From Georgenia sp. M64 (GTDB lineage: Bacteria > Actinomycetota > Actinomycetes > Actinomycetales > Actinomycetaceae), in contig NZ_CP145809.1 in the NCBI RefSeq assembly GCF_038049925.1, positions 1,116,001 to 1,180,000 on the forward strand: a DNA stretch of 64,000 bases, in the 5' to 3' direction. The notes beneath the pieces were generated by a model, which made no database searches, was not told the DNA's origin, and saw nothing but the letters and a program-made list of their open reading frames with translations. The position numbers and the translations under genes are program-made. Of this stretch, positions 1 through 64,000 are shown in pieces. Positions within the stretch are counted from its first letter, which is position 1. Each line of letters begins with the position of its first letter.

Positions 1-193
1 GCAAGTCTTCGCCGAGGTCGTGGATGTCACCGGCATCGTCCTGACCAAGCTCGACGGCACCGCCAAGGGCGGCATCGTCGTCGCCGTCCAGCGTGAGCTC
101 GGCGTCCCGGTCAAGCTCGTCGGCCTCGGCGAAGGCCCGGACGACCTCGCCCCGTTCGTCCCCGAGGACTTCGTCGACGCGCTCCTGTCCTGA
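1..193 (+). CDS. ftsY: FtsY, signal recognition particle receptor (3' end only)
   Basis: The window opens inside this gene; the last 63 residues are visible and end at a TGA. They contain the SRP-GTPase G4 motif TKLDGTAKGG followed by the closing helix with GVPVKLVGLGEGPDDLAPF, which is diagnostic of the FtsY/Ffh NG domain. The C-terminus ending in FVPEDFVDALL is the FtsY version, since Ffh would continue into an M domain. FtsY docks SRP-bound ribosomes at the membrane. Its partner Ffh is encoded 3.7 kb downstream, with the ammonium genes between them. The N-terminal and membrane-binding parts lie outside the window. Confidence 0.93.
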   Translation, partial: QVFAEVVDVTGIVLTKLDGTAKGGIVVAVQRELGVPVKLVGLGEGPDDLAPFVPEDFVDALLS

Positions 194-428
194 GGCGACG
201 GACCCGGTCCGGCCGCCGACGCGGCTCGCCGGACGCGCCGCCCTGACCCTCGAGGTCCCTCCGCCGGACCGATTCGTCTCGCATCGTGAGCCGAACGGGC
301 CCGCGCAACAGGATCGTCACACCGGGGGCGATTCCGTCACACGGACGAAACATGGCGATGCACCGGACGAAACGTCGCCGATGGACTGTGGTGCCTGGCC
401 AGCCGAGCGTGCTGGCGAGGGAGGAACC
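194..428 (+). other. ftsY-amtB intergenic region with nitrogen control site
   Basis: This 235-base gap separates ftsY from amtB. It holds the GlnR-type box at 336-373, and the strong ribosome-binding site GAGGGAGG sits just before the amtB ATG at 429. No open frame with coding character and no convincing intrinsic terminator for ftsY was seen. The promoter hexamers could not be assigned confidently. Confidence 0.6.
336..373 (+). promoter_or_regulatory. GlnR-type operator upstream of amtB
   Basis: The bases read GTCAC-n6-GAAAC-n6-ATGCA-n6-GAAAC. This matches the spacing and three of the four blocks of the actinobacterial GlnR consensus (gTnAC-n6-GAAAC, repeated after 6 bases). GlnR is an OmpR-type regulator that activates amtB-glnK-glnD under nitrogen limitation in Streptomyces and mycobacteria. 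The position 56 bases before the amtB start fits activation. The third block is degenerate. Binding itself is an inference. Confidence 0.8.
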
Positions 429-2080
<1,652 letters not shown>

Positions 2081-2082
2081 CC

Positions 2083-3840
2083 ATGCCGGCACCTCGGACG
2101 GGCCCGGTGCGGACCCCCGCCCTCGTGGGGGACCTGCGCCGGGCCCGTCTGGCGCACCCCGGCCAGGGCCCGGGGTACCGCCGGGCGCTGGCCGACCTCA
2201 CCGACGCCGCCCTGGCCGAGCTGTGGGCGGCGGCCACGGCCGACCTGGACGTCGCCGGCGTGGCCCTGACCGCCGTCGGCAGCCTCGGACGGCGCGACGG
2301 CGGACCGCTGGCCGATCTCGACCTGCTGCTCGTCCACGACGGCAGGGTCGACCGGGCGCGGCTCGCCCGGCTCGCGGAGTCCCTGTGGTACCCGCTGTGG
2401 GACGCCCACCTCGAGCTCGACCACTCCGTGCGCAGCCTCGAGCAGTGCCGGCAGGTCGCCTCCGCGGACCTGCCCGCCGCCGTCGGTTTGCTCGACCTGC
2501 GCGTGGTCGCCGGCGACGCCGACGTCGCCGAGACCGCGGGCCGCGCCGTCCTGGCCGACTGGCGCTCGGCCGCGCGGCGCCGCCTGCCGGACCTCCTCGA
2601 CTCGGTCGCCGCGCGGGCGGGGCGGGCGGGCGAGCTGGCCTACCTCATCGAGCCCGACCTCAAGGAGGCCCGCGGGGGGCTGCGCGACGCCGTCGTCGTC
2701 CGCGCCCTCGTGGCCAGCTGGCTCACCGACCGTCCGCACGGCGACCTCGACCGGGCCTACCGCCACCTCCTGGACGTGCGCGACGCCCTGGCGCGCACGA
2801 CCGGCCGGCGCTCGCACGTGCTGCGCCTGGCCGAGCAGGACGACGTCGCCGCCGCCCTCGGGCTCGACGACGACGACGACGTGACCGACCCGGCCGACGA
2901 GCTCCTCGCCTCCCTCGCCCAGTCCGCCCGCGTGGTCACGGCCGCCCTGGACGCGACCGTGCGCCGCGCCCGGCGGGCCGCCGAGAAGCCGCGTCCGCGG
3001 GTCTTCCGCCCGTTCGTGGTCCGTGGCCGGGCCATGCCCCCGCGGCTGAACGAACCCGCGGAGGGGCTCGCCGAGCACGACGGCGAGCTCGTCCTCGCCG
3101 GTGGGGCCGACCCCGCGGCGGACCCGCTCCTCGCCCTGCGGGCCGCGGCCACCTCGGCCCGCACGGGCCTGCCGCTCTCGCCGGTCACCCTGACGAGCCT
3201 GGGCACGAGCGCGCCGCTCCCCGAGCCCTGGCCGGCCGCGGCGAGGGACCTCCTCGTCGAGCTGCTCGGCCGCGGCGAGGCCCAGGTGCCGGTGTGGGAG
3301 GGGCTGGACCTGGCCGGGGTCGTGACGACGTGGTTCCCGGAGTGGGCCAGGGTGCGCAACCGTCCCCAGCGCACCGCCGTGCACCGTCACACGGTCGACC
3401 GGCACATGGTCCAGACCGTCGCGCTGGTACCCGCCACCACCGGCGCCGTGCGGCGGGAGGACCTCCTCCTCCTCGCGGCGTTCCTCCACGACATCGGCAA
3501 GGCGCCGGGGGTGCGGGACCACGCCGCCGCGGGCGCGCGGCTCGCCGGGCCGATGATGGACCGGCTGGGCCTGACCCCCGCCGAGCGGGACGTCGTCGTG
3601 CTCCTCGTGCGCGAGCACCTGCTCCTGCCGGGGGTGGCCGGCCGTGAGGACCTCGACGACCCCTCCGTCGTCGCCCGGGTCGCCGCCGCCGTCGGGCACG
3701 ACACCGACGTGCTGACGATGCTCCGCCGCCTCACCGAGGCCGACGCCGTCGCGGCCGGTCCCCAGGCGTGGACCACCTGGCGCGAGCGCCGCGTGGACGC
3801 CCTCACGGAGCGGGTGAGGGCCGCCGTCGCGTTACCCTGA
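2083..3840 (+). CDS. glnD: GlnD-type PII nucleotidyltransferase, short form without ACT domains
   Basis: A 585-residue enzyme expected to attach and remove a nucleotide on GlnK Y51. The nucleotidyltransferase motif is GSLGR (66-70) with the metal pair D78 and D80 in ADLDLLL. The middle region resembles the GlnD linker (LIEPDLKEARGGLRDAV). The removing HD domain shows FLHDIGK, with H469 and D470. Standard GlnD proteins are about 800-900 residues and end in two ACT domains that sense glutamine. Here the frame stops right after the HD domain, and the 42 bases before ffh cannot encode an ACT domain. The loss looks genuine rather than a frameshift. Start ATG lies two bases after glnK. Confidence 0.88.
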   Translation: MPAPRTGPVRTPALVGDLRRARLAHPGQGPGYRRALADLTDAALAELWAAATADLDVAGVALTAVGSLGRRDGGPLADLDLLLVHDGRVDRARLARLAESLWYPLWDAHLELDHSVRSLEQCRQVASADLPAAVGLLDLRVVAGDADVAETAGRAVLADWRSAARRRLPDLLDSVAARAGRAGELAYLIEPDLKEARGGLRDAVVVRALVASWLTDRPHGDLDRAYRHLLDVRDALARTTGRRSHVLRLAEQDDVAAALGLDDDDDVTDPADELLASLAQSARVVTAALDATVRRARRAAEKPRPRVFRPFVVRGRAMPPRLNEPAEGLAEHDGELVLAGGADPAADPLLALRAAATSARTGLPLSPVTLTSLGTSAPLPEPWPAAARDLLVELLGRGEAQVPVWEGLDLAGVVTTWFPEWARVRNRPQRTAVHRHTVDRHMVQTVALVPATTGAVRREDLLLLAAFLHDIGKAPGVRDHAAAGARLAGPMMDRLGLTPAERDVVVLLVREHLLLPGVAGREDLDDPSVVARVAAAVGHDTDVLTMLRRLTEADAVAAGPQAWTTWRERRVDALTERVRAAVALP

Positions 3841-3882
3841 CCCCCAGGCCATCTTCACCCGCACACCCCGAGGGACCCATCC

Positions 3883-5442
3883 GTGTTCGCGAACCTGTCC
3901 GACCGGCTCACCGCCTCCTTCAAGCAGCTCCGCGGCCGGGGACGTCTGTCCGAGGCGGACATCGACGCCACCGTCTCGGAGATCCGGCGCGCCCTGCTCG
4001 ACGCCGACGTCGCCCTGCCGGTGGTCCGGTCCTTCACCGCCAACGTGCGGGAGCGCGCGAAGTCGGCGGAGGTCTCCGGGGCGCTGAACCCGGCCCAGCA
4101 GATCATCAAGATCGTCAACGCCGAGCTGGTCGAGATCCTCGGCGGCCAGGCGCGCGACCTGCACATGGCGAAGCAGCCCCCCACGGTGATCATGCTCGCC
4201 GGCCTCCAGGGCGCCGGCAAGACCACCCTCGCGGGCAAGCTCGGGCTGTGGCTGCGCGAGCAGGGGCACACCCCGCTCCTCGTGGCCTCGGACCTCCAGC
4301 GGCCCAACGCCGTCACCCAGCTCCAGGTGGTCGGCCAGCAGGCCGGCGTCGCGGTGTGGGCACCCGAGCCGGGCAACGGCGTCGGTGACCCCGTGGCGGT
4401 GGCCCGATCCGGCGTCCAGCACGCCCGCGACAAGCAGTACTCCGTGGTCGTCGTCGACACCGCCGGCCGCCTGGGCATCGACGCCGAGATGATGCAGCAG
4501 GCCGCGGACATCCGCGACGCCGTCCGGCCCGACGAGACCCTCTTCGTCCTCGACGCGATGATCGGTCAGGACGCCGTCACCACGGCCAACGCCTTCGCCG
4601 AGGGCGTCGGCTTCTCCGGCGTCGTGCTCACCAAGCTCGACGGCGACGCCCGGGGCGGCGCGGCCCTGTCGGTGCGCGGCGTCACCGGCAAGCCGGTGCT
4701 CTTCGCCTCGGTGGGGGAGAAGCTCAGCGACTTCGAGCGCTTCCACGCCGACCGGATGGCCTCGCGCATCCTCGACATGGGCGACATCCTCACCCTCATC
4801 GAGCAGGCCGAGAGGACCTTCGACGCCGGCCAGGCCGAGGAGATGGCCGCCAAGCTCGCCGGTCAGGGCGACTTCACCCTCCAGGACTTCCTCGGCCAGC
4901 TCAACCAGCTCAAGAAGATGGGCTCGATGAAGAAGATGCTCGGGATGCTCCCGGGCATGGGCCAGATGCGCGAGCAGCTGGAGAACTTCGACGAGCGCGA
5001 GGTCGACCGGGTCGAGGCGATCGTCCACTCGATGACCCCGGCCGAGCGCAACGACCCCCGGATCCTCAACGGCTCGCGGCGCCAGCGCATCGCGCGGGGC
5101 TCCGGCACCACCGTGGCCGAGGTCAACTCGCTCGTCGAACGGTTCGAGCAGGCCAAGACGATGATGCGCCAGATGGCCCGCTCAGGCGGCAAGGGCGTCC
5201 CCGGGATGGGGATGATGCCCGGCGGCGGCAAGAAGTCCAAGGGACGCATGGCCCCGCCGCCGAAGAAGGGCAAGAAGGGCAAGTCGGGGAACCCGGCCAA
5301 GCGCGCGCAGCAGGAGGTCGAGCTCTCGCAGAAGACCGGTACCCGGCCCGCGGCCGGTGCCTCCTTCGGTCTCGGCGGCGCCGGCGGTGGCCAGGCCCAG
5401 GAGATGCCCGACCTCGAGGAGCTGCAGAAGTACCTGCGCTGA
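3883..5442 (+). CDS. ffh: Ffh, signal recognition particle GTPase (SRP54)
   Basis: A 519-residue SRP protein. After the N-terminal helical bundle comes the G domain with Walker A GLQGAGKTT (from residue 107), DTAGRLGID and TKLDGDARGG. The methionine-rich M domain (MKKMLGMLPGMGQM and later GSGTTVAEVNSLVERFEQA) binds 4.5S RNA and signal peptides. A Gly/Lys/Pro-rich tail ends in MPDLEELQKYLR, longer than in E. coli but common in actinobacteria. The GTG at 3883 is the first in-frame start after glnD. It works with the FtsY encoded at the left edge. Confidence 0.96.
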   Translation: MFANLSDRLTASFKQLRGRGRLSEADIDATVSEIRRALLDADVALPVVRSFTANVRERAKSAEVSGALNPAQQIIKIVNAELVEILGGQARDLHMAKQPPTVIMLAGLQGAGKTTLAGKLGLWLREQGHTPLLVASDLQRPNAVTQLQVVGQQAGVAVWAPEPGNGVGDPVAVARSGVQHARDKQYSVVVVDTAGRLGIDAEMMQQAADIRDAVRPDETLFVLDAMIGQDAVTTANAFAEGVGFSGVVLTKLDGDARGGAALSVRGVTGKPVLFASVGEKLSDFERFHADRMASRILDMGDILTLIEQAERTFDAGQAEEMAAKLAGQGDFTLQDFLGQLNQLKKMGSMKKMLGMLPGMGQMREQLENFDEREVDRVEAIVHSMTPAERNDPRILNGSRRQRIARGSGTTVAEVNSLVERFEQAKTMMRQMARSGGKGVPGMGMMPGGGKKSKGRMAPPPKKGKKGKSGNPAKRAQQEVELSQKTGTRPAAGASFGLGGAGGGQAQEMPDLEELQKYLR

Positions 5443-5519
5443 CGCCGGGTATCTGCGGCCGCGCCGGCCGTCCCGGGTGGGCCGGCCGCGCCGTCAGGCT
5501 CGGCCGCGCCGGCCGGCGC

Positions 5520-5642
5520 GGGCTCCGCGTACGTCCCGGGCTCCGCGTCCGTCCCGGGCTCCGCGTCCGTCCCGGGCTCCGCGTCCGGCGCGGGCTCCCA
5601 CCCGGCCTTGGCTCCCACCCGGCCCGGGCTCCCACCCGGCCC
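5520..5642. repeat. Tandem repeat array downstream of ffh
   Basis: Four copies of an 18-base unit (GGGCTCCGCGTCCGTCCC; the first and last copies vary) start at 5520, 5538, 5556 and 5574. About three copies of a related 16-18-base unit (GGGCTCCCACCCGGCCC) follow, up to 5642. The array is non-coding by position and probably arose by slippage. Confidence 0.85.
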
Positions 5643-5720
5643 GATGCGAGCGCCGCGGCTTACCCCTTGCGCGGCTCGCCCCGGTGGCAACGCGCTGGGC
5701 TCGCCTCCACGAGCGCAGCC

Positions 5721-5764
5721 AGGTTGCCGGATCGGCTGCTGATCGCGACCAGATCAGCAACCTG
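5721..5764. repeat. 44-base hairpin repeat, copy 1
   Basis: The copy begins AGGTTGCC and ends AGATCAGCAACCTG. Its ends are inverted (AGGTTGC against GCAACCT), so it can fold as an imperfect hairpin. The last 24 bases are identical to copy 2, which starts 84 bases further on. Confidence 0.85.
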
Positions 5765-5804
5765 ATGGGGTCGTATGACCGGGGTCTGGGCCCCGGCCTC
5801 AGCG

Positions 5805-5848
5805 AGGTTGCCAGATTGGTAGTCGATCGCGACCAGATCAGCAACCTG
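5805..5848. repeat. 44-base hairpin repeat, copy 2
   Basis: Same length and orientation as copy 1, with scattered differences only in the first 20 bases. It keeps the inverted AGGTTGC/GCAACCT ends and the shared block from GATCGCGACC onward. It lies 135 bases upstream of the DUF559-type gene. Confidence 0.85.
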
Positions 5849-5971
5849 GTTGCGGCCGGACGGGCTGCGGTTCGCGCGGTCGTCGCCGAGGACTCGTGCC
5901 GCCCCGAGCTGTGCACCAGCTCTCAAGCGTGCGGGGTGGGCACCCAGTCGATCGTTGCCGGCTGTCCGCGC

Positions 5972-5977
5972 CAGGCT
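5972..5977 (+). promoter_or_regulatory. Candidate leaderless -10 element (CAGGCT)
   Basis: CAGGCT ends six bases before the ATG at 5984 and there is no ribosome-binding site, the same layout as for many other genes here. It supports the chosen start. Confidence 0.4.
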
Positions 5978-5983
5978 TGACGC

Positions 5984-6910
5984 ATGTACGCCGCCGAGGT
6001 TGCGCGCGCGACACAGCGACTCCGCCGATCCTCTGTCCTCGGCGTCTTCACCCTCGCGATGGCGGAGGAGGCCGGCTTCACCAGAGGATCCGTCAGGCAT
6101 CGCGTCTCCCGGGGACGATGGCAACGGCTGGTTGGCGCCGCCTACGTCGACGTCACCGCACCTGTCCCGCCCGGGAGCGACGCGTACCGCCGGGCCGCAG
6201 GGGCGGCACTGACGTGGCCGAGCGCGGTGGTCTGCCTGCGGACCGCCGCGCTCGTCCACGGGCTGCCGGTGCGGGACGACGGAAAGGCTCACGTGATCGT
6301 CCAGGGCCGTCGCCGGGTCCGGGCCGGACTCGTTCCGCACTTCCTCGAGCTGGGGCCGGGCGATGCGAGGAGGGTCCTCTCCTTCCAGGCGACGACGCCG
6401 TTGCGGACCGCGCTCGACTGCCTGGCGACCTTCCCGTACGGCGAGGCGGAGAACCTCCTGGCCTGGGTCCGCACCCGCGAGGTCGTGACCGTGGACGCAC
6501 TCGCCGCCGCGGTCGCCGAGCGTGGCGGGCGGCCGGGCGTCGCTCAGCTCCGGCGCCTGCTGGCGGCGACCGCCCGAGGAGCGCTGAGCGAGGGCGAGCG
6601 CCGCCTGCACCGCCTCCTCGACGTCGCAGGTCTGAGCGGCTGGGAGGCCGACCAGCGGATCGTGGTGAACGGTCGGGTGATCGCCCGCGCCGACGTCCTG
6701 TTCGAGGTCGAGCGGCTCATCCTCGAGGTCGACGGCCGGCGCGCGCACCCGGACTTCGAGGCCGACCGGGCTCGTCTCAACGCGCTCACTGTCGCCGGCT
6801 ACACCGTTCTTCGGTTCACCTGGCGCCAGCTGGTCGACCAGCCGTCCGCCGTCGTCACGCAGATCGGGCAGGCCCTGCGACGAGCACGGACGTTGAGGGC
6901 GGGCGGGTGA
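5984..6910 (+). CDS. Winged-helix (AbiEi-like) and DUF559 nuclease-like protein, copy A
   Basis: A 308-residue protein of a family that is multicopy in many actinobacteria. Its N-terminus resembles the AbiEi-type antitoxin winged helix (LAMAEEAGFTRGSVRHRVSR, then the substrate-like segment SAVVCLRTAALVHGLPV). The C-terminus is a DUF559/Vsr-like PD-(D/E)xK fold with D237 (RADVLF), E248 and D250 (LILEVDGRRAH), then DRARLNALTVAGYTVLRF. The same residues with the same spacing occur in copy B at 34657-35529. The function is unknown; single-gene nuclease, regulator or hairpin-processing roles are possible. The gene sits 135 bases after two 44-base hairpin repeats and interrupts the ffh-rpsP block. 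The ATG is supported by a -10-like hexamer six bases upstream. Confidence 0.8.
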   Translation: MYAAEVARATQRLRRSSVLGVFTLAMAEEAGFTRGSVRHRVSRGRWQRLVGAAYVDVTAPVPPGSDAYRRAAGAALTWPSAVVCLRTAALVHGLPVRDDGKAHVIVQGRRRVRAGLVPHFLELGPGDARRVLSFQATTPLRTALDCLATFPYGEAENLLAWVRTREVVTVDALAAAVAERGGRPGVAQLRRLLAATARGALSEGERRLHRLLDVAGLSGWEADQRIVVNGRVIARADVLFEVERLILEVDGRRAHPDFEADRARLNALTVAGYTVLRFTWRQLVDQPSAVVTQIGQALRRARTLRAGG

Positions 6911-6974
6911 CGGTCGGCGGGTGACGTCTCGGGTGACCTCAGGAGCATCGTGATGGCGTGAGAGCCTGTCGCCC

Positions 6975-8069
6975 ATGAGCGAGGTCCTCCACCTGACCGG
7001 CACGATCGTCGTCGACGACGCCACCGAGCTGGACGAGGCATGGGTCGTCGACGGCCGACTGACCTTCCGGCGACCCGACGACGCCAGTCGCGCCCGCATC
7101 GTCACGGGCTGGGTGCTCCCCGGGCTGGTCGACGTCCACTGCCACATCGGGCTCGGCGCAGCCGGGGAGGTCGACCAGGCCGAGGCGGAGGTGCAGGGCA
7201 AGGCCGACCGTGACGCCGGCACCCTGCTCGTCCGTGATGCCGGCTCACCCATGGACAACCGCTGGGTGCAGCAGCGCCCCGACATGCCCCGCCTGATCCG
7301 GGCCGGCCATCACCTCGCCCGACCGAAGCGGTACCTGCGGCACTACGGCCGCGAGCTCGACGACGTCGCCGACCTCCCCCGTGCCGCGGCCGAGGAGGCC
7401 GCGTACGGCGACGGCTGGGTCAAGATCGTCGCCGACTGGATCGACCGCTCCGAAGGCGCCGCGTCGGACCTGCGGCCGCTGTGGCCGGCCGAGATCCTGC
7501 GCGACGCCGTCGCCGCGGCCCACGACGCAGGTGCCCGCGTCACCGCCCACGCCTTCGCCCGCGAGAGCATCGGCCCGCTCCTGGACGCCGGGATCGACGG
7601 CATCGAGCACGGGACCGGCATGGACGCGGACCACCTTGCCGAGGCGGCCCGGCGCGGGATCGCGGTCACGCCGACGCTTCTGCAGGTCGGCCGGTTCGCC
7701 GCCATCGCCGAGCAGGCGGGGGAGAAGTACCCCGTCTACGCCGCGCGGATGCGGCGCATGCACGCCGACCGGTACGAGCAGGTCCTCGCGATGCACGACG
7801 CCGGGGTGCCGCTCCTCATGGGCTCCGACGCCGGGGGCACCATCAGCCACGGCTCGCTGCCCGCCGAGCTGGCCGAGGTCGCCCGGGCGGGTGTGCCGGC
7901 GCCCGACGTCGTCGCCGCGGCCTCGTGGCGCGCGCGCCGGTACCTCGGTGCCGCAGGCATCGAGGAGGGGGCCAGCGCTGACGTCGTCGTCTACGACGCG
8001 GACCCACGGGACGACGTCTCCGTGACCGCCGGGCCGGCTGCGGTGGTCCTGCGCGGCGAGATCGTCTGA
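6975..8069 (+). CDS. Metal-dependent amidohydrolase family protein
   Basis: A 364-residue member of the amidohydrolase superfamily (imidazolonepropionase/prolidase-like branch). Visible metal-site motifs are VHCHIG (HxH), the VKIVADW lysine, TAHAF, GIEHGTG and the late aspartate in GSDAGG, so the site looks complete. Substrate is unknown; hydrolysis of an amide or cyclic amide is inferred from the family. A related amidohydrolase gene lies near ffh in mycobacteria (Rv2915c), so this is probably an ancestral neighbour rather than an insertion. A possible GAGCCT -10 hexamer ends seven bases before the ATG. Transcription ends at the hairpin at 8096-8129, shared with the convergent protease gene. 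Confidence 0.85.
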   Translation: MSEVLHLTGTIVVDDATELDEAWVVDGRLTFRRPDDASRARIVTGWVLPGLVDVHCHIGLGAAGEVDQAEAEVQGKADRDAGTLLVRDAGSPMDNRWVQQRPDMPRLIRAGHHLARPKRYLRHYGRELDDVADLPRAAAEEAAYGDGWVKIVADWIDRSEGAASDLRPLWPAEILRDAVAAAHDAGARVTAHAFARESIGPLLDAGIDGIEHGTGMDADHLAEAARRGIAVTPTLLQVGRFAAIAEQAGEKYPVYAARMRRMHADRYEQVLAMHDAGVPLLMGSDAGGTISHGSLPAELAEVARAGVPAPDVVAAASWRARRYLGAAGIEEGASADVVVYDADPRDDVSVTAGPAAVVLRGEIV

Positions 8070-8095
8070 CGAGCCGCGCAGCGAGGTGGCCGACG

Positions 8096-8129
8096 CGTTG
8101 CCGGTGCGGGGGAGGCCGCACCGGCAACG
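8096..8129. terminator. Bidirectional hairpin terminator
   Basis: A perfect 14-base stem (CGTTGCCGGTGCGG paired with its complement) closes a six-base loop GGGAGG. It lies between two convergent genes, the amidohydrolase and the subtilase, so it can serve both. There is no T-tract, as is usual in such GC-rich genomes. Confidence 0.85.
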
Positions 8130-8141
8130 GTCGGTGGTCGG

Positions 8142-9458
8142 CTAGCGGCGAGCGGCCGCCTCGGCGTCGACGAGGCCGGCCCCGAAGAAGGACGTCCGGC
8201 CCTCGCCGCCGTAGCAGCGGAGAGCGTCCTCATCCTCAGGATCGACAGGCGGGCACGGCATCTCCGTGGCGGTGGCCCGGACCGCCGCGGCGACGGCGCC
8301 CCAGGACCAGGTGGGGTGCTGCTCCACGATCAGCGCGGCGACGCCCGCGGCGTGCGGAGCCGCCATGGATGTGCCGTTGAGGTAGCCGTAGTTGTTGCCC
8401 TGGTCCACGGCGGTGATACCCGGGAAGACCGCCTCCAGAGGGTCGAAGATGCTGAAGATGTCGCTCGGGGTGTTGGGCAGCGCGCCGAGGATCGCGTCCT
8501 GGACGGTGTCCGTCGCGGAGAAGTAGTCGCCGCCCGGCGCGGCCACGTCGACGACGCCCATGCCGACGGAGGAGTAGTCGGCCAGGGGCTCGGGTCCGGT
8601 CGCCGAGACCGTCAGGACGCCCGGCAGCTCGGCCGGCGCCACCCGGCAGTTGTTGCCCACCTCGCGCTCGACGGCCGCGTCCGGCGGCCAGTCCGGCGAG
8701 ATCGTGTCGAGCTCGGGGTGTGCCAGGTCGGCCTGCTCGTTGCCGGCCGAGGCCACGACGAGCACACCGCGCTGCTGGGCGTACCGCGTCGCCCGCTGGA
8801 GCTCGCGCAGTATCGCGCGCTGCTCGGCCTCGTTGCCGCAGTAGTACAGGTAGGGGTCGGCGAAGAGGCTGAGGTTGACGACGTCGAGGCCGAGGTCGCC
8901 GGCGTAGCGCAGCCCGGCGGCGACGGAGTCCGCGAAGCAGTACCCGACCTCCGTGCACACCTTGATGGCCACCAGGGTCGCGTCGGGCGCGACCCCGGCG
9001 ATGCCGATCCCGTTGACCGGCGCGGCGATCGTGGACGCCACGTGGGTCCCGTGGCCGTTGACGTCGACGACGGCGGACTTGTTCGTGCAGTCCCCGTTGC
9101 CCGCCTCACCCGCGGCGGCGGTCGGGGTGTCGTCGTAGATGAACGAGCACGACTCGTCCCAGTCCAGGTTCGGTGCGATGTCGTCGTGCGTCGGGTCGAC
9201 CCCGCTGTCCAGGACCCCCACCCGCACGCCCTCACCCGTCGCGAACGCATGGGCGCCGTCGCTGGTCGCGCCGATCTGCTCCATGTCCCACTGGCACACG
9301 GCCAGGGGCTCGTCGGTGGGGGAGATGCCGCCCCAGAGCTCCGCGCAAAGCTCGGCGAGCTCGTCCGCGGGTGCGGCTGCACCGGCGGGGGCGGCCGGCA
9401 GCAGGGCCAGCCCGGCCAGGAGCAGACCGGAGAGAAGTGCCGAGAGTCGTCGTGCCAT
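8142..9458 (-). CDS. Secreted S8 family serine peptidase (subtilase)
   Basis: A 438-residue subtilisin-like protease. A signal peptide is clear (ARRLS, hydrophobic stretch, then APAGAAAP to about residue 30). The catalytic triad is complete: D84 in VLDSGVDPTHDD, H136 in NGHGTHVAS and S364 in NGTSMAAPHAAG, with oxyanion N240 in ASAGN. Ten or so cysteines are scattered through the mature protein, suggesting disulfides and an extracellular location. There is no sorting motif or C-terminal anchor, so it is probably released. The start is the ATG at 9458, preceded by GAGGAGGA; the frame is open 53 codons further up, without a signal peptide at that end. The substrate is unknown. Confidence 0.93.
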   Translation of the reverse strand: MARRLSALLSGLLLAGLALLPAAPAGAAAPADELAELCAELWGGISPTDEPLAVCQWDMEQIGATSDGAHAFATGEGVRVGVLDSGVDPTHDDIAPNLDWDESCSFIYDDTPTAAAGEAGNGDCTNKSAVVDVNGHGTHVASTIAAPVNGIGIAGVAPDATLVAIKVCTEVGYCFADSVAAGLRYAGDLGLDVVNLSLFADPYLYYCGNEAEQRAILRELQRATRYAQQRGVLVVASAGNEQADLAHPELDTISPDWPPDAAVEREVGNNCRVAPAELPGVLTVSATGPEPLADYSSVGMGVVDVAAPGGDYFSATDTVQDAILGALPNTPSDIFSIFDPLEAVFPGITAVDQGNNYGYLNGTSMAAPHAAGVAALIVEQHPTWSWGAVAAAVRATATEMPCPPVDPEDEDALRCYGGEGRTSFFGAGLVDAEAAARR

Positions 9459-9844
9459 GGATCCTCCTCGTCCAGCCCGGGAGCACCGTCGCACCCGGGG
9501 TCCAGGTCCGGCCGGGGTACCGGGGTACCGCGCCACGACCTCGGCTGATCGTGCGCCCGCGGTCGGCGGAATGTCCAGAACCCGTCGGTGACCTCGGGCT
9601 TCACGGTCCCGGGCCACCGGTGAGGGGTGGTCCCGTCGTCCTCGGGACGCCCGTCCCTGCGACCCGCGCCGTGGCGAGCCCCACGTTGGGACAACGGGCT
9701 CGGGTCTGGCAGAATGACCCGCTGTACTCAGCCCGTCCGGCCCCTCTCACCGTCCGGTGCTGCGTCCCGTGATCTCGGACGGCCCCGAAACCCACCGGGG
9801 CCCGACGCGGTCCGCCCCTCATCGAAACCAGGAGTGACCACCTA
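9459..9844. other. Divergent intergenic region upstream of rpsP
   Basis: This 386-base gap lies between the divergent protease gene and rpsP. The left part holds the protease ribosome-binding site and presumably its promoter. The right part holds the rpsP promoter (9686-9715) and a leader of about 120 bases. No gene was accepted here; open frames crossing it have no recognisable product. Confidence 0.6.
9686..9715 (+). promoter_or_regulatory. Promoter of the rpsP operon
   Basis: TTGGGA (9686-9691) and CAGAAT (9710-9715) are separated by 18 bases and resemble housekeeping sigma elements. The expected transcription start is near 9722, giving a leader of about 120 bases before rpsP. Confidence 0.6.
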
Positions 9845-10294
9845 GTGGCAGTCAAGATCCGTCTCAAGCGTCTCGGCAAGATCCGGGCGCCGTACTACCG
9901 TGTCGTCGTCATGGACTCGCGCACCCGCCGCGACGGCCGTGCGATCGAGGAGATCGGCAAGTACCACCCCACCGAGGAGCCCTCGCTCATCGACATCGAC
10001 TCCGAGCGGGCGCAGTACTGGCTCTCCGTGGGCGCTCAGCCCACCGAGCAGGTCGCCGCGCTGCTCAAGGTCACCGGCGACTGGCAGAAGTTCAAGGGCC
10101 TGCCGGGCGCCGAGGGCACCCTGCGCACCAAGGACACCTCCGCCGACGGCGCGGCGAAGGCCAAGGCGGACGCGGTCAAGGCCGCGGACGACGAGGCCGA
10201 GAAGCGCAAGGCGAAGGCCGCCGAGGCCAAGGCCGTGAAGGAGGCCGAGGCGCCCGCGGAGACCGCGGCCGAGGCCCCCGCCGAGGACGCCTGA
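9845..10294 (+). CDS. rpsP: 30S ribosomal protein bS16
   Basis: A 149-residue bS16. The conserved core occupies roughly the first 85 residues ([20 protein letters not shown], then [13 protein letters not shown]). The rest is an Ala/Lys/Glu-rich tail that is absent in E. coli S16 but common in high-GC actinobacteria. The GTG start at 9845 directly precedes the family's AVKIRL opening. It heads the operon rpsP-khpA-rimM-trmD, joining a ribosomal protein with 16S rRNA maturation and tRNA modification. Confidence 0.97.
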
Positions 10295-10299
10295 TCCCC

Positions 10300-10539
10300 G
10301 TGCTGGCGGACGCTCTCGAGCACCTCGTGCGCGGCATCGTCGACCACCCCGACGACGTCCGCGTCACCACCCGGTCGTTGCGCCGGGGGGAGCTGCTGGA
10401 GGTGCGCGTGCACCCCGAGGACCTCGGCCGTGTCATCGGCCGCTCCGGGCGCACCGCACGCGCCCTGCGCACGGTCATCGGCGCACTGTCCACCACCGGC
10501 CCGGTCCGGGTCGACGTGGTCGACACCGACCGGCGCTGA
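10300..10539 (+). CDS. khpA: KH-domain RNA-binding protein KhpA
   Basis: A 79-residue single KH-domain protein whose GxxG loop is visible in GRVIGRSGRTARALR. In other bacteria KhpA pairs with KhpB/EloR and binds many RNAs, affecting cell elongation and sRNA regulation. Its place between rpsP and rimM is conserved in actinobacteria and firmicutes. The GTG start is five bases after the rpsP stop, indicating co-translation. A perfect hairpin follows at 10550-10584. Confidence 0.92.
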   Translation: MLADALEHLVRGIVDHPDDVRVTTRSLRRGELLEVRVHPEDLGRVIGRSGRTARALRTVIGALSTTGPVRVDVVDTDRR

Positions 10540-10549
10540 CGCACCACCT

Positions 10550-10584
10550 CGCAGACCCGGCCCGCCCTGCGGGCCGGGTCTGCG
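10550..10584 (+). terminator. Hairpin between khpA and rimM
   Basis: A perfect 15-base stem (CGCAGACCCGGCCCG and its complement) with loop CCCTG. It could terminate or attenuate transcription, or protect the rpsP-khpA mRNA, before rimM-trmD. No T-tract follows. Confidence 0.75.
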
Positions 10585-10610
10585 TGTTCCCACCCAGAGA
10601 AGGAGCCGCC

Positions 10611-11261
10611 GTGCTGCTCACCGTCGCCGTGATCGGCGCCCCCCACGGACTTCGCGGGGAGGTCCGGCTCGACGTCCGCACCGACGACCCGGGCCGGCGC
10701 CTGGCCGTCGGCCAGGTGCTCGAGACCGAGCCGTCGGACGCCGGACCGCTGACCGTCTCACGGTTCCGCAGCCAGGGCGGGGCCACCTACGTCCAGTTCG
10801 AGGAGGCCCGCGACCGGGGCGGCGCCGAGGCGCTGCGCGGCGTCCGCCTGGTGGTGGAGTCCGACGAGGACGAGGACGAGGGCGACGACGACGAGGGCTG
10901 GTACCCGCACGAGCTCGTCGGCATGCGCGTGCGTCACGTCGACGGCCGTGAGCTCGGCACCGTCGCCGAGCTCGAGCACTTCCCGGCGCAGGACGTCCTG
11001 CTCGTCACCGAGCCCGACGGCGCCCAGGCGCGGGTGCCCTTCGTCGCCGAGCTCGTGCCCGAGGTCGACGCCGACGCGGGCGTCATCACCGTCGACCCGC
11101 CGCGCGGGCTGTTCGCCGCAGACCCCGGCGAGGACGACGACGAGGCCGACGACGACGGGAGCGACGGATCGAACGGCCGGGGCGACACCGCCGGCCCCGA
11201 CGACGGTCCGGACGACCCGGCCACGTCGCCGAGCGGGGACCGGCCCGCGGGCGGGGCCTGA
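10611..11261 (+). CDS. rimM: 16S rRNA maturation factor RimM
   Basis: A 216-residue protein that assists 30S head assembly, probably by contacting uS19. The N-terminal beta-barrel opens [19 protein letters not shown] and the PRC-barrel domain shows [11 protein letters not shown] and [12 protein letters not shown]. An acidic insert ([10 protein letters not shown]) joins the two. The last 45 residues are Asp/Gly-rich and probably disordered, an addition beyond the usual 170 residues. The GTG at 10611 is chosen because AGAAGGAG lies just upstream; an in-frame start at 10584 would fall in the hairpin. trmD begins one base after the stop. Confidence 0.95.
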
Positions 11262-11262
11262 C

Positions 11263-12669
11263 GTGCGCGTCGACGTCGTCACGATCTTCCCCGACTACCT
11301 CGCCCCGCTCGAGCTCTCCCTCGTGGGCAGGGCCCGCCGGGACGGGCTGCTCGACCTGCGCGTGCACGACCTGCGCGACGTCACCACGGACCGTCACCGC
11401 ACCGTCGACGACACACCGTTCGGCGGCGGCGCCGGCATGGTCATGCGGCCGGACGTGTGGGGGGCCGCGCTGGACGGCGTGATCGGCGAGGGGCCGGTGG
11501 TGCTGCTGGTGCCGACGCCCTCGGGTGACCGCCTCACCCAGTCGATGGCCCAGGAGCTGGCCGGCGCCGAGCGGATCGTCATCGCCTGCGGCCGCTACGA
11601 GGGGATCGACGCGCGCGTCGCCGAGCACTACTCCGCCGTGCCGGGAGTGCAGGTGCGCGAGGTCTCCATCGGCGACTACGTCCTCAACGGCGGCGAGGTC
11701 GCCGCGCTGGTCGTCGTCGAGGCCGTGGCCCGGCTCCTGCCCGGCGTCGTCGGCAACCCCGCCTCCCTCGTCGAGGAGTCCCACGGGGAGGCCGGGCTCC
11801 TGGAGTACCCGGTGTACACCAAGCCGCCCGTCTGGGCCGGGCTGGCCGTGCCCGAGGTCCTCACCTCCGGCCACCACGGGCGCGTCGCACGCTGGCGGCG
11901 GGACCAGTCGCTGGCGCGCACGGCCGAGCGCCGGCCGGACATGCTCGCCGCCCTGCCGCCAGGGGACCTCGACGCCGAGGACCGCCGCGTGCTCGCCGGG
12001 CTCGGCTGGTACGTGCCCGCCGGGTCCGGGCCGGTCCGGGTGCGGGTGCGTGACGCCGTCGCCGCCGACGCCCCGGCGCTGGCGGACCTCGCTGCGGCCA
12101 CCTTCCCGCTGGCGTGCCCGCCCGGCCTGGGGGCGGAGGACATCGCGGCGTTCGTCGCGTCGCACCTGACCGCCGCGCACTTCGCCGCCTACCTTGCCGA
12201 GCCCGAGCGCTACCTCGTCCAGGTCGCCGACACCGGCCTCGCCGTCGGGGATGCCGGCGCCGGCCTCGCCGACGGCGGCCGGCTCGTGGGCTACACCCTC
12301 GTCGTCCTGCCGCTCTCGGCGGACGAGGGGCCGGCGGCGGCCGAGGTCGCCGAGGTCGTCCCCGGCCGCCCGGCCGCCGAGCTGAGCAAGTGCTACGTGC
12401 TGGCGGACCTCCACGGGACCGGCCTGGGCGGGGCCCTGATGGACTCCGCCGCGGACGCCGTCGCCGAGCGTCGGGTCGACGGCGAGCCCGTGACCACGCT
12501 GTGGCTCGGTACCAACAAGGGGAACCGCCGCGCGCAGCGCAGCTACCTCCGGCACGGGTACACCACGGTCGGCACCCGCTCGTTCCGCGTGGGCGGGACG
12601 ATCGAGGAGGACCTGGTCATGGCCCGCCCGGTGCCGCACGCCACACCCGGGCCCGGCGCCGGAGGTTAG
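11263..12669 (+). CDS. trmD: TrmD tRNA (guanine-37-N1)-methyltransferase fused to a GNAT acetyltransferase
   Basis: A single 468-residue frame. Residues 1 to about 250 are a complete Trm[13 protein letters not shown] start, [13 protein letters not shown], the knot loop [11 protein letters not shown] and [12 protein letters not shown]. TrmD makes m1G37 in tRNA and prevents +1 frameshifting. From about residue 257 a second domain follows ([20 protein letters not shown]), with the acetyl-CoA loop [11 protein letters not shown] and a late GNAT helix [17 protein letters not shown]. Ordinary TrmD is about 240-270 residues. No stop, frameshift or internal ribosome-binding site is evident at the joint. 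The acetylation target is unknown; a tRNA, ribosome-linked or unrelated small-molecule substrate are all open. Confidence 0.9.
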
Positions 12670-12689
12670 CCTGCCCGTCACGGCTGTGG

Positions 12690-12695
12690 CAGACT
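12690..12695 (+). promoter_or_regulatory. Candidate -10 element of rplS (CAGACT)
   Basis: CAGACT lies in a GTGGCAGACTAGGAC context resembling the rpsP -10 region (CTGGCAGAATGACC). A weak TTAGCC is 18 bases upstream. The leader to rplS would be about 140 bases. Confidence 0.4.
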
Positions 12696-12842
12696 AGGAC
12701 GGCCCTGCGTCGCGACATCGTGCCTCCCGGACCTGCCACAGGGGGACCGGGCACGCCGACGCCGAGCACCCACGAGACGACAAGCGGCGCACCGCCGCCC
12801 GAGCAGCGCGCGTGACCTGTGGCACGAGCGGGAAGAGATCAC

Positions 12843-13199
12843 ATGCAGACCCTGGACACCGTCGACGCCTCCTCGCTCCGCGAGGACATCCCGTCCTTCC
12901 GGCCCGGCGACACCCTCAAGGTCAACGTCAAGGTCGTCGAGGGCAACCGCTCCCGCATCCAGGTCTTCCAGGGCGTCGTCATCGCCCGCTCGGGCGACGG
13001 CGTGCGCGAGACGTTCAAGATCCGCAAGGTGAGCTTCGGCGTCGGCGTCGAGCGCACCTTCCCGGTGCACTCGCCCTCGTTCGACAGCATCGAGGTCGTC
13101 ACCCGCGGTGACGTGCGTCGCGCCAAGCTGTACTACCTGCGTTCCCTGCGCGGCAAGAAGGCCAAGATCAAGGAGAAGCGCCAGACCACCGCGCGCTGA
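12843..13199 (+). CDS. rplS: 50S ribosomal protein bL19
   Basis: A 118-residue bL19 at the 30S-50S interface. It opens [19 protein letters not shown], the normal family start, followed by [20 protein letters not shown] and ending [11 protein letters not shown]. The ATG at 12843 is preferred over an in-frame GTG 24 bases upstream because bL19 proteins start at this point. The 173-base gap before it carries its own candidate promoter, so it need not depend on trmD transcription. A hairpin at 13208-13241 ends the unit. Confidence 0.97.
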
Positions 13200-13207
13200 C
13201 CCGTGCT

Positions 13208-13241
13208 GCTGCCCGGCCACCCTCGCGGTGTGCCGGGCAGC
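13208..13241 (+). terminator. Hairpin terminator after rplS
   Basis: GCTGCCCGGC-CACC pairs with GGTG-T-GCCGGGCAGC around loop CTCGC, with one unpaired base. It lies eight bases after the rplS stop. Confidence 0.8.
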
Positions 13242-13330
13242 GTGCTGTCCGGACCTTGTAGGGTCTAGCCACGGCCCCCGTCGGGCCGCGACCGGCACGG
13301 TCGCACCGCAAGAGGGGAAGTCACGACCAG

Positions 13331-14125
13331 GTGAGCACCGAGAGCACCAACGCGCCGGAGCAGGGCGACCCCCTCGCCCCGACGGCGCCGGCGCCCCGCC
13401 CGGCGATGCCGCCGAGCTACCCGCCCGCTCCCGCGCCCTCGGCTGCCGCGGCCCCCGCCCGGCGCCGCGGCGGGTGGCTGCGGGAGACACTCACCGTGAT
13501 GGTCAGCGCCCTGGTGCTGTCGGTGCTCATCAAGACCTTCCTCGCCCAGGCGTTCTACATCCCGTCGGGTTCCATGGAGCACACCCTCGAGCTCGGGGAC
13601 CGGGTCATGGTCAACAAGCTGGCGCCCGAGCCGTTCGACCTCGAGCGCGGTGACGTCGTCGTCTTCGTCGACCCGGGCGGGTGGCTCGACGACCTGCCCC
13701 CGGACACCCGGCCCGTGTGGCAGCAGCGGGTGACCGAGGTCCTCACCTGGGTGGGTCTGCTTCCTCAGGACGCCGGCCAGCACCTCATCAAGCGCATCGT
13801 GGGTGTGGGCGGTGACACGGTGGCCGCCGAGGACGGAGTCCTCACGGTCAACGGCGAGGCCGTCGAGGAGCCGTACCTGCGCGAGGGCGTGTCCTCGAGC
13901 GAGACCGACTTCTCCGTCGAGGTCCCCGAGGGGCAGCTGTGGCTCATGGGCGACAACCGCTCGGACTCGGCCGACTCCCGCGCGCACCTCGGGGACCCGG
14001 GGGGCGGCACGGTGCCGGTCGACAACGTCGTGGGCCGCGCCTTCGTCATCCTGTGGCCGGCGGACCGGATCTCCCTGCTCAACAACCCCGGGACCTTCGA
14101 GGACGTCCCGGCACCGGCGCCGTGA
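13331..14125 (+). CDS. lepB: Signal peptidase I
   Basis: A 264-residue type I signal peptidase that removes signal peptides outside the membrane. A Pro/Ala-rich cytoplasmic stretch (1-50) precedes one membrane helix ([20 protein letters not shown]). The catalytic dyad is S81 in [11 protein letters not shown] and K154 in [12 protein letters not shown], and box [12 protein letters not shown] is present. The GTG start lies shortly after GAGGGGAAG. The stop overlaps the rnhB GTG as GTGA. Likely clients in this window include the subtilase and the GH3 glycosidase. Confidence 0.96.
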
Positions 14126-15066
14126 GCGCGCCCGCCGACCGCGCGCCGGCTACCAGGGCCGCCGTGCGGTCCACCGCCAGGCGCCGTCCGTCGCGGAGCC
14201 TGGAGACGGCGCTGCTCGCCGAGCTCGGCGGCGACGTCCTCGTCGCGGGCATGGACGAGGTGGGGCGGGGGGCACTGGCCGGTCCGGTCACCGTCGGCGT
14301 CGCCGTCGTCGGTGCCGCGACGTCGCGCCGGATGCCCCGCGGGCTCGCCGACTCCAAGCTGCTGACGGCGCGGGCCCGTGAGGACCTCGTCGACCCGGTC
14401 CACGCGTGGTGCGCGGACTCGGCCGTCGGCCACGCCGGTCCGGAGGAGATCGACCGGCTCGGCATCATCGCGGCGCTGCGGCTCGCCGGCCGTCGGGCGC
14501 TGGCCGAGCTGGCCGACCGCGGACGCGTCCCGGCGGTCGTCATCCTCGACGGCGTCCACGACTGGCTCAGCGACCCCGAGCCGGACCTGTTCTCGGCGAT
14601 GCTCGTGCCCGCCCTCGACGTGCCGGGCGCTCCCGTCCCGTGCCCGCCCGTGCGCACCCAGGTCAAGGCCGACGCCGCGTGCGCCGTCGTCGCCGCTGCG
14701 AGCGTCCTGGCCAAGGTGGCACGCGACCGGATCATGGTGGACCTCGCACCGCACCACCCGCGCTACGGCTGGGAGGCGAACAAGGGGTACAGCTCCGCCG
14801 AGCACATCGAGGCCCTGCGCGAGCACGGCACCTGTGAGCTGCACCGCCGCTCCTGGCGGCTGCCCGGTGTGGGCGGCCCCGCGGGCGGCGTCGACCCGAG
14901 CGGCGAGGACGTGGCGCTCGGTGACGACGTGCTCGGCCACGAGGACCCGACCGGTGAGGACGTCGCGGTCGGCGTGCTCGGCGACGACGACGTGCTCGAT
15001 GACGTGCTCGCCACGGAACGGGCGCGTACGTCCGAGCGTCGGCCGGAGGGCATGATGGTCCCGTGA
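14122..15066 (+). CDS. rnhB: Ribonuclease HII
   Basis: A 314-residue RNase HII, which cuts RNA in RNA-DNA hybrids and removes misincorporated ribonucleotides. Active-site residues are D45 and E46 in [14 protein letters not shown]; the [13 protein letters not shown] and [21 protein letters not shown] motifs follow. About 60 residues after the catalytic core are acidic and low in complexity ([15 protein letters not shown]), making it longer than the usual 200-260. The GTG overlaps the lepB stop, and its own stop overlaps the next start. Confidence 0.94.
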
Positions 15067-15365
15067 GCGCCGAGGACCTGGAGAACTACGAGACCGAGCT
15101 CGAGCTCGACCTGTACCGCGAGTACCGCGACGTGGTGAGCCTGTTCTCGTACGTCGTCGAGACCGAGCGCCGGTTCTACCTGGCCAACAACGTCGACGTG
15201 CAGGTGCGCTCGACCGGCGGTGAGGTCTTCTTCGAGCTGACGCTGACCGACGCCTGGGTGTGGGACGTCTACCGCTCCGCCCGGTTCGTGAAGTCGGTGC
15301 GGGTGGTCACGTTCAAGGACGTCAACGTCGAGGAGCTCGCCAAGCGGGAGCTCGAGGTCCCCTGA
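15063..15365 (+). CDS. Conserved DUF2469 family protein
   Basis: A 100-residue protein of the actinobacterium-specific DUF2469 family, recognisable from [19 protein letters not shown] and the [20 protein letters not shown] segment. Its function is unknown. It always sits next to rnhB in actinobacteria and here its GTG overlaps the rnhB stop by four bases, so the two are co-translated. It is acidic and soluble, with no signal peptide. Confidence 0.92.
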
Positions 15366-15576
15366 CCGGAGGCGCTCGAGGTCCCGAGGCCTGACGTGCG
15401 CGAGGTCGCGTCGCCGGACGCGCGCGGATCCGGCGGCGTGAGGCCCTGACGCCGCGACGCCGCCCACTCCCTCTGCGCAGCCCACTCCTCCCGCACCGCT
15501 CACCGCGCGGACGGTCCGTCCCCAGCCGGGCGGGAGGGCCGGCGTCCGGGTCCGCAGCCCCGGCAGGCTCGCGTCC

Positions 15577-15939
15577 ATGAGAGCCAAGGACGCCGTCGGT
15601 GCGTACGGCGAGCGCGTCGCCGAGCGGCTCCTCGCCGAGGAGGGCCTGGAGGTGGTCGAGCGCAACTGGCGCTGCGCGCGCGGGGAGATCGACCTCGTCG
15701 CCGTGGACCACGAGCGCGACGAGATCGTCTTCGTCGAGGTCAAGACCCGGCGGGGGACGGCGCACGGTCACCCCGCCGAGGCCGTGACCCGCGTCAAGCT
15801 CGCCCGGCTGCGCGTCCTGGCGGCGCTGTGGCTGAGCGAGCACGACCGCCGCGCCCGCGGCATCCGCATCGACGTCGTCGCGGTCCTGGCCAGACCGGCG
15901 GGACCGGCGGTGGTCGAGCACCTCAGGGCGGTGGGGTAG
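15577..15939 (+). CDS. YraN/UPF0102 family endonuclease-like protein
   Basis: A 120-residue UPF0102 protein. The family has a Holliday-junction-resolvase-like fold; the expected residues are seen in GAYGERVAERLLAEEGLEV, CARGEIDLVAVD and IVFVEVKTRR (E...D...ExK). Its role is unproven but it is nearly always next to comM and dprA, suggesting DNA processing. The 211-base gap before it holds only the DUF2469 end and no recognisable element. Its stop overlaps the next start by one base. Confidence 0.92.
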   Translation: MRAKDAVGAYGERVAERLLAEEGLEVVERNWRCARGEIDLVAVDHERDEIVFVEVKTRRGTAHGHPAEAVTRVKLARLRVLAALWLSEHDRRARGIRIDVVAVLARPAGPAVVEHLRAVG

Positions 15940-17483
15940 TGGGGCTCGGACGAACCCGCACGGTCTCGCTCCTGGGGCTGCAGGGCCACGTCGTCGAGGT
16001 GGAGGCGCACGTGGCGCCCGGCCTGCCCGCGTTCACGGTCGTCGGGCTGCCCGACGCCTCGGTCAACGAGGCCAAGGAGCGGGTGCGGGCCGCGGTGACG
16101 TCCTCGGGCCTGGCGTGGCCCGCCCGGCGGACGACGGTGAACCTCTCCCCGGCGACCCTGCCCAAGACCGGTTCCGGCCTCGACCTGGCGCTCGCCGTCG
16201 CCGTGCTGGCCGCCGTGGACCTGCCCGGGGCTGCGGAGGCTGCGGGCCGGGTCCACCTGGGTGAGCTCGGGCTAGACGGCCGCCTGCACCCGGTGCGCGG
16301 GATCCTGCCGGCGGTGGCCGCGGCGGTGAGCGCCGGGCGGCCCGACGTCGTGGTGCCCGCTGCCAACGCCGCCGAGGCGAGGCTCGTGCCCGGGGCGGTC
16401 GTCCGGCCCGTCCACCACCTCGCCGAGCTCCTGCGCTCCTACGGGGGTGACGCCCGGGTCCCGGACCTGCCGGCCGAGGCCCCACGCTCGGTCGTCGTGG
16501 CCCCCGTCGTACCGGCCCCGCCGGACCTCGCGGAGGTGCTGGGGCAGGACGAGGCCCGGTTCGCCCTGGAGGTCGCCGCGGCGGGCGGCCACCACCTCTT
16601 CCTCGTCGGACCGCCCGGCGCCGGGAAGACGATGCTCGCCGCGCGACTGCCCGGGCTGCTGCCGGACCTCACCGACGCCGAGGCGGTGGAGGTCACCGCC
16701 GTCCACTCCGTGGCGGGCACGTTCGACCCGGCCCACGGACTCATCCGACGACCGCCCTTCGAGGAGCCGCACCACACCGCAACACCGGCCGCGGTGGTCG
16801 GCGGGGGGTCCGGCCTGCCGCGCCCCGGTGCCGCCAGCCGGGCGCACCACGGGGTGCTCCTGCTCGACGAGGCCCCCGAGTTCTCCCCGCGGGTGCTGCA
16901 GACGCTGCGCCAGCCGCTCGAGCGCGGCGAGCTGGTCCTCCACCGTGCGGCCGGGACCGCCCGCTACCCCGCCCGCTTCCAGCTGGTGCTCGCCGCGAAC
17001 CCCTGCCCGTGCGGGCGGGCGGTGGGCAAGGGTCTGCACTGCACCTGCCGGCCCATGGAGCGGCGGCGCTACCTCGCCCGGCTGGGCGGCCCGCTGCTCG
17101 ACCGCGTCGACATCCAGGTCGACGTCGAGCCGGTGAGCCGCGCCGCGCTCTCCCTCGGCGGAGCCCCGGACACGACCGCAGCCGTCGCCTCGCGCGTCGC
17201 CCTGGCCCGCGACCGTCAGCGCCGGCGCCTGGCCGGCACCCCCTGGTCGACCAACGCCGCCGTGCCCGGCTCCTGGCTGCGTGGGCCGGAGGGCAACCTG
17301 CCCGACGACGTCCGTACCGCCCTCGGCCGCGCCGCCGACCGGGGGGTGCTGAGCATGCGGGGGATGGACCGCGTGCTGCGCCTGGCGTGGACCCTGACGG
17401 ACCTGGACGGACGCAGCCGTCCGACCGTCGCCGACGTCGGCGCAGCCCTCGGGCTGCGCACGAGAGGAGAGAGCGATGCCTGA
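15939..17483 (+). CDS. comM: YifB/ComM family Mg chelatase-like AAA+ ATPase
   Basis: A 514-residue AAA+ protein of the ComM/YifB type. An N-terminal ChlI-like fold (FTVVGLPDASVNEAKERVRAA) is followed by Walker A GPPGAGKT (224-231), Walker B HHGVLLLDEAPEF and a cysteine cluster CPCG...CTC, then the Mg_chelatase C-terminal helix bundle. In Gram-negative bacteria ComM is a hexameric branch-migration helicase for transformation; in actinobacteria the role is inferred from neighbours. The GTG start overlaps the yraN stop by one base and the last eight bases overlap dprA. Confidence 0.94.
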   Translation: MGLGRTRTVSLLGLQGHVVEVEAHVAPGLPAFTVVGLPDASVNEAKERVRAAVTSSGLAWPARRTTVNLSPATLPKTGSGLDLALAVAVLAAVDLPGAAEAAGRVHLGELGLDGRLHPVRGILPAVAAAVSAGRPDVVVPAANAAEARLVPGAVVRPVHHLAELLRSYGGDARVPDLPAEAPRSVVVAPVVPAPPDLAEVLGQDEARFALEVAAAGGHHLFLVGPPGAGKTMLAARLPGLLPDLTDAEAVEVTAVHSVAGTFDPAHGLIRRPPFEEPHHTATPAAVVGGGSGLPRPGAASRAHHGVLLLDEAPEFSPRVLQTLRQPLERGELVLHRAAGTARYPARFQLVLAANPCPCGRAVGKGLHCTCRPMERRRYLARLGGPLLDRVDIQVDVEPVSRAALSLGGAPDTTAAVASRVALARDRQRRRLAGTPWSTNAAVPGSWLRGPEGNLPDDVRTALGRAADRGVLSMRGMDRVLRLAWTLTDLDGRSRPTVADVGAALGLRTRGESDA

Positions 17484-18618
17484 CCTGCCCTTCGACGCCG
17501 GCGACGCCCGCCTGGCCGCTGCCGCGTGGAGCCGCCTGGTGGAGCCGGGGGACACCTCCGCCGGGATCCTCGTCTCCCGGCTCGGACCGGTGGCAGCGCT
17601 GGACTGGCTCGTCGGAGCCGCCCGCGGCCGGCCGGCGCCCGTGCCGGGCGCCGAACGGCCCTGGGAGGCGGCCGTGGCGCGGTGGGCGCCGCGTCTGGAG
17701 AACCTGGACGTGCGCCGCGAGCTCGAGGTGCTCCACCGGCTCGGTGGGACGCTGGTCGTGCCGGGTGAGCCCGGCTGGCCCACCGCCCTCGCCGACCTGG
17801 GCGAGGGCGCCCCCTTCGCCCTGTGGGTGCGCGGGGACCCCACCGTCGTTGCCGCTCCGCGGACCGCCGCGCTCGTGGGCGCACGCGCGGCGACCGCATA
17901 CGGTCAGCGCGCGGCCGCCGACCTGGCGGGTGGGCTGACCGAGGCCGGCACGGTCGTGGTCTCGGGCGGGGCGTACGGCATCGACGCCGCTGCCCACCGC
18001 GGGGCGCTGGCGGCCGGCGGCCCGACCGTCGCGGTCCTTGCCGGTGGCGTGGACCGGCTCTACCCGGCCGGGAACGCCGCCCTCCTGGAGGCGGTCGAGG
18101 CCGACGGGGCGGTCGTCGCCGAGGTGCCACCGGGCTGCGCACCGAGCCGGTCCAGGTTCCTCGCGCGGAACCGGCTCATCGCCGCGCTCGGTGCCGTGAC
18201 CGTGGTGGTCGAGGCGGCCTGGCGCTCCGGGGCCCTGAGCACCGCGGCCCGGGCGGTCGAGCTCGCCCGACCTGTCGGCGCGGTCCCGGGCCCGATCACC
18301 TCGATGGCCTCGGTCGGCTGCCACCGGCTGCTGCGCGAGGGGGCGGTGTGCGTGACCGACGCCGCGGAGGTGCTCGAGCTCGCGAGCCCGGTCGGCAGCA
18401 CCACGGCCGCCGAGCCCGCGGTCCAGGCGGGCCTCCTCGACGGCCTCGACGACGTCGCCGCCCGGGTCCTCGACGCTCTCCCCGCCCGGTCCGCGGCACC
18501 GGCGGAGAACCTGGCCCGGACCGCCGGGCTCAGCGCCGCCGAGGTCCGCTCCGCGCTCGGCCTCCTCGAGCTCGCCGGTCGGGTCCGCCGGCACGGCAGC
18601 GCGTGGCGCCGGACCTGA
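17476..18618 (+). CDS. dprA: DprA/Smf DNA-processing protein
   Basis: A 380-residue DprA. The N-terminal helical region precedes a Rossmann fold with VGARAATAYGQRAAADLA, VVSGGAYGIDAAAHRGAL and FLARNRLIAALGAVTVVVEA, which bind single-stranded DNA and load RecA. A C-terminal winged helix (LARTAGLSAAEVRSALGLLELAG) completes the standard architecture. The start ATG lies inside the end of comM. Together with comM and yraN it points to a DNA-uptake or recombination function, although no uptake genes are in the window. Confidence 0.95.
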   Translation: MPDLPFDAGDARLAAAAWSRLVEPGDTSAGILVSRLGPVAALDWLVGAARGRPAPVPGAERPWEAAVARWAPRLENLDVRRELEVLHRLGGTLVVPGEPGWPTALADLGEGAPFALWVRGDPTVVAAPRTAALVGARAATAYGQRAAADLAGGLTEAGTVVVSGGAYGIDAAAHRGALAAGGPTVAVLAGGVDRLYPAGNAALLEAVEADGAVVAEVPPGCAPSRSRFLARNRLIAALGAVTVVVEAAWRSGALSTAARAVELARPVGAVPGPITSMASVGCHRLLREGAVCVTDAAEVLELASPVGSTTAAEPAVQAGLLDGLDDVAARVLDALPARSAAPAENLARTAGLSAAEVRSALGLLELAGRVRRHGSAWRRT

Positions 18619-18633
18619 GCGCGGGCGCCTGGC

Positions 18634-18639
18634 TACCGT
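18634..18639 (+). promoter_or_regulatory. Leaderless-type promoter -10 (TACCGT) of xerC
   Basis: TACCGT ends six bases before the xerC ATG, so transcription should begin at or next to the A of the start codon. No ribosome-binding site is present. xerC can therefore be expressed apart from dprA. Confidence 0.6.
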
Positions 18640-18645
18640 GGCGGG

Positions 18646-19557
18646 ATGAGCGTCGAGGCGGATGAGGAGGTGCTCGACGCGTTCCTGCGCCACCTCGCCC
18701 TCCAGCGCGGGATGTCTCCGCACACCGTGCGCGCCTACGCCGGGGACGTCCTCGACCTGCTCACCTACCTCGGTGCGGCCGGAGCCCCGGCGCTCGCCTC
18801 GCTCGACCTCACCGACCTGCGCGGGTGGCTCGCGGCCCAGCAGCGGCGCGGGATGTCACGCGCCACCCTTGCCCGCCGGGCAGCCGCCGCCCGCGCCTTC
18901 TCGCGCTGGGCGCACCGCAGCGGGCACCTGCCCGCGGACGTCGGCGCACGTCTGCGCAGCCCCCGCGCCGACCGCCACCTGCCCACGGTCCTCGGCGTCG
19001 ACGACACCGCCCGGCTGCTGGCCGTGGCGCAGGAGCGGGCGGCCGACGACTCGCCCCTGCACCTGCGGGACTGGGCCGCCCTGGAGCTGCTGTACGCCTG
19101 CGGGGTGCGCATCAGCGAGCTCGTGGGTACCGACGTCGACGACCTCGACCTCGCCGAGCGGACCGTCCGGGTGCTCGGCAAGGGCGGGAAGGAACGGGTC
19201 GTGCCCTTCGGCGTCCCGGCAGCCCGTGCCACGGCGGCGTGGCTCGAGCACGGGCGACCGGCGCTCGCGGGCCCATCCTCCGCCGGTGCGCTGTTCCTGG
19301 GGGCGCGAGGTGCGCGGCTCGACCCACGCACGGTGCGCGAGGTCCTGCACCGGCTCACCGCCGCGGCGGGCGTGCACGACCTCGCGCCGCACGGTCTGCG
19401 CCACACCGCGGCCACGCACCTCCTGGCGGGTGGCTCTGACCTGCGCACGGTCCAGGAGGTCCTGGGGCACGCCTCCCTCGCCACCACCCAGCGGTACACC
19501 CACGTCACCCCCGAGCGGCTGCGTGCCGCCTACGGCCAGGCGCACCCGAGGGCCTGA
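18646..19557 (+). CDS. xerC: Tyrosine recombinase XerC
   Basis: A 303-residue tyrosine recombinase for chromosome dimer resolution. The N-terminal SAM-like DNA-binding domain contains MSPHTVRAYAGDVLDLLTYL. The catalytic residues are complete: R155 (GVRISELV), K179/K182 (GKGGKER), H249 and R252 (HGLRHTA), H275 (LGHAS) and nucleophile Y284 (TTQRYTHV). The chromosomal position next to dprA and rpsB is the housekeeping Xer locus of actinobacteria, not a phage integrase. It converges on the M23 gene, with two bases between the stop codons. Confidence 0.93.
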   Translation: MSVEADEEVLDAFLRHLALQRGMSPHTVRAYAGDVLDLLTYLGAAGAPALASLDLTDLRGWLAAQQRRGMSRATLARRAAAARAFSRWAHRSGHLPADVGARLRSPRADRHLPTVLGVDDTARLLAVAQERAADDSPLHLRDWAALELLYACGVRISELVGTDVDDLDLAERTVRVLGKGGKERVVPFGVPAARATAAWLEHGRPALAGPSSAGALFLGARGARLDPRTVREVLHRLTAAAGVHDLAPHGLRHTAATHLLAGGSDLRTVQEVLGHASLATTQRYTHVTPERLRAAYGQAHPRA

Positions 19558-19559
19558 GA

Positions 19560-20255
19560 TCACCGCAGCCCGGCCAGGTCCGCCGGGAGCAGCCGCACCA
19601 CCACCTCGAGGCCCAGCAGGTCCATGGGGTCGACGTAGGACTGCGGACCCGTGCGCGCGCCCCAGTGCAGGCAGGTGGTCAGCTCCCACACCGGGCAGTG
19701 ACCGGACTCCAGCAGCCCGAGGACCTCGCCGCGGCTCACCCGGTCGCCGGCCGAGACGGCGGGGGAGACCGGCTCGTAGGTCGTGCGCACGCCGTCGGCG
19801 TGCTGCACCGAGACCACCGGACGGTCCACGACCCGGCCGGCGAAGACCACGACGCCGTCGGCGGCCGCGCGGACCGCCGAGCCCGAGCCGTGCGCCAGGT
19901 CCACGCCGCGGTGGCCCGATCCCCAGGGCTGCGCCGGGGCGGTGAAGTCGCGCACGAGGTCGGCCGGCCCACCGGTCGGCCAGTCGTACTCGACCTCCCC
20001 GGCGGACCGGCCCTCGGCGTTCAGCGTGCGCACCGCGGGGGAGGCCCCGCTGCCGGCGCCGGCGGGGTCCCCGGCCGGGACCGGCGCGACGGGCTCGACG
20101 CGCGCGGTCACGGCCGGCGCGGTGACGGCCGGTGCGGTGACGGCCGGTGCGGCGGTCACCGCCGACTCGCCGGTCACCGCCACCAGGGACAGGGCGGCGC
20201 CGGAGACCGCCACGAGGAGGGCGACGACCGCGGCGTGCGTGCCGGAAGGACTCAT
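19560..20255 (-). CDS. Exported M23-fold (LytM-like) peptidase, altered active site
   Basis: A 231-residue exported protein. An N-terminal hydrophobic segment (residues 8-28) acts as signal or anchor, then an Ala/Val/Pro-rich linker with TAPAV repeats leads to an M23 domain. Zinc ligands H115 and D119 (HRGVDLA) and H197 (CLHWGAR) are present. The usual HxH motif reads CLH here, so the general-base histidine is Cys195. The same CLHWG form is known in other actinobacterial paralogues. It may be a weak endopeptidase or an activator of other wall hydrolases. Start ATG at 20255 has GACCCT six bases upstream; the frame is open further but without a signal peptide. Confidence 0.85.
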   Translation of the reverse strand: MSPSGTHAAVVALLVAVSGAALSLVAVTGESAVTAAPAVTAPAVTAPAVTARVEPVAPVPAGDPAGAGSGASPAVRTLNAEGRSAGEVEYDWPTGGPADLVRDFTAPAQPWGSGHRGVDLAHGSGSAVRAAADGVVVFAGRVVDRPVVSVQHADGVRTTYEPVSPAVSAGDRVSRGEVLGLLESGHCPVWELTTCLHWGARTGPQSYVDPMDLLGLEVVVRLLPADLAGLR

Positions 20256-20391
20256 GCGGCCAGGGTCGGCCGGGCGGGCCGCGCCTGGTCCGTCCCCGGT
20301 ACCGGACTGGGGATGCCGCGACGGGGCTACCCCTGTGGAGGAGAGGTGCGGCTGCGCGTGGCGGCGGTGCGCGCGTGGCGGTGGTGCGAGG

Positions 20392-20438
20392 GTGCGGGCG
20401 GCGCACGTGCGGGCGGCGCACGAGTGCGGGCGGCGCAG
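20392..20438. repeat. 15-base tandem repeat
   Basis: Three copies of GTGCGGGCGGCGCAC (20392, 20407 and, after two extra bases, 20424 with one change). Each unit starts and ends with GTGC/GCAC and could form small stems. Confidence 0.8.
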
Positions 20439-20470
20439 GTGCGGCGGTGCGGGCCCGGACCCGGATCGGA

Positions 20471-20476
20471 TAGCAT
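20471..20476 (+). promoter_or_regulatory. Candidate -10 element of rpsB-tsf (TAGCAT)
   Basis: TAGCAT fits the TAnnnT pattern seen throughout the window. No good -35 hexamer was found 17-18 bases upstream, where the tandem repeat ends. Confidence 0.4.
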
Positions 20477-20701
20477 GGCTCCCGCAACCGGCAGCAGTCG
20501 GTTGACATCGCGTGCCCGCAAGTCGTCGCACCACCGCCCCGGTCCCGACCGGGACGGCCAGGTCGGCGAGGCGACCTCCGGTCCTCTCCTCGCGAGAGGT
20601 GCTTCCTCGTCGCGGGCACCAGGGTCCCAGGCCACCCGGCCGCGGACGACAACCGAGAGACGGGCCGCGCGGCGCCTTCACGGCGAGCGTGGCCCCGTGG
20701 T

Positions 20702-20718
20702 GTGCGGGATCCCCGCAC
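20702..20718 (+). other. Hairpin in the rpsB leader
   Basis: GTGCGGG-ATC-CCCGCAC, read from 20702 with one extra base at the left arm, ends immediately before the rpsB ribosome-binding site GGAAGGA. A structure there could modulate translation; S2 autoregulation is known in other bacteria but not shown for this element. Confidence 0.4.
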
Positions 20719-20733
20719 CAGGAAGGACGAGCC

Positions 20734-21747
20734 ATGGCCGTCGTCACCATGCGCCAGCTCCTCGAGAGCGGCGTGCACTTCGGGCACCAGACCCGGCGCT
20801 GGAACCCGAAGATGAAGCGCTTCATCTTCACCGAGCGCAACGGCATCTACATCATCGACCTGCAGCAGTCGCTGACGGACATCGACCGCGCGTTCGAGTT
20901 CGTCAAGGAGACCGTCGCCCACGGCGGCAACATCCTCTTCGTCGGCACCAAGAAGCAGGCGCAGGAGTCCATCGCCGAGCAGGCTCAGCGCGTGGGCATG
21001 CCCTACGTCAACGAGCGCTGGCTCGGCGGCATGCTCACCAACTTCGGCACCGTGCACAAGCGTCTCCAGCGCCTCAAGGAGCTCGAGCAGGTCGACTTCG
21101 ACGACGTCGCCGGCAGCGGTTTCACCAAGAAGGAGCTGCTCATGCAGCGCCGTGAGCGGGACAAGCTCGCGCGCACCCTCGGTGGCATCCGCGACATGGC
21201 GAAGATCCCCTCGGCCGTGTGGATCGTCGACACGAAGAAGGAGCACCTCGCCGTCGCCGAGGCCCGCAAGCTCCACATCCCCGTCGTGGCGATCCTCGAC
21301 ACCAACTGCGACCCCGACGAGGTCGACTACCGCATCCCCGGCAACGACGACGCCATCCGCGCCGTCTCGCTGCTGACCCGCGTCATCGCGGACGCCGCGG
21401 CCGAGGGTCTCGTCGCCCGCCACGGGGGCGGCGGCGCCGCACCCACCGCCGAGGAGCCCCTGGCCGAGTGGGAGCGCGAGCTCCTCGCCGCCCACGAGGC
21501 CGACCAGTCCGCGACCGCCTCCGTGGCCGCCGCCGAGGCCCCCGCGGCCGACGTCGCCGCCGCCGAGCAGACCGCCGGCGTCACCCACGACGCCCAGGAG
21601 GTCGCCGAGGCCGCCGAGGCTGCCGACGAGACCCCCGGCGTCGACGTCGCGGGCCCCGACACCACCCAGGTGGCCGACAACTCCGTCGCCGCGGAGGACG
21701 CCAAGGCCGCCGAGGCCGCGGAGTCCGCCGAGACCGAGCAGGCCTGA
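20734..21747 (+). CDS. rpsB: 30S ribosomal protein uS2
   Basis: A 337-residue uS2. The conserved core (about 1-245) shows [41 protein letters not shown] and [16 protein letters not shown]. The last 90 residues are an Ala/Glu/Asp-rich tail of low complexity, seen in many actinobacterial S2 proteins. The ATG at 20734 is preceded by GGAAGGA and starts at the family's normal position. tsf follows after 31 bases, the universal rpsB-tsf pair. Confidence 0.97.
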
Positions 21748-21778
21748 CCCACCACCGCTGATCTGGAGAGGATCACTT

Positions 21779-22618
21779 ATGGCGAACTACACCGCCGCTG
21801 ACATCAAGGCCCTGCGCGAGAAGACCGGCGCGGGCATGCTCGACGTCAAGAAGGCCCTGGACGAGGCGAACGGCGACGCGGACAAGGCGCTGGAGATCAT
21901 CCGCGTCAAGGGCCTCAAGGGCGTCGCCAAGCGCGAGGGGCGCACCGTCGCCGAGGGCCTGGTCGCGGCTCAGATCGTCGCCGAGGGCGACGGCGAGACC
22001 GGCGTCATGGTCGAGGTCAACTCCGAGACGGACTTCGTCGCGAAGAACCAGAGCTTCATCGACTTCGCCGACAGCGTGCTCGCCGCGGCGGTCGCCACCG
22101 GTGCCACCGACGTCGAGTCCCTCCTGGGCGCCGAGGTCGACGGCGAGACCGTGCAGGCCAAGGTCGACAACATCGCCGCCACCATCGGCGAGAAGATCGT
22201 CGTGCGCCGCCTCGTGCGGGTCAGCGGCGAGAAGGTCTCCAGCTACCTGCACCGCACCGCCAAGGACCTCCCGCCGTCGGTGGGAGTGCTCGTGGCCACG
22301 GACGCCGCCGGCGCCGAGGTCGGGCGCGACGTCGCGATGCACGTCGCGGCGTACTCGCCCAGCTACCTCGGCCGCGACGAGGTCCCCGCCGACCTGGTGG
22401 AGAACGAGCGCCGCATCGCCGAGGAGACCGCCCGCAACGAGGGCAAGCCCGAGGCCGCGCTGCCGAAGATCACCGAGGGCCGCCTCAACGGGTTCTTCAA
22501 GGAGAACGTCCTGCTCGACCAGGCGTTCGCCAAGGACCCCAAGAAGACGGTCGGCAAGGTCGTGGAGGAGGCCGGCGGCACCGTCACCGGCTTCGCCCGC
22601 TTCCGCGTCGGCGCCTGA
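21779..22618 (+). CDS. tsf: Translation elongation factor Ts
   Basis: A 279-residue EF-Ts, the nucleotide exchange factor for EF-Tu. The N-terminal UBA-like domain starts MANYTAADIKALREKTGAG, followed by the signature ETDFVAKNQSF and the late FFKENVLLDQ segment. Length and motifs are normal. GGAGAGGAT precedes the ATG. A perfect hairpin at 22627-22662 separates it from pyrH. Confidence 0.97.
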   Translation: MANYTAADIKALREKTGAGMLDVKKALDEANGDADKALEIIRVKGLKGVAKREGRTVAEGLVAAQIVAEGDGETGVMVEVNSETDFVAKNQSFIDFADSVLAAAVATGATDVESLLGAEVDGETVQAKVDNIAATIGEKIVVRRLVRVSGEKVSSYLHRTAKDLPPSVGVLVATDAAGAEVGRDVAMHVAAYSPSYLGRDEVPADLVENERRIAEETARNEGKPEAALPKITEGRLNGFFKENVLLDQAFAKDPKKTVGKVVEEAGGTVTGFARFRVGA

Positions 22619-22626
22619 CGCACCCA

Positions 22627-22662
22627 CCGGTGGCCCCGGCCCGCACGGGCCGGGGCCACCGG
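22627..22662 (+). terminator. Hairpin terminator after tsf
   Basis: A perfect 16-base stem (CCGGTGGCCCCGGCCC and complement) with loop GCAC, eight bases after the tsf stop. It is one of the strongest stems in the window, without a T-tract. Confidence 0.85.
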
Positions 22663-22720
22663 CGCACCATCCTGCGCCGGGGCCGCGGCCCCGCCCACCC
22701 ATCCTGGAGGACCGATCACC

Positions 22721-23485
22721 GTGCAGCCCGACACCGAGCCCACCGGCGGGCGCGCCCGCCGTGTCCTGCTCAAGCTCTCCGGGGAGGTCTTCGGCGGCGG
22801 CAGGGTCGGCCTCGACCCCGACGTCGTCTCGGCCGTGGCGCGGGAGATCGCCGCGGCTGTCGCCGAGGGCGTCCAGGTGGCCGTGGTGGTCGGCGGCGGC
22901 AACTTCTTCCGGGGCGCGGAGCTCTCCCAGCGCGGCCTGGACCGCTCCCGCGCCGACTACATGGGCATGCTGGGCACCGTGATGAACGCCCTCGCCCTGC
23001 AGGACTTCCTCGAGAAGGCCGGCGTGCGCACCCGCGTCCAGACCGCCATCACCATGGGCCAGGTCGCCGAGCCGTACATCCCGCTGCGGGCGATCCGACA
23101 CCTCGAGAAGGGCCGCGTCGTCGTCTTCGGCGCCGGCGCCGGCATGCCCTTCTTCTCCACCGACACCGTCGCCGCCCAGCGAGCGCTGGAGACGCACTGC
23201 GACGAGGTGCTCGTGGGCAAGAACGGTGTGGACGGGGTGTACACCGCCGACCCGCGCGTGGACCCCGCCGCCGTGCGGCTGGACCACCTCACCTACGCCG
23301 ACGCGATCCAGCAGGGACTGCGGGTCGTCGACGCCGCCGCCTTCAGCCTGTGCATGGACAACGACCTCACGATGCGGGTCTTCGGTATGGGCGAGCCGGG
23401 TAACGTCACCCGCGCCCTGCGGGGTGAGAGGATCGGAACGCTCGTGACCACCCGTGAAGCTGACAACCAAGGAGTGACGCCGTGA
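22721..23485 (+). CDS. pyrH: UMP kinase
   Basis: A 254-residue UMP kinase of the amino-acid-kinase fold, making UDP for RNA, DNA and cell-wall precursors. Visible motifs: [40 protein letters not shown], GTGxPFFSTDT-type [14 protein letters not shown] and [13 protein letters not shown]. The GTG at 22721 has CTGGAGGA upstream. Its last codons overlap the frr GTG as GTGA, so both are translated together. Confidence 0.96.
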
Positions 23486-24039
23486 TCGACGACGCCCTGC
23501 TCGAGGCCGAGGAGAAGATGGACAAGGCCGTGGAGGTGGCTCGCGAGGAGATGAGCCACATCCGCACCGGCCGCGCCAACGCCGGCATGTTCAACCCGGT
23601 CCTCGTGGACTACTACGGCGCGCCGACCCCGCTGCAGCAGCTCGGCTCGCTCACGATCCCCGAGGCCCGCACGGTCCTCATCACGCCGTACGACCGGTCC
23701 TCCTCCAGCGCGATCGCCAAGGCCCTGCGCGAGTCCGACCTCGGCGTGAACCCCACGGACGACGGCAACGTCATCCGCGTGGTGCTGCCCGCCCTGACGG
23801 AGGAGCGTCGCCGCGACTACGTCAAGCTCGCCAAGCACAAGGGCGAGGACGCGCGGATCGCCATCCGCTCCGTGCGGCGCAAGGCGAAGGAGACCCTCGA
23901 CCGCATCGCCAAGGACGGCGAGGCCGGGCAGGACGAGGTCGACCGGGCCGAGAAGGAGCTCGAGGCGCTGACCAAGAAGCACGTCGAGCTCGTCGACCAC
24001 GTGCTCGAGGCCAAGGAGCGCGAGCTGCTCGAGGTCTGA
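23482..24039 (+). CDS. frr: Ribosome recycling factor
   Basis: A 185-residue RRF, which splits post-termination ribosomes with EF-G. It has the family start [17 protein letters not shown], the [19 protein letters not shown] loop and [23 protein letters not shown]. Length is exactly typical. Start overlaps the pyrH stop, and its stop shares one base with the cdsA start. Confidence 0.97.
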
Positions 24040-25004
24040 TGGCCCCCGCACCCGCGGCCGACCCCCGCGACAGCCAGGACAGCCTCGCCTCCGCCCTGCG
24101 CCGGCTCCGCGAGGCGCGGGAGCGAGCCCGCTCGGCCCTGGTCACCCCGGCCCCGCCGCGCCCGAAGGACCCCGTCCCGCCCACCGGGCGGGCGGGGCGG
24201 AACCTGCCCGCCGCGATCGCGGTCGGCGTCTCGCTCCTGGTGCTCGTGGGCGTCAGCCTGCTCACCCGCCCGGAGATGTTCGTCGCCCTGGCGGTCGTGG
24301 CGTCCGTGGGCGCGATGTGGGAGCTCGCGCGCGCGGTCGCCCAGCGCGGGATCCGCGTGCCGCTCCTGCCGCTGGTGGTCGGGGCGGTCGGGGTGCTCGT
24401 CTCGGCGTGGGTGGCCGGCGGCGAGGCCATGCTCATGGCCTTCACCCTCACCGCCGGCGGCGTGTTCGTCTGGCGCGTCATCGACGGCGGCGGGCGCGAC
24501 GCGGTGCGCGACGCCGCCGCCGGCATCTTCACCGCCGCCTACGTGCCGTACCTGGCCGGGTTCGCCGTCCTCCTCCTGCGTCTGGAGGACGGTCCGCTGC
24601 TGGTCCTGACGTTCCTGCTGGTCACGATCGCCAACGACACCGGCGGCTACGTCGCCGGGGTGCTGTTCGGCAAGCACCCCATGGCGCCGTCGATCAGCCC
24701 GAAGAAGTCCTGGGAGGGCCTGGCCGGCTCGGTCGTGCTCGCCGTCGCCGTCGGCGTCGTCATGCTCGGCCCCGTCCTCGACGGCCCCTGGTGGGCCGGG
24801 GCCGTGCTGGGCGTGGCCGCGGTCGGCGCCGCGACGACCGGCGACCTCGCCGAGTCCCTCCTCAAGCGCGACCTGGGCCTGAAGGACATGGGCTCCCTGC
24901 TGCCCGGCCACGGCGGGATCATGGACCGGCTCGACTCCCTGCTCGTGGGCGCCCCGGTGTCCTACCTCATCCTCGCCGCCGCCACCGGCCAGGCGGCATT
25001 CTGA
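24039..25004 (+). CDS. cdsA: Phosphatidate cytidylyltransferase (CDP-diacylglycerol synthase)
   Basis: A 321-residue integral membrane enzyme converting phosphatidic acid and CTP to CDP-diacylglycerol. A charged N-terminus (1-55) precedes about eight membrane segments. The signature is clear: SPKKSWEGLAGSVV and KRDLGLKDMGSLLPGHGGIMDRLDS. Its product feeds PgsA, encoded at 63009-63638. The ATG overlaps the frr stop by one base. Confidence 0.95.
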   Translation: MAPAPAADPRDSQDSLASALRRLREARERARSALVTPAPPRPKDPVPPTGRAGRNLPAAIAVGVSLLVLVGVSLLTRPEMFVALAVVASVGAMWELARAVAQRGIRVPLLPLVVGAVGVLVSAWVAGGEAMLMAFTLTAGGVFVWRVIDGGGRDAVRDAAAGIFTAAYVPYLAGFAVLLLRLEDGPLLVLTFLLVTIANDTGGYVAGVLFGKHPMAPSISPKKSWEGLAGSVVLAVAVGVVMLGPVLDGPWWAGAVLGVAAVGAATTGDLAESLLKRDLGLKDMGSLLPGHGGIMDRLDSLLVGAPVSYLILAAATGQAAF

Positions 25005-25019
25005 GAGGATGGGTCGGTC

Positions 25020-26195
25020 ATGACGCAGCAGCCCCAGATCCGCCCCTCCCACGAGGTCAGTCCCGGTGACCGCCCGGTCCTGACCTTTGCCGCCAAACGT
25101 CGGGGCAAGCCCCCGCGGCACCTCGCGGACCTCTCCGCCGAGGAGCGCCGGTCGGTCGCGGCCGAGCTCGGTGTCCCCGCCTTCCGGCTGGACCAGCTCG
25201 CCCGGCACTACTTCGCCCACCTCACCCGCGACCCGGCGGACATGTCCGACCTGCCCGCCGCGGATCGCGACGAGCTCACCACCACCCTCGTGCCGGAGCT
25301 GGTGACCAAGGTCCGTGACCTCGCCGCCGACAAGGGCATGACGGTGAAGTCCCTGTGGAACCTCTTCGACGGCGCGATGGTCGAGTCGGTTCTCATGCGC
25401 TACTCCGAGCGCACCACCTTGTGTGTCTCCTCCCAGGCCGGCTGCGGGATGGCCTGCCCGTTCTGCGCCACCGGGCAGCAGGGCCTGACCCGCAACCTCT
25501 CCACCGCCGAGATCGTCGAGCAGGTCCGCCTGGCGGCCCGGTCGTGCCGGGACGGCGAGCTGCCGGGCGGTCCCACCCGCCTGAGCAACGTCGTCTTCAT
25601 GGGCATGGGTGAGCCGATGGCCAACTACAAGGCCGTCATCGGTGCCGTGCGCCGCATGGTCGACCCTGCCCCGGCGGGCCTGGGCCTGTCCGCCCGCAAC
25701 GTCACCGTCTCCACCGTCGGGCTGGTCCCGGCCATCGACAAGCTCGCCAAGGAGGGCGTCCCGGTCACCCTGGCGGTGTCCCTGCACGCCCCCGACGACG
25801 GGCTGCGCGACGAGCTCATCCCGATCAACTCCCGCTGGAAGGTGGGCGAGCTCCTCGACGCCGCCCGGCGCTACTTCGATGCGACGGGCCGGCGGGTGAG
25901 CATCGAGTACGCCCTCATCAAGGACATGAACGACCACGCCTGGCGAGCCCAGCTCCTCGCCGACGAGCTCAACGCCCGCGGGCGCGGCTGGGTGCACGTC
26001 AACCCCATCCCGCTCAACCCCACCCCGGGGTCGATCTGGACGGCGAGCGAGCGCGCGGTCGAGCAGGAGTTCGTCGACACGCTCCGACGTGCCGGGATAC
26101 CGACGACGGTGCGGGACACTCGGGGCAGCGACATCGACGGCGCCTGCGGCCAGCTGGCCGCCGAGGTGCTCGTCCAGACGAAGGGGCAGGGATGA
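25020..26195 (+). CDS. rlmN: Dual-specificity RNA methyltransferase RlmN (23S A2503 / tRNA A37)
   Basis: A 391-residue radical SAM enzyme. The 4Fe-4S cluster cysteines are C142, C146 and C149 in [11 protein letters not shown], followed by [33 protein letters not shown] and, near the end, [12 protein letters not shown] (the methyl-carrying cysteine region) are present. It makes C2-methyladenosine in 23S rRNA and tRNA. Its stop overlaps the next start as ATGA. Confidence 0.95.
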
Positions 26196-26779
26196 CGGCG
26201 ATGTTCCCGCCGGCGGGGCGGATGCGCACCGGCTACGACCGGGCGGAGGTGGAGGAGTTCTTCACCCGGGCCCGGGCGGCGTACGAGAGCGGCGAGCCGG
26301 GCGGTCCGGACGCCGCCGCCACCGCGTCGCTGAGCTCGACCGGGTTCGACGAGAAGGACGTGCGCGCCGCCGCGTTCACACTGGTGCGCGACGGGTACTC
26401 CACCGCTGCCGTCGACGCCGCGCTCGACCGGCTCGAGAGCGCCTTCGTCCAGCGCCGGCGCACCGCGTTCATCGCCGCGCAGGGCGAGAGCGCCTGGATG
26501 GACCACATCGCCGACCGCGCGACCACGCTCTACCCGCGCCTGCTGCGCCCCGCCGGGGAGCGGTTCCGCAGCCCGGAGAGCGGGCACGGCTACGACCGGG
26601 ACGCCGTCGACGCCCTCCTCGAGCGGCTCGTCGCGTACTTCGACGACGGCGGCGAGCTGACATCCGCGGAGCTGCGCACGGCAACCTTCCCGCGGGCACG
26701 CGCGCCGAGGGCCTACCACGAGGGCACCGTCGACGCCTACCTCGACCGCGCGGTCGAGGTGCTCGTCGCGGTGGAGTGA
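26192..26779 (+). CDS. DivIVA-domain-like protein
   Basis: A 195-residue soluble protein built of repeated short modules: [19 protein letters not shown] (from residue 14), [38 protein letters not shown] and [17 protein letters not shown]. This motif (Y/F-x-x-x-x-V-D-x-F/L) is typical of the DivIVA domain in actinobacteria, but the long coiled coil of Wag31 is missing. A role in polar growth or septum organisation is possible but unproven. It is translationally coupled on both sides (ATGA with rlmN, GTGA with dxr), a conserved placement. Confidence 0.8.
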
Positions 26780-28077
26780 GCGGCTTGACGCCCACCGACG
26801 TCGTCCTGCTCGGCTCCACCGGCTCCATCGGCACCCAGGCCCTCGAGGTCGTCGCCGCGGCAGCCCCGGGGACGTTCCGCGTGACCGCGCTCAGCGCCGG
26901 CGGCGGGAACCTCGAGCTGCTCGCCGAGCAGGCGGTGCTCCACGACGTCCCGGTCGTGGCGCTCGCCCACGGTGGTGACGGCGCCGTCACCCGGCTGCGC
27001 GAGCTCCTCGCGGACGAGCGGGCCCGCACCGGACGGGACGACCTCGCCGAGCCCGAGATCCTCACCGGGCCCGACGCCGCCACCACGGTCGCCGGCTCGT
27101 TGCGCGTCACGCCGGACGCGCTGGACGTCCGGGAGCCTCCGGCGGCGCCGCGCGCCGTCGTCCTCAACGGCATCACCGGCTCGGTGGGCCTCGCGCCCAC
27201 CCTGGCCGCCCTGCGGTCGGGGGCCACGCTGGCGCTGGCCAACAAGGAGTCCCTCGTCGTCGGCGGGTCCCTCGTGCGTGCGGCCCAGACCCGGCCGGGC
27301 CAGGTCGTGCCGGTGGACTCCGAGCACTCGGCGATCGCGCAGGCGCTGCGCTCGGGCCGCCACGAGAGGGGGATGACCAGCCCCGTCACCACCGGGCGCT
27401 CCGAGGTCCGCCGGCTCGTCCTGACCGCCTCGGGCGGCCCCTTCCGCGGGCGCACCCGCGACGAGCTCGCCACCGTGACGCCCGCCCAGGCCCTCGCGCA
27501 CCCCACGTGGGCCATGGGTCCGGTCGTGACGGTGAACTCCTCCACCATGGTCAACAAAGGTCTCGAGCTCATCGAGGCGCACCTGCTCTTCGACGTCCCG
27601 GCCGAGGACGTCGTCGTCGTCGTCCACCCGCAGTCTGTGGTCCACTCGATGGTCGAGTTCCACGACGGGTCCACCCTCGCCCAGGCCTCGCCGCCGGACA
27701 TGCGCCTGCCCATCGCGCTGGGCCTGACGTGGCCGGAGCGGGCAGCCGGGGTCGCCGCGCCGTGCCGGTGGGACGAGCCCACCTCCTGGACGTTCGAGCC
27801 GCTGGACGAGGGCACCTTCCCGGCCGTCGCGCTGGCCCGGGCGGCGGCGGCCGCGTCCGCGACCCACCCCGCCGTGCTGAACGCCGCGAACGAGCAGTGC
27901 GTCGCGGCCTTCCTCGACCGTCGCCTCGACTACCTCGGCATCGTCGAGGTCGTCGCCGAGGTGCTCGAGGAGCACGAGGGCCCGGCCGCCTCGGCGGACC
28001 TCACCCTCGACGACGTCCTCGGCGCCGAGGAGCGGGCCAGGGCCCGCGCCGAGGAGCTCATCGCCGCCCGCGCCTGA
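26776..28077 (+). CDS. dxr: 1-deoxy-D-xylulose 5-phosphate reductoisomerase
   Basis: A 433-residue Dxr, second step of the MEP isoprenoid pathway (NADPH-dependent). NADPH site LGSTGSIGTQALEVV, then NGITGSVGLAPTLAAL, LANKESLVVGG, VDSEHSAIAQAL, LTASGGPFRGR and PTWAMGPVVTVNSSTMVNK. The GTG at 26776, overlapping the upstream stop, is preferred; a TTG nine bases later is the alternative. The protein is about 40 residues longer than E. coli Dxr through loop insertions. ispG of the same pathway lies 1.6 kb downstream. Confidence 0.95.
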   Translation: MSGLTPTDVVLLGSTGSIGTQALEVVAAAAPGTFRVTALSAGGGNLELLAEQAVLHDVPVVALAHGGDGAVTRLRELLADERARTGRDDLAEPEILTGPDAATTVAGSLRVTPDALDVREPPAAPRAVVLNGITGSVGLAPTLAALRSGATLALANKESLVVGGSLVRAAQTRPGQVVPVDSEHSAIAQALRSGRHERGMTSPVTTGRSEVRRLVLTASGGPFRGRTRDELATVTPAQALAHPTWAMGPVVTVNSSTMVNKGLELIEAHLLFDVPAEDVVVVVHPQSVVHSMVEFHDGSTLAQASPPDMRLPIALGLTWPERAAGVAAPCRWDEPTSWTFEPLDEGTFPAVALARAAAAASATHPAVLNAANEQCVAAFLDRRLDYLGIVEVVAEVLEEHEGPAASADLTLDDVLGAEERARARAEELIAARA

Positions 28078-28207
28078 GGCGCGGAACCGGCGCACGGTCC
28101 GCGGCCTCCGAGCCTCCGGCCGGGTCGCGCACCGGTCCCCGGAACCACCTCGCCCGCGCCGTCGTTGAGGTGGAGAATGGCCACGTCCCGCAGGAAGGAG
28201 CCCCACC

Positions 28208-29515
28208 GTGGAGTTCGTCGTCGGGGTCCTCATCCTCTTCGTGGGGCTGCTCGCCTCCATCGCCCTGCACGAGGTGGGCCACCTCGTGCCCGCCAAGAGG
28301 TTCGGCGTCAAGGTCCCCCAGTACATGGTCGGCTTCGGCAAGACCCTGTGGTCGCGCACGGTGGGCGACACCGAGTACGGCGTCAAGGCCCTCCCGCTCG
28401 GCGGGTACGTCCGCATGGTCGGGATGTACCCGCCCACCCGGCGGGCCGAGCGACCCCGCCGGGACGGCCGGCCCACGCTCGTCCAGGAGGCGCGCGCCGC
28501 CGCCCTGGAGGAGATCGGGCCGGGGGAGGAGCCCCGCGCCTTCTACAACCTCACGGTCCCGCGCAAGCTCGTGGTCATGCTCGGCGGGCCCACGATGAAC
28601 CTGCTCATCTCCGCGGTCCTGCTCGGTGTCACGGTCGTGACCCTCGGGCTCGGCCAGTACACGACGACGCTCGGCACGGTCCAGCAGTGCCTGGTCGAGG
28701 ACCCCGCCCAGGAGGGCTGCACCCCGGCCGACCCGGCGGCGCCCGGCGCCGCGGCCGGCCTGCTGCCCGGCGACCAGGTCCTCACGTGGGACGGCGCCGA
28801 GGCGCGCACGTGGGAGGACGTGTCGGGCGCGATCGCCGACGGTGACACCGGGCCGGTCCAGGTCGAGGTCCTGCGCGACGGCGCCCCGCTCACCCTCACC
28901 GTGGTCCCCGAGCTCACCGAGCGCCCGGTCCTCGGCGACGACGGGGCACCCCTGACCGAGGACGGCGAGCCCGTCACCGAGATGCGTCCCTACGTGGGCA
29001 TCGGCCCCGACTTCGCGCTGGTCCGGCAGAGCCCGGCGGTCGTCCCGGGGCTCGTCTGGCAGACGTTCACGGGCACCGTCGAGGTGGTGCTCACGCTCCC
29101 GCAGCGGCTCGTCTCGGTCGCTGAGGCCGCGTTCGGCACCGCCGAGCGTGACCCGTCCGTGGTGGGCCTGGTCGGGGTGGGCCGCTTCGCGGGGGAGATC
29201 GCGTCGATCGACGGCGAGGGCTACGGCGTCGCGGAGCGCAGCGCCGACATGCTGTCGCTGCTGGTCTCGCTGAACATGGCCCTGTTCGTCTTCAACCTGC
29301 TGCCGCTGCTGCCACTCGACGGCGGCCACGTCGCCGGGGCCCTGTGGGAGGGGGCACGGCGCAAGCTGGCCCGCTGGCGCGAGCAGCCCGACCCCGGCCC
29401 CGTCGACACCGCGCGGCTGCTGCCGCTGACCTACGTCGTCGTCGCGGCCATGCTGGGGATGAGCGTCCTGCTCGCCTACGCCGACATCGTCCGGCCGGTC
29501 AGCCTCACCGGCTGA
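28208..29515 (+). CDS. Site-2 protease (M50 intramembrane metalloprotease, RseP/Rip1-like)
   Basis: A 435-residue membrane protease that cuts regulatory membrane proteins. The zinc motif HEVGH (H21, E22, H25) lies in the first membrane segment, a PDZ-like region follows (AAGLLPGDQVLTWDGAEAR), and the third ligand motif is LLPLDGGHVAG near the C-terminus. In mycobacteria the homologue (Rip1) sits between dxr and ispG and cleaves anti-sigma factors and FtsI. The order here is the same. GTG start at 28208 follows AGGAG. A three-copy repeat begins exactly at its stop codon. Confidence 0.94.
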   Translation: MEFVVGVLILFVGLLASIALHEVGHLVPAKRFGVKVPQYMVGFGKTLWSRTVGDTEYGVKALPLGGYVRMVGMYPPTRRAERPRRDGRPTLVQEARAAALEEIGPGEEPRAFYNLTVPRKLVVMLGGPTMNLLISAVLLGVTVVTLGLGQYTTTLGTVQQCLVEDPAQEGCTPADPAAPGAAAGLLPGDQVLTWDGAEARTWEDVSGAIADGDTGPVQVEVLRDGAPLTLTVVPELTERPVLGDDGAPLTEDGEPVTEMRPYVGIGPDFALVRQSPAVVPGLVWQTFTGTVEVVLTLPQRLVSVAEAAFGTAERDPSVVGLVGVGRFAGEIASIDGEGYGVAERSADMLSLLVSLNMALFVFNLLPLLPLDGGHVAGALWEGARRKLARWREQPDPGPVDTARLLPLTYVVVAAMLGMSVLLAYADIVRPVSLTG

Positions 29516-29618
29516 CCGCGTCGGTGCCCGGCCGGCCCCTCAGCCGGGTGACCGCGTCGGTGCCCAGCCGACCCCTCAGCCGGTGACCGCGTCGGTGCCC
29601 GGCTGGGCCCCGCGGCCG
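29513..29618. repeat. Three-copy direct repeat at the end of the site-2 protease gene
   Basis: Units of 35-36 bases start at 29513, 29549 and 29584, each beginning TGACCGCGTCGGTGCCC. The first unit includes the stop codon of the upstream gene. The third unit decays at its right end. Confidence 0.85.
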
Positions 29619-29644
29619 GACTCGTTGCCCTGCGTGCCGGGTGC

Positions 29645-29650
29645 GATACT
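29645..29650 (+). promoter_or_regulatory. Leaderless-type promoter -10 (GATACT) of ispG
   Basis: GATACT, with an upstream TG giving an extended -10 (TGCGATACT), ends six bases before the GTG start. The mRNA should begin at the start codon. No ribosome-binding site is seen. Confidence 0.6.
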
Positions 29651-29656
29651 GGACGG

Positions 29657-30823
<1,167 letters not shown>

Positions 30824-30828
30824 CCGCC

Positions 30829-31692
30829 GTGGCGCTGTGGCGCCGGTCGGCGCAGTCCGTCCGCCCGGTGGGGCCGGCCGACCGCGACGCGGCCCTGGAG
30901 CTGTGCCTGCGCGACCCCGTGGGGTCCGTGCTCGCGGCCGTCCAGGTCGAGCGGCTCGGGCAGCCTGGACCGTCGGGCACCCAGCTGCTCGGCGTCTTCG
31001 GTGAGGACGACCCCCGGCCCGCCGCCCTGTGCTGGGCGGGCGCGAACCTCGTGCCCGTCGCCCTGTACGACGAGCTCCTCGTCGAGCTCGCCGAGCACCT
31101 GCACCGGCGCAGCCGTCGCTGCTCGTCCATCGTGGGGCCGGCCGACATGGTCCTGCCGCTGTGGGACGAGCTGTCGACGAGCTGGTCCCTGCCCCGGGAG
31201 GTGCGGGCCGACCAGCCCTCCCTCGTCATCGACCACGAACCCGCGGTCGCCCCCGACCCGGCGGTGCGCCTCGCCCGACGGGACGAGACCATGCTCGTGC
31301 TGCCGGCCAGCGTCGCGATGTTCACCGAGGAGGTCGGCTACGACCCGACCGTCATGGGCGGCTCCTACGGCGCCCGGGTGGCCGAGCTCGTCGCGACCGG
31401 GCGCACCTACCTCCGGCTGGAGGACCTCGGGGACGGCCCCCAGGTGGTCTTCAAGGCCGACGTCGGGGCCCTCGCGATCGGGGTGGCGCAGGTCCAGGGC
31501 GTCTGGGTCCACCCCGAGCTGCGCGGCCGGGGGATGGCCGGCGCGGGGATGGCGGCGGTCGTCGCGGACGTGCGCGCACGGCTCGCCCCCACCGTCTCCC
31601 TCTACGTCAACGACTACAACGCCCCGGCGCTGGGCGCCTACCGCCGCGTCGGTTTCCGCCAGGTGGGCACCTACGCCACGGTGCTCTTCTAA
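30829..31692 (+). CDS. GNAT acetyltransferase with N-terminal DUF4081
   Basis: A 287-residue protein. The N-terminal half (AALELCLRDPVGSVLAAVQVE ... RRCSSIVGPADMVLPLW) matches the DUF4081 module; the C-terminal half is a GNAT domain with the acetyl-CoA loop HPELRGRGMAGAGMAAVV and SLYVNDYNAPALGAYRRVGF. The same pair ispG-GNAT is seen in mycobacteria (Rv2868c-Rv2867c). Substrate unknown. GTG at 30829 is five bases after the ispG stop. Its stop overlaps the convergent glycosylase stop by four bases. Confidence 0.88.
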   Translation: MALWRRSAQSVRPVGPADRDAALELCLRDPVGSVLAAVQVERLGQPGPSGTQLLGVFGEDDPRPAALCWAGANLVPVALYDELLVELAEHLHRRSRRCSSIVGPADMVLPLWDELSTSWSLPREVRADQPSLVIDHEPAVAPDPAVRLARRDETMLVLPASVAMFTEEVGYDPTVMGGSYGARVAELVATGRTYLRLEDLGDGPQVVFKADVGALAIGVAQVQGVWVHPELRGRGMAGAGMAAVVADVRARLAPTVSLYVNDYNAPALGAYRRVGFRQVGTYATVLF

Positions 31693-32555
31693 CGGAGGAG
31701 CTTCGACATCCGGCGGTCGGCCAGGATCTTCCCGCCGGTCTGGCACGTGGGGCAGTACTGCAGCGCCGAGTCGGCGAAGGAGACCTCCCGGACGGTGTCC
31801 CCGCACACCGGGCACGGCTGCCCCGCCCGGCCGTGGACCCGCATGCCGGAGCGCTTCGCGTCCTTGAGCTCGGCCGCCGGCCGGCCCGCCGCGGCCGCGA
31901 CCGCGCCGCCGAGCACCTCCTCCATGGCGGTGTGGATGCGGGCGACCGCCTCGTCGTCGAGCGAGCCGGTCAGGGCGAACGGGCTCGTCCGGGCGGCGTG
32001 GAGGATCTCGTCGGAGTAGGCGTTGCCGATGCCCGCGATGACCGACTGGTCCCGCAACGCCCCCTTGACCTGCTGGTTGCGCGACCGCAGCACCGCCCCC
32101 AGCCCGGCGGCGTCGAGGCCGAGCGGCTCGGGCCCCAGGGTCTTGACGGCGTGCACCTCCTCCGGCGCGGCCACCACGTGCACGGCGAGCCGCTTGCGCG
32201 TCCCGGCCTCGGTGAGGTCGAACCCTGAGCCGTCGTCCAGGCGCAGGCGCAGTGCGATGGGGGAGCGGCCGGGACGCAGGCGCGCGGCGGGCACCTGCTC
32301 GTACCACCGCAGCCAGCCCGCTCGGGCGAGGTGGACGAGGAGGTGGAGCTCGGTGTCGTCGTCGGCGACGGCGAGGTCGATCCACTTGCCGTGGCGCGAG
32401 GCTCCGCGCACGGTCGTCCCGGCGAGCTGGGCGGGGTCGGGGGCGAACGTCTTCAGGGCCGAGATCGCGCCGACCTCCACGGCGGCGACGACGTGGCCGG
32501 ACGTGCGCGCGTCCAGGAAGGTGACCAGCCCCTCGACCTCCGGCATCTCCGGCAT
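31689..32555 (-). CDS. Fpg/Nei family DNA glycosylase
   Basis: A 288-residue formamidopyrimidine-DNA glycosylase/endonuclease VIII-type enzyme that excises oxidised bases and nicks the strand. It starts PEMPEVEG after Met, giving the N-terminal proline nucleophile and following glutamate required for catalysis. The helix-two-turns-helix has [15 protein letters not shown] and the C-terminal zinc finger is CPVC-x16-CPTC. The ATG at 32555 is fixed by this chemistry; the frame is open 11 codons further. CACCAT lies six bases upstream as a possible leaderless -10. The exact subfamily (Fpg or Nei) cannot be set by eye. Confidence 0.92.
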
Positions 32556-32647
32556 GACCCCATGGTGCCGCAGGCGCACCGCGCGCACGAGCCGGTGCGC
32601 CGTCGCCGTCGCCGTCGTCGCCGTCCGGGACGGCGTGCGCGCGTCGG

Positions 32648-32653
32648 TAGGCT
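32648..32653 (+). promoter_or_regulatory. Leaderless-type promoter -10 (TAGGCT) of proS
   Basis: TAGGCT ends seven bases before the proS GTG at 32661, placing the transcription start on the start codon. No ribosome-binding site is present. Confidence 0.6.
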
Positions 32654-32660
32654 AGCCCGC

Positions 32661-34469
32661 GTGCTGATGAAGATGTCGTCCCTGTTCCTGCGGACCCTGC
32701 GCGAGGACCCGGCCGACGCCGAGGTCGCGAGCCACCGCCTCCTCGTGCGCGCCGGGTACATCCGGCGGGCCGCCCCGGGGATCTACTCGTGGCTGCCCCT
32801 CGGCCTGCGGGTCCTGGCCAAGGTCGAGCGGATCGTCCGCGAGGAGATGGACGCCGTCGGCGGCCAGGAGGTGCACTTCCCCGCGCTGCTGCCCAAGGAG
32901 CCCTACGAGGCCACCGGCCGCTGGGTCGAGTACGGCCCGAACATCTTCCGCCTCCAGGACCGCAAGGGCGCGGACTACCTCCTCGCCCCGACCCACGAGG
33001 AGATGTTCACGCTGCTGGTCAAGGACCTGTACTCCTCGTACAAGGACCTGCCGCTGACGCTGTACCAGATCCAGACGAAGTACCGCGACGAGGCCCGCCC
33101 GCGGGCCGGCCTCATCCGCGGCCGCGAGTTCATCATGAAGGACGCCTACTCCTTCGACGCCGACGACGCGGGCCTGGAGCGCTCCTACGAGCTCCAGCGC
33201 GGCGCCTACCGGCGCATCTTCGACCGGCTCGGGCTCGAGCACGTGATCGTGCGTGCCATGAGCGGGGCGATGGGGGGCTCGCGCAGCGAGGAGTTCCTCC
33301 ACCCCACGCCCATCGGCGAGGACACGTTCGTCCGCTCCCCGGGCGGCTACGCGGCGAACGTCGAGGCGGTCACCACCCCGGTGCCCGAACCGGTGGACGC
33401 CACCGGCCTGCCCCCGGCGGAGGTCCTCCCGACGCCCGACTCGACGACGATCGACACCCTCGTCGCGCGCGCCAACGAGCTGCACCCGCGGGCCGACCGT
33501 CCGTGGGGGCCGGCCGACACCCTCAAGAACGTCGTCGTCGCCCTCGTCCACCCCGACGGCGCCCGCGAGCTGGTCGCGATCGGCCTGCCCGGCGACCGGG
33601 AGGTCGACCTCAAGCGGCTCCAGGCCGCGGTCGACCCCGCCCAGGTGGAGCAGGCGACGGACGAGGACCTGCGCAGCCGGCCCGAGCTGGTCAAGGGCTA
33701 CATCGGCCCCGCGGTCCTCGGCCCCAACGGTGCTGCGCGCACCCACGACGACGCCGGCCGGGTCGCCGCCGGCGCGATGCGCTACCTCCTCGACCCGCGG
33801 GTGGTCCCCGGGACCTCCTGGGTCACCGGCGCCGACGCCGACGGGATGCACGTCTTCGGCCTCGTGGCCGGCCGCGACTTCACCGCCGACGGCACGATCG
33901 AGGCCGCCGAGGTCCGCGCCGGGGACCCGTCCCCGGACGGGTCCGGGCCGCTCGAGCTCGCCCGCGGGATCGAGATCGGCCACATCTTCGCGCTCGGGCG
34001 CAAGTACGCCGAGGCCCTGGACCTGAAGATCCTCGACGCCAACGGCAAGGCCGTCGTCGTGACGATGGGCTCCTACGGCATCGGGATCACCCGCGCCCTG
34101 GCCGCCCTCGCCGAGGCCAACAACGACGACAAGGGACTGGTGTGGCCGATGCAGGTCGCGCCCGCCCACGTCCACGTCCTGGCCACCGGCAAGGGCGAGG
34201 AGATCTTCGCCACCGCCGAGCGGATCGCCCGGGAGCTCGAGGCCGCCGGTGTCGAGGTCCTCTACGACGACCGCCCGAAGGTCTCCGCCGGGGTGAAGTT
34301 CGCCGACGCCGAGCTGCTAGGGGTGCCGCTGAGCGTCGTCGTCGGCCGGGGCCTGGCCGAGGGCGTGGTGGAGGTGCGGCGCCGGGCGAGCGGCGATCGC
34401 GAGGAGCTGGCACCGGAGTCGGTGGTCGCCCGCGTGCGTGAGCTGGTCGACGAGGCGCTCGAGGGCTGA
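32661..34469 (+). CDS. proS: Prolyl-tRNA synthetase (bacterial type)
   Basis: A 602-residue class II synthetase of the long bacterial form. Motifs: [21 protein letters not shown] start, motif 1 region [27 protein letters not shown], motif 2 [20 protein letters not shown] and motif 3 [16 protein letters not shown]. The inserted editing domain lies between (about residues 240-400, with [11 protein letters not shown]). The GTG at 32661 is set by the promoter position and family start. Independent of the neighbours; next gene converges. Confidence 0.96.
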
Positions 34470-34656
34470 GGCGCGCTCGGCGCTGAGGCCGCTCGGGGGC
34501 GATGCCGCCCGGGGCTGCCTCGCCCGGCGCAGATCCGGGCGCGGTCCCCGCCGAGTTGGGGGTTGTTGCCGTTTGCAGGGCCTTCGCACGGCAACAACAG
34601 CCAACTCGACGAGAAGCGTTCGCCCACCGGCGGGCGGATGGCCCCCGTCAGGCGGA
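34470..34656. other. Intergenic region between proS and the DUF559 gene, copy B
   Basis: This 187-base gap between convergent genes holds imperfect GC-rich repeats of CGCTGAGGC type near 34470-34500 and the long hairpin at 34552-34608. No gene was seen. Confidence 0.6.
34552..34608. repeat. Long hairpin element, left of DUF559 copy B
   Basis: Two 21-base arms (34552-34572 starting CGAGTTGGGGGTTGTTGCCG, and 34588-34608 ending AACAGCCAACTCG) pair at 19 of 21 positions around a 15-base loop. The arms contain GTTGTTGCCG/CGGCAACAAC. It may act as terminator for proS or the DUF559 gene, but a related copy lies on the other side of that gene. Confidence 0.85.
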
Positions 34657-35529
34657 TCAACTGCCTGTGGATGCTTGGTGCAGAGCCCTTCGGATCATCT
34701 CCACGACCTGTGCCGGGTGGCGCATCTGTGCACGGTCGATCACGAGCACCGTCCACCCCGCCATCCGCAGTGCGTTGAGGCGCGCACGGTCGCGGGTGAT
34801 CCACGCGGGATCGTCGTGGTGAGCGCCGTCGTACTCCACCGCGAGCCGCGCCTCCGGCCAGGCGAGGTCCGGCCGTGCGACGAACATCCCCTCGTCGTTG
34901 TAGACGCTGAGCTGTGTCACGGGCGGGGGAAGGCCGGCGAGAGCGAGGGTCACGCGCAGCACCGACTCGCGCGGGGACTCGGCGCCGGCGTCAACGAGGT
35001 CCAAGGTGCTCGCGACACGGCGGCAGCCCCGGACCCCCGGGTGCCGGGCCCCGACACTCTCCACGTCGCGGCGGAGTAACCCTGTCGCACGTACGAGCGC
35101 ATCCAGCAGGGGCACTGCCACGAGAGCGGAGTACCAACGCGCCAGGTCGTAGGCCGTCCGCGCCGCTGTCGTCGTGAGACCGAGCGGGGTCACCGTCGTC
35201 TCGTCCGTGTCGAGCGTGTCGGTGCGGAGGAAGAGCTGCGGCCTGCGTGCGGTCGTGGGGCGTGGGACCAGGAGCTCCACCCTGTCGGACCCCATCGCCA
35301 GACGCGCACCGAGCGCCCATGCCGCGCTCCGGCCGGCCAGGACCGCATCAGCGGGAAGGACCAGGCGGGCTGCGGCGATCATGTCGCCGTGCGTGACGGG
35401 TCCAGCCTGGCTGTAGACACCACGCATGAGGCGCACGTAGGCGTCGCCGCGCAGCTGCCCCGCGGTGACGTGTCGCAGGGCCGTCGACCGTGTGAACGGC
35501 CCTGATGGCAGTCCAGTTGGGGCGGGCAC
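34657..35529 (-). CDS. DUF559 nuclease-like protein with N-terminal winged-helix-like region, copy B
   Basis: A 290-residue paralogue of the gene at 5984-6910. Near the start it has GPFTRSTALRHVTAGQLRG...YVRLMRGVYS, then the middle segment ADAVLAGRSAAWALGARL. The C-terminal PD-(D/E)xK-like core has D221 (ARPDLAW), E232 and D234 (LAVEYDGAHH), then DRARLNALRMAGWTVLVID, with the same spacings as copy A. The frame is open 50 codons further upstream, but those codons run towards the hairpin at 35634-35690; the GTG at 35529 is preferred because GACGAT lies six bases before it and family members start here. Function unknown. It is bracketed by two related hairpins. Confidence 0.78.
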   Translation of the reverse strand: MPAPTGLPSGPFTRSTALRHVTAGQLRGDAYVRLMRGVYSQAGPVTHGDMIAAARLVLPADAVLAGRSAAWALGARLAMGSDRVELLVPRPTTARRPQLFLRTDTLDTDETTVTPLGLTTTAARTAYDLARWYSALVAVPLLDALVRATGLLRRDVESVGARHPGVRGCRRVASTLDLVDAGAESPRESVLRVTLALAGLPPPVTQLSVYNDEGMFVARPDLAWPEARLAVEYDGAHHDDPAWITRDRARLNALRMAGWTVLVIDRAQMRHPAQVVEMIRRALHQASTGS

Positions 35530-35764
35530 CGAGGCATCGTCGCGTCCCGTGGGCGAACGCTCTGGCGAGCACGCGCCGGCCTGTGGATCTCGAACCCTGT
35601 GGAGAAGACTGGGGTGCCCCGAGCCGCTCACGCCGAGTGGGTGGTTGTTGCTGCCGAAAGCGACTCTGCGACGCCACAACCCACAACTCGACGAGCGCGG
35701 CGGGGCTGCGGTGCGGTGCGGTGCGGGGCGGTGCGGTGCGCCGCGCGGTGCGGGAGGGCCCCGG
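35530..35764. other. Intergenic region right of DUF559 copy B
   Basis: This 235-base gap holds the second hairpin (35634-35690) and a run of GTGCG pentamers (about 35710-35755). No gene was accepted; the DUF559 frame continues to 35679 but is probably not translated there. Confidence 0.55.
35634..35690. repeat. Hairpin element, right of DUF559 copy B
   Basis: Arms 35634-35651 (CGAGTGGGTGGTTGTTGC) and 35673-35690 (GCCACAACCCACAACTCG) pair at 14 of 18 positions. Like the left copy it spans 57 bases, begins CGAGT, contains GGTTGTTGC, ends CAACTCG and is followed by ACGAG, in the same orientation. It is clearly the same element type, more diverged. Confidence 0.8.
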
Positions 35765-36751
35765 TCAGTCCAGGCCCGGCAGCGCCTCGAGCGTCCCGCC
35801 CCAGGCGCGGACCTGCCCGGCAGCGAGCTCCGCGGCCGCCAGGAGCGACTCGCGCTGCTCCGGCCCGGTGAGGGTGATGCTGAACACCCAGTGCGTCAGG
35901 AGCCGGGACTCGGCGTCGACCGCGGCGGCCTGCTCGGCGCTGAGGTCGTCGGTCGCGTCCGGCAGGTCGTACACCCCGGGCCGGCGGTCCGGCGCGCCGT
36001 CGGCCAGGGCGGTGTCCACGAGGAGCTGCAGGTGGGCGGCGCGCCCAGCCGCAGCGTCCCGGGAGGTCCCGGTCGAGCGGGCCGCCACGGTCTCGAAGGC
36101 GTGCCTGGCCTGGTCCAGGACGAGCAGGGTCGGACCGTCGCTGCCACGGGCCAGCAGTGCGTCGGGGGAGAGCTCGGCCCCCGCGGCCGGGGCGAGGTCC
36201 TCACCCAGCGCGCCCGCGAGGTCCGCCGCGGCGTGGCTGCGGGAGATCGACACCGACGCGAGCACCGCGGCGACGGCGTCGTCGGGGGAGGCCAGTGACG
36301 CCGCGCGCGCATCGGCCGCGCCCGCGGTGAGCAGGTCGAGGACGTCCTGCGGAGCCGGGTCGGCCACCGGCGGGTCCGTGCGCACCGGGGCCGTGGTGAC
36401 GCCCTCGGGCGCGCCGCCCGGCCAGGCCTCCCACACCCCGCCCAGCGCGTCGGCGTGGGTCCGGGCCTGCTCGGCGACCCGCTCGAGGACCTCGGCGACC
36501 TCCCCCTCGGCGCCCGTGACCTCCGCCACGGTCCTCGCGATGGTGGCGGCGTCCACCGCGCCGTCCTGACGGACCTCCTCGACGGCGTCCGGGACGGGCG
36601 GGGTCGGTGGCGGCGACTCGAGCCGGACACCGCAACCGCCGAGCAGGGCCGCCCCAGCCACGAGAGCGAGCGTCCCGGCCACGACCCGGGGGCGCGGGCG
36701 ACGGCGCACGGGGGCACCGGTGGCCGTGCTGCGGGGCGGTGGGAGGGGCAT
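35765..36751 (-). CDS. DUF4439-like lipoprotein
   Basis: A 328-residue exported protein. An Arg/Pro-rich n-region and hydrophobic stretch end in the lipobox ALLGGC with lipidated C40. The mature part is almost entirely helical and Ala-rich, and its last 120 residues (ESRLLTHWVFSITLTGPEQRESLLAAAELAAGQVRAWGG) resemble the ferritin-like DUF4439 family. Homologous genes sit between proS and rimP in mycobacteria (Rv2844). Function unknown. ATG at 36751 chosen for the signal peptide; CAGGAT seven bases upstream suggests a leaderless mRNA. It is divergent from rimP across 115 bases. Confidence 0.75.
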   Translation of the reverse strand: MPLPPPRSTATGAPVRRRPRPRVVAGTLALVAGAALLGGCGVRLESPPPTPPVPDAVEEVRQDGAVDAATIARTVAEVTGAEGEVAEVLERVAEQARTHADALGGVWEAWPGGAPEGVTTAPVRTDPPVADPAPQDVLDLLTAGAADARAASLASPDDAVAAVLASVSISRSHAAADLAGALGEDLAPAAGAELSPDALLARGSDGPTLLVLDQARHAFETVAARSTGTSRDAAAGRAAHLQLLVDTALADGAPDRRPGVYDLPDATDDLSAEQAAAVDAESRLLTHWVFSITLTGPEQRESLLAAAELAAGQVRAWGGTLEALPGLD

Positions 36752-36804
36752 CGGGCCGATCCTGCCATGCCGACCCGCCCGTGCCCGGCCACGCCACGGG
36801 TGGG

Positions 36805-36810
36805 TAGGCT
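36805..36810 (+). promoter_or_regulatory. Candidate -10 element of the rimP-nusA-infB operon (TAGGCT)
   Basis: TAGGCT 56 bases before the rimP ATG; rimP itself has a ribosome-binding site (AAGGAG). The divergent lipoprotein -10 (CAGGAT, 36759-36764 on the minus strand) lies 40 bases away. Confidence 0.45.
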
Positions 36811-36866
36811 TGAGGACTGACCGCGGCGCCTCCGGGCGCCGCCCCGTGACGCAAGGAGACACCCCG

Positions 36867-37352
36867 ATGAGCCCCGCCCGACCCGCCGAACTGCTCGACC
36901 GGCTCCGCGGAGCGCTCGAGCCGGTGGTGGCCGCCGCGGGCCTGTACCTCGAGGACGCGACGGTCGCCGCCGCGGGCCGCCGCAAGGTCGTGCGCGTCGT
37001 CGTCGACCTCCCCGACGGCCCCGGGGGCGTGGGGTCCGACCAGCTCTCCGAGGCCTCCCGGGAGATCTCGCGCGTGCTCGACGACGTCGACCTGCTCGAG
37101 GGCGCCTACACCCTCGAGGTCACCACCCCCGGCACCGACCGCCCCCTGACGACGCCGCGCCACTACCGCCGCGCCGTCGGTCGCCTGCTCACCGTCGCCA
37201 CCCGCTCCGGCGGCACGGTCGCCGGGCGCGTCGCGGAGGCCGGCGACGACGCCGTCGTGCTCGACGTCGACGGCCGTCGCCAGGAGCTCGCCTACGCCGA
37301 CCTCGCCTCGGCGCGGGTCGAGGTCGAGCTCAACCGCACCGAGCAGGACTGA
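36867..37352 (+). CDS. rimP: Ribosome maturation factor RimP
   Basis: A 161-residue RimP, needed for 30S maturation. The N-terminal domain ends with VEGAYTLEV-like LLEGAYTLEVTTPGTDRPL, the family hallmark, followed by the SH3-like C-terminal barrel (HYRRAVGRLLTVATR). The ATG at 36867 follows GCAAGGAG. It heads the conserved rimP-nusA-ylxR-infB-rbfA-truB operon; nusA follows after nine bases. Confidence 0.95.
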   Translation: MSPARPAELLDRLRGALEPVVAAAGLYLEDATVAAAGRRKVVRVVVDLPDGPGGVGSDQLSEASREISRVLDDVDLLEGAYTLEVTTPGTDRPLTTPRHYRRAVGRLLTVATRSGGTVAGRVAEAGDDAVVLDVDGRRQELAYADLASARVEVELNRTEQD

Positions 37353-37361
37353 GGAGGACCG

Positions 37362-38393
37362 ATGGACATCGACATGACGGCGCTCCGCCTCATCGAGAGC
37401 GAGCGCGGCATCGGGCTGGACGTCCTCGTGGGCGCGATCGAGGAGGCGCTCCTCCTGGCGTACCACCGCACCCCCGGGGCGGTGGAGAAGGCCCGGGTCG
37501 AGCTGGACCGGCGAACCGGCCGGGTCACGGTCATGGCGACGGAGACCGACGAGGAGGGCAACGAGGTCGGCGAGTTCGACGACACGCCCTCCGGGTTCGG
37601 CCGCATCGCCACCGCGACGGCCCGTTCGGTCATCGTCCAGCGGCTGCGCGACGCCGAGGACGACCAGGTCATGGGCAACTACCGTGACAAGGCCGGGGAG
37701 ATCCTGTCCGGCGTCGTCCAGCAGGGCCGCGACCCCCGCACGGTGCTCGTGGACATCGGCGACATGGAGGCGGTCCTGCCCGCCCACGAGCAGGTGCCCA
37801 CCGAGACGTACACGCACGGCGACCGGATCCGCGCGTACGTCCTGGACGTCTCGCGCGGGTCGAAGGGACCCTCGGTCACCCTCTCGCGCACCCACCCCAA
37901 CCTCGTGCGCAAGCTCTTCGCGCTCGAGGTCCCCGAGGTGGCCGACGGCAGTGTCGAGATCGTCGCCCTCGCCCGCGAGGCGGGCCACCGGTCGAAGATG
38001 GCCGTGCGCTCGACCGTGCCAGGTCTCAACGCCAAGGGCGCCTGCATCGGCCCCATGGGCCAGCGTGTGCGCGCCGTCATGGCCGAGCTCGCCGGCGAGA
38101 AGATCGACATCATCGACTACTCCGACGACCCCGCCACGTTCGTCGCCAACGCCCTCTCGCCCTCCCGGGTCTCCAGCGTGGAGGTCGTCGACGCCGAGGC
38201 CCGGGCCGCCCGGGTCGTGGTGCCCGACTTCCAGCTCTCGCTCGCGATCGGCAAGGAGGGCCAGAACGCCCGGCTCGCCGCCCGTCTGACGGGGTGGCGC
38301 ATCGACATCCACTCCGACACCGAGGGCGCCGAGCCCGCCGCGGGGGCAGCGGCCGCGACAGCCGCCGAGCAGCCCGAGGGCTCGGCGGGGTAG
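37362..38393 (+). CDS. nusA: Transcription termination/antitermination factor NusA
   Basis: A 343-residue NusA, which binds RNA polymerase and nascent RNA. N-terminal polymerase-binding domain ([21 protein letters not shown]), S1 domain ([29 protein letters not shown]), then KH1 ([22 protein letters not shown]) and KH2 ([25 protein letters not shown]). The acidic repeats of E. coli NusA are missing, as usual in actinobacteria. GAGGAGGACC precedes the ATG. Confidence 0.96.
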
Positions 38394-38425
38394 GATGCTC
38401 GTTGGGCACGCGCCCGGAATCCCAC

Positions 38426-38797
38426 ATGACACATCGCAGCGAGACACCCACGCCCCCCGCCGGGCCGGTGCGGACCTGCACGGGATGCCGGGGACGGGCC
38501 CCGAGGTCCGACCTGGTCCGCCTCGTCCTGGACGCCGCCGCGCAGCGCGTGGTGGTCGACCAGGACCGGACGGCACCGGGACGAGGCGCCTGGCTCCACC
38601 CGAGCCGGGAGTGCCTGGACCTCGCCCTCCGACGTCGGAGCATCGGCCGGGCCCTGCGAGCAGCAGGACCGGTGGAGCTCTCCGCGGTGGGCGAGTGGTT
38701 CGACCAGCGACAACCGCCGCCGGCGCCCGATGCGCCAGAGGTGGTCACCACGTCATCGACGAAGAAAGCGGGTTGGAAGCCGATGGGCACCCGATGA
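38426..38797 (+). CDS. YlxR family RNA-binding protein
   Basis: A 123-residue YlxR (DUF448) protein with the signature GPVRTCTGCRGRAPRSDLVRLV and GRGAWLHPSRECLDLALRRRSIGRAL. In other bacteria it binds RNA and, as RnpM, modulates RNase P. Its C-terminal 35 residues are Pro-rich. The ATG at 38426 is chosen because the family starts about 15 residues before the RTC motif; the frame is open upstream into nusA. Conserved between nusA and infB. Confidence 0.9.
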   Translation: MTHRSETPTPPAGPVRTCTGCRGRAPRSDLVRLVLDAAAQRVVVDQDRTAPGRGAWLHPSRECLDLALRRRSIGRALRAAGPVELSAVGEWFDQRQPPPAPDAPEVVTTSSTKKAGWKPMGTR

Positions 38798-38867
38798 GTA
38801 CCCAGCGATGAGCTGCCAGCACTAAAAGCGGTCCACCCTGTCCCGGGCGGGCCGAGACAGGAGAGTT

Positions 38868-41801
38868 GTGGCAAAGGTCCGCGTGCACGAGCTCGCCAAG
38901 GAGCTCGGCGTCGACAGCAAGACGGTTCTCGCGAAGCTTCGCGAGCAGGGAGAGTTCGTGAAGTCGGCGTCGTCGACGATCGAGGCCCCCGTCATCCGTC
39001 GGCTGCGTGAAGCATTCCCCGCCGAGGCGGAGAGTCCGAAGAAGCCTGCCGGGCCCCGCCCCGGCGCGTCCGGCCGGCCGTCCGCGCCGGAGGCCGCACC
39101 CGAGCCGGCCACCACCCGGCCGGCCCCCGCCGCCGACGGCGGCCAGGAGCGTCCTGCCGCGCAGGCCCCCGCGCCCGCCGAGGCGAGCGCCCCGGCTGCG
39201 CCGGCTCCCGCCGCCCCGGCCGCCCCCGCCCCGGCAGCCCCGGCCCCCGCTGCGGCGCCTGCCGAGGCCGCGGCTCCCGAGGCGCCCGCCCCGGCGGCTC
39301 GTCCGGGCGCACCCCGCCCGGCGGCGCGACCCACCCCCGAGCGTCCGGCCCCGGAGCGCCCGGCTGCCGAGCGTCCCGCTGCGGAGCGCCCGGCCGCCGA
39401 GCGTCCCGGCGCCCCCCGACCCGGCGCGTCCTCGCGTCCGGGGAACAACCCGTTCGCGCCGTCCCAGGGGATGCCCCGTCCGGGCGGCTCCGGCGGCGCT
39501 CGCCCCGGCGCCCCGCGTCCGGGGAACAACCCGTTCGCGCCGTCCCAGGGGATGCCCCGTCCGGGCGGCTCCGGCGGTCCGCGTCCCGGCGCCCCGCGTC
39601 CGGGGCAGGCGCCCGGCGCCCGTCCCGCGGGCCCGCGTCCGGGCGGCCCCCGCCCGAACCCGAACATGATGCCCGGGCAGAGCTCGGTCGCCCGTCCCGG
39701 CGCCCCGGCCGCCCGTCCGGGTGGTGGCGGCGGCGGTCGCGGTCGTCCCGGCGGCGGAGGCGGCGGCTTCGGCGGCCGTCCCGGCGGCGGTGGCGGACCC
39801 GGCGCAGGTGGCGCTCCCGGTGGTTTCGCCGGCCGTCCCGGCGGCGGTGGCCGCGGTGGACGCGGCGGCACCCAGGGTGCGTTCGGCCGCGCCGGCGGTC
39901 GCCCGGTCCGGGGACGGAAGTCCAAGCGGGCCAAGCGCCAGGAGTTCGAGCAGCAGTCGGCGCCGTCGATCGGCGGCGTGCAGGTCCCCCGCGGCGACGG
40001 CAGCACGGTCGTGCGCATCCGCGCCGGCGCCTCGCTGGCGGACTTCGCCGACCGCATCGACGCCAACCCGGCGTCGCTCGTGACGGTGCTGTTCCACCTC
40101 GGTGAGATGGCCACGGCCACGCAGTCCCTGGACGAGGACACCTTCTCGGCGCTCGGCGCCGAGCTCGGCTACGTCGTCGAGATCGTCTCCCCGGAGGAGG
40201 AGGAGCGCGAGCTCCTCAGCGGGTTCGACATCGACCTCGAGGCCGAGGAGGCCGGCGAGACCGACGAGGACCTGCTCCCGCGCCCGCCGGTCGTCACCGT
40301 CATGGGTCACGTCGACCACGGAAAGACCAAGCTCCTCGACGCCATCCGCTCCACGGACGTCGTCGCGGGCGAGGCCGGTGGCATCACCCAGCACATCGGT
40401 GCCTACCAGGTCGTCACCGAGCACGAGGACCAGCAGCGCCGGATCACGTTCCTCGACACCCCCGGTCACGAGGCGTTCACCGCCATGCGTGCCCGTGGTG
40501 CCGAGGCGACCGACATCGCGATCCTCGTGGTCGCCGCGGACGACGGCGTCATGCCCCAGACCGTGGAGGCGCTCAACCACGCCCAGGCGGCCGGCGTGCC
40601 GATCGTCGTGGCCGTGAACAAGGTCGACCGCGAGGGCGCCAACCCGGCGAAGATCCGCCAGCAGCTCACCGAGTACAACCTGGTGGCGGAGGAGTACGGC
40701 GGCGACACGATGTTCGTCGACGTCTCCGCGCTGAGGCGCACGGGCATCGACGACCTCCTCGAGGCCGTCCTGCTCACCGCCGACGCGGCGCTGGACCTGC
40801 GGGCCAACCCCAACAAGGACGCCCGCGGTGTGGCGATCGAGGCCAACCTGGACAAGGGCCGCGGCGCCGTCGCGACCGTCCTGGTCGACTCCGGCACCCT
40901 GCACGTCGGGGACTCGATCGTCGCCGGCACGGCCCACGGCCGCGTCCGCGCCATGTTCGACGAGCACGGCGAGCACGTGACCGAGGCGGGCCCGGCCCGT
41001 CCGGTGCAGGTCCTCGGCCTGCAGTCCGTCCCCCGCGCCGGCGACTCCTTCCTGGTGGCGCCCGACGACCGGACGGCCCGCCAGATCGCCGACAAGCGTG
41101 CGGCCGCCGAGCGCGCCGCGACGCTGGCCAAGCGCCGCAAGCGCGTCAGCCTGGAGGACTTCACCAAGGCCCTCGAGGAGGGCAAGGTCGACACCCTCAA
41201 CCTCATCATCAAGGGTGACGTCTCCGGTGCCGTCGAGGCCCTGGAGGACGCGCTGCTCAAGATCGACGTGGGCGACGAGGTCGCGCTGCGGATCATCCAC
41301 CGCGGTGTGGGTGCCATCACGCAGAACGACGTCAACCTCGCGACGGTGGACTCCGCCGTCATCATCGGCTTCAACGTGCGCCCCGCCGAGCGGGTCGCCG
41401 AGCTGGCCGACCGCGAGGGCGTGGACCTGAAGTTCTACTCGGTCATCTACGACGCGATCGACGACGTCGAGGCGGCGCTCAAGGGCATGCTCAAGCCGGA
41501 GTTCGAGGAGGTGCAGCTCGGTACCGCCGAGGTGCGCCAGGTGTTCCGCTCCTCCAAGTTCGGCAACATCGCCGGTTCGATCGTCCGCTCGGGCACCATC
41601 CGACGGAACACGAACGCGCGTCTGACCCGTGACGGCGTCGTCATCACGGAGAAGCTGACCATCGAGTCGCTGCGCCGCGAGAAGGACGACGTCACCGAGG
41701 TCCGCGAGGGCTTCGAGTGCGGTATCGGCATCGGCTTCAAGGACGTCCAGGAGGGCGACATCATCGAGACCTTCGAGATGCGCGAGAAGCCGCGCGCCTG
41801 A
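38868..41801 (+). CDS. infB: Translation initiation factor IF-2
   Basis: A 977-residue IF-2 that places fMet-tRNA on the ribosome. N-terminal IF2N motif ([23 protein letters not shown]), then about 310 residues rich in Ala, Pro, Gly and Arg, including an exact 27-residue-period duplication and a Gly/Arg-rich stretch. The G domain starts at residue 480 (GHVDHGKT), with DTPGHEAF and NKVD; domains II-IV follow to the end. The GTG at 38868 has AGGAGAG upstream. A hairpin at 41815-41852 separates it from rbfA. Confidence 0.97.
39434..39577 (+). repeat. In-frame direct repeat inside infB
   Basis: A 63-base block (39434-39496) recurs at 39515-39577, an 81-base period equal to 27 codons, encoding [18 protein letters not shown] twice. 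The nearly identical bases suggest a recent duplication in the disordered region. Confidence 0.85.
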
Positions 41802-41814
41802 CGCCCCACCACGA

Positions 41815-41852
41815 CGGCCCCGCGGCGCACGGATATCGTGCCCGCGGGGCCG
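41815..41852 (+). terminator. Hairpin after infB
   Basis: CGGCCCCGCGG pairs perfectly with CCGCGGGGCCG, and the inner GCACG/CGTGC extends the stem. Lies 14 bases after the infB stop, before rbfA. It may be a partial terminator or processing site within the operon. Confidence 0.8.
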
Positions 41853-41883
41853 CCTGTGTCCCACCCAGACGAAGGAGACCCCC

Positions 41884-42420
41884 ATGGCCGACGCCCCCCG
41901 CGCCCGCAAGCTCGCCGAGCGCATCCAGCAGATCGTCGCCCGGATGATCGACACCCGGATCAAGGACCCGCGGCTCGGCTTCGTCACCGTCACCGACGTG
42001 CGCGTGACCGGGGACCTGCAGAACGCCACGATCTTCTACACCGTCCTGGGCACGGAGGAGGAGCGCACCTCCTCCGCCGCGGCCCTGGCGTCGGCCAAGG
42101 GGCTCATCCGCTCCGAGGTGGGCAAGCAGACCGGCCTGCGGCTGACGCCCACCATCGAGTTCATCCTCGACGCGGTGCCGGAGACGGCGGCGCACCTCGA
42201 GGAGGCGCTGCGCTCCGCCGCCGCGCACGACGCCGAGGTGGCCCGCCTGGCCGCCCAGGCCGCCTACGCCGGCGAGTCCGACCCCTACCGCCGTCCCGAG
42301 GACGACGACCTGGACGACGACCTGGCGGACGACGAGCCCGCGACCGGTGCCGTGTCCGAGCCCGCGACCGGTGCCGTGCCCGAGCCCGACGAGCGGCCCG
42401 ACGGGACCACCACCCGGTGA
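41884..42420 (+). CDS. rbfA: Ribosome-binding factor A
   Basis: A 178-residue RbfA for late 30S maturation. KH-type core: [43 protein letters not shown], then [16 protein letters not shown]. The C-terminal 45 residues are acidic with a short internal repeat (EPATGAV twice). ATG after GAAGGAGA. The stop overlaps the truB start as GTGA. Confidence 0.95.
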
Positions 42421-43403
42421 CCGCGCCCGCCCGGCCCGACGTCCCGCGCGGGGCGGCGACCGCGGCCGACGGGCTGGTGATCGTCGACAAGCCCGCCGGC
42501 TGGACCAGCCACGACGTCGTCGCACGCACCCGGCGCCTCGCCGCGACGAAGAAGGTGGGGCACGCGGGGACGCTGGACCCCATGGCGACCGGTGTCCTGG
42601 TGCTCGGTGTCGGCCGAGCGACGCGGCTGCTGACGTACCTCGTGGGCGTGGACAAGGAGTACACCGCCACGGTCCGTCTGGGGCAGGACACGGTGACCGA
42701 CGACGCCGAGGGTGAGATCACCTCGGCACCGGGCGCCGCCGGCCTGCTGCGCGCGGACGGCACCGTCGACAGCGCGGCCCTCGAGACCGCCCTGGCGAGC
42801 CTGCGCGGACCCATCCAGCAGGTCCCGAGCCAGGTCTCGGCCATCAAGGTCGACGGCAGGCGCTCGTACGCCCGCGTCCGTCAGGGCGAGGACGTCGAGC
42901 TGCCCGCGCGGCCGGTCACCGTCCACCGGCTCGAGGTCACCGCGCCGCCCCGGCCGGGGACCGCCGGGACCACCCCGGTGGTCGACGTCGACGTCGTGGT
43001 GGGGTGCTCCTCGGGCACGTACGTCCGGGCGCTCGCCCGCGACCTCGGCGCCGCCCTGGGCACCGGTGGGCACCTGACCGCGCTGCGCCGCACCCGGGTC
43101 GGCCCCTTCCAGGAGTCGGACGCCCGCGGCGTCGACGAGCTGACGGAGCAGGTCCGTGCCGGGGCCGCGGCCGCCGAGCCGGCGGGCCTGCCCGTGACCG
43201 ACCTCACCACCGCGGCCACCGCGTGCTTCCCCACCCGCGCGCTCGGGGAGGAGGAGGCCGCGGCCGTGCGGGTGGGCCGGTCGCTCACGCCCACCGGCGA
43301 GGCGGGCCCCACCGCGGCCCTCGCCCCCGACGGGCACGTCCTGGCGCTCCTCGCCGACCGCGACGGCGCCGCGCGTCCGGTCCTCGTGCTCGACCCGGCG
43401 TGA
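42417..43403 (+). CDS. truB: tRNA pseudouridine-55 synthase TruB
   Basis: A 328-residue TruB. Catalytic D54 is in [20 protein letters not shown], preceded by [16 protein letters not shown]; the [21 protein letters not shown] and [21 protein letters not shown] motifs follow. The actinobacterial C-terminal PUA-like part ends the protein. GTG start overlaps the rbfA stop. Confidence 0.96.
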
Positions 43404-43449
43404 GCGCCCGGGAGGTGTCCCCGCCGGGCGCCACGCCCGGACCGCCGTC

Positions 43450-43455
43450 TACAGT
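43450..43455 (+). promoter_or_regulatory. Candidate -10 element (TACAGT) of the small Cys/His-rich gene
   Basis: TACAGT 48 bases before the ATG at 43504; no clear -35. It suggests the small gene is not just a read-through product of truB. Confidence 0.35.
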
Positions 43456-43503
43456 GACGGACATGACCGGCCCGGTACCGGGCCCCCGACGTGAGGAGAC
43501 CCC

Positions 43504-43695
43504 ATGAGCGAGAACACCACCACCGGCGGCTGCGGCTGCGGCTGCGGCGGGCACGCCGAGAAGGCCCAGACCACCACGGAGGTCCGCCGCGACCTCGGGC
43601 TCAAGGCCGCCCGTCCCGGTGAGGGCACCAGCCCCGCCGAGCTGGCCGGCCACGGCGCGCACGCCGGGGGCGGCTGCGCCTGCGGGCGGCACTGA
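43504..43695 (+). CDS. Small Cys/His-rich protein, possible metal binder
   Basis: A 63-residue protein that I do not recognise. Five cysteines and four histidines cluster at the two ends: C10, C12, C14, H17 (GCGCGCGGH) and H50, H53, C58, C60, H63 (GGGCACGRH). Both ends share CxCxxH, so one or two zinc, copper or iron sites are plausible. The middle is charged and ordinary. A strong ribosome-binding site (GAGGAG) and a separate -10-like hexamer indicate a real gene. It lies between truB and ribF, where most actinobacteria have nothing. No signal peptide. Metal storage, sensing or redox roles are guesses. Confidence 0.75.
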   Translation: MSENTTTGGCGCGCGGHAEKAQTTTEVRRDLGLKAARPGEGTSPAELAGHGAHAGGGCACGRH

Positions 43696-43712
43696 CCCGG
43701 CCGGGCGCCCGG

Positions 43713-43718
43713 TAGGGT
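43713..43718 (+). promoter_or_regulatory. Candidate -10 element of ribF (TAGGGT)
   Basis: TAGGGT 47 bases before the ribF GTG, shortly after the stop of the small Cys/His gene. Confidence 0.4.
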
Positions 43719-43764
43719 CGTCCACGCGCGCGCGTCGGCCGCGCCGACGCGGAGGAGGTCAGCG

Positions 43765-44763
43765 GTGCAGGTGTGGAGGAGCGTCGCCGAGATCCCCGCG
43801 GACCTCGGCGGCACGGTCACGACCCTCGGCATCTTCGACGGGGTCCACCGGGGCCACCAGGTCGTCCTCGCCGCCACCGCCGAGGAGGCGGAGGGTGCCG
43901 GGCTGACCTCGGTGGCCGTGACGTTCGACCCCCACCCGGTCCACGTGCACCGGCCGGCCGACGAGCTGCCGCTGATCTCGTCCCTCACCGACCGCATCGA
44001 GCGGCTGGCCGCCACCGGGATCGACGCCGTCCTCGTCCTGGAGTACACCCTCGACCTCGCCCGCAACAGCCCCGAGGACTTCGCCCGCGGCTACCTCGTC
44101 GACGCCCTGCACAGCCGCGTCGTGGTGGTGGGGGAGGACGTGCGCTTCGGGTGGGGCAACGCCGGCGACCAGCACACGATGGTCGCGCTGGGCCACGAGC
44201 TCGGCTTCGCCGTGCGGATCGTCACCGACATCTGCGACGAGGGCGGGCGCCGCTGGTCCTCGACCTGGGTGCGCGAGCTCCTCGCCGCAGGGGACGTCGC
44301 CGGTGCGGCGCACGTCCTCGGCCGGAGCCACCGCGTGCGCGGCGTCGTCGTCCACGGCGCCAAGCGCGGACGGGCCCTCGGCTACCCCACGGCCAACCTG
44401 CACGCGGACGACCTCGGTGTCGTCCCCGCGGACGGCGTCTACGCGGGCTGGCTGATCCGGCCCGCGCACGCCCCCGAGCCGGGCGCGTCCAAGCGCCTCC
44501 CCGCGGCGGTCTCCGTGGGCACCAACCCCACGTTCGACGGCGTGGAGCGCACCGTGGAGGCCTACGTCCTGGGGCGGACCGATCTCGACCTGTACGGCGA
44601 GGAGGTCGTCGTCGAGCTCGTCGAGCGGCTGCGGGCGATGGTGGCCTTCGACGGCGTCCCGGCCCTGCTGGAGCAGATGGCCGACGACGTGCGGCGCACC
44701 GCCGACATCCTCGGGGTGCCCGCGCCCGCCCGGCCCGACGTCTACGCGCCGCCCCGCACCTGA
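43765..44763 (+). CDS. ribF: Bifunctional riboflavin kinase / FAD synthetase
   Basis: A 332-residue RibF making FMN and FAD from riboflavin. The N-terminal FAD synthetase has LGIFDGVHRGHQVVL (nucleotidyl-transfer motif) and VTFDPHPVHVH; the C-terminal kinase has RGRALGYPTANLHADD and SVGTNPTFDGVERTVEAYVL. Both activities appear intact. The GTG at 43765 follows GGAGGAGG. Conserved truB-ribF-rpsO order. Confidence 0.95.
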   Translation: MQVWRSVAEIPADLGGTVTTLGIFDGVHRGHQVVLAATAEEAEGAGLTSVAVTFDPHPVHVHRPADELPLISSLTDRIERLAATGIDAVLVLEYTLDLARNSPEDFARGYLVDALHSRVVVVGEDVRFGWGNAGDQHTMVALGHELGFAVRIVTDICDEGGRRWSSTWVRELLAAGDVAGAAHVLGRSHRVRGVVVHGAKRGRALGYPTANLHADDLGVVPADGVYAGWLIRPAHAPEPGASKRLPAAVSVGTNPTFDGVERTVEAYVLGRTDLDLYGEEVVVELVERLRAMVAFDGVPALLEQMADDVRRTADILGVPAPARPDVYAPPRT

Positions 44764-44818
44764 ACCACCGCTGGACGGTCGGCCGGGGGCTCGTTCGCCC
44801 CGGATCCAGGGCGCCTGA

Positions 44819-44824
44819 TAGTCT
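44819..44824 (+). promoter_or_regulatory. Candidate -10 element of rpsO (TAGTCT)
   Basis: TAGTCT with a weak TTCGCC 19 bases upstream. The leader would be about 80 bases before the rpsO ATG. Confidence 0.45.
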
Positions 44825-44910
44825 GGCCCGTGCCGTCAAGCCGGCCACGGATGCGTCATGCCCGGGAGAACATGCCCCGGTGCTCCGTGCAACGACCCGA
44901 AGGAGAACCC

Positions 44911-45180
44911 ATGCCCCTCGCTGCCGACGTCAAGCAGTCCATCATCAAGGAGTACGCCACCCACGAGGGCGACACCGGTTCGCCTGAGGTCCAGGTCGCG
45001 ATGCTCACGCAGCGCATCAAGGACCTCACCGAGCACTTCAAGACCCACAAGCACGACCACCACTCCCGTCGTGGTCTGATGCTCCTCATCGGCCAGCGCA
45101 AGCGCCTTCTCGGGTACCTGCAGGCGGAGGACATCGAGCGCTACCGCAGCCTCATCGCGCGGCTCGGTCTGCGCCGCTGA
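44911..45180 (+). CDS. rpsO: 30S ribosomal protein uS15
   Basis: An 89-residue uS15 with the family motifs [21 protein letters not shown] and [25 protein letters not shown]. The ATG at 44911 is preceded by GAAGGAG and matches normal S15 length; the frame is open 27 codons further up. pnp follows, the near-universal rpsO-pnp pair, separated by a hairpin. Confidence 0.97.
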
Positions 45181-45188
45181 ACCACCGG

Positions 45189-45217
45189 CCGGCCCGGACC
45201 CCACGGGTCCGGGCCGG
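45189..45217 (+). terminator. Hairpin between rpsO and pnp
   Basis: A perfect 13-base stem (CCGGCCCGGACCC and complement) with loop CAC, eight bases after the rpsO stop. It is probably a terminator or RNase processing site, comparable in place to the rpsO-pnp stem of other bacteria. Confidence 0.8.
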
Positions 45218-45395
45218 TCGCGCGTGCACGGGGCACGTGCGTGCACGGCACAACTGAACTCCCACCACCACCCACCACGGGACGGCGCGTCCGGTCCTCG
45301 GTAGTGGCCTCCGGAACCGGAATCTCCGGCCTCCGTGGGCCTCGATCGAAGGCCGTCGGCCGACCGCAGGTGGACGACACGTAAGGAGGGCACCC

Positions 45396-47738
45396 GTGGA
45401 GGGTCCCGAGATCACGTCCGCAGAAGCCGTCATCGACAACGGCAAGTTCGGCACCAGAACCGTTCGCTTCGAGACCGGCCGCCTGGCCCGTCAGGCCGCC
45501 GGCTCCGCCGTGGCCTACCTCGACGACGAGACCATGGTCCTGTCGGCCACGACCGTCGGCAAGCACCCCAAGGACCACTTCGACTTCTTCCCCCTCACGG
45601 TGGACGTCGAGGAGCGCCAGTACGCCGCCGGCAAGATCCCCGGCTCGTTCTTCCGCCGCGAGGGCCGGCCCTCGACCGAGGCGATCCTCGCCTGCCGGCT
45701 CATCGACCGCCCGCTGCGCCCGACCTTCGTCAAGGGCCTGCGCAACGAGGTCCAGGTCGTCGAGACCGTCCTGGCGATCCACCCGGACGACACCTACGAC
45801 GTCCTGGCGATCAACGCCGCCTCGCTGTCCACCCAGATCTCCGGCCTGCCGTTCTCCGGGCCCATCGGTGGCACGCGCATCGCCTACATCGACGACCAGT
45901 GGGTCGCCTTCCCGCGCTACTCCGAGCTGGAGAAGGCCGTCTTCTCCATGGTCGTGGCCGGCCGCATCGCCGGTGACGACGTCGCGATCATGATGGTCGA
46001 GGCCGAGGCGACCGACAACGCCTGGACGCTCATGAAGGACCACGGCGCCACCGCCCCGACCGAGGAGATCGTCGCCGCCGGCCTCGAGGCCGCCAAGCCC
46101 TTCATCAAGGCGCTGTGCGACGCCCAGTCCGAGGTCGCCGCAGTCTCGGCCAAGCCGACGGCGGAGTTCCCGCTGTTCCTGGACTACCAGGACGACGTCG
46201 TCGAGGCCGTCGAGGCCCACGTCAGCGCGGACCTCGCCCAGGCGATCACCATCCCCGGCAAGCAGGACCGCGAGTCCCGCCAGGAGGAGATCCGGGCCGG
46301 GATGCTCGCGGCGCTCGGCGAGCGGTTCGAGGGCCGCGACAAGGAGCTCTCCGCCGCGTTCCGGGCCATCACCAAGAAGGCGGTGCGCCAGCGCGTCCTC
46401 AAGGACGGCGTGCGCATGGACGGGCGCGGGCTCAAGGACATCCGCACCCTCTCCGCCGAGGTCGAGGTGCTCCCGCGGGTGCACGGCTCGGCGATCTTCG
46501 AGCGCGGCGAGACCCAGATCCTCGGTGTCACCACGCTGAACATGCTCCGCATGGAGCAGCAGCTGGACACGCTCTCGCCCGTCACGCGCAAGCGGTACAT
46601 GCACAACTACAACTTCCCGCCCTACTCGACCGGTGAGACCGGCCGCGTGGGCTCGCCCAAGCGCCGCGAGATCGGCCACGGCGCCCTGGCGGAGCGGGCC
46701 CTCATGCCCGTCCTGCCCCCGCGCGAGGAGTTCCCCTACGCGATCCGTCAGGTCTCCGAGGCGCTCGGCTCCAACGGCTCGACGTCGATGGGCTCCGTCT
46801 GCGCCTCCACCCTGTCGATGCTCAACGCCGGTGTGCCGCTGCGCGCCCCCGTGGCGGGCATCGCGATGGGCCTGATGTCGGACACCGTCGACGGGGAGAC
46901 CCGCTACGCCGCCCTGACCGACATCCTCGGGGCCGAGGACGCCTTCGGCGACATGGACTTCAAGGTCGCCGGCACGCGCGAGTTCATCACCGCCATCCAG
47001 CTCGACACCAAGCTCGACGGCATCCCCGCCTCGGTCCTGGCCTCGGCCCTGACCCAGGCCCGCGACGCGCGCCTGTACATCCTCGACGTCATGAACGAGG
47101 CCATCGACACCCCCGACGAGATGGCCGCGACCGCCCCCCGCGTCATCACCGTCAAGGTCCCGGTGGACAAGATCGGCGAGGTCATCGGGCCGAAGGGCAA
47201 GATGATCAACCAGATCCAGGAGGACACCGGCGCGGACATCTCGATCGAGGACGACGGCACCGTCTACATCGGCGCGACCGACGGCCCCTCGGCCGAGGCG
47301 GCCCGCCAGGCGGTCAACGCCATCGCGAACCCGCAGATGCCCGAGATCGGCGAGCGGTTCGTCGGTACGGTCGTCAAGACCACCTCCTTCGGCGCGTTCG
47401 TCTCGCTCAGCCCCGGCAAGGACGGCCTGCTGCACATCTCGCAGATCCGCCGGCTCGTCGGCGGCAAGCGCGTGGAGAACGTCGAGGACGTCCTCTCCGT
47501 CGGGCAGAAGGTCCAGGTCGAGCTCGCCGAGATCGACCCGCGCGGCAAGCTCTCGCTGCACGCCGTCGTCGAGGGCGAGGAGAACACCCCCGCCGACGGC
47601 GACGACCAGGTCGACGAGACCTCGGAGGCCACCACCGAGGAGGCCCCCCGTGCCGAGCGCCGCGAGGGCGGTCGCAGCCGGCGCCGCACCCGCACCCGCC
47701 ACGACGAGGGCGGCGCGGACTCCGGGGACGACGCCTGA
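45396..47738 (+). CDS. pnp: Polyribonucleotide nucleotidyltransferase (PNPase)
   Basis: A 780-residue PNPase, the phosphorolytic 3'-5' exoribonuclease. Two RNase PH domains (first with [25 protein letters not shown], second with [10 protein letters not shown]-like [17 protein letters not shown]), the linking helical domain, a KH domain ([25 protein letters not shown]) and an S1 domain ([28 protein letters not shown]). An acidic/Arg-rich tail is typical of actinobacteria, which also use PNPase for ppGpp-sensitive polymerisation. GTG after TAAGGAGGG. Start of the M16 gene is three bases after its stop. Confidence 0.97.
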
Positions 47739-47741
47739 GTC

Positions 47742-49160
47742 ATGCCCCACCCGCTGAACCTGGGTCCTGCCGGGTCGCCCGGCACCGAGGTCCGCACCGA
47801 GCAGGACGGCAGCGTCATCCGGCGCTCCGTCCTGCCCGGGGGGATCAGGGTCCTCACCGAGGAGATGCCCGGCCAGCGCTCCACCGCGGTGGGGGCGTGG
47901 GTGGCCGTCGGCTCGCGTGACGAGACCGACGGCCACCACGGCTCCACCCACTTCCTCGAGCACCTGCTGTTCAAGGGCACGCCGACCCGCACCGCCCTGG
48001 ACATCGCCGAGGCCTTCGACGCGGTCGGCGGCGAGGCCAACGCCGCCACGGGCAAGGAGCACACCTCCTACTACGCCCGGGTCCTGGACGTCGACCTGCC
48101 CATGGCGGTGGACGTCATCGCCGACATGGTGACCTCCTCCCTCATCGACGCCGGTGAGCTCGAGACCGAGCGCGGGGTCATCCTCGAGGAGCTCGCGATG
48201 AACGACGACGACCCGGTCGACGTCGCCCACGAGCGCTTCACCACCGCCGTGCTGGGGGACCACCCCCTCGGCCGTCCCATCGGCGGGACCCCCGAGACCA
48301 TCCGGGCCGTCCCGCGCGAGGCCGTCCTCGAGCACTACCGGCGCACCTACGTCCCGCGTGAGCTCGTCGTCACCGCCGCCGGCAGCGTCGACCACGACGC
48401 GCTGTGCACCCAGGTCGTCGACGCCGTCCGCGCGGGCGGCTGGACCCTCGACCCCGCGGCGGTCCCGGCGGCCCGGCGTCACGGCGCGGCGGCGGCCCAC
48501 GCCCGCGGGATCGACGTGCCGGGCTCCGGCGCCGTCGTCGTGCCCGGCCCCGAGTCCGCCCTGCTGCCCACCGCGGGCAGTGCCGTCACGGTGCGGCGAC
48601 CCACCGAGCAGGCCAACGTCCTCCTCGGCGGGCGGGGCATCCAGGCGGGCGACGACCGCCGGTACGTCCTGTCCGTGCTCACCACCGTCCTCGGCGGCGG
48701 GATGAGCTCGCGGCTGTTCCAGGAGATCCGCGAGAAGCGGGGCCTGGCCTACTCCACGTACGCCTTCGCCTCGTCCTACGCAGAGGCCGGCACCTTCGGC
48801 CTCTACGCCGGCTGCGCGCCGGGCAACGTCGAGCAGGTCGTCGAGCTGCTCGTCTCCGAGTGGGAGCGGCTGGCCGCCGACGGCATCACCCCCGAGGAGC
48901 TCGCCCGCGGGGTGGGGCAGCTGCGGGGGAACCTCGTCCTCGGCCTGGAGGACAACGGCTCGCGGATGGCCCGCCTGGGCCGCGCGGAGATCGTCCACGG
49001 CGAGCTCACCAGCCTCGACGAGATGATCGAGCGGATCTCCGCCGTGACGGCCCAGCAGGTGCGTGACCTCGCCGCCGAGCTGGCCGCCGCGCCGCGCTCC
49101 CTCGTCGTCGTCGGTCCGTTCGAGGACGACCTCGCGGCCCGGCTCCTCACCGCCGGCTGA
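47742..49160 (+). CDS. M16 family zinc peptidase
   Basis: A 472-residue M16B (processing-peptidase-like) protein. The inverted zinc motif HFLEH (H70, E73, H74) and the downstream glutamate region ERGVILEELAMNDDDP are present, and the C-terminal half carries the substrate-gating RxxY-type segment RGLAYSTYAFASSY. The family cleaves small peptides inside a clamshell homodimer. It follows pnp by three bases in actinobacteria generally (as with Rv2782c in M. tuberculosis). No signal peptide. Exact substrate unknown. Confidence 0.93.
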   Translation: MPHPLNLGPAGSPGTEVRTEQDGSVIRRSVLPGGIRVLTEEMPGQRSTAVGAWVAVGSRDETDGHHGSTHFLEHLLFKGTPTRTALDIAEAFDAVGGEANAATGKEHTSYYARVLDVDLPMAVDVIADMVTSSLIDAGELETERGVILEELAMNDDDPVDVAHERFTTAVLGDHPLGRPIGGTPETIRAVPREAVLEHYRRTYVPRELVVTAAGSVDHDALCTQVVDAVRAGGWTLDPAAVPAARRHGAAAAHARGIDVPGSGAVVVPGPESALLPTAGSAVTVRRPTEQANVLLGGRGIQAGDDRRYVLSVLTTVLGGGMSSRLFQEIREKRGLAYSTYAFASSYAEAGTFGLYAGCAPGNVEQVVELLVSEWERLAADGITPEELARGVGQLRGNLVLGLEDNGSRMARLGRAEIVHGELTSLDEMIERISAVTAQQVRDLAAELAAAPRSLVVVGPFEDDLAARLLTAG

Positions 49161-49190
49161 GCCCTGATCCACCGGAGTGTGGATCAGGGC
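49161..49190 (+). terminator. Hairpin terminator after the M16 gene
   Basis: A perfect 12-base stem (GCCCTGATCCAC and complement) with loop CGGAGT, starting directly after the stop codon. It ends the rpsO-pnp-M16 unit before the convergent hydrolase gene. Confidence 0.88.
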
Positions 49191-49251
49191 TGAGAGCCCG
49201 GCTCACCGACGGCCGACGGCCCGGCTCACCGCCGGCTGACCGGCCGGCCGC

Positions 49252-49881
49252 TCACCGACCGCCGACGACGCGGGGGAGCCACTGCGCCACGGCCGCCCCC
49301 ACGGCCGCGAGGTCCTTCTTGAGACCGTGGTCGCCGGCCACCACCACGACGTCTCGCCCCGGCGCACCGGGCGGCGTACCGAACGGGTCGCGCTCACCCT
49401 GGACCACCAGGGTGGGCACGCCGACGGCGTCGAGCTCGCCGAGCCGGTCGGGCGCGTCCGGACGGCCCGGCGGCCGCACCGGGAAGGCCAGGCACAGCAC
49501 GCCGACGGCGCCGGTGGCGGACACCGTCCGGCACGCCACCCGTGCGCCCGAGGACCGTCCGCCGACGACGAGCGGCCGCCCGGCGAGCGGGCCCGACCGG
49601 AGGTGGTCGACCACCGCCGTCCACGCCGCGTCGAGCTGCCGGGCCGGCGCCGGCGCCCGGCGGCCCGCCACCCGGTAGGGCTGCTCCACCAGGGCCACCG
49701 CGAGGCCCAGAGCGGTCGCCGCCGTGGCGGCGACCGTCAGGTCGGGGGCGCCGACCCCGCCGCCTGCCCCGTGCCCGAGGACCACGGCGGCGCGGGCGTG
49801 CGGCGCGGCGGTGAGGTGGACGCGAGCGGGTCCGTGGGGCGTCCCGACGTCCAGGACGTCGGCCGGAGGAGTGTCGGGCAT
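49252..49881 (-). CDS. Small alpha/beta hydrolase (dienelactone-hydrolase-like)
   Basis: A 209-residue alpha/beta hydrolase. Oxyanion-hole motif VVLGHGAGGG (35-42), nucleophile S110 in GGRSSG, acid D165 in VQGERDPFG and base H185 in AGDHGLKK; the catalytic set looks complete. It resembles the short KANL3/TEX30-type hydrolases. Substrate unknown. ATG at 49881 is fixed by TACCAT five bases upstream; the frame is open further into the operator region. It is divergent from the GH3 gene and shares its control region, so a role with sugar esters is conceivable but speculative. Confidence 0.82.
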   Translation of the reverse strand: MPDTPPADVLDVGTPHGPARVHLTAAPHARAAVVLGHGAGGGVGAPDLTVAATAATALGLAVALVEQPYRVAGRRAPAPARQLDAAWTAVVDHLRSGPLAGRPLVVGGRSSGARVACRTVSATGAVGVLCLAFPVRPPGRPDAPDRLGELDAVGVPTLVVQGERDPFGTPPGAPGRDVVVVAGDHGLKKDLAAVGAAVAQWLPRVVGGR

Positions 49882-49886
49882 GCGCC

Positions 49887-49914
49887 ATGGTAGGCGCGCG
49901 GCAACTTGTGGCAA
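49887..49914 (-). promoter_or_regulatory. Promoter of the alpha/beta hydrolase gene
   Basis: On the minus strand TTGCCA (49914-49909) and TACCAT (49892-49887) are separated by 16 bases, and the ATG follows five bases later, a near-leaderless layout. The LacI-like palindrome covers the -35. Confidence 0.6.
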
Positions 49915-49923
49915 CCGATTGCC
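49910..49923. promoter_or_regulatory. LacI-type operator-like palindrome
   Basis: GGCAACCGATTGCC is a pseudo-palindrome (GGCAA-n-CG-n-TTGCC) with a central CG, the form bound by LacI-family sugar regulators. It overlaps the -35 of the hydrolase and lies 135 bases before the GH3 start. A wider inverted repeat GCGGCAA/TTGCCGC (49898-49925) overlaps it. No regulator gene is in the window. Confidence 0.55.
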
Positions 49924-50057
49924 GCAATCTGCTGGGGCGGGGGATGGTCGCCCTGCCCCACGAGGTTTCGGGGCACCGGCGCCGTCGTCCACCGGCGCCG
50001 GCCGGGCCGGGGCACAGGCGTCACCGGCCCACCACCGAGTTCGAAGGAGACCGGTTG

Positions 50058-52424
50058 ATGACCAACTCTGCACGGGCGATGCGCCGGAGAGGCCTCGCAG
50101 GCCTCGCCGTCGCCATCCCGCTCACCCTCGCCGTCGGCGCCGGCGCCGTCGCCGCCCCGCCCGACCACGCCAACAACAGCGACCAGTCCGCCCAGGCTGC
50201 CCAGAGTGACGAGGGGAACCACGGCAGGCCGCCTCAGCTCGAGTCCCGGGTCAAGGACGTCCTCACCGTCAAGGGACGGCAGTTCAAGGACCTCAACGCC
50301 AACGGTTCCCTCGACGCCTACGAGGACTGGCGCAAGCCCGTCGACGAGCGCGTCGCCGACCTCGTCGGGCAGATGACGCTCGAGGAGAAGGCCGGCCTCA
50401 TGCTCATCGACACGCTCAACGCCGAGTGCATCGACGAGGACGTCGCAAGTGTCTCGGACACCGGGTACGACTACATCAACAACCAGAACATGCACCGGCT
50501 CATCTTCCGCAACGTCGTGAGCGACACGGCGGTGTGCGGGGCGCCCGGTGGCGGGTTCCGCGCGTCCACGCAGCTCACCCCGGCCGACGCGGCCACGTTC
50601 ATGAACCGCGTCCAGGAGGTCTCCGAGGGCACCCGCCTGGGGATCCCGGTGCTGTACAAGTCGAACGCCCGCAACCACATCGACCCGCAGGCGCGAGCCG
50701 GCATCAACGAGTCCGCCGGCGCCTTCAGCGCCTTCCCCAAGGAGGCCGGCATCGCCGCGGCCGCCCTGGGCGAGCAGGCGCTGGCCACCGGCGAGGCCAC
50801 CGACGGCGACATGACCGTCGTCGAGGACTTCGCCGGCGTCATGGCCGACGAGTGGGCCTCCATCGGTCTTCGTGGCATGTACGGCTACATGGCCGACCTC
50901 TCCACCGATCCGCGCTGGTACCGCGTCCACGAGACGTTCACGGAGGACGCCGACCTGGGCGCCAACATCATGGGCGAGCTCGTCGAGACGCTCCAGGGGC
51001 CCGTCGGTGCCGACGGGAACTCCCTGAGCCCCGAGACCGCGGTCGCCCTGACCATGAAGCACTTCCCGGGCGGCGGCCCGCAGGAGCTGGGCCTGGACCC
51101 GCACTACTCCTTCGGCAAGACCCAGGTGTACCCCGGTGACGCCTTCGGCTACCACCTCAAGCCCTTCGAGGCGGCCATCGAGGCCGGGGTGGCGTCGATC
51201 ATGCCGTACTACGGCGTGCCGATGGACGTCACCTACGAGGGCGTCGACTACGACGAGGTCGGCATGGCGTTCTCGGACCAGATCGTCAACGGCCTCCTGC
51301 GCGACCAGATGGGCTTCGCCGGCTACGTCAACTCCGACACCGGCATCATCAACGACCGCGCCTGGGGCCTGGAGGAGGCCACCATCCCCGAGCGCGTCGC
51401 CGCGGCCATCAACGGCGGGACGGACACGCTCTCCGGGTTCCACGACGTCGCCACGATCACCGGGCTCGTCGAGGCCGGCCTCGTGAGCGAGGAGCGCGTC
51501 GACCTCGCCGCCGAGCGTCTGCTCGTCCCGATGTTCGAGATGGGCCTCTTCGAGAACCCCTACGTCGACCCCGAGGTCGCCACGGCCACGGTCGGCAACG
51601 ACGAGAACCGCGCGGTCGCCCTGGACCTCCAGCGCAAGTCCACCGTGCTCCTGCAGAACCAGGAGATCGACGGCGACCCGGTCCTGCCGCTCGGCGGCGA
51701 CGAGACCGTCTACGTCCTCGGCAACGTCGACGCCGAGCAGGTCGCGGCGTCCGGCTACGCCGTCGTCGACGGCAACACCGAGGACCCGGCCGACCGGCCG
51801 AGCGCGGACGGCGCCGACGTGGCGCTCATCTCCGTGACCGCGACGAACACCGGCACCGGCAGCTACGCCAGCGACGACCCGGCCACCGGCCTGAACGAGG
51901 ACTACCTCAACCCGATCGTCTGGGACGGCGCCCTGGGACTGGACGGGCAGAGCCCGTACGGCGCGGCCGACGCGTGCGTCGCCTACGGCGGCGAGTCCTG
52001 CACGGACGACGGCCTGCGCTTCGGCGGGTCCCTGCCGTGGGAGTCGGGCATCCTCGACCTCACCGGCATGGAGGAGGAGGCGGCCTCCTGGACGGTCACG
52101 CCGTCCCTGGAGACCATCCAGCAGGTCATGGCGGAGGTCGGCGCGGAGAACGTCGTGCTCGACATCTACTTCCGTCAGCCCTACGTCCTCGACGAGGCCT
52201 CCGGCCTGCTCGACGCCGGAGCCATCCTCGCCAACTTCGGCAACACCACCACGGCGCTCATGGACGTCGTCTCCGGGGACTTCGCGCCCCAGGGCCGCCT
52301 GCCGTACGCGCTGCCGAGGACCCGGCTGGCCGTGGAGCAGCAGTACAGCGACCTCCCCGGCTACGACGAGACGACGGACGGGGCCCTGTTCCCGTACGGC
52401 TTCGGCCTCACGTACGACAGCTGA
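50058..52424 (+). CDS. Secreted glycoside hydrolase family 3 protein
   Basis: A 788-residue GH3 enzyme, probably a beta-glucosidase or beta-xylosidase. The signal peptide is RRRGLAGLAVAIPLTLAVGA with cleavage near AVAAPP. The TIM-barrel domain starts VADLVGQMTLEEKAGLM; KHFPGGGPQE is the substrate-binding motif and the nucleophile is likely D427 in GYVNSDTGIIND. The C-terminal alpha/beta sandwich follows and ends LFPYGFGLTYDS. Many GH3 enzymes continue into a fibronectin-III-like domain; this one stops there. ATG follows GAAGGAGA. Specificity cannot be read by eye. Confidence 0.93.
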   Translation: MTNSARAMRRRGLAGLAVAIPLTLAVGAGAVAAPPDHANNSDQSAQAAQSDEGNHGRPPQLESRVKDVLTVKGRQFKDLNANGSLDAYEDWRKPVDERVADLVGQMTLEEKAGLMLIDTLNAECIDEDVASVSDTGYDYINNQNMHRLIFRNVVSDTAVCGAPGGGFRASTQLTPADAATFMNRVQEVSEGTRLGIPVLYKSNARNHIDPQARAGINESAGAFSAFPKEAGIAAAALGEQALATGEATDGDMTVVEDFAGVMADEWASIGLRGMYGYMADLSTDPRWYRVHETFTEDADLGANIMGELVETLQGPVGADGNSLSPETAVALTMKHFPGGGPQELGLDPHYSFGKTQVYPGDAFGYHLKPFEAAIEAGVASIMPYYGVPMDVTYEGVDYDEVGMAFSDQIVNGLLRDQMGFAGYVNSDTGIINDRAWGLEEATIPERVAAAINGGTDTLSGFHDVATITGLVEAGLVSEERVDLAAERLLVPMFEMGLFENPYVDPEVATATVGNDENRAVALDLQRKSTVLLQNQEIDGDPVLPLGGDETVYVLGNVDAEQVAASGYAVVDGNTEDPADRPSADGADVALISVTATNTGTGSYASDDPATGLNEDYLNPIVWDGALGLDGQSPYGAADACVAYGGESCTDDGLRFGGSLPWESGILDLTGMEEEAASWTVTPSLETIQQVMAEVGAENVVLDIYFRQPYVLDEASGLLDAGAILANFGNTTTALMDVVSGDFAPQGRLPYALPRTRLAVEQQYSDLPGYDETTDGALFPYGFGLTYDS

Positions 52425-53279
<855 letters not shown>

Positions 53280-53325
53280 CGGCACCCGCGGGGCGCCTGC
53301 GGTCGCGGCCGGCGGGGGAGCGAAC

Positions 53326-53331
53326 TACCGT
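53326..53331 (+). promoter_or_regulatory. Candidate -10 element of the BCCT gene (TACCGT)
   Basis: TACCGT, the same hexamer used before xerC, dapA and ftsK, but here 36 bases before the GTG, which has its own GAGGAA site. Confidence 0.45.
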
Positions 53332-53367
53332 GTTCGCGTCTCCCGCCCAGATCCCGCGAGGAATCCC

Positions 53368-55071
53368 GTGAACACCGCGACCCGTCTCCACGACCGCCTC
53401 GGACTCCGGACCAGCCCCCGGATCTTCTTCGGGGCGGCGGCGGTGGTCCTGACCTTCGTGGTCGCGACCATCGCCTTCACCGACCAGGTGGACGCCGCCT
53501 TCGCGGCGGCGTCGGGCTGGCTCCTGGACAACCTCGGCTGGTTCTACATCCTCGGTGTGACCAGCTTCCTGGTGTTCCTGCTCTTCATGGCCGCCAGCCG
53601 GTACGGGCGCGTCAAGCTGGGGCCCGAGAACGCAGCGCCGGACCACTCCGGGCCCACGTGGTTCGGCATGCTCTTCGCCGCCGGCATCGGCACGATCCTC
53701 ATGTTCTGGGCCGTCGCCGAGCCCATGAACCACTTCGCGAACCCGCCCCGCCAGGACGTCGAGCCCGGCTCGGTAGCGGCGTTCGTCGAGGCGATGAACT
53801 TCACCCTGTACCACTTCGGGCTGCACACCTGGGTGATCTTCGCCCTGCCGGGACTGGCGTTCGCGTACTTCATGTACAAGCGGAACCTCCCGCCGCGGGT
53901 GAGCTCGATCTTCCACCCGATCCTGGGCGAGCGGATCCACGGCCCCGTCGGCCGCGCGATCGACGTCGTCGCCATCGTGGGCACGATGTTCGGCGTGGCT
54001 GTCTCGGTGGGCCTGGGCACCATGCAGATCAACTCCGGCCTCGCCACCCTCGTCGGGCTCGACGAGTCCCGGCTCGTGCAGATCCTCATCATCGTCGCGG
54101 TCACGTCGATCGCGATCGTCTCGGTGGCCCTGGGCCTGGACAAGGGCATCAAGCGGCTGTCCAACCTCAACATCGTCGTGGCCGTCGGGCTGCTGTTCTT
54201 CGTCCTCGTCACCGGGCCGACCCTCCTGCTGCTCAGGGGCACCCTGGAGTCCCTCGGCACCTACCTCGGCGCGCTGCCCGAGCTCTCCCTGTGGAACGAC
54301 ACGATCAACGACAGCGGTTGGCAGAGCGGCTGGACCGTCTTCTACTGGGCGTGGACGATCTCGTGGTCACCGTTCGTGGGGATCTTCGTCGCGCGCATCT
54401 CCCGCGGTCGCACGATCCGGGAGTTCGTCGGCGGCGTGCTCGCCGCCCCCGTGCTGTTCTCGGTCGCGTGGTTCGGCATCTTCGGCTGGGCGTCCTTCGA
54501 CATCGAGCGCAACGCCCCCGGCACGCTCGTCGGGCCGGTGGTCGAGGACGGCGACGTCGCCACGGCCATGTTCGTCTTCCTCGAGCAGCTGCCGTTCGCG
54601 ACAGTCCTCTCCGTCGTCGCGATCCTGCTCGTCGTCGTCTTCTTCACGACGTCGGTCGACTCCGCGGCACTGGTCATGGACACCATCGCCAACGGGCACG
54701 AGGACCCGGCGCCGACCCGGCAGCGGGTCTTCTGGGCGCTCGCCGTCGGCGCGGTGGCCGCGACCCTCCTCGGCGCCACGGGGGCGGGCGGCCTCACCGC
54801 GCTGCAGCAGGTCATCATCGTCGTGGGACTGCCCTTCTTCGTCATGGGCTACCTCATGATCTACACCCTCCTGGCCGCGCTGCGCGAGGACGCCGGCGAG
54901 GCGCCGCTGCTGCGCACCAAGCGCTGGCGGCGGGTGCTCCCGCCGGAGGAGGTCGCACGGCGGGCGGAGGAAGGCGCCGCACTGCGCCGACCGGACGGGA
55001 CCTCCCTGGCGGCACCCGTCCACCCGGCCACCGGCGAGGCGGACCCGCTCCACCAGGCGCCGTCGCGGTGA
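53368..55071 (+). CDS. BCCT family transporter (betaine/choline/carnitine type)
   Basis: A 567-residue secondary carrier with about twelve membrane segments, expected to import a quaternary ammonium osmolyte with Na+ or H+. The glycine-rich segment GMLFAAGIGTILMFWAVAEP lies in the substrate region, and the signature tryptophan stretch is FYWAWTISWSPFVGIFVARISRGRTIREF. The final 70 residues are cytoplasmic and charged (TKRWRRVLPPEEVARRAEEG), a position used for osmosensing in BetP, though no similarity is claimed. It stands between dapB and dapA, an unusual place. Confidence 0.93.
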   Translation: MNTATRLHDRLGLRTSPRIFFGAAAVVLTFVVATIAFTDQVDAAFAAASGWLLDNLGWFYILGVTSFLVFLLFMAASRYGRVKLGPENAAPDHSGPTWFGMLFAAGIGTILMFWAVAEPMNHFANPPRQDVEPGSVAAFVEAMNFTLYHFGLHTWVIFALPGLAFAYFMYKRNLPPRVSSIFHPILGERIHGPVGRAIDVVAIVGTMFGVAVSVGLGTMQINSGLATLVGLDESRLVQILIIVAVTSIAIVSVALGLDKGIKRLSNLNIVVAVGLLFFVLVTGPTLLLLRGTLESLGTYLGALPELSLWNDTINDSGWQSGWTVFYWAWTISWSPFVGIFVARISRGRTIREFVGGVLAAPVLFSVAWFGIFGWASFDIERNAPGTLVGPVVEDGDVATAMFVFLEQLPFATVLSVVAILLVVVFFTTSVDSAALVMDTIANGHEDPAPTRQRVFWALAVGAVAATLLGATGAGGLTALQQVIIVVGLPFFVMGYLMIYTLLAALREDAGEAPLLRTKRWRRVLPPEEVARRAEEGAALRRPDGTSLAAPVHPATGEADPLHQAPSR

Positions 55072-55150
55072 GGGAGCGTCGGGGGTCGCGCTGAGGCAGC
55101 GGTCAGGGTCGCCCTGAGGCCATGCGGTCAGGGCCCACCGGGGCCGGCGG

Positions 55151-55906
55151 TCAGAGGTCGGCGTACCAGCAGGTCTCGACGACCTCGGCGGCGCCGACCT
55201 GCAGGCGGCGGCGCAGGCCCGCCGGGGCGAACCCGGCCTCGGCGAGGAACCTCGCCCGGGACTCGTCGCCCTCGACCGCCCACACCTGCACCCGGGCCGT
55301 CCCCTGGTCGCGCAGGAGGTCGGCACAGGCCGCGAGGAGGCGCGAACCGTGGCCGCGGCGGGCGTGGGCGGCGGGCACCTCGAGCGCGAGGATCTCGGCG
55401 ACCGCCGGGGCGTCGTCCGCGGCGTCGGTGGCCGCGGGGACGTCGGTGCCCGCCGCGGCGTCCGTGCCCGCGGGGGCGTCGGTGCCGGCTGCCGTTGCGT
55501 GGTCGGCAACGCCCTCGGCGTCCTGCGCGGGCGCGACCTCGACCGGGTCGGTCGCGGGCGCGAACGCGGCGAAGCCCACCACCTGCCCGCCGGCCAGGGC
55601 GGTGAGCACGCGGTGCGCGCGGGTCGGCGGCGAGACGATCGCCGCCGACCACGCCGCGGCGAGGGCGCCCGGGTCGACCGCACCGGCGACGTCGGCGGGC
55701 AGGCCGGCCCCGGTCCCGGCGGCCAGGGTGGCGCGCAGGGTCCTGGCGTGGACGTCGCCGAGGGCCGCGGCGTCCTCGGGGATGGCCGGGCGCACCGAGA
55801 CGTCGGAGGTGGGACGCAGGGGGTCGTCGTGGCCGTGCCCGGCGTGCGGGTCGCGGAGACCCGCGAGGACGTCGTCGTGCGGACCTGGGACGCCGGGGGT
55901 GCTCAC
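55151..55906 (-). CDS. GNAT acetyltransferase with low-complexity insertion
   Basis: A 251-residue GNAT protein. The domain begins VRPAIPEDAAALGDVHARTL and has the acetyl-CoA loop AAHARRGHGSRLLAACADLL, then a late segment FLAEAGFAPAGLRRRL. Between the two halves, about residues 125-165 are an Ala/Thr/Asp repeat (GTDAPAGTDAAAGTDVPAATD) that interrupts the fold at a surface loop. Substrate unknown. GTG at 55906 is fixed by TAACCT exactly six bases upstream (leaderless). Convergent with the BCCT gene; a small stem TCAGGG/CCCTGA (55103-55117) lies between. Confidence 0.85.
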   Translation of the reverse strand: MSTPGVPGPHDDVLAGLRDPHAGHGHDDPLRPTSDVSVRPAIPEDAAALGDVHARTLRATLAAGTGAGLPADVAGAVDPGALAAAWSAAIVSPPTRAHRVLTALAGGQVVGFAAFAPATDPVEVAPAQDAEGVADHATAAGTDAPAGTDAAAGTDVPAATDAADDAPAVAEILALEVPAAHARRGHGSRLLAACADLLRDQGTARVQVWAVEGDESRARFLAEAGFAPAGLRRRLQVGAAEVVETCWYADL

Positions 55907-55912
55907 CCGGCC

Positions 55913-55918
55913 AGGTTA
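55913..55918 (-). promoter_or_regulatory. Leaderless-type promoter -10 (TAACCT) of the GNAT gene
   Basis: TAACCT on the minus strand ends six bases before the GTG at 55906. It fixes that start. Confidence 0.6.
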
Positions 55919-56013
55919 CGCGGAGCGGGCCACACCAGCGGTGGCCGGGTGGGGCGGCCCGGCCGGCCGCGCCACGATGTGGCCCCCGGGACGCCTCCCC
56001 GGACGGCGGACGC

Positions 56014-56019
56014 TACCGT
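56014..56019 (+). promoter_or_regulatory. Near-leaderless promoter -10 (TACCGT) of dapA
   Basis: TACCGT ends eight bases before the dapA ATG, so the leader would be one or two bases at most. Confidence 0.55.
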
Positions 56020-56027
56020 TCGGTCTC

Positions 56028-56945
56028 ATGGCTGACACGAACGACCCCCGCCTGCCCTCGCGGACCTTCGGGTCGGTGGCGACGGCGATGGTCACCCCCT
56101 TCCACGACGACGGCTCGATCGACGTCGACGCCGGTGTGGCCGTGGCCGTCAAGCTCGTCGACGACGGCTGCGACGCCCTCGTCCTGCACGGCACCACGGG
56201 GGAGTCCCCCACGACGCACCAGCCGGAGAAGGACGACCTCGTCCGCGCCGTCGTCGACGCCGTCGGGGACCGGGCGATGATCATCGGCGGTGCCGGGTCC
56301 AACGACACCGCCCACGCCGTCCGGATCGCCCAGGGGGCGCAGCGCGCCGGGGCGCAGGGCCTCCTCGTGCTCTCCCCGTACTACAACCGGCCCTCCCAGG
56401 AGGGCGTCTACCAGCACATCAAGGCGGTCGCGGACGCCGTCGACCTGCCCGTCATGCTCTACGACATCCCCGGTCGCACCGGGGTCGCGATCGGTGACGA
56501 GGCGCTCGACCGCCTCGCCGAGCACCCCCGGGTGAAGGCCGTCAAGGATGCCACGGGCGACGTGCCCCAGGGGTTCGAGCGGATGGCCCGCACGGGGCTG
56601 GAGTTCTACTCCGGCGACGACTCCCTCAACTTCGGCTGGCTCGCGCACGGCGCCTCCGGGGTCGTCTCCGTCGTCGGTCACGTCGCCGCCGGGGCGTACG
56701 CGCAGATGGTGCGCGCGGTCGACGCCGGCGACCTGCCCGGTGCGCGCGACGTCGCCGCCCGTCTGCGGCCCCTCGTCACCGCGATCATGGGCGGCGGCCA
56801 GGGTGCCGTCATGTCCAAGCACGCCCTGCAGCTGCTCGGCGTCATCCCCACCGCGGCGGTGCGTCTGCCGCTCGTGCAGGCCTCGGCCGCCGAGGTCGAC
56901 GCCCTCGCGGCGGTCCTGCGCGAGGAGGGCGTCCTCACCGCCTGA
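56028..56945 (+). CDS. dapA: 4-hydroxy-tetrahydrodipicolinate synthase
   Basis: A 305-residue TIM-barrel aldolase-type enzyme condensing pyruvate and aspartate semialdehyde. Motifs: VTPFHDDGSIDVD, LHGTTGESPTT, VLSPYYNRPSQEGVYQH and the Schiff-base lysine K173 in VKAVKDATGD. Length is standard. The ATG at 56028 is supported by the promoter and the family start. rnj follows, as in mycobacteria. Confidence 0.96.
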   Translation: MADTNDPRLPSRTFGSVATAMVTPFHDDGSIDVDAGVAVAVKLVDDGCDALVLHGTTGESPTTHQPEKDDLVRAVVDAVGDRAMIIGGAGSNDTAHAVRIAQGAQRAGAQGLLVLSPYYNRPSQEGVYQHIKAVADAVDLPVMLYDIPGRTGVAIGDEALDRLAEHPRVKAVKDATGDVPQGFERMARTGLEFYSGDDSLNFGWLAHGASGVVSVVGHVAAGAYAQMVRAVDAGDLPGARDVAARLRPLVTAIMGGGQGAVMSKHALQLLGVIPTAAVRLPLVQASAAEVDALAAVLREEGVLTA

Positions 56946-57040
56946 GCCCGCCGGCGGGGCGGTCCGCACCAGGGCGCGGAGCGGTGGCCGGTCCCGGCAC
57001 GGGCCGCCCGCGGGCGCCCGCCCGATCCACCCCCGGCGCG

Positions 57041-57080
57041 GTCCGGGAAGCCGCGGCGCGGTCCGGGAAGCCGCGGCGCG
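57041..57080. repeat. Exact 20-base tandem repeat upstream of rnj
   Basis: GTCCGGGAAGCCGCGGCGCG occurs twice in direct succession (57041-57060, 57061-57080), ending 12 bases before the rnj -10 element. Confidence 0.9.
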
Positions 57081-57091
57081 GCCATCGCTGG

Positions 57092-57097
57092 CAAGAT
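57092..57097 (+). promoter_or_regulatory. Leaderless-type promoter -10 (CAAGAT) of rnj
   Basis: CAAGAT ends six bases before the GTG at 57104. There is no ribosome-binding site; the repeat above lies where the -35 should be. Confidence 0.5.
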
Positions 57098-57103
57098 GGC
57101 CGC

Positions 57104-58789
57104 GTGAGTCATCCGCACCCAGAGCTGTCCCTGCCCGGTCCGATCCCCGCCGGGGGCCTGCGCATCGTCCCGCTCGGGGGCCTGGGCGAGGTCGGCCGGA
57201 ACATGACCGTCTTCGAGCACGCCGGCAAGCTGCTCGTCGTCGACTGCGGGGTCCTCTTCCCCGAGGACCACCAGCCCGGCGTGGACCTCATCCTCCCGGA
57301 CTTCGACTACATCGCCGACCGGCTCGACGACATCGAGGCCGTCGTGCTCACCCACGGGCACGAGGACCACATCGGCGCGGTGCCCTATCTCCTGCGCCTG
57401 CGCGACGACATCCCGCTCATCGGCTCCCAGCTCACCCTGGCGTTCATCGAGGCCAAGCTCAAGGAGCAGAGGATCCCGCCGGTGACCCTGGCCGTCAAGG
57501 AGGGGCAGGTCGAGCAGATCGGTCCCTTCACCCTCGAGTTCGTGGCCGTGAACCACTCCATCCCGGACGCGCTCGCGGTGATGATCCGCACGACCGCCGG
57601 CAACGTCCTGCACACCGGCGACTTCAAGATGGACCAGCTCCCGCTGGACGACCGGATCACCGACCTGCGCGCCTTCGCCCGGCTCGGCGAGGAGGGGGTC
57701 GACCTGTTCATGGTCGACTCGACCAACGCGGAGGTGCCCGGCTTCACCGCCCACGAGCGCGACATCGGCCCGGTCCTCGACAACGTCTTCCACCAGGCCG
57801 AGGGTCAGATCGTGGTGGCGAGCTTCGCCTCGCACGTCCACCGCGTCCAGCAGGTGCTCGACGCCGCCGCCCTGCACGACCGCAAGGTGGCGCTGGTGGG
57901 CCGGTCCATGGTCCGCAACATGACGATCGCCGCGGACCTGGGCTACCTCAAGGTGCCGCCGGGCACGCTCATCGACGTCAAGCGCATCGACGACTACGCC
58001 CCGTCCCAGACCGTGCTCATGGCCACCGGGTCGCAGGGCGAGCCCATGGCCGCGCTGAGCCGGATCGCCAACCGTGACCACCGGGTCTCGGTGGGCCCGG
58101 GCGACACGGTGATCTTCGCGAGCTCCCTCATCCCCGGGAACGAGAACTCGGTCTTCCGGGTCATCAACGGGCTCATGCGGCTCGGCGCCAAGGTGGTCCA
58201 CCAGGGCAACGCCAAGGTGCACGTCTCCGGCCACGCCAGCGCCGGGGAGCTGCTCTACTGCTACAACATCGTCCGGCCCAGGAACGTCATGCCGGTGCAC
58301 GGCGAGATCCGCCACCTCGTGGCCAACGGCGCGATCGCCGTCCAGACGGGGGTGCCCGCCGAGCGGGTGGTCCTGGCCGAGGACGGCGTGGTCGTCGACC
58401 TCGTGGACGGCCGGGCCCGCATCGCCGGCGCGGTGCCGTGCGGGTACGTCTACGTGGACGGCTCGAGCGTGGGGGAGATCACCGACGCCGAGCTCAAGGA
58501 CCGGCGCATCCTCGGCGAGGAGGGCTTCATCTCGATCTTCGCCGTGGTCGACACCGCCACCGGCAAGGTGCTCACCGGCCCGCACATCCAGGCCCGCGGC
58601 ATGGCCGAGGACGACTCCGTCTTCGACGCGATCCTGCCCGCCGTGCGCGAGGCGCTCGCCGAGGTCGTGGGCCGCGGCAACGCCGACACCCACCAGATGC
58701 AGCAGTCGATGCGCCGGGTCGTGGGGCGCTGGACCGCCAAGCGGCTGCGCCGCAGCCCGATGATCATCCCCACGGTCATCGAGGCCTGA
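57104..58789 (+). CDS. rnj: Ribonuclease J
   Basis: A 561-residue metallo-beta-lactamase/beta-CASP ribonuclease with 5'-3' exo- and endonuclease activity in RNA decay and rRNA maturation. Start PLGGLGEVGRNMTVFE, metal motif HGHEDH (H84, H86, D88, H89), later NHSIPDALAVMI, HTGDFKMD, the beta-CASP part with ASFASHVHRVQQVLDAA and HVSGHASAGELL. The frame is open upstream, but the GTG at 57104 is set by the promoter. Together with PNPase it forms the expected actinobacterial decay machinery. Confidence 0.94.
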   Translation: MSHPHPELSLPGPIPAGGLRIVPLGGLGEVGRNMTVFEHAGKLLVVDCGVLFPEDHQPGVDLILPDFDYIADRLDDIEAVVLTHGHEDHIGAVPYLLRLRDDIPLIGSQLTLAFIEAKLKEQRIPPVTLAVKEGQVEQIGPFTLEFVAVNHSIPDALAVMIRTTAGNVLHTGDFKMDQLPLDDRITDLRAFARLGEEGVDLFMVDSTNAEVPGFTAHERDIGPVLDNVFHQAEGQIVVASFASHVHRVQQVLDAAALHDRKVALVGRSMVRNMTIAADLGYLKVPPGTLIDVKRIDDYAPSQTVLMATGSQGEPMAALSRIANRDHRVSVGPGDTVIFASSLIPGNENSVFRVINGLMRLGAKVVHQGNAKVHVSGHASAGELLYCYNIVRPRNVMPVHGEIRHLVANGAIAVQTGVPAERVVLAEDGVVVDLVDGRARIAGAVPCGYVYVDGSSVGEITDAELKDRRILGEEGFISIFAVVDTATGKVLTGPHIQARGMAEDDSVFDAILPAVREALAEVVGRGNADTHQMQQSMRRVVGRWTAKRLRRSPMIIPTVIEA

Positions 58790-58870
58790 GCGGGCGGGGG
58801 CCACCTCGCGCCTGGCCGGGGCGGCGAGCCCTCCCGGCGCGGCGGGCGCGCCGCCGGACCGCTGCCGGGC

Positions 58871-58876
58871 TACCGT
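58871..58876 (+). promoter_or_regulatory. Near-leaderless promoter -10 (TACCGT) of ftsK
   Basis: TACCGT ends nine bases before the ftsK ATG, with no ribosome-binding site between. Confidence 0.5.
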
Positions 58877-58885
58877 GGGACCACC

Positions 58886-61546
58886 ATGGCTACCCGTACG
58901 ACTTCCCCCGGACGGTCGGCCTCGGCGGCACGCGGCTCCTCCGCACGCGGTTCACGCGGCGGCAAGAGCGGGCGGGGCGGCGGGTCGGCGGCTGCGCAGC
59001 GCCCCAGGAGACCCCCGTTCCCGGTACGACTTGTCCGCGGGATCTGGATGACGGGAGCACACCTGGTGGGAGGCACCGCGCGCAGCGTCGGGTCCGGGGC
59101 GAAGGGCCTCGACCCGGCCCACCGGCGCGACGGCCTCGCCTTCCTCCTCCTCGCCGTGGCCATCGTGGTCGCGCTGCGGGAGTGGTTCGCGCTGTCCGGC
59201 ATCGCCGGGGACGTCATCCACCACGTCGCGGCCGGGGTGGTGGGCCTGCTCGGGGTGTTCCTGCCCGTCGTGCTCGTCGCGATGGCGGTGCGGCTCATGC
59301 GCCACCCCGAGCGCACGCAGGCCAACGCGCGCGTGTCGATCGGGATCGCGGGCGTCACCGGCGCCGCCACGGGCCTCATCCACATCGCCTCCGGGCTGCC
59401 CTCGCCGTCCGGGGACTTCGCCGCGGTGGAGTCCGCCGGCGGGCTCCTCGGCTGGCTCCTCGGCACCCCGCTGACGGTGCTGCTCTCACCGTGGGGGGCC
59501 GTGCCGCTGCTCGTGCTCCTCGCCGTTTTCGGCCTCCTCGTGCTGAGCGCCACCCCCGTCTCGGCGGTGCCGGGCCGGCTGCGCTCGGCGTGGGGCTGGC
59601 TCCTGGGCCGGCCGCGCGACGTCGCCGAGGTCGACGCGCCCACGGCCGAGCTCGTCGCGGCGGACGGCACGCACCGCCCGCCGGCCCCGCGGCGCCGCCG
59701 CGGCAAGCCCCGGGCGGAGGAGGCACCCGAGGTCGTCCCCGGCGCCTACCAGGCCGACGAGGCCTTCGCCCGGCCCGACGAGCGTGCGCCCGCCGAGGAG
59801 CCCCGCGGGGCCGACCCCGCCCCGGCCGAGGCGGGCGCCGCGGAGCCCGCCGAGCTCACCGCCCCGCCGACGCAGCCGCTGCCGTCGCGGGCCGAGCAGC
59901 TCGAGCTCGCCCCCGACGTCATCTACACCCTGCCCGCCGACGACGTCCTCATCAAGGGCGCGCCGCACAAGGTGCGCTCGGCGGTCAACGACCGGGTGGT
60001 GGAGTCCCTCACCCAGGTCCTCACCGAGTTCTCGGTCGACGCCACGGTCACCGGGTTCTCCCGCGGTCCGACGGTGACGCGCTACGAGCTCGAGCTCGGC
60101 CCGGGCGTCAAGGTCGAGCGGATCACGGCGCTGAGCCGCAACATCGCCTACGCCGTCGCCAGCGCCGACGTGCGCATCCTCTCGCCGATCCCCGGCAAGT
60201 CCGCGATCGGCGTCGAGATCCCCAACGCCGACCGCGAGACGGTGGCGCTGGGCGACGTCCTGCGCTCGTCGGTGGCGCGGCGCAGCGAGCACCCTCTCGT
60301 CGTGGGGGTGGGCAAGGACGTCGAGGGCGGCTACGTCGTGGCCAACCTCGCCAAGATGCCGCACCTGCTCGTCGCGGGCGCCACCGGCGCCGGCAAGTCG
60401 AGCTTCGTCAACTCCATGATCACCTCGATCATGATGCGCTCCACCCCCGAGGAGGTGCGCATGATCCTCGTGGACCCCAAGCGGGTGGAGCTGACGATCT
60501 ACGAGGGCATCCCGCACCTCATCACCCCGATCATCACCAGCCCCAAGAAGGCCGCGGAGGCGCTGGAGTGGGTGGTCCGGGAGATGGACGCCCGCTACGA
60601 CGACCTGTCCGCGTTCGGCTACAAGCACATCGACGACTTCAACACCGGGGTGCGCTCGGGCAAGGTCAAGCCGCTGCCGGGCAGCGAGCGCAAGATCGCG
60701 CCCTACCCCTACCTGCTCGTCATCGTCGACGAGCTCGCGGACCTCATGATGGTGGCCCCGCGCGACGTCGAGGCCTCCATCCAGCGCATCACCCAGCTCG
60801 CCCGCGCCGCGGGCATCCACCTCGTGCTCGCCACCCAGCGACCCTCCGTCGATGTCGTCACCGGCCTCATCAAGGCGAACGTCCCGTCGCGGCTCGCCTT
60901 CGCCACCTCCTCCCTGGCCGACTCCCGGGTCGTCCTGGACCAGCCGGGCGCGGAGAAGCTCATCGGGCAGGGCGACGCGCTGTTCCTGCCCATGGGCTCC
61001 TCCAAGCCCATGCGCGTGCAGGGGGCGTGGGTCACCGAGTCCGAGATCCACGCCGTCGTCGACCACGTCAAGGCCCAGCTGCGGCCCACCTACCGCGAGG
61101 ACGTCATCGCGCCGGTGGTCAAGAAGCAGGTGGACGAGGACATCGGCGACGACCTCGACCTGCTCCTCCAGGCCGCCGAGCTGGTGGTGACGACGCAGTT
61201 CGGCTCCACCTCGATGCTCCAGCGCAAGCTCCGCGTCGGGTTCGCCAAGGCGGGCCGGCTCATGGACCTGCTCGAGTCCCGCGAGATCGTCGGCCCGTCG
61301 GAGGGCTCGAAGGCGCGCGAGGTCCTCGTCCAGCCCGACGACCTGCCCGCGACGCTGGCCGTCCTGCGCGGCGAGGAGCCCCCGCCCGAGGACGACGACG
61401 GGCCGGCTGCGGAGGTCGGGCCGGCCGACGACGGTGCGGACCGCTATGCCGACGGGGTCGCCGGGCACGGTCCGGCCGCCGTGGCCGAGGACTTCTACGA
61501 CGACGCCGAGGGCGGCGAGGACGCCTGGGAGCTGACCGGGCGGTAG
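58886..61546 (+). CDS. ftsK: DNA translocase FtsK
   Basis: An 886-residue FtsK/SpoIIIE-type translocase that pumps chromosome ends through the septum. The N-terminus (1-60) is Ser/Arg/Gly-rich and is followed by about four membrane segments up to residue 225. An acidic Pro/Ala linker leads to the motor: Walker [10 protein letters not shown] (from residue 498), Walker [14 protein letters not shown] and the [21 protein letters not shown] segment. The C-terminal gamma winged helix ([16 protein letters not shown]) reads KOPS-type sites. Its partner recombinase XerC is encoded at 18646-19557. Confidence 0.96.
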
Positions 61547-61569
61547 TCCGGGGCGGGGCGTGGCGCTCC

Positions 61570-62898
61570 TCAGCGGGGCAGGACCTCGGGCTCGGGCCCG
61601 GTCGGCTCGGGCGGGTCGGTCCGCTCGGGCTCGGCCATCACCTCGGCGACCCGGGCGGCCCGCGCCGCGATCGTCTCCGGCGCGAGGGACAGGCCGTCGG
61701 GCCGGGAGCCGGCCACCAGCTCGTGGAGCGGGTGGATGCGCTGGCCGCCGGCCCGGTCCACGGTCACGGCCGTCCACTCCAGGTCGGTGACCCGGGCGGG
61801 GCCCTCCGACGGCGCGGTGACCGTCGCGGTGACCATGGTGCCCGTGGCCGTCTCCATGGTGCAGCACGCGCTGTCCTGGTTGGAGATGAAGTTGCCCATG
61901 GACCACGCGACCCACATGCCCGTGCCGTCCGGCCCACCGTCGAGCCTGGCCAGCGGCTGGGGGACGTGCGAGTGGTTGCCCAGGACGAGGTCGACCTGCC
62001 CGGACGCGGCGAGCTCGTCGCCGATGCGCAGCTGCTCCTCGATGGGGGCGTGGACGTACTCCGTGCCCCAGTGCATGCTCACCACGACGAGGTCCGCGCC
62101 GGCGGCCCGGGCGGTACGGGCCTGCTCGACCAGCGCCCCGGTGTCCCCGGCGGCCGTGGTCGTGACGGCCCAGGGCGAGCTCGGCGGCGCGGGCAGGCCG
62201 TTGTCGAGCGTCGTCGCGGCGAGGTGGGCGACCACGACCTCCCGGCCGGCCCGCTCGAGGACGTAGAGCTGGGGCTCGGCCGCCTCCTCGGCGGTCCGGG
62301 CGGTGCCGACCGCACCCATGCCCGCGGCCTCGAGCATGTCGAGGGTGTGGAAGACCCCGGCCGTGCCCCGGTCCATCGAGTGGTTGGTCGCCGTGGCGCA
62401 CCCGTCCCAGCCCAGCGACTCCAGACCGGGGACCAGCTCCGCCGGGGCACCGAACATCGGGTAGGCCGAGACGGCCTCGCCCGGTGGCGCCAGCGGGACC
62501 TCGAGGGAGCACAGCGCGAGGTCGGCGCCCTCGGTCCACGGCCGCGTCGCGGCCATGAGCGGCGCGAAGTCGTACGTCCCGTCGGGGCGCTGGGCCATGC
62601 GGTTGACGGTCGCGTGCGGCAGGACGTCACCGGCCGAGAGGATGGTGAGGACGGTCGGCTCGGCGGCCGTGGGTGCCGGCGCAGGACCCTGCGCGGTGCC
62701 GGTCGGTCCCGGCGCGGCCGGGGCGGTGGAGGACGGGGCGGACGGCGCGGCCGACGTCGGGCCGCCCCCGGGCTGCCCGCCGGTGAGCGCCGAGGTCGTC
62801 ACCAGGACGGCGGTCACGGCCCCGGCACCGAGAAGCGCACCGGCCACCGGCAGGGCGCGACGAGGGCGCTCCTGCCGGGCGTGGCGTGCGAACCCCAT
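61570..62898 (-). CDS. CapA family protein (poly-gamma-glutamate-synthesis-like metallophosphatase fold)
   Basis: A 442-residue exported or membrane-anchored protein. An N-terminal hydrophobic segment (ALPVAGALLGAGAVTAVLVTT) precedes a Pro/Ala/Thr-rich linker and the PGA_cap domain: ILSAGDVLPH, DLALCSLEVPLA, ATNHSMDRG, VSMHWGTEY and LVLGNHSHVPQPL. Despite the family name, no capB/capC genes are nearby, so polyglutamate synthesis is not implied; wall-polymer metabolism is possible. ATG at 62898 has TATCCT six bases upstream. Convergent with ftsK, with 23 bases between. Confidence 0.88.
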   Translation of the reverse strand: MGFARHARQERPRRALPVAGALLGAGAVTAVLVTTSALTGGQPGGGPTSAAPSAPSSTAPAAPGPTGTAQGPAPAPTAAEPTVLTILSAGDVLPHATVNRMAQRPDGTYDFAPLMAATRPWTEGADLALCSLEVPLAPPGEAVSAYPMFGAPAELVPGLESLGWDGCATATNHSMDRGTAGVFHTLDMLEAAGMGAVGTARTAEEAAEPQLYVLERAGREVVVAHLAATTLDNGLPAPPSSPWAVTTTAAGDTGALVEQARTARAAGADLVVVSMHWGTEYVHAPIEEQLRIGDELAASGQVDLVLGNHSHVPQPLARLDGGPDGTGMWVAWSMGNFISNQDSACCTMETATGTMVTATVTAPSEGPARVTDLEWTAVTVDRAGGQRIHPLHELVAGSRPDGLSLAPETIAARAARVAEVMAEPERTDPPEPTGPEPEVLPR

Positions 62899-62904
62899 AG
62901 GCGA

Positions 62905-62910
62905 AGGATA
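62905..62910 (-). promoter_or_regulatory. Leaderless-type promoter -10 (TATCCT) of the capA-like gene
   Basis: TATCCT on the minus strand ends six bases before the ATG at 62898. It is close to the -10 consensus. Confidence 0.6.
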
Positions 62911-62995
62911 GATCGACCCTGCGCGGGCGAGCGCGTGCGACCGGGCGCGGCGCGGGTGAGCGCGCGCTCCGGCAGCCTCGGTGGCCGCAGGGTCA

Positions 62996-63001
62996 TAGGG
63001 T
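62996..63001 (+). promoter_or_regulatory. Leaderless-type promoter -10 (TAGGGT) of pgsA
   Basis: TAGGGT ends seven bases before the GTG at 63009. An in-frame GTG at 63000 would overlap the hexamer and is rejected. Confidence 0.55.
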
Positions 63002-63008
63002 GGGGGCC

Positions 63009-63638
63009 GTGACCAACCCTCCGGCGACGACGCCCGCCCAGCCCGTGCCGCTGTGGAACATCGCGAACGTGCTGACGATGCTCAGGATCGTCCTGGTCCC
63101 GGTCTTCGCGTGGCTGTTCCTCCTCGACGGCGACGCCGCCCGCCTGTGGTCGACGGCCGTGTTCGCCGTCGCGGCGGCCACCGACAAGCTCGACGGGCAC
63201 CTGGCCCGCAGCCGTGGTCTGGTCACCGACTTCGGCAAGCTCGCCGACCCCATCGCCGACAAGGCACTGGTGATCACGGCCCTGGTGCTGCTCTCGGTCG
63301 ACGGGCTGCTGCCGTGGTGGGTCACTGTCGTCATCGTCGTGCGGGAGCTGGGCATCACGGCGCTGCGCTCGTACCTCAAGCGTCGCGACTACGTCATGGC
63401 CGCCTCGCGCGGGGGCAAGCTCAAGACCACCCTGCAGGTCGCCTTCATCCTCATGCTGCTGGTGCCCTGGCAGGCGTTCGTGCCGAGCGGGGTGGCGGAC
63501 TTCGTCGACCTCCTCGCGTGGATCGTCGTGCTGGCGACCGTGGCCGTCACCCTGCTCACCGGGATCGACTACGTCGTCAAGGCTCTGCAGATCGTCCGCG
63601 GCCAGGAGCGGGCCGGCGAGCGGGACCCCTCGGCCTGA
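63009..63638 (+). CDS. pgsA: CDP-diacylglycerol--glycerol-3-phosphate 3-phosphatidyltransferase
   Basis: A 209-residue membrane enzyme that makes phosphatidylglycerol phosphate. The CDP-alcohol phosphotransferase motif is complete: DG-x2-AR-x8-G-x3-D-x3-D, visible as KLDGHLARSRGLVTDFGKLADPIADKALV split over its length. About five membrane segments. Start NPPATT...PLWNIANVLTMLRIVLVPVF is typical. It uses CDP-diacylglycerol made by CdsA. cinA follows after two bases, as in many actinobacteria. Confidence 0.94.
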   Translation: MTNPPATTPAQPVPLWNIANVLTMLRIVLVPVFAWLFLLDGDAARLWSTAVFAVAAATDKLDGHLARSRGLVTDFGKLADPIADKALVITALVLLSVDGLLPWWVTVVIVVRELGITALRSYLKRRDYVMAASRGGKLKTTLQVAFILMLLVPWQAFVPSGVADFVDLLAWIVVLATVAVTLLTGIDYVVKALQIVRGQERAGERDPSA

Positions 63639-63640
63639 CC

Positions 63641-64000
63641 GTGCACGCCCGCGGCCCCGCCCCCGCCCCCGGCGCGGGCGCCACCGACCGGCTGGTCCGC
63701 CTCCTCGCGCGGCGCGGGGCCACCCTCGCCGTCGCCGAGTCCCTCACGGGCGGGGCGGTCGCCGCCCGGCTGGTGACGGTGCCCGGGGTCTCCGCCGTCC
63801 TGCGCGGCGCCGTCGTCGCCTACGCCACCGACCTCAAGGCCGAGCTCCTCGGGGTCGATCCCGTGCTCCTCGCGGTGCACGGTCCCGTCCATCCCGACGT
63901 CGCCCGCCAGATGGCCCGCGGGGTCGCCGCCCGGCTCGGCGCCTCGCACGCCCTGGCGACCACGGGCGTCGCCGGCCCGGGACCCGCCGACGGCCGGGCT
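63641..64000 (+). CDS. cinA: CinA-family protein (PncC-type nicotinamide-nucleotide amidase domain), 5' part
   Basis: The first 120 codons are visible before the window ends. AESLTGGAVAARLVTVPGVS, then GAVVAYATDLKAELLGV and ATTGVAGPGPADG are the diagnostic motifs of the CinA C-terminal domain, which deamidates nicotinamide mononucleotide. The N-terminal MoCF domain of long CinA proteins is absent, so this is the short form. GTG at 63641 lies two bases after pgsA, indicating co-translation. In actinobacteria the next genes are often a ClgR-type regulator and recA, outside this window. Confidence 0.9.
   Translation, partial: MHARGPAPAPGAGATDRLVRLLARRGATLAVAESLTGGAVAARLVTVPGVSAVLRGAVVAYATDLKAELLGVDPVLLAVHGPVHPDVARQMARGVAARLGASHALATTGVAGPGPADGRA

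What the first reader, a model, noticed from the sequence alone, without database searches (positions are those of the whole stretch)
34552..35690. DUF559 nuclease-like gene bracketed by two related hairpins: possible mobile or REP-like unit
Seen: a 57-base hairpin (arms 19/21 paired) 49 bases beyond the stop and a second 57-base hairpin 105 bases before the start of the DUF559 gene. Both begin CGAGT, contain GGTTGTTGC, end CAACTCG followed by ACGAG, and point the same way. Known: DUF559 belongs to the Vsr-like PD-(D/E)xK nucleases, and such genes are multicopy in actinobacteria. RAYT transposases with REP hairpins are the closest known logic, with an unrelated enzyme. Inference: the nuclease may recognise, cut or spread these hairpins, or the unit may be a selfish cassette that inserts between housekeeping genes.
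Basis: partly seen in the sequence, partly recalled or inferred. Interest (0 to 1): 0.78.

Follow-up and report, generated by a model that had tools for sequence, protein, structure and literature searches.

The report
Nuclease gene bracketed by matching palindromes
In many actinobacteria a gene for a predicted DNA-binding nuclease sits between two copies of a palindromic DNA sequence, and where we looked further copies are scattered between other genes, which looks like a mobile-repeat system run by an enzyme unrelated to the transposases known for this.

Summary
The enclosed gene encodes an AbiEi-like module fused to a Vsr-like nuclease. The bracket is not peculiar to this genome: of 75 usable relatives in a second sample, 46 share a similar sequence up- and downstream, against 7 of 385 other genes in the same loci; 38 of the 46 shared segments are inverted repeats. 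Palindromes differ between lineages. The window's family and three others searched in whole genomes are dispersed, with about 8 to 24 hairpins each. In one genus 11 orthologous nuclease genes keep one locus while their two hairpins change together. Three orthologous sites lack the hairpin in a sister species, one of them cleanly. No RAYT-type (Y1) transposase was found in 9 genomes. This works like RAYT/REP with an unrelated enzyme, so it is not a RAYT. I found no printed report in open-access PMC. Cutting, mobility and mechanism are untested; one abundant hairpin family has no partner gene found.

The parts
34549..34613 (+). hairpin 1 (core 34552-34608), intact palindrome between the convergent 3' ends of proS and the nuclease gene
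   Evidence: ortholog in G006
34657..35529 (-). AbiEi-like/Vsr-like (DUF559) nuclease gene; GTG start 35529 likely, ORF open to 35679
34990..35529 (-). AbiEi-like part (model residues 9-188), predicted DNA-binding module
34666..34983 (-). Vsr-like nuclease domain (model residues 191-296); D229, E240, H246, R258 and W267 invariant in 57 sequences
35631..35695 (+). hairpin 2 (core 35634-35690), degenerate copy of the same palindrome upstream of the nuclease gene
   Evidence: better preserved ortholog in G006

Best explanation
The gene and its two hairpins are the master locus of a REP-like repeat system. Shown by sequence: an AbiEi-Vsr fusion gene sits between two copies of a palindrome, one close to its stop and one upstream; the same palindrome family is scattered in the genome, mostly at 3' ends of other genes; within a genus palindrome and gene change together. 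Inferred: the AbiEi-like module binds the palindrome arms, the Vsr/I-Bth0305I-like domain nicks or cuts there, and repair copies hairpins into new intergenic sites or overwrites existing ones, so the copies in a genome stay alike. The enzyme gene itself rarely moves.
For: Paired flanks: 46 of 75 relatives score >=40 against 7 of 385 control genes in the same loci (nominal Fisher p 9e-36) and 1.6% of 5550 cross pairs; 38 of 46 shared segments are inverted repeats at z>3. In the first sample 16 of 49 DUF559 genes against 3 of 2352 cross pairs at >=45. Dispersal: 11 hairpin sites in G000 and 11 in G006; 22 arms in G024, 50 in G025 and 18 in G026, reversed-pattern control 0 in each. Genus of G025: 13 of 13 units examined have two matching hairpins; three or more arm matches in 10 of 11 genomes with the ortholog and 1 of 7 without (Fisher p 0.0025, or 0.013 with G033 moved). 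Unit fixed in place while its hairpins turn over together. At three orthologous solo sites G039 or G034 carries 62-nt hairpins where G025 has 73-nt ones. Hairpin-free sister sites. Conserved candidate catalytic residues. AbiEi-type proteins bind inverted repeats (PMC7319586, abstract). No Y1 transposase in 9 of 9 genomes.
Against: No cutting, binding or movement was observed. 33 of 49 and 29 of 75 DUF559-type genes show no such pair at the thresholds used, including the window's second DUF559 gene (L072, score 28) and, by score, the window unit itself (38). G039 has a rich dispersed family (53 arms) that does not match the hairpins of its only PF04480 gene, and 5 sites checked have no relative within about 6 kb; a prediction noted beforehand failed. 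G038 has 11 arms without a partner found. Model R1 also matched sites in G016 (13 matches, E 1e-7 and weaker) that are not close to its listed DUF559 genes. Positions in G000 and G006 look largely shared, so there is no sign of recent movement there. Many hairpins stay at orthologous sites (13 of 21 fetched in G025 have a G035 counterpart). In G000 one hairpin pair brackets a hydrolase gene.
Confidence: 0.62

Rival explanations
1. Regulon: the fusion protein is an AbiEi-type regulator; the hairpins are its operators at its own gene and dispersed targets, kept alike by selection for binding, and the nuclease acts elsewhere.
For: AbiEi-like module; AbiEi and Rv2827c autoregulate by binding inverted repeats (PMC7319586, abstract); one hairpin lies upstream of the gene.
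Against: In G025 and G035 31 of 44 sites lie within 50 nt after a stop codon and 6 of 40 classified are divergent; whole-element length differences (62 against 73 nt) at orthologous sites are not expected of operators; presence/absence at single sites.
Confidence: 0.14
2. Hairpins are moved by another, unidentified transposase; the nuclease gene is a passenger caught between two of them.
For: G039 and G038 hairpin families without a partner gene found; the hydrolase bracket in G000.
Against: The association recurs with different hairpins in many genera; the two paralogs in G035 and in G040 each have their own hairpin; no Y1_Tnp in 9 genomes (other transposase families were not searched).
Confidence: 0.12
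3. Ordinary bidirectional transcription terminators.
For: Positions at 3' ends; a terminator-like pattern of 6 pairs overlaps one arm of hairpin 2 (35624-35640).
Against: No terminator-like pattern at hairpin 1; long family-specific arms shared across one genome; up/down pairing at DUF559 genes but rarely at control genes; at one site a separate GC-rich hairpin is kept in both species while only the element differs.
Confidence: 0.05
4. Defence or restriction-like system in which the hairpins mark self DNA or serve as decoys.
For: PADLOC AbiEi models match (E 4.9e-7 for the window protein, 2.2e-16 for L109).
Against: No second gene inside the bracket; does not explain dispersal at 3' ends.
Confidence: 0.04
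5. RNA-level system: transcribed hairpins act as guides or 3'-end stabilisers for the nuclease.
For: Hairpins lie at 3' ends and could be transcribed (inference).
Against: Variable centre without a conserved guide layout; DNA-nuclease-like fold.
Confidence: 0.03

Closest known systems
RAYT (TnpA-REP) / REP and REPIN systems
   Same: Enzyme gene between two palindromes; cognate palindromes dispersed in extragenic DNA; enzyme and palindrome co-vary; gene keeps its place while its palindromes change; copies go with enzyme presence (PMC2817692 and PMC3116915, passages).
   Different: Enzyme is AbiEi-Vsr, not Y1/HUH (none in 9 genomes); elements here are mostly 50-75 nt hairpins (shorter near-perfect palindromes in Geodermatophilaceae), tens of arms rather than 37-427 perfect copies as quoted for Stenotrophomonas in PMC2817692; no GTAG tag was seen (not tested systematically); the window pair is in direct orientation.
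CGTC-tagged REPs without known transposase
   Same: Dispersed palindromes; PMC3733652 (abstract and passages) says they apparently lack a dedicated transposase.
   Different: 8-9 bp stems, mainly alphaproteobacteria; a link to DUF559 was not tested here.
Vsr-like homing endonuclease I-Bth0305I and Vsr repair endonuclease
   Same: Fold of the nuclease domain.
   Different: Fused to an AbiEi-like module and bracketed by palindromes; no intron or methylase was looked for beyond the bracket.
AbiEi antitoxins, type IV toxin-antitoxin
   Same: N-terminal fold; possible inverted-repeat binding (PMC7319586, abstract).
   Different: Nuclease domain fused at the C-terminus; neighbours are proS, a DUF4439 gene and rimP.

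Membership tests
RAYT/REP | Y1 (HUH) tyrosine transposase domain PF01797 | tested here: not met
   0 of 9 genomes; window protein hits DUF559 instead
RAYT/REP | gene flanked by two palindromes | tested here: met
   window (second one worn); relatives
RAYT/REP | palindromes dispersed in intergenic DNA | tested here: met
RAYT/REP | flanking palindromes in inverted orientation | tested here: inconclusive
   window pair is direct; elements are nearly symmetric, and both F and R matches occur
RAYT/REP | observed excision or cleavage of the repeats | not testable with these tools
   needs sequencing reads or an enzyme assay
DUF559 / Vsr-like nuclease | PF04480 above cut-off and Vsr-like fold | tested here: met
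Type IV TA (AbiE) | adjacent AbiEii nucleotidyltransferase toxin gene | tested here: not met
   the bracket holds only this gene; neighbours are proS, DUF4439 and RimP by Pfam
Intrinsic terminator | GC-rich stem followed by a run of T | tested here: inconclusive
   none at hairpin 1; one 6-pair pattern overlapping an arm of hairpin 2, not the full hairpin

The most novel reading that the evidence does not exclude
A second, independently evolved kind of enzyme-driven palindromic repeat system: an AbiEi-type DNA-binding module fused to a Vsr/homing-type nuclease spreads and overwrites its own palindrome by cutting and gene conversion ('homing of palindromes'), widespread in Actinobacteria.
Probability: 0.45. 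Interest if true: 0.93.

Novelty: categorically new. Interest (0 to 1): 0.85.

Why it matters
In the papers I saw, REP palindromes with a known enzyme are tied to Y1 transposases, and one large group is said to lack any enzyme (PMC3733652). A nuclease of another class with the same genomic signature would mean the strategy arose twice, would give a function to part of a family of unknown function (DUF559), and makes testable how dispersed palindromes stay alike. It would also offer sequence-specific nucleases whose target can be read from the gene's own flanks.

Tried and rejected
Palindromic target site: complementarity outside 44 hairpins is no better than shuffled pairing (Mann-Whitney p 0.38); rejected. 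G000/G006 comparison at 2569457: G006 has no hairpin there but the spacer is too diverged to show a clean site. Third G035/G025 site (C4:33762): G025 has about 1 kb of other sequence there, uninformative. Prediction that G039/G038 carry a second DUF559 gene with the GTTGTGGGCGCGATTTCGGG hairpin: not confirmed. Distant paralogs in that genus: none of 13 loci had a paired copy of the GTTGTGGGCG-type arm (one had a single arm-like match); at least two of them (L135, L147) have other paired hairpins. NCBIfam and Pfam give no finer name. Literature: (open-access PMC only, no preprints; several listings were capped, so absence is not proved).

Full report
OBSERVATION. The two elements are at 34549-34613 and 35631-35695, 71% identical over 65 nt in the same orientation. 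Hairpin 1 pairs 19 of 21 arm positions and folds with z -5.86; hairpin 2 pairs 15 of 21 and z is -0.87. Between them lies one gene on the minus strand, 34657-35529 (GTG start likely), with DUF559 at 23.6 bits, cut-off 20.6. Neighbours are proS before hairpin 1 and, after hairpin 2, a DUF4439 gene and then rimP.

THIS GENOME. The window lies in a 4.18-Mb single-contig genome, G000. It is probably a Georgenia: same-genus contigs G001:C34 and G008:C12 have the same lengths as contigs of Georgenia sp. EYE_87 and SYP-B2076 (inference). Eleven hairpins fit one model, which was built from them; 8 of 21 pairs show changes on both sides (few sequences). With a simple gene caller 6 of 11 lie between convergent genes, 4 between tandem genes and 1 between divergent genes. 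A second pair, 2.1 kb apart, brackets an alpha/beta-hydrolase gene, so a bracket alone does not prove partnership. Same-genus G006 also has 11 hairpin sites, two at its DUF559 gene, at the same proS-rimP place. Positions elsewhere look syntenic between G000 and G006; I compared them by coordinate offset only, except two stretches compared by alignment. The model also matched weaker sites in 14 other genomes: one lies by the DUF559 gene of G001, a weak one (E 0.04) by that of G003, while the 13 matches in G016 lie 20 kb or more from its listed DUF559 genes or on other contigs.

GENERALITY. DUF559 genes occur in 22 of 29 genomes searched. I fetched all 49 matches. Hairpin pairs of unrelated sequence were visible around several. 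Scored without regard to hairpins, 16 of 49 genes have similar sequence upstream and downstream (score >=45) against 3 of 2352 cross-gene pairs (13 of the first 40). The window's own score is 38, below that line. A second sample of 80 named loci (Georgenia, Cellulomonas, Paraoerskovia, Blastococcus, Geodermatophilus, Micromonospora, Nocardia, Mycobacterium, Curtobacterium and others; two loci recur from the first sample) gave 46 of 75 usable at >=40, against 1.6% of 5550 cross pairs and 7 of 385 other genes from the same loci (Fisher p 9e-36). Relatives are not independent draws, so the p-value is nominal; but the shared sequences differ between lineages. 38 of 46 shared segments are inverted repeats at z>3 and 41 at z>2; five are not clearly palindromic (L170, L176, L211, L216, L217), and L216 looks like low-complexity sequence.

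DISPERSAL. Arm patterns taken from three other brackets found 22 arm copies in G024, 50 in G025 and 18 in G026; the reversed pattern found none. By my count of the listings they make 10, 24 and 8 paired-arm hairpins, with two unpaired arms in each genome. In G025 and G035, 31 of 44 hairpins lie within 50 nt after a stop codon; of 40 classified, 16 are convergent, 18 tandem and 6 divergent (an earlier run with a slightly different gene caller gave 16, 24 and 4 of 44). In G000 the gaps are longer (about 45 to 950 nt where not overlapping).

CO-VARIATION. In the genus of G025 (18 genomes), an orthologous gene (60% identity or more over its main piece) is present in 11; those of G034 and G041 carry stop codons. 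All 13 units examined there (11 orthologs and two paralogs) have two matching hairpins; a broken G025 paralog has one. Three or more matches to the G025 arm pattern occur in 10 of 11 genomes with the gene and in 1 of 7 without (Fisher p 0.0025, or 0.013 if the three lone arms of G033 are not counted, typed tables). Caveats: the listing was cut, so matched copies were seen in detail only for G025, G029, G034, G035 and G038, eight in G039, and lone arms in G033 and G036; G033, G039 and G044 have bracket hairpins of another arm type, so their counts do not test the cognate rule (G044 scored 0). The main unit sits at one place in all 11 genomes by flank similarity while its two hairpins differ between species: upstream-downstream similarity within a unit averages 0.64, between units at the same position 0.25; the best downstream partner of an upstream hairpin is its own in 7 of 13 (one of the other six is an exact tie) and otherwise comes from a unit with the same kind of arm. 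In several pairs the gene is less conserved than its flank (for example 72% against 81 and 85%), as reported for RAYTs (PMC2817692, passages).

GAIN, LOSS AND REPLACEMENT. Downstream of one gene followed in 14 genomes, G025 has TAG-c-[72-nt hairpin]-gt-TCA between two convergent stops, while G040 has TGA-gcg-TCA, apparently the same two stops with three bases between them: no hairpin and no visible duplication. G035, G036, G031 and G030 also lack it; G029, G034 and G041 have a hairpin there with their own arms; G037 has another palindrome; the rest have other neighbours. A G035 hairpin at C6:7316 is missing in G025 together with about 40 nt. At C3:75629 the element is missing in G025, apart from an arm-like remnant, while a separate GC-rich hairpin beside it is present in both. 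A third site was uninformative. Of 21 G025 solo hairpins fetched, 13 have a G035 counterpart; the other eight had none among 18 G035 loci fetched, and only one of them was shown to be empty. At three orthologous sites the whole element differs: 62 nt in G039 or G034 against 73 nt in G025. Point changes cannot do this; replacement, conversion or re-insertion at the same place could.

MECHANISM. I favour an enzyme that recognises its palindrome, cuts or nicks there and lets repair spread or overwrite copies (about 0.6 for the REP-like partnership with an active enzyme; about 0.45 for the specific cut-and-convert route). No Y1 transposase was found in 9 of 9 genomes (the same search rang in 5 of 14 control genomes), so RAYT is not the mover in these. 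Other transposase families were not searched.

AGAINST. G039 has 53 arms of a family that does not match its only PF04480 gene; the prediction written beforehand failed (5 sites looked at). More than a third of DUF559-type genes lack a detectable bracket, so the trait belongs to part of the family or decays. Nothing shows recent movement in Georgenia.

KNOWN OR NEW. [quoted passage not shown] they are single-copy (PMC3116915, passages); CGTC REPs apparently lack an enzyme (PMC3733652, abstract and passages). Of 14 papers holding 'DUF559' (search listing), none has a title on such repeats; the one seen in passages treats a Caulobacter DUF559 protein as a Vsr-like repair enzyme (PMC12907096). 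Other searches. The library is open-access PMC only, so a report elsewhere cannot be excluded. I rate it categorically new because the enzyme class is unrelated to RAYT, although the logic is the same.

Noticed in passing
window 5984-6910 (L072 2425-3351): A second DUF559-type gene in the window with no paired palindrome (score 28), so the bracket is not universal in the family.
   Followed up: partly
L034 6458-8633: Two more hairpins of the same family bracket an alpha/beta-hydrolase gene (PF20091) without any nuclease.
   Followed up: partly
L288-L292 (G039): Very regular 62-nt palindromes (GTTGTGGGCGCGATTTCGGGGAC...), 53 arms in the genome, with no partner nuclease found at the 5 sites read.
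   Followed up: partly
L137, L138, L139: A second nuclease paralog with its own hairpin family in G040 and G035; G025 shows only broken pieces and one hairpin.
   Followed up: no
L283 (G037), downstream of the matched gene: At the site where relatives carry or lack the hairpin, G037 has a different repeated palindrome built on GAGATAGAGA.
   Followed up: no
L159, L165, L172, L174, L183, L198 (Geodermatophilaceae): Brackets here are short near-perfect palindromes, often in tandem (such as GGACTTTCGGCGCCGAAAGTCC in L165), resembling dimeric protein-binding sites more than long hairpins.
   Followed up: no
L035 9270-10313: G000 has about 1 kb with an oxidoreductase-like reading frame (named by eye) that is absent from same-genus G006 at the same place.
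   Followed up: no
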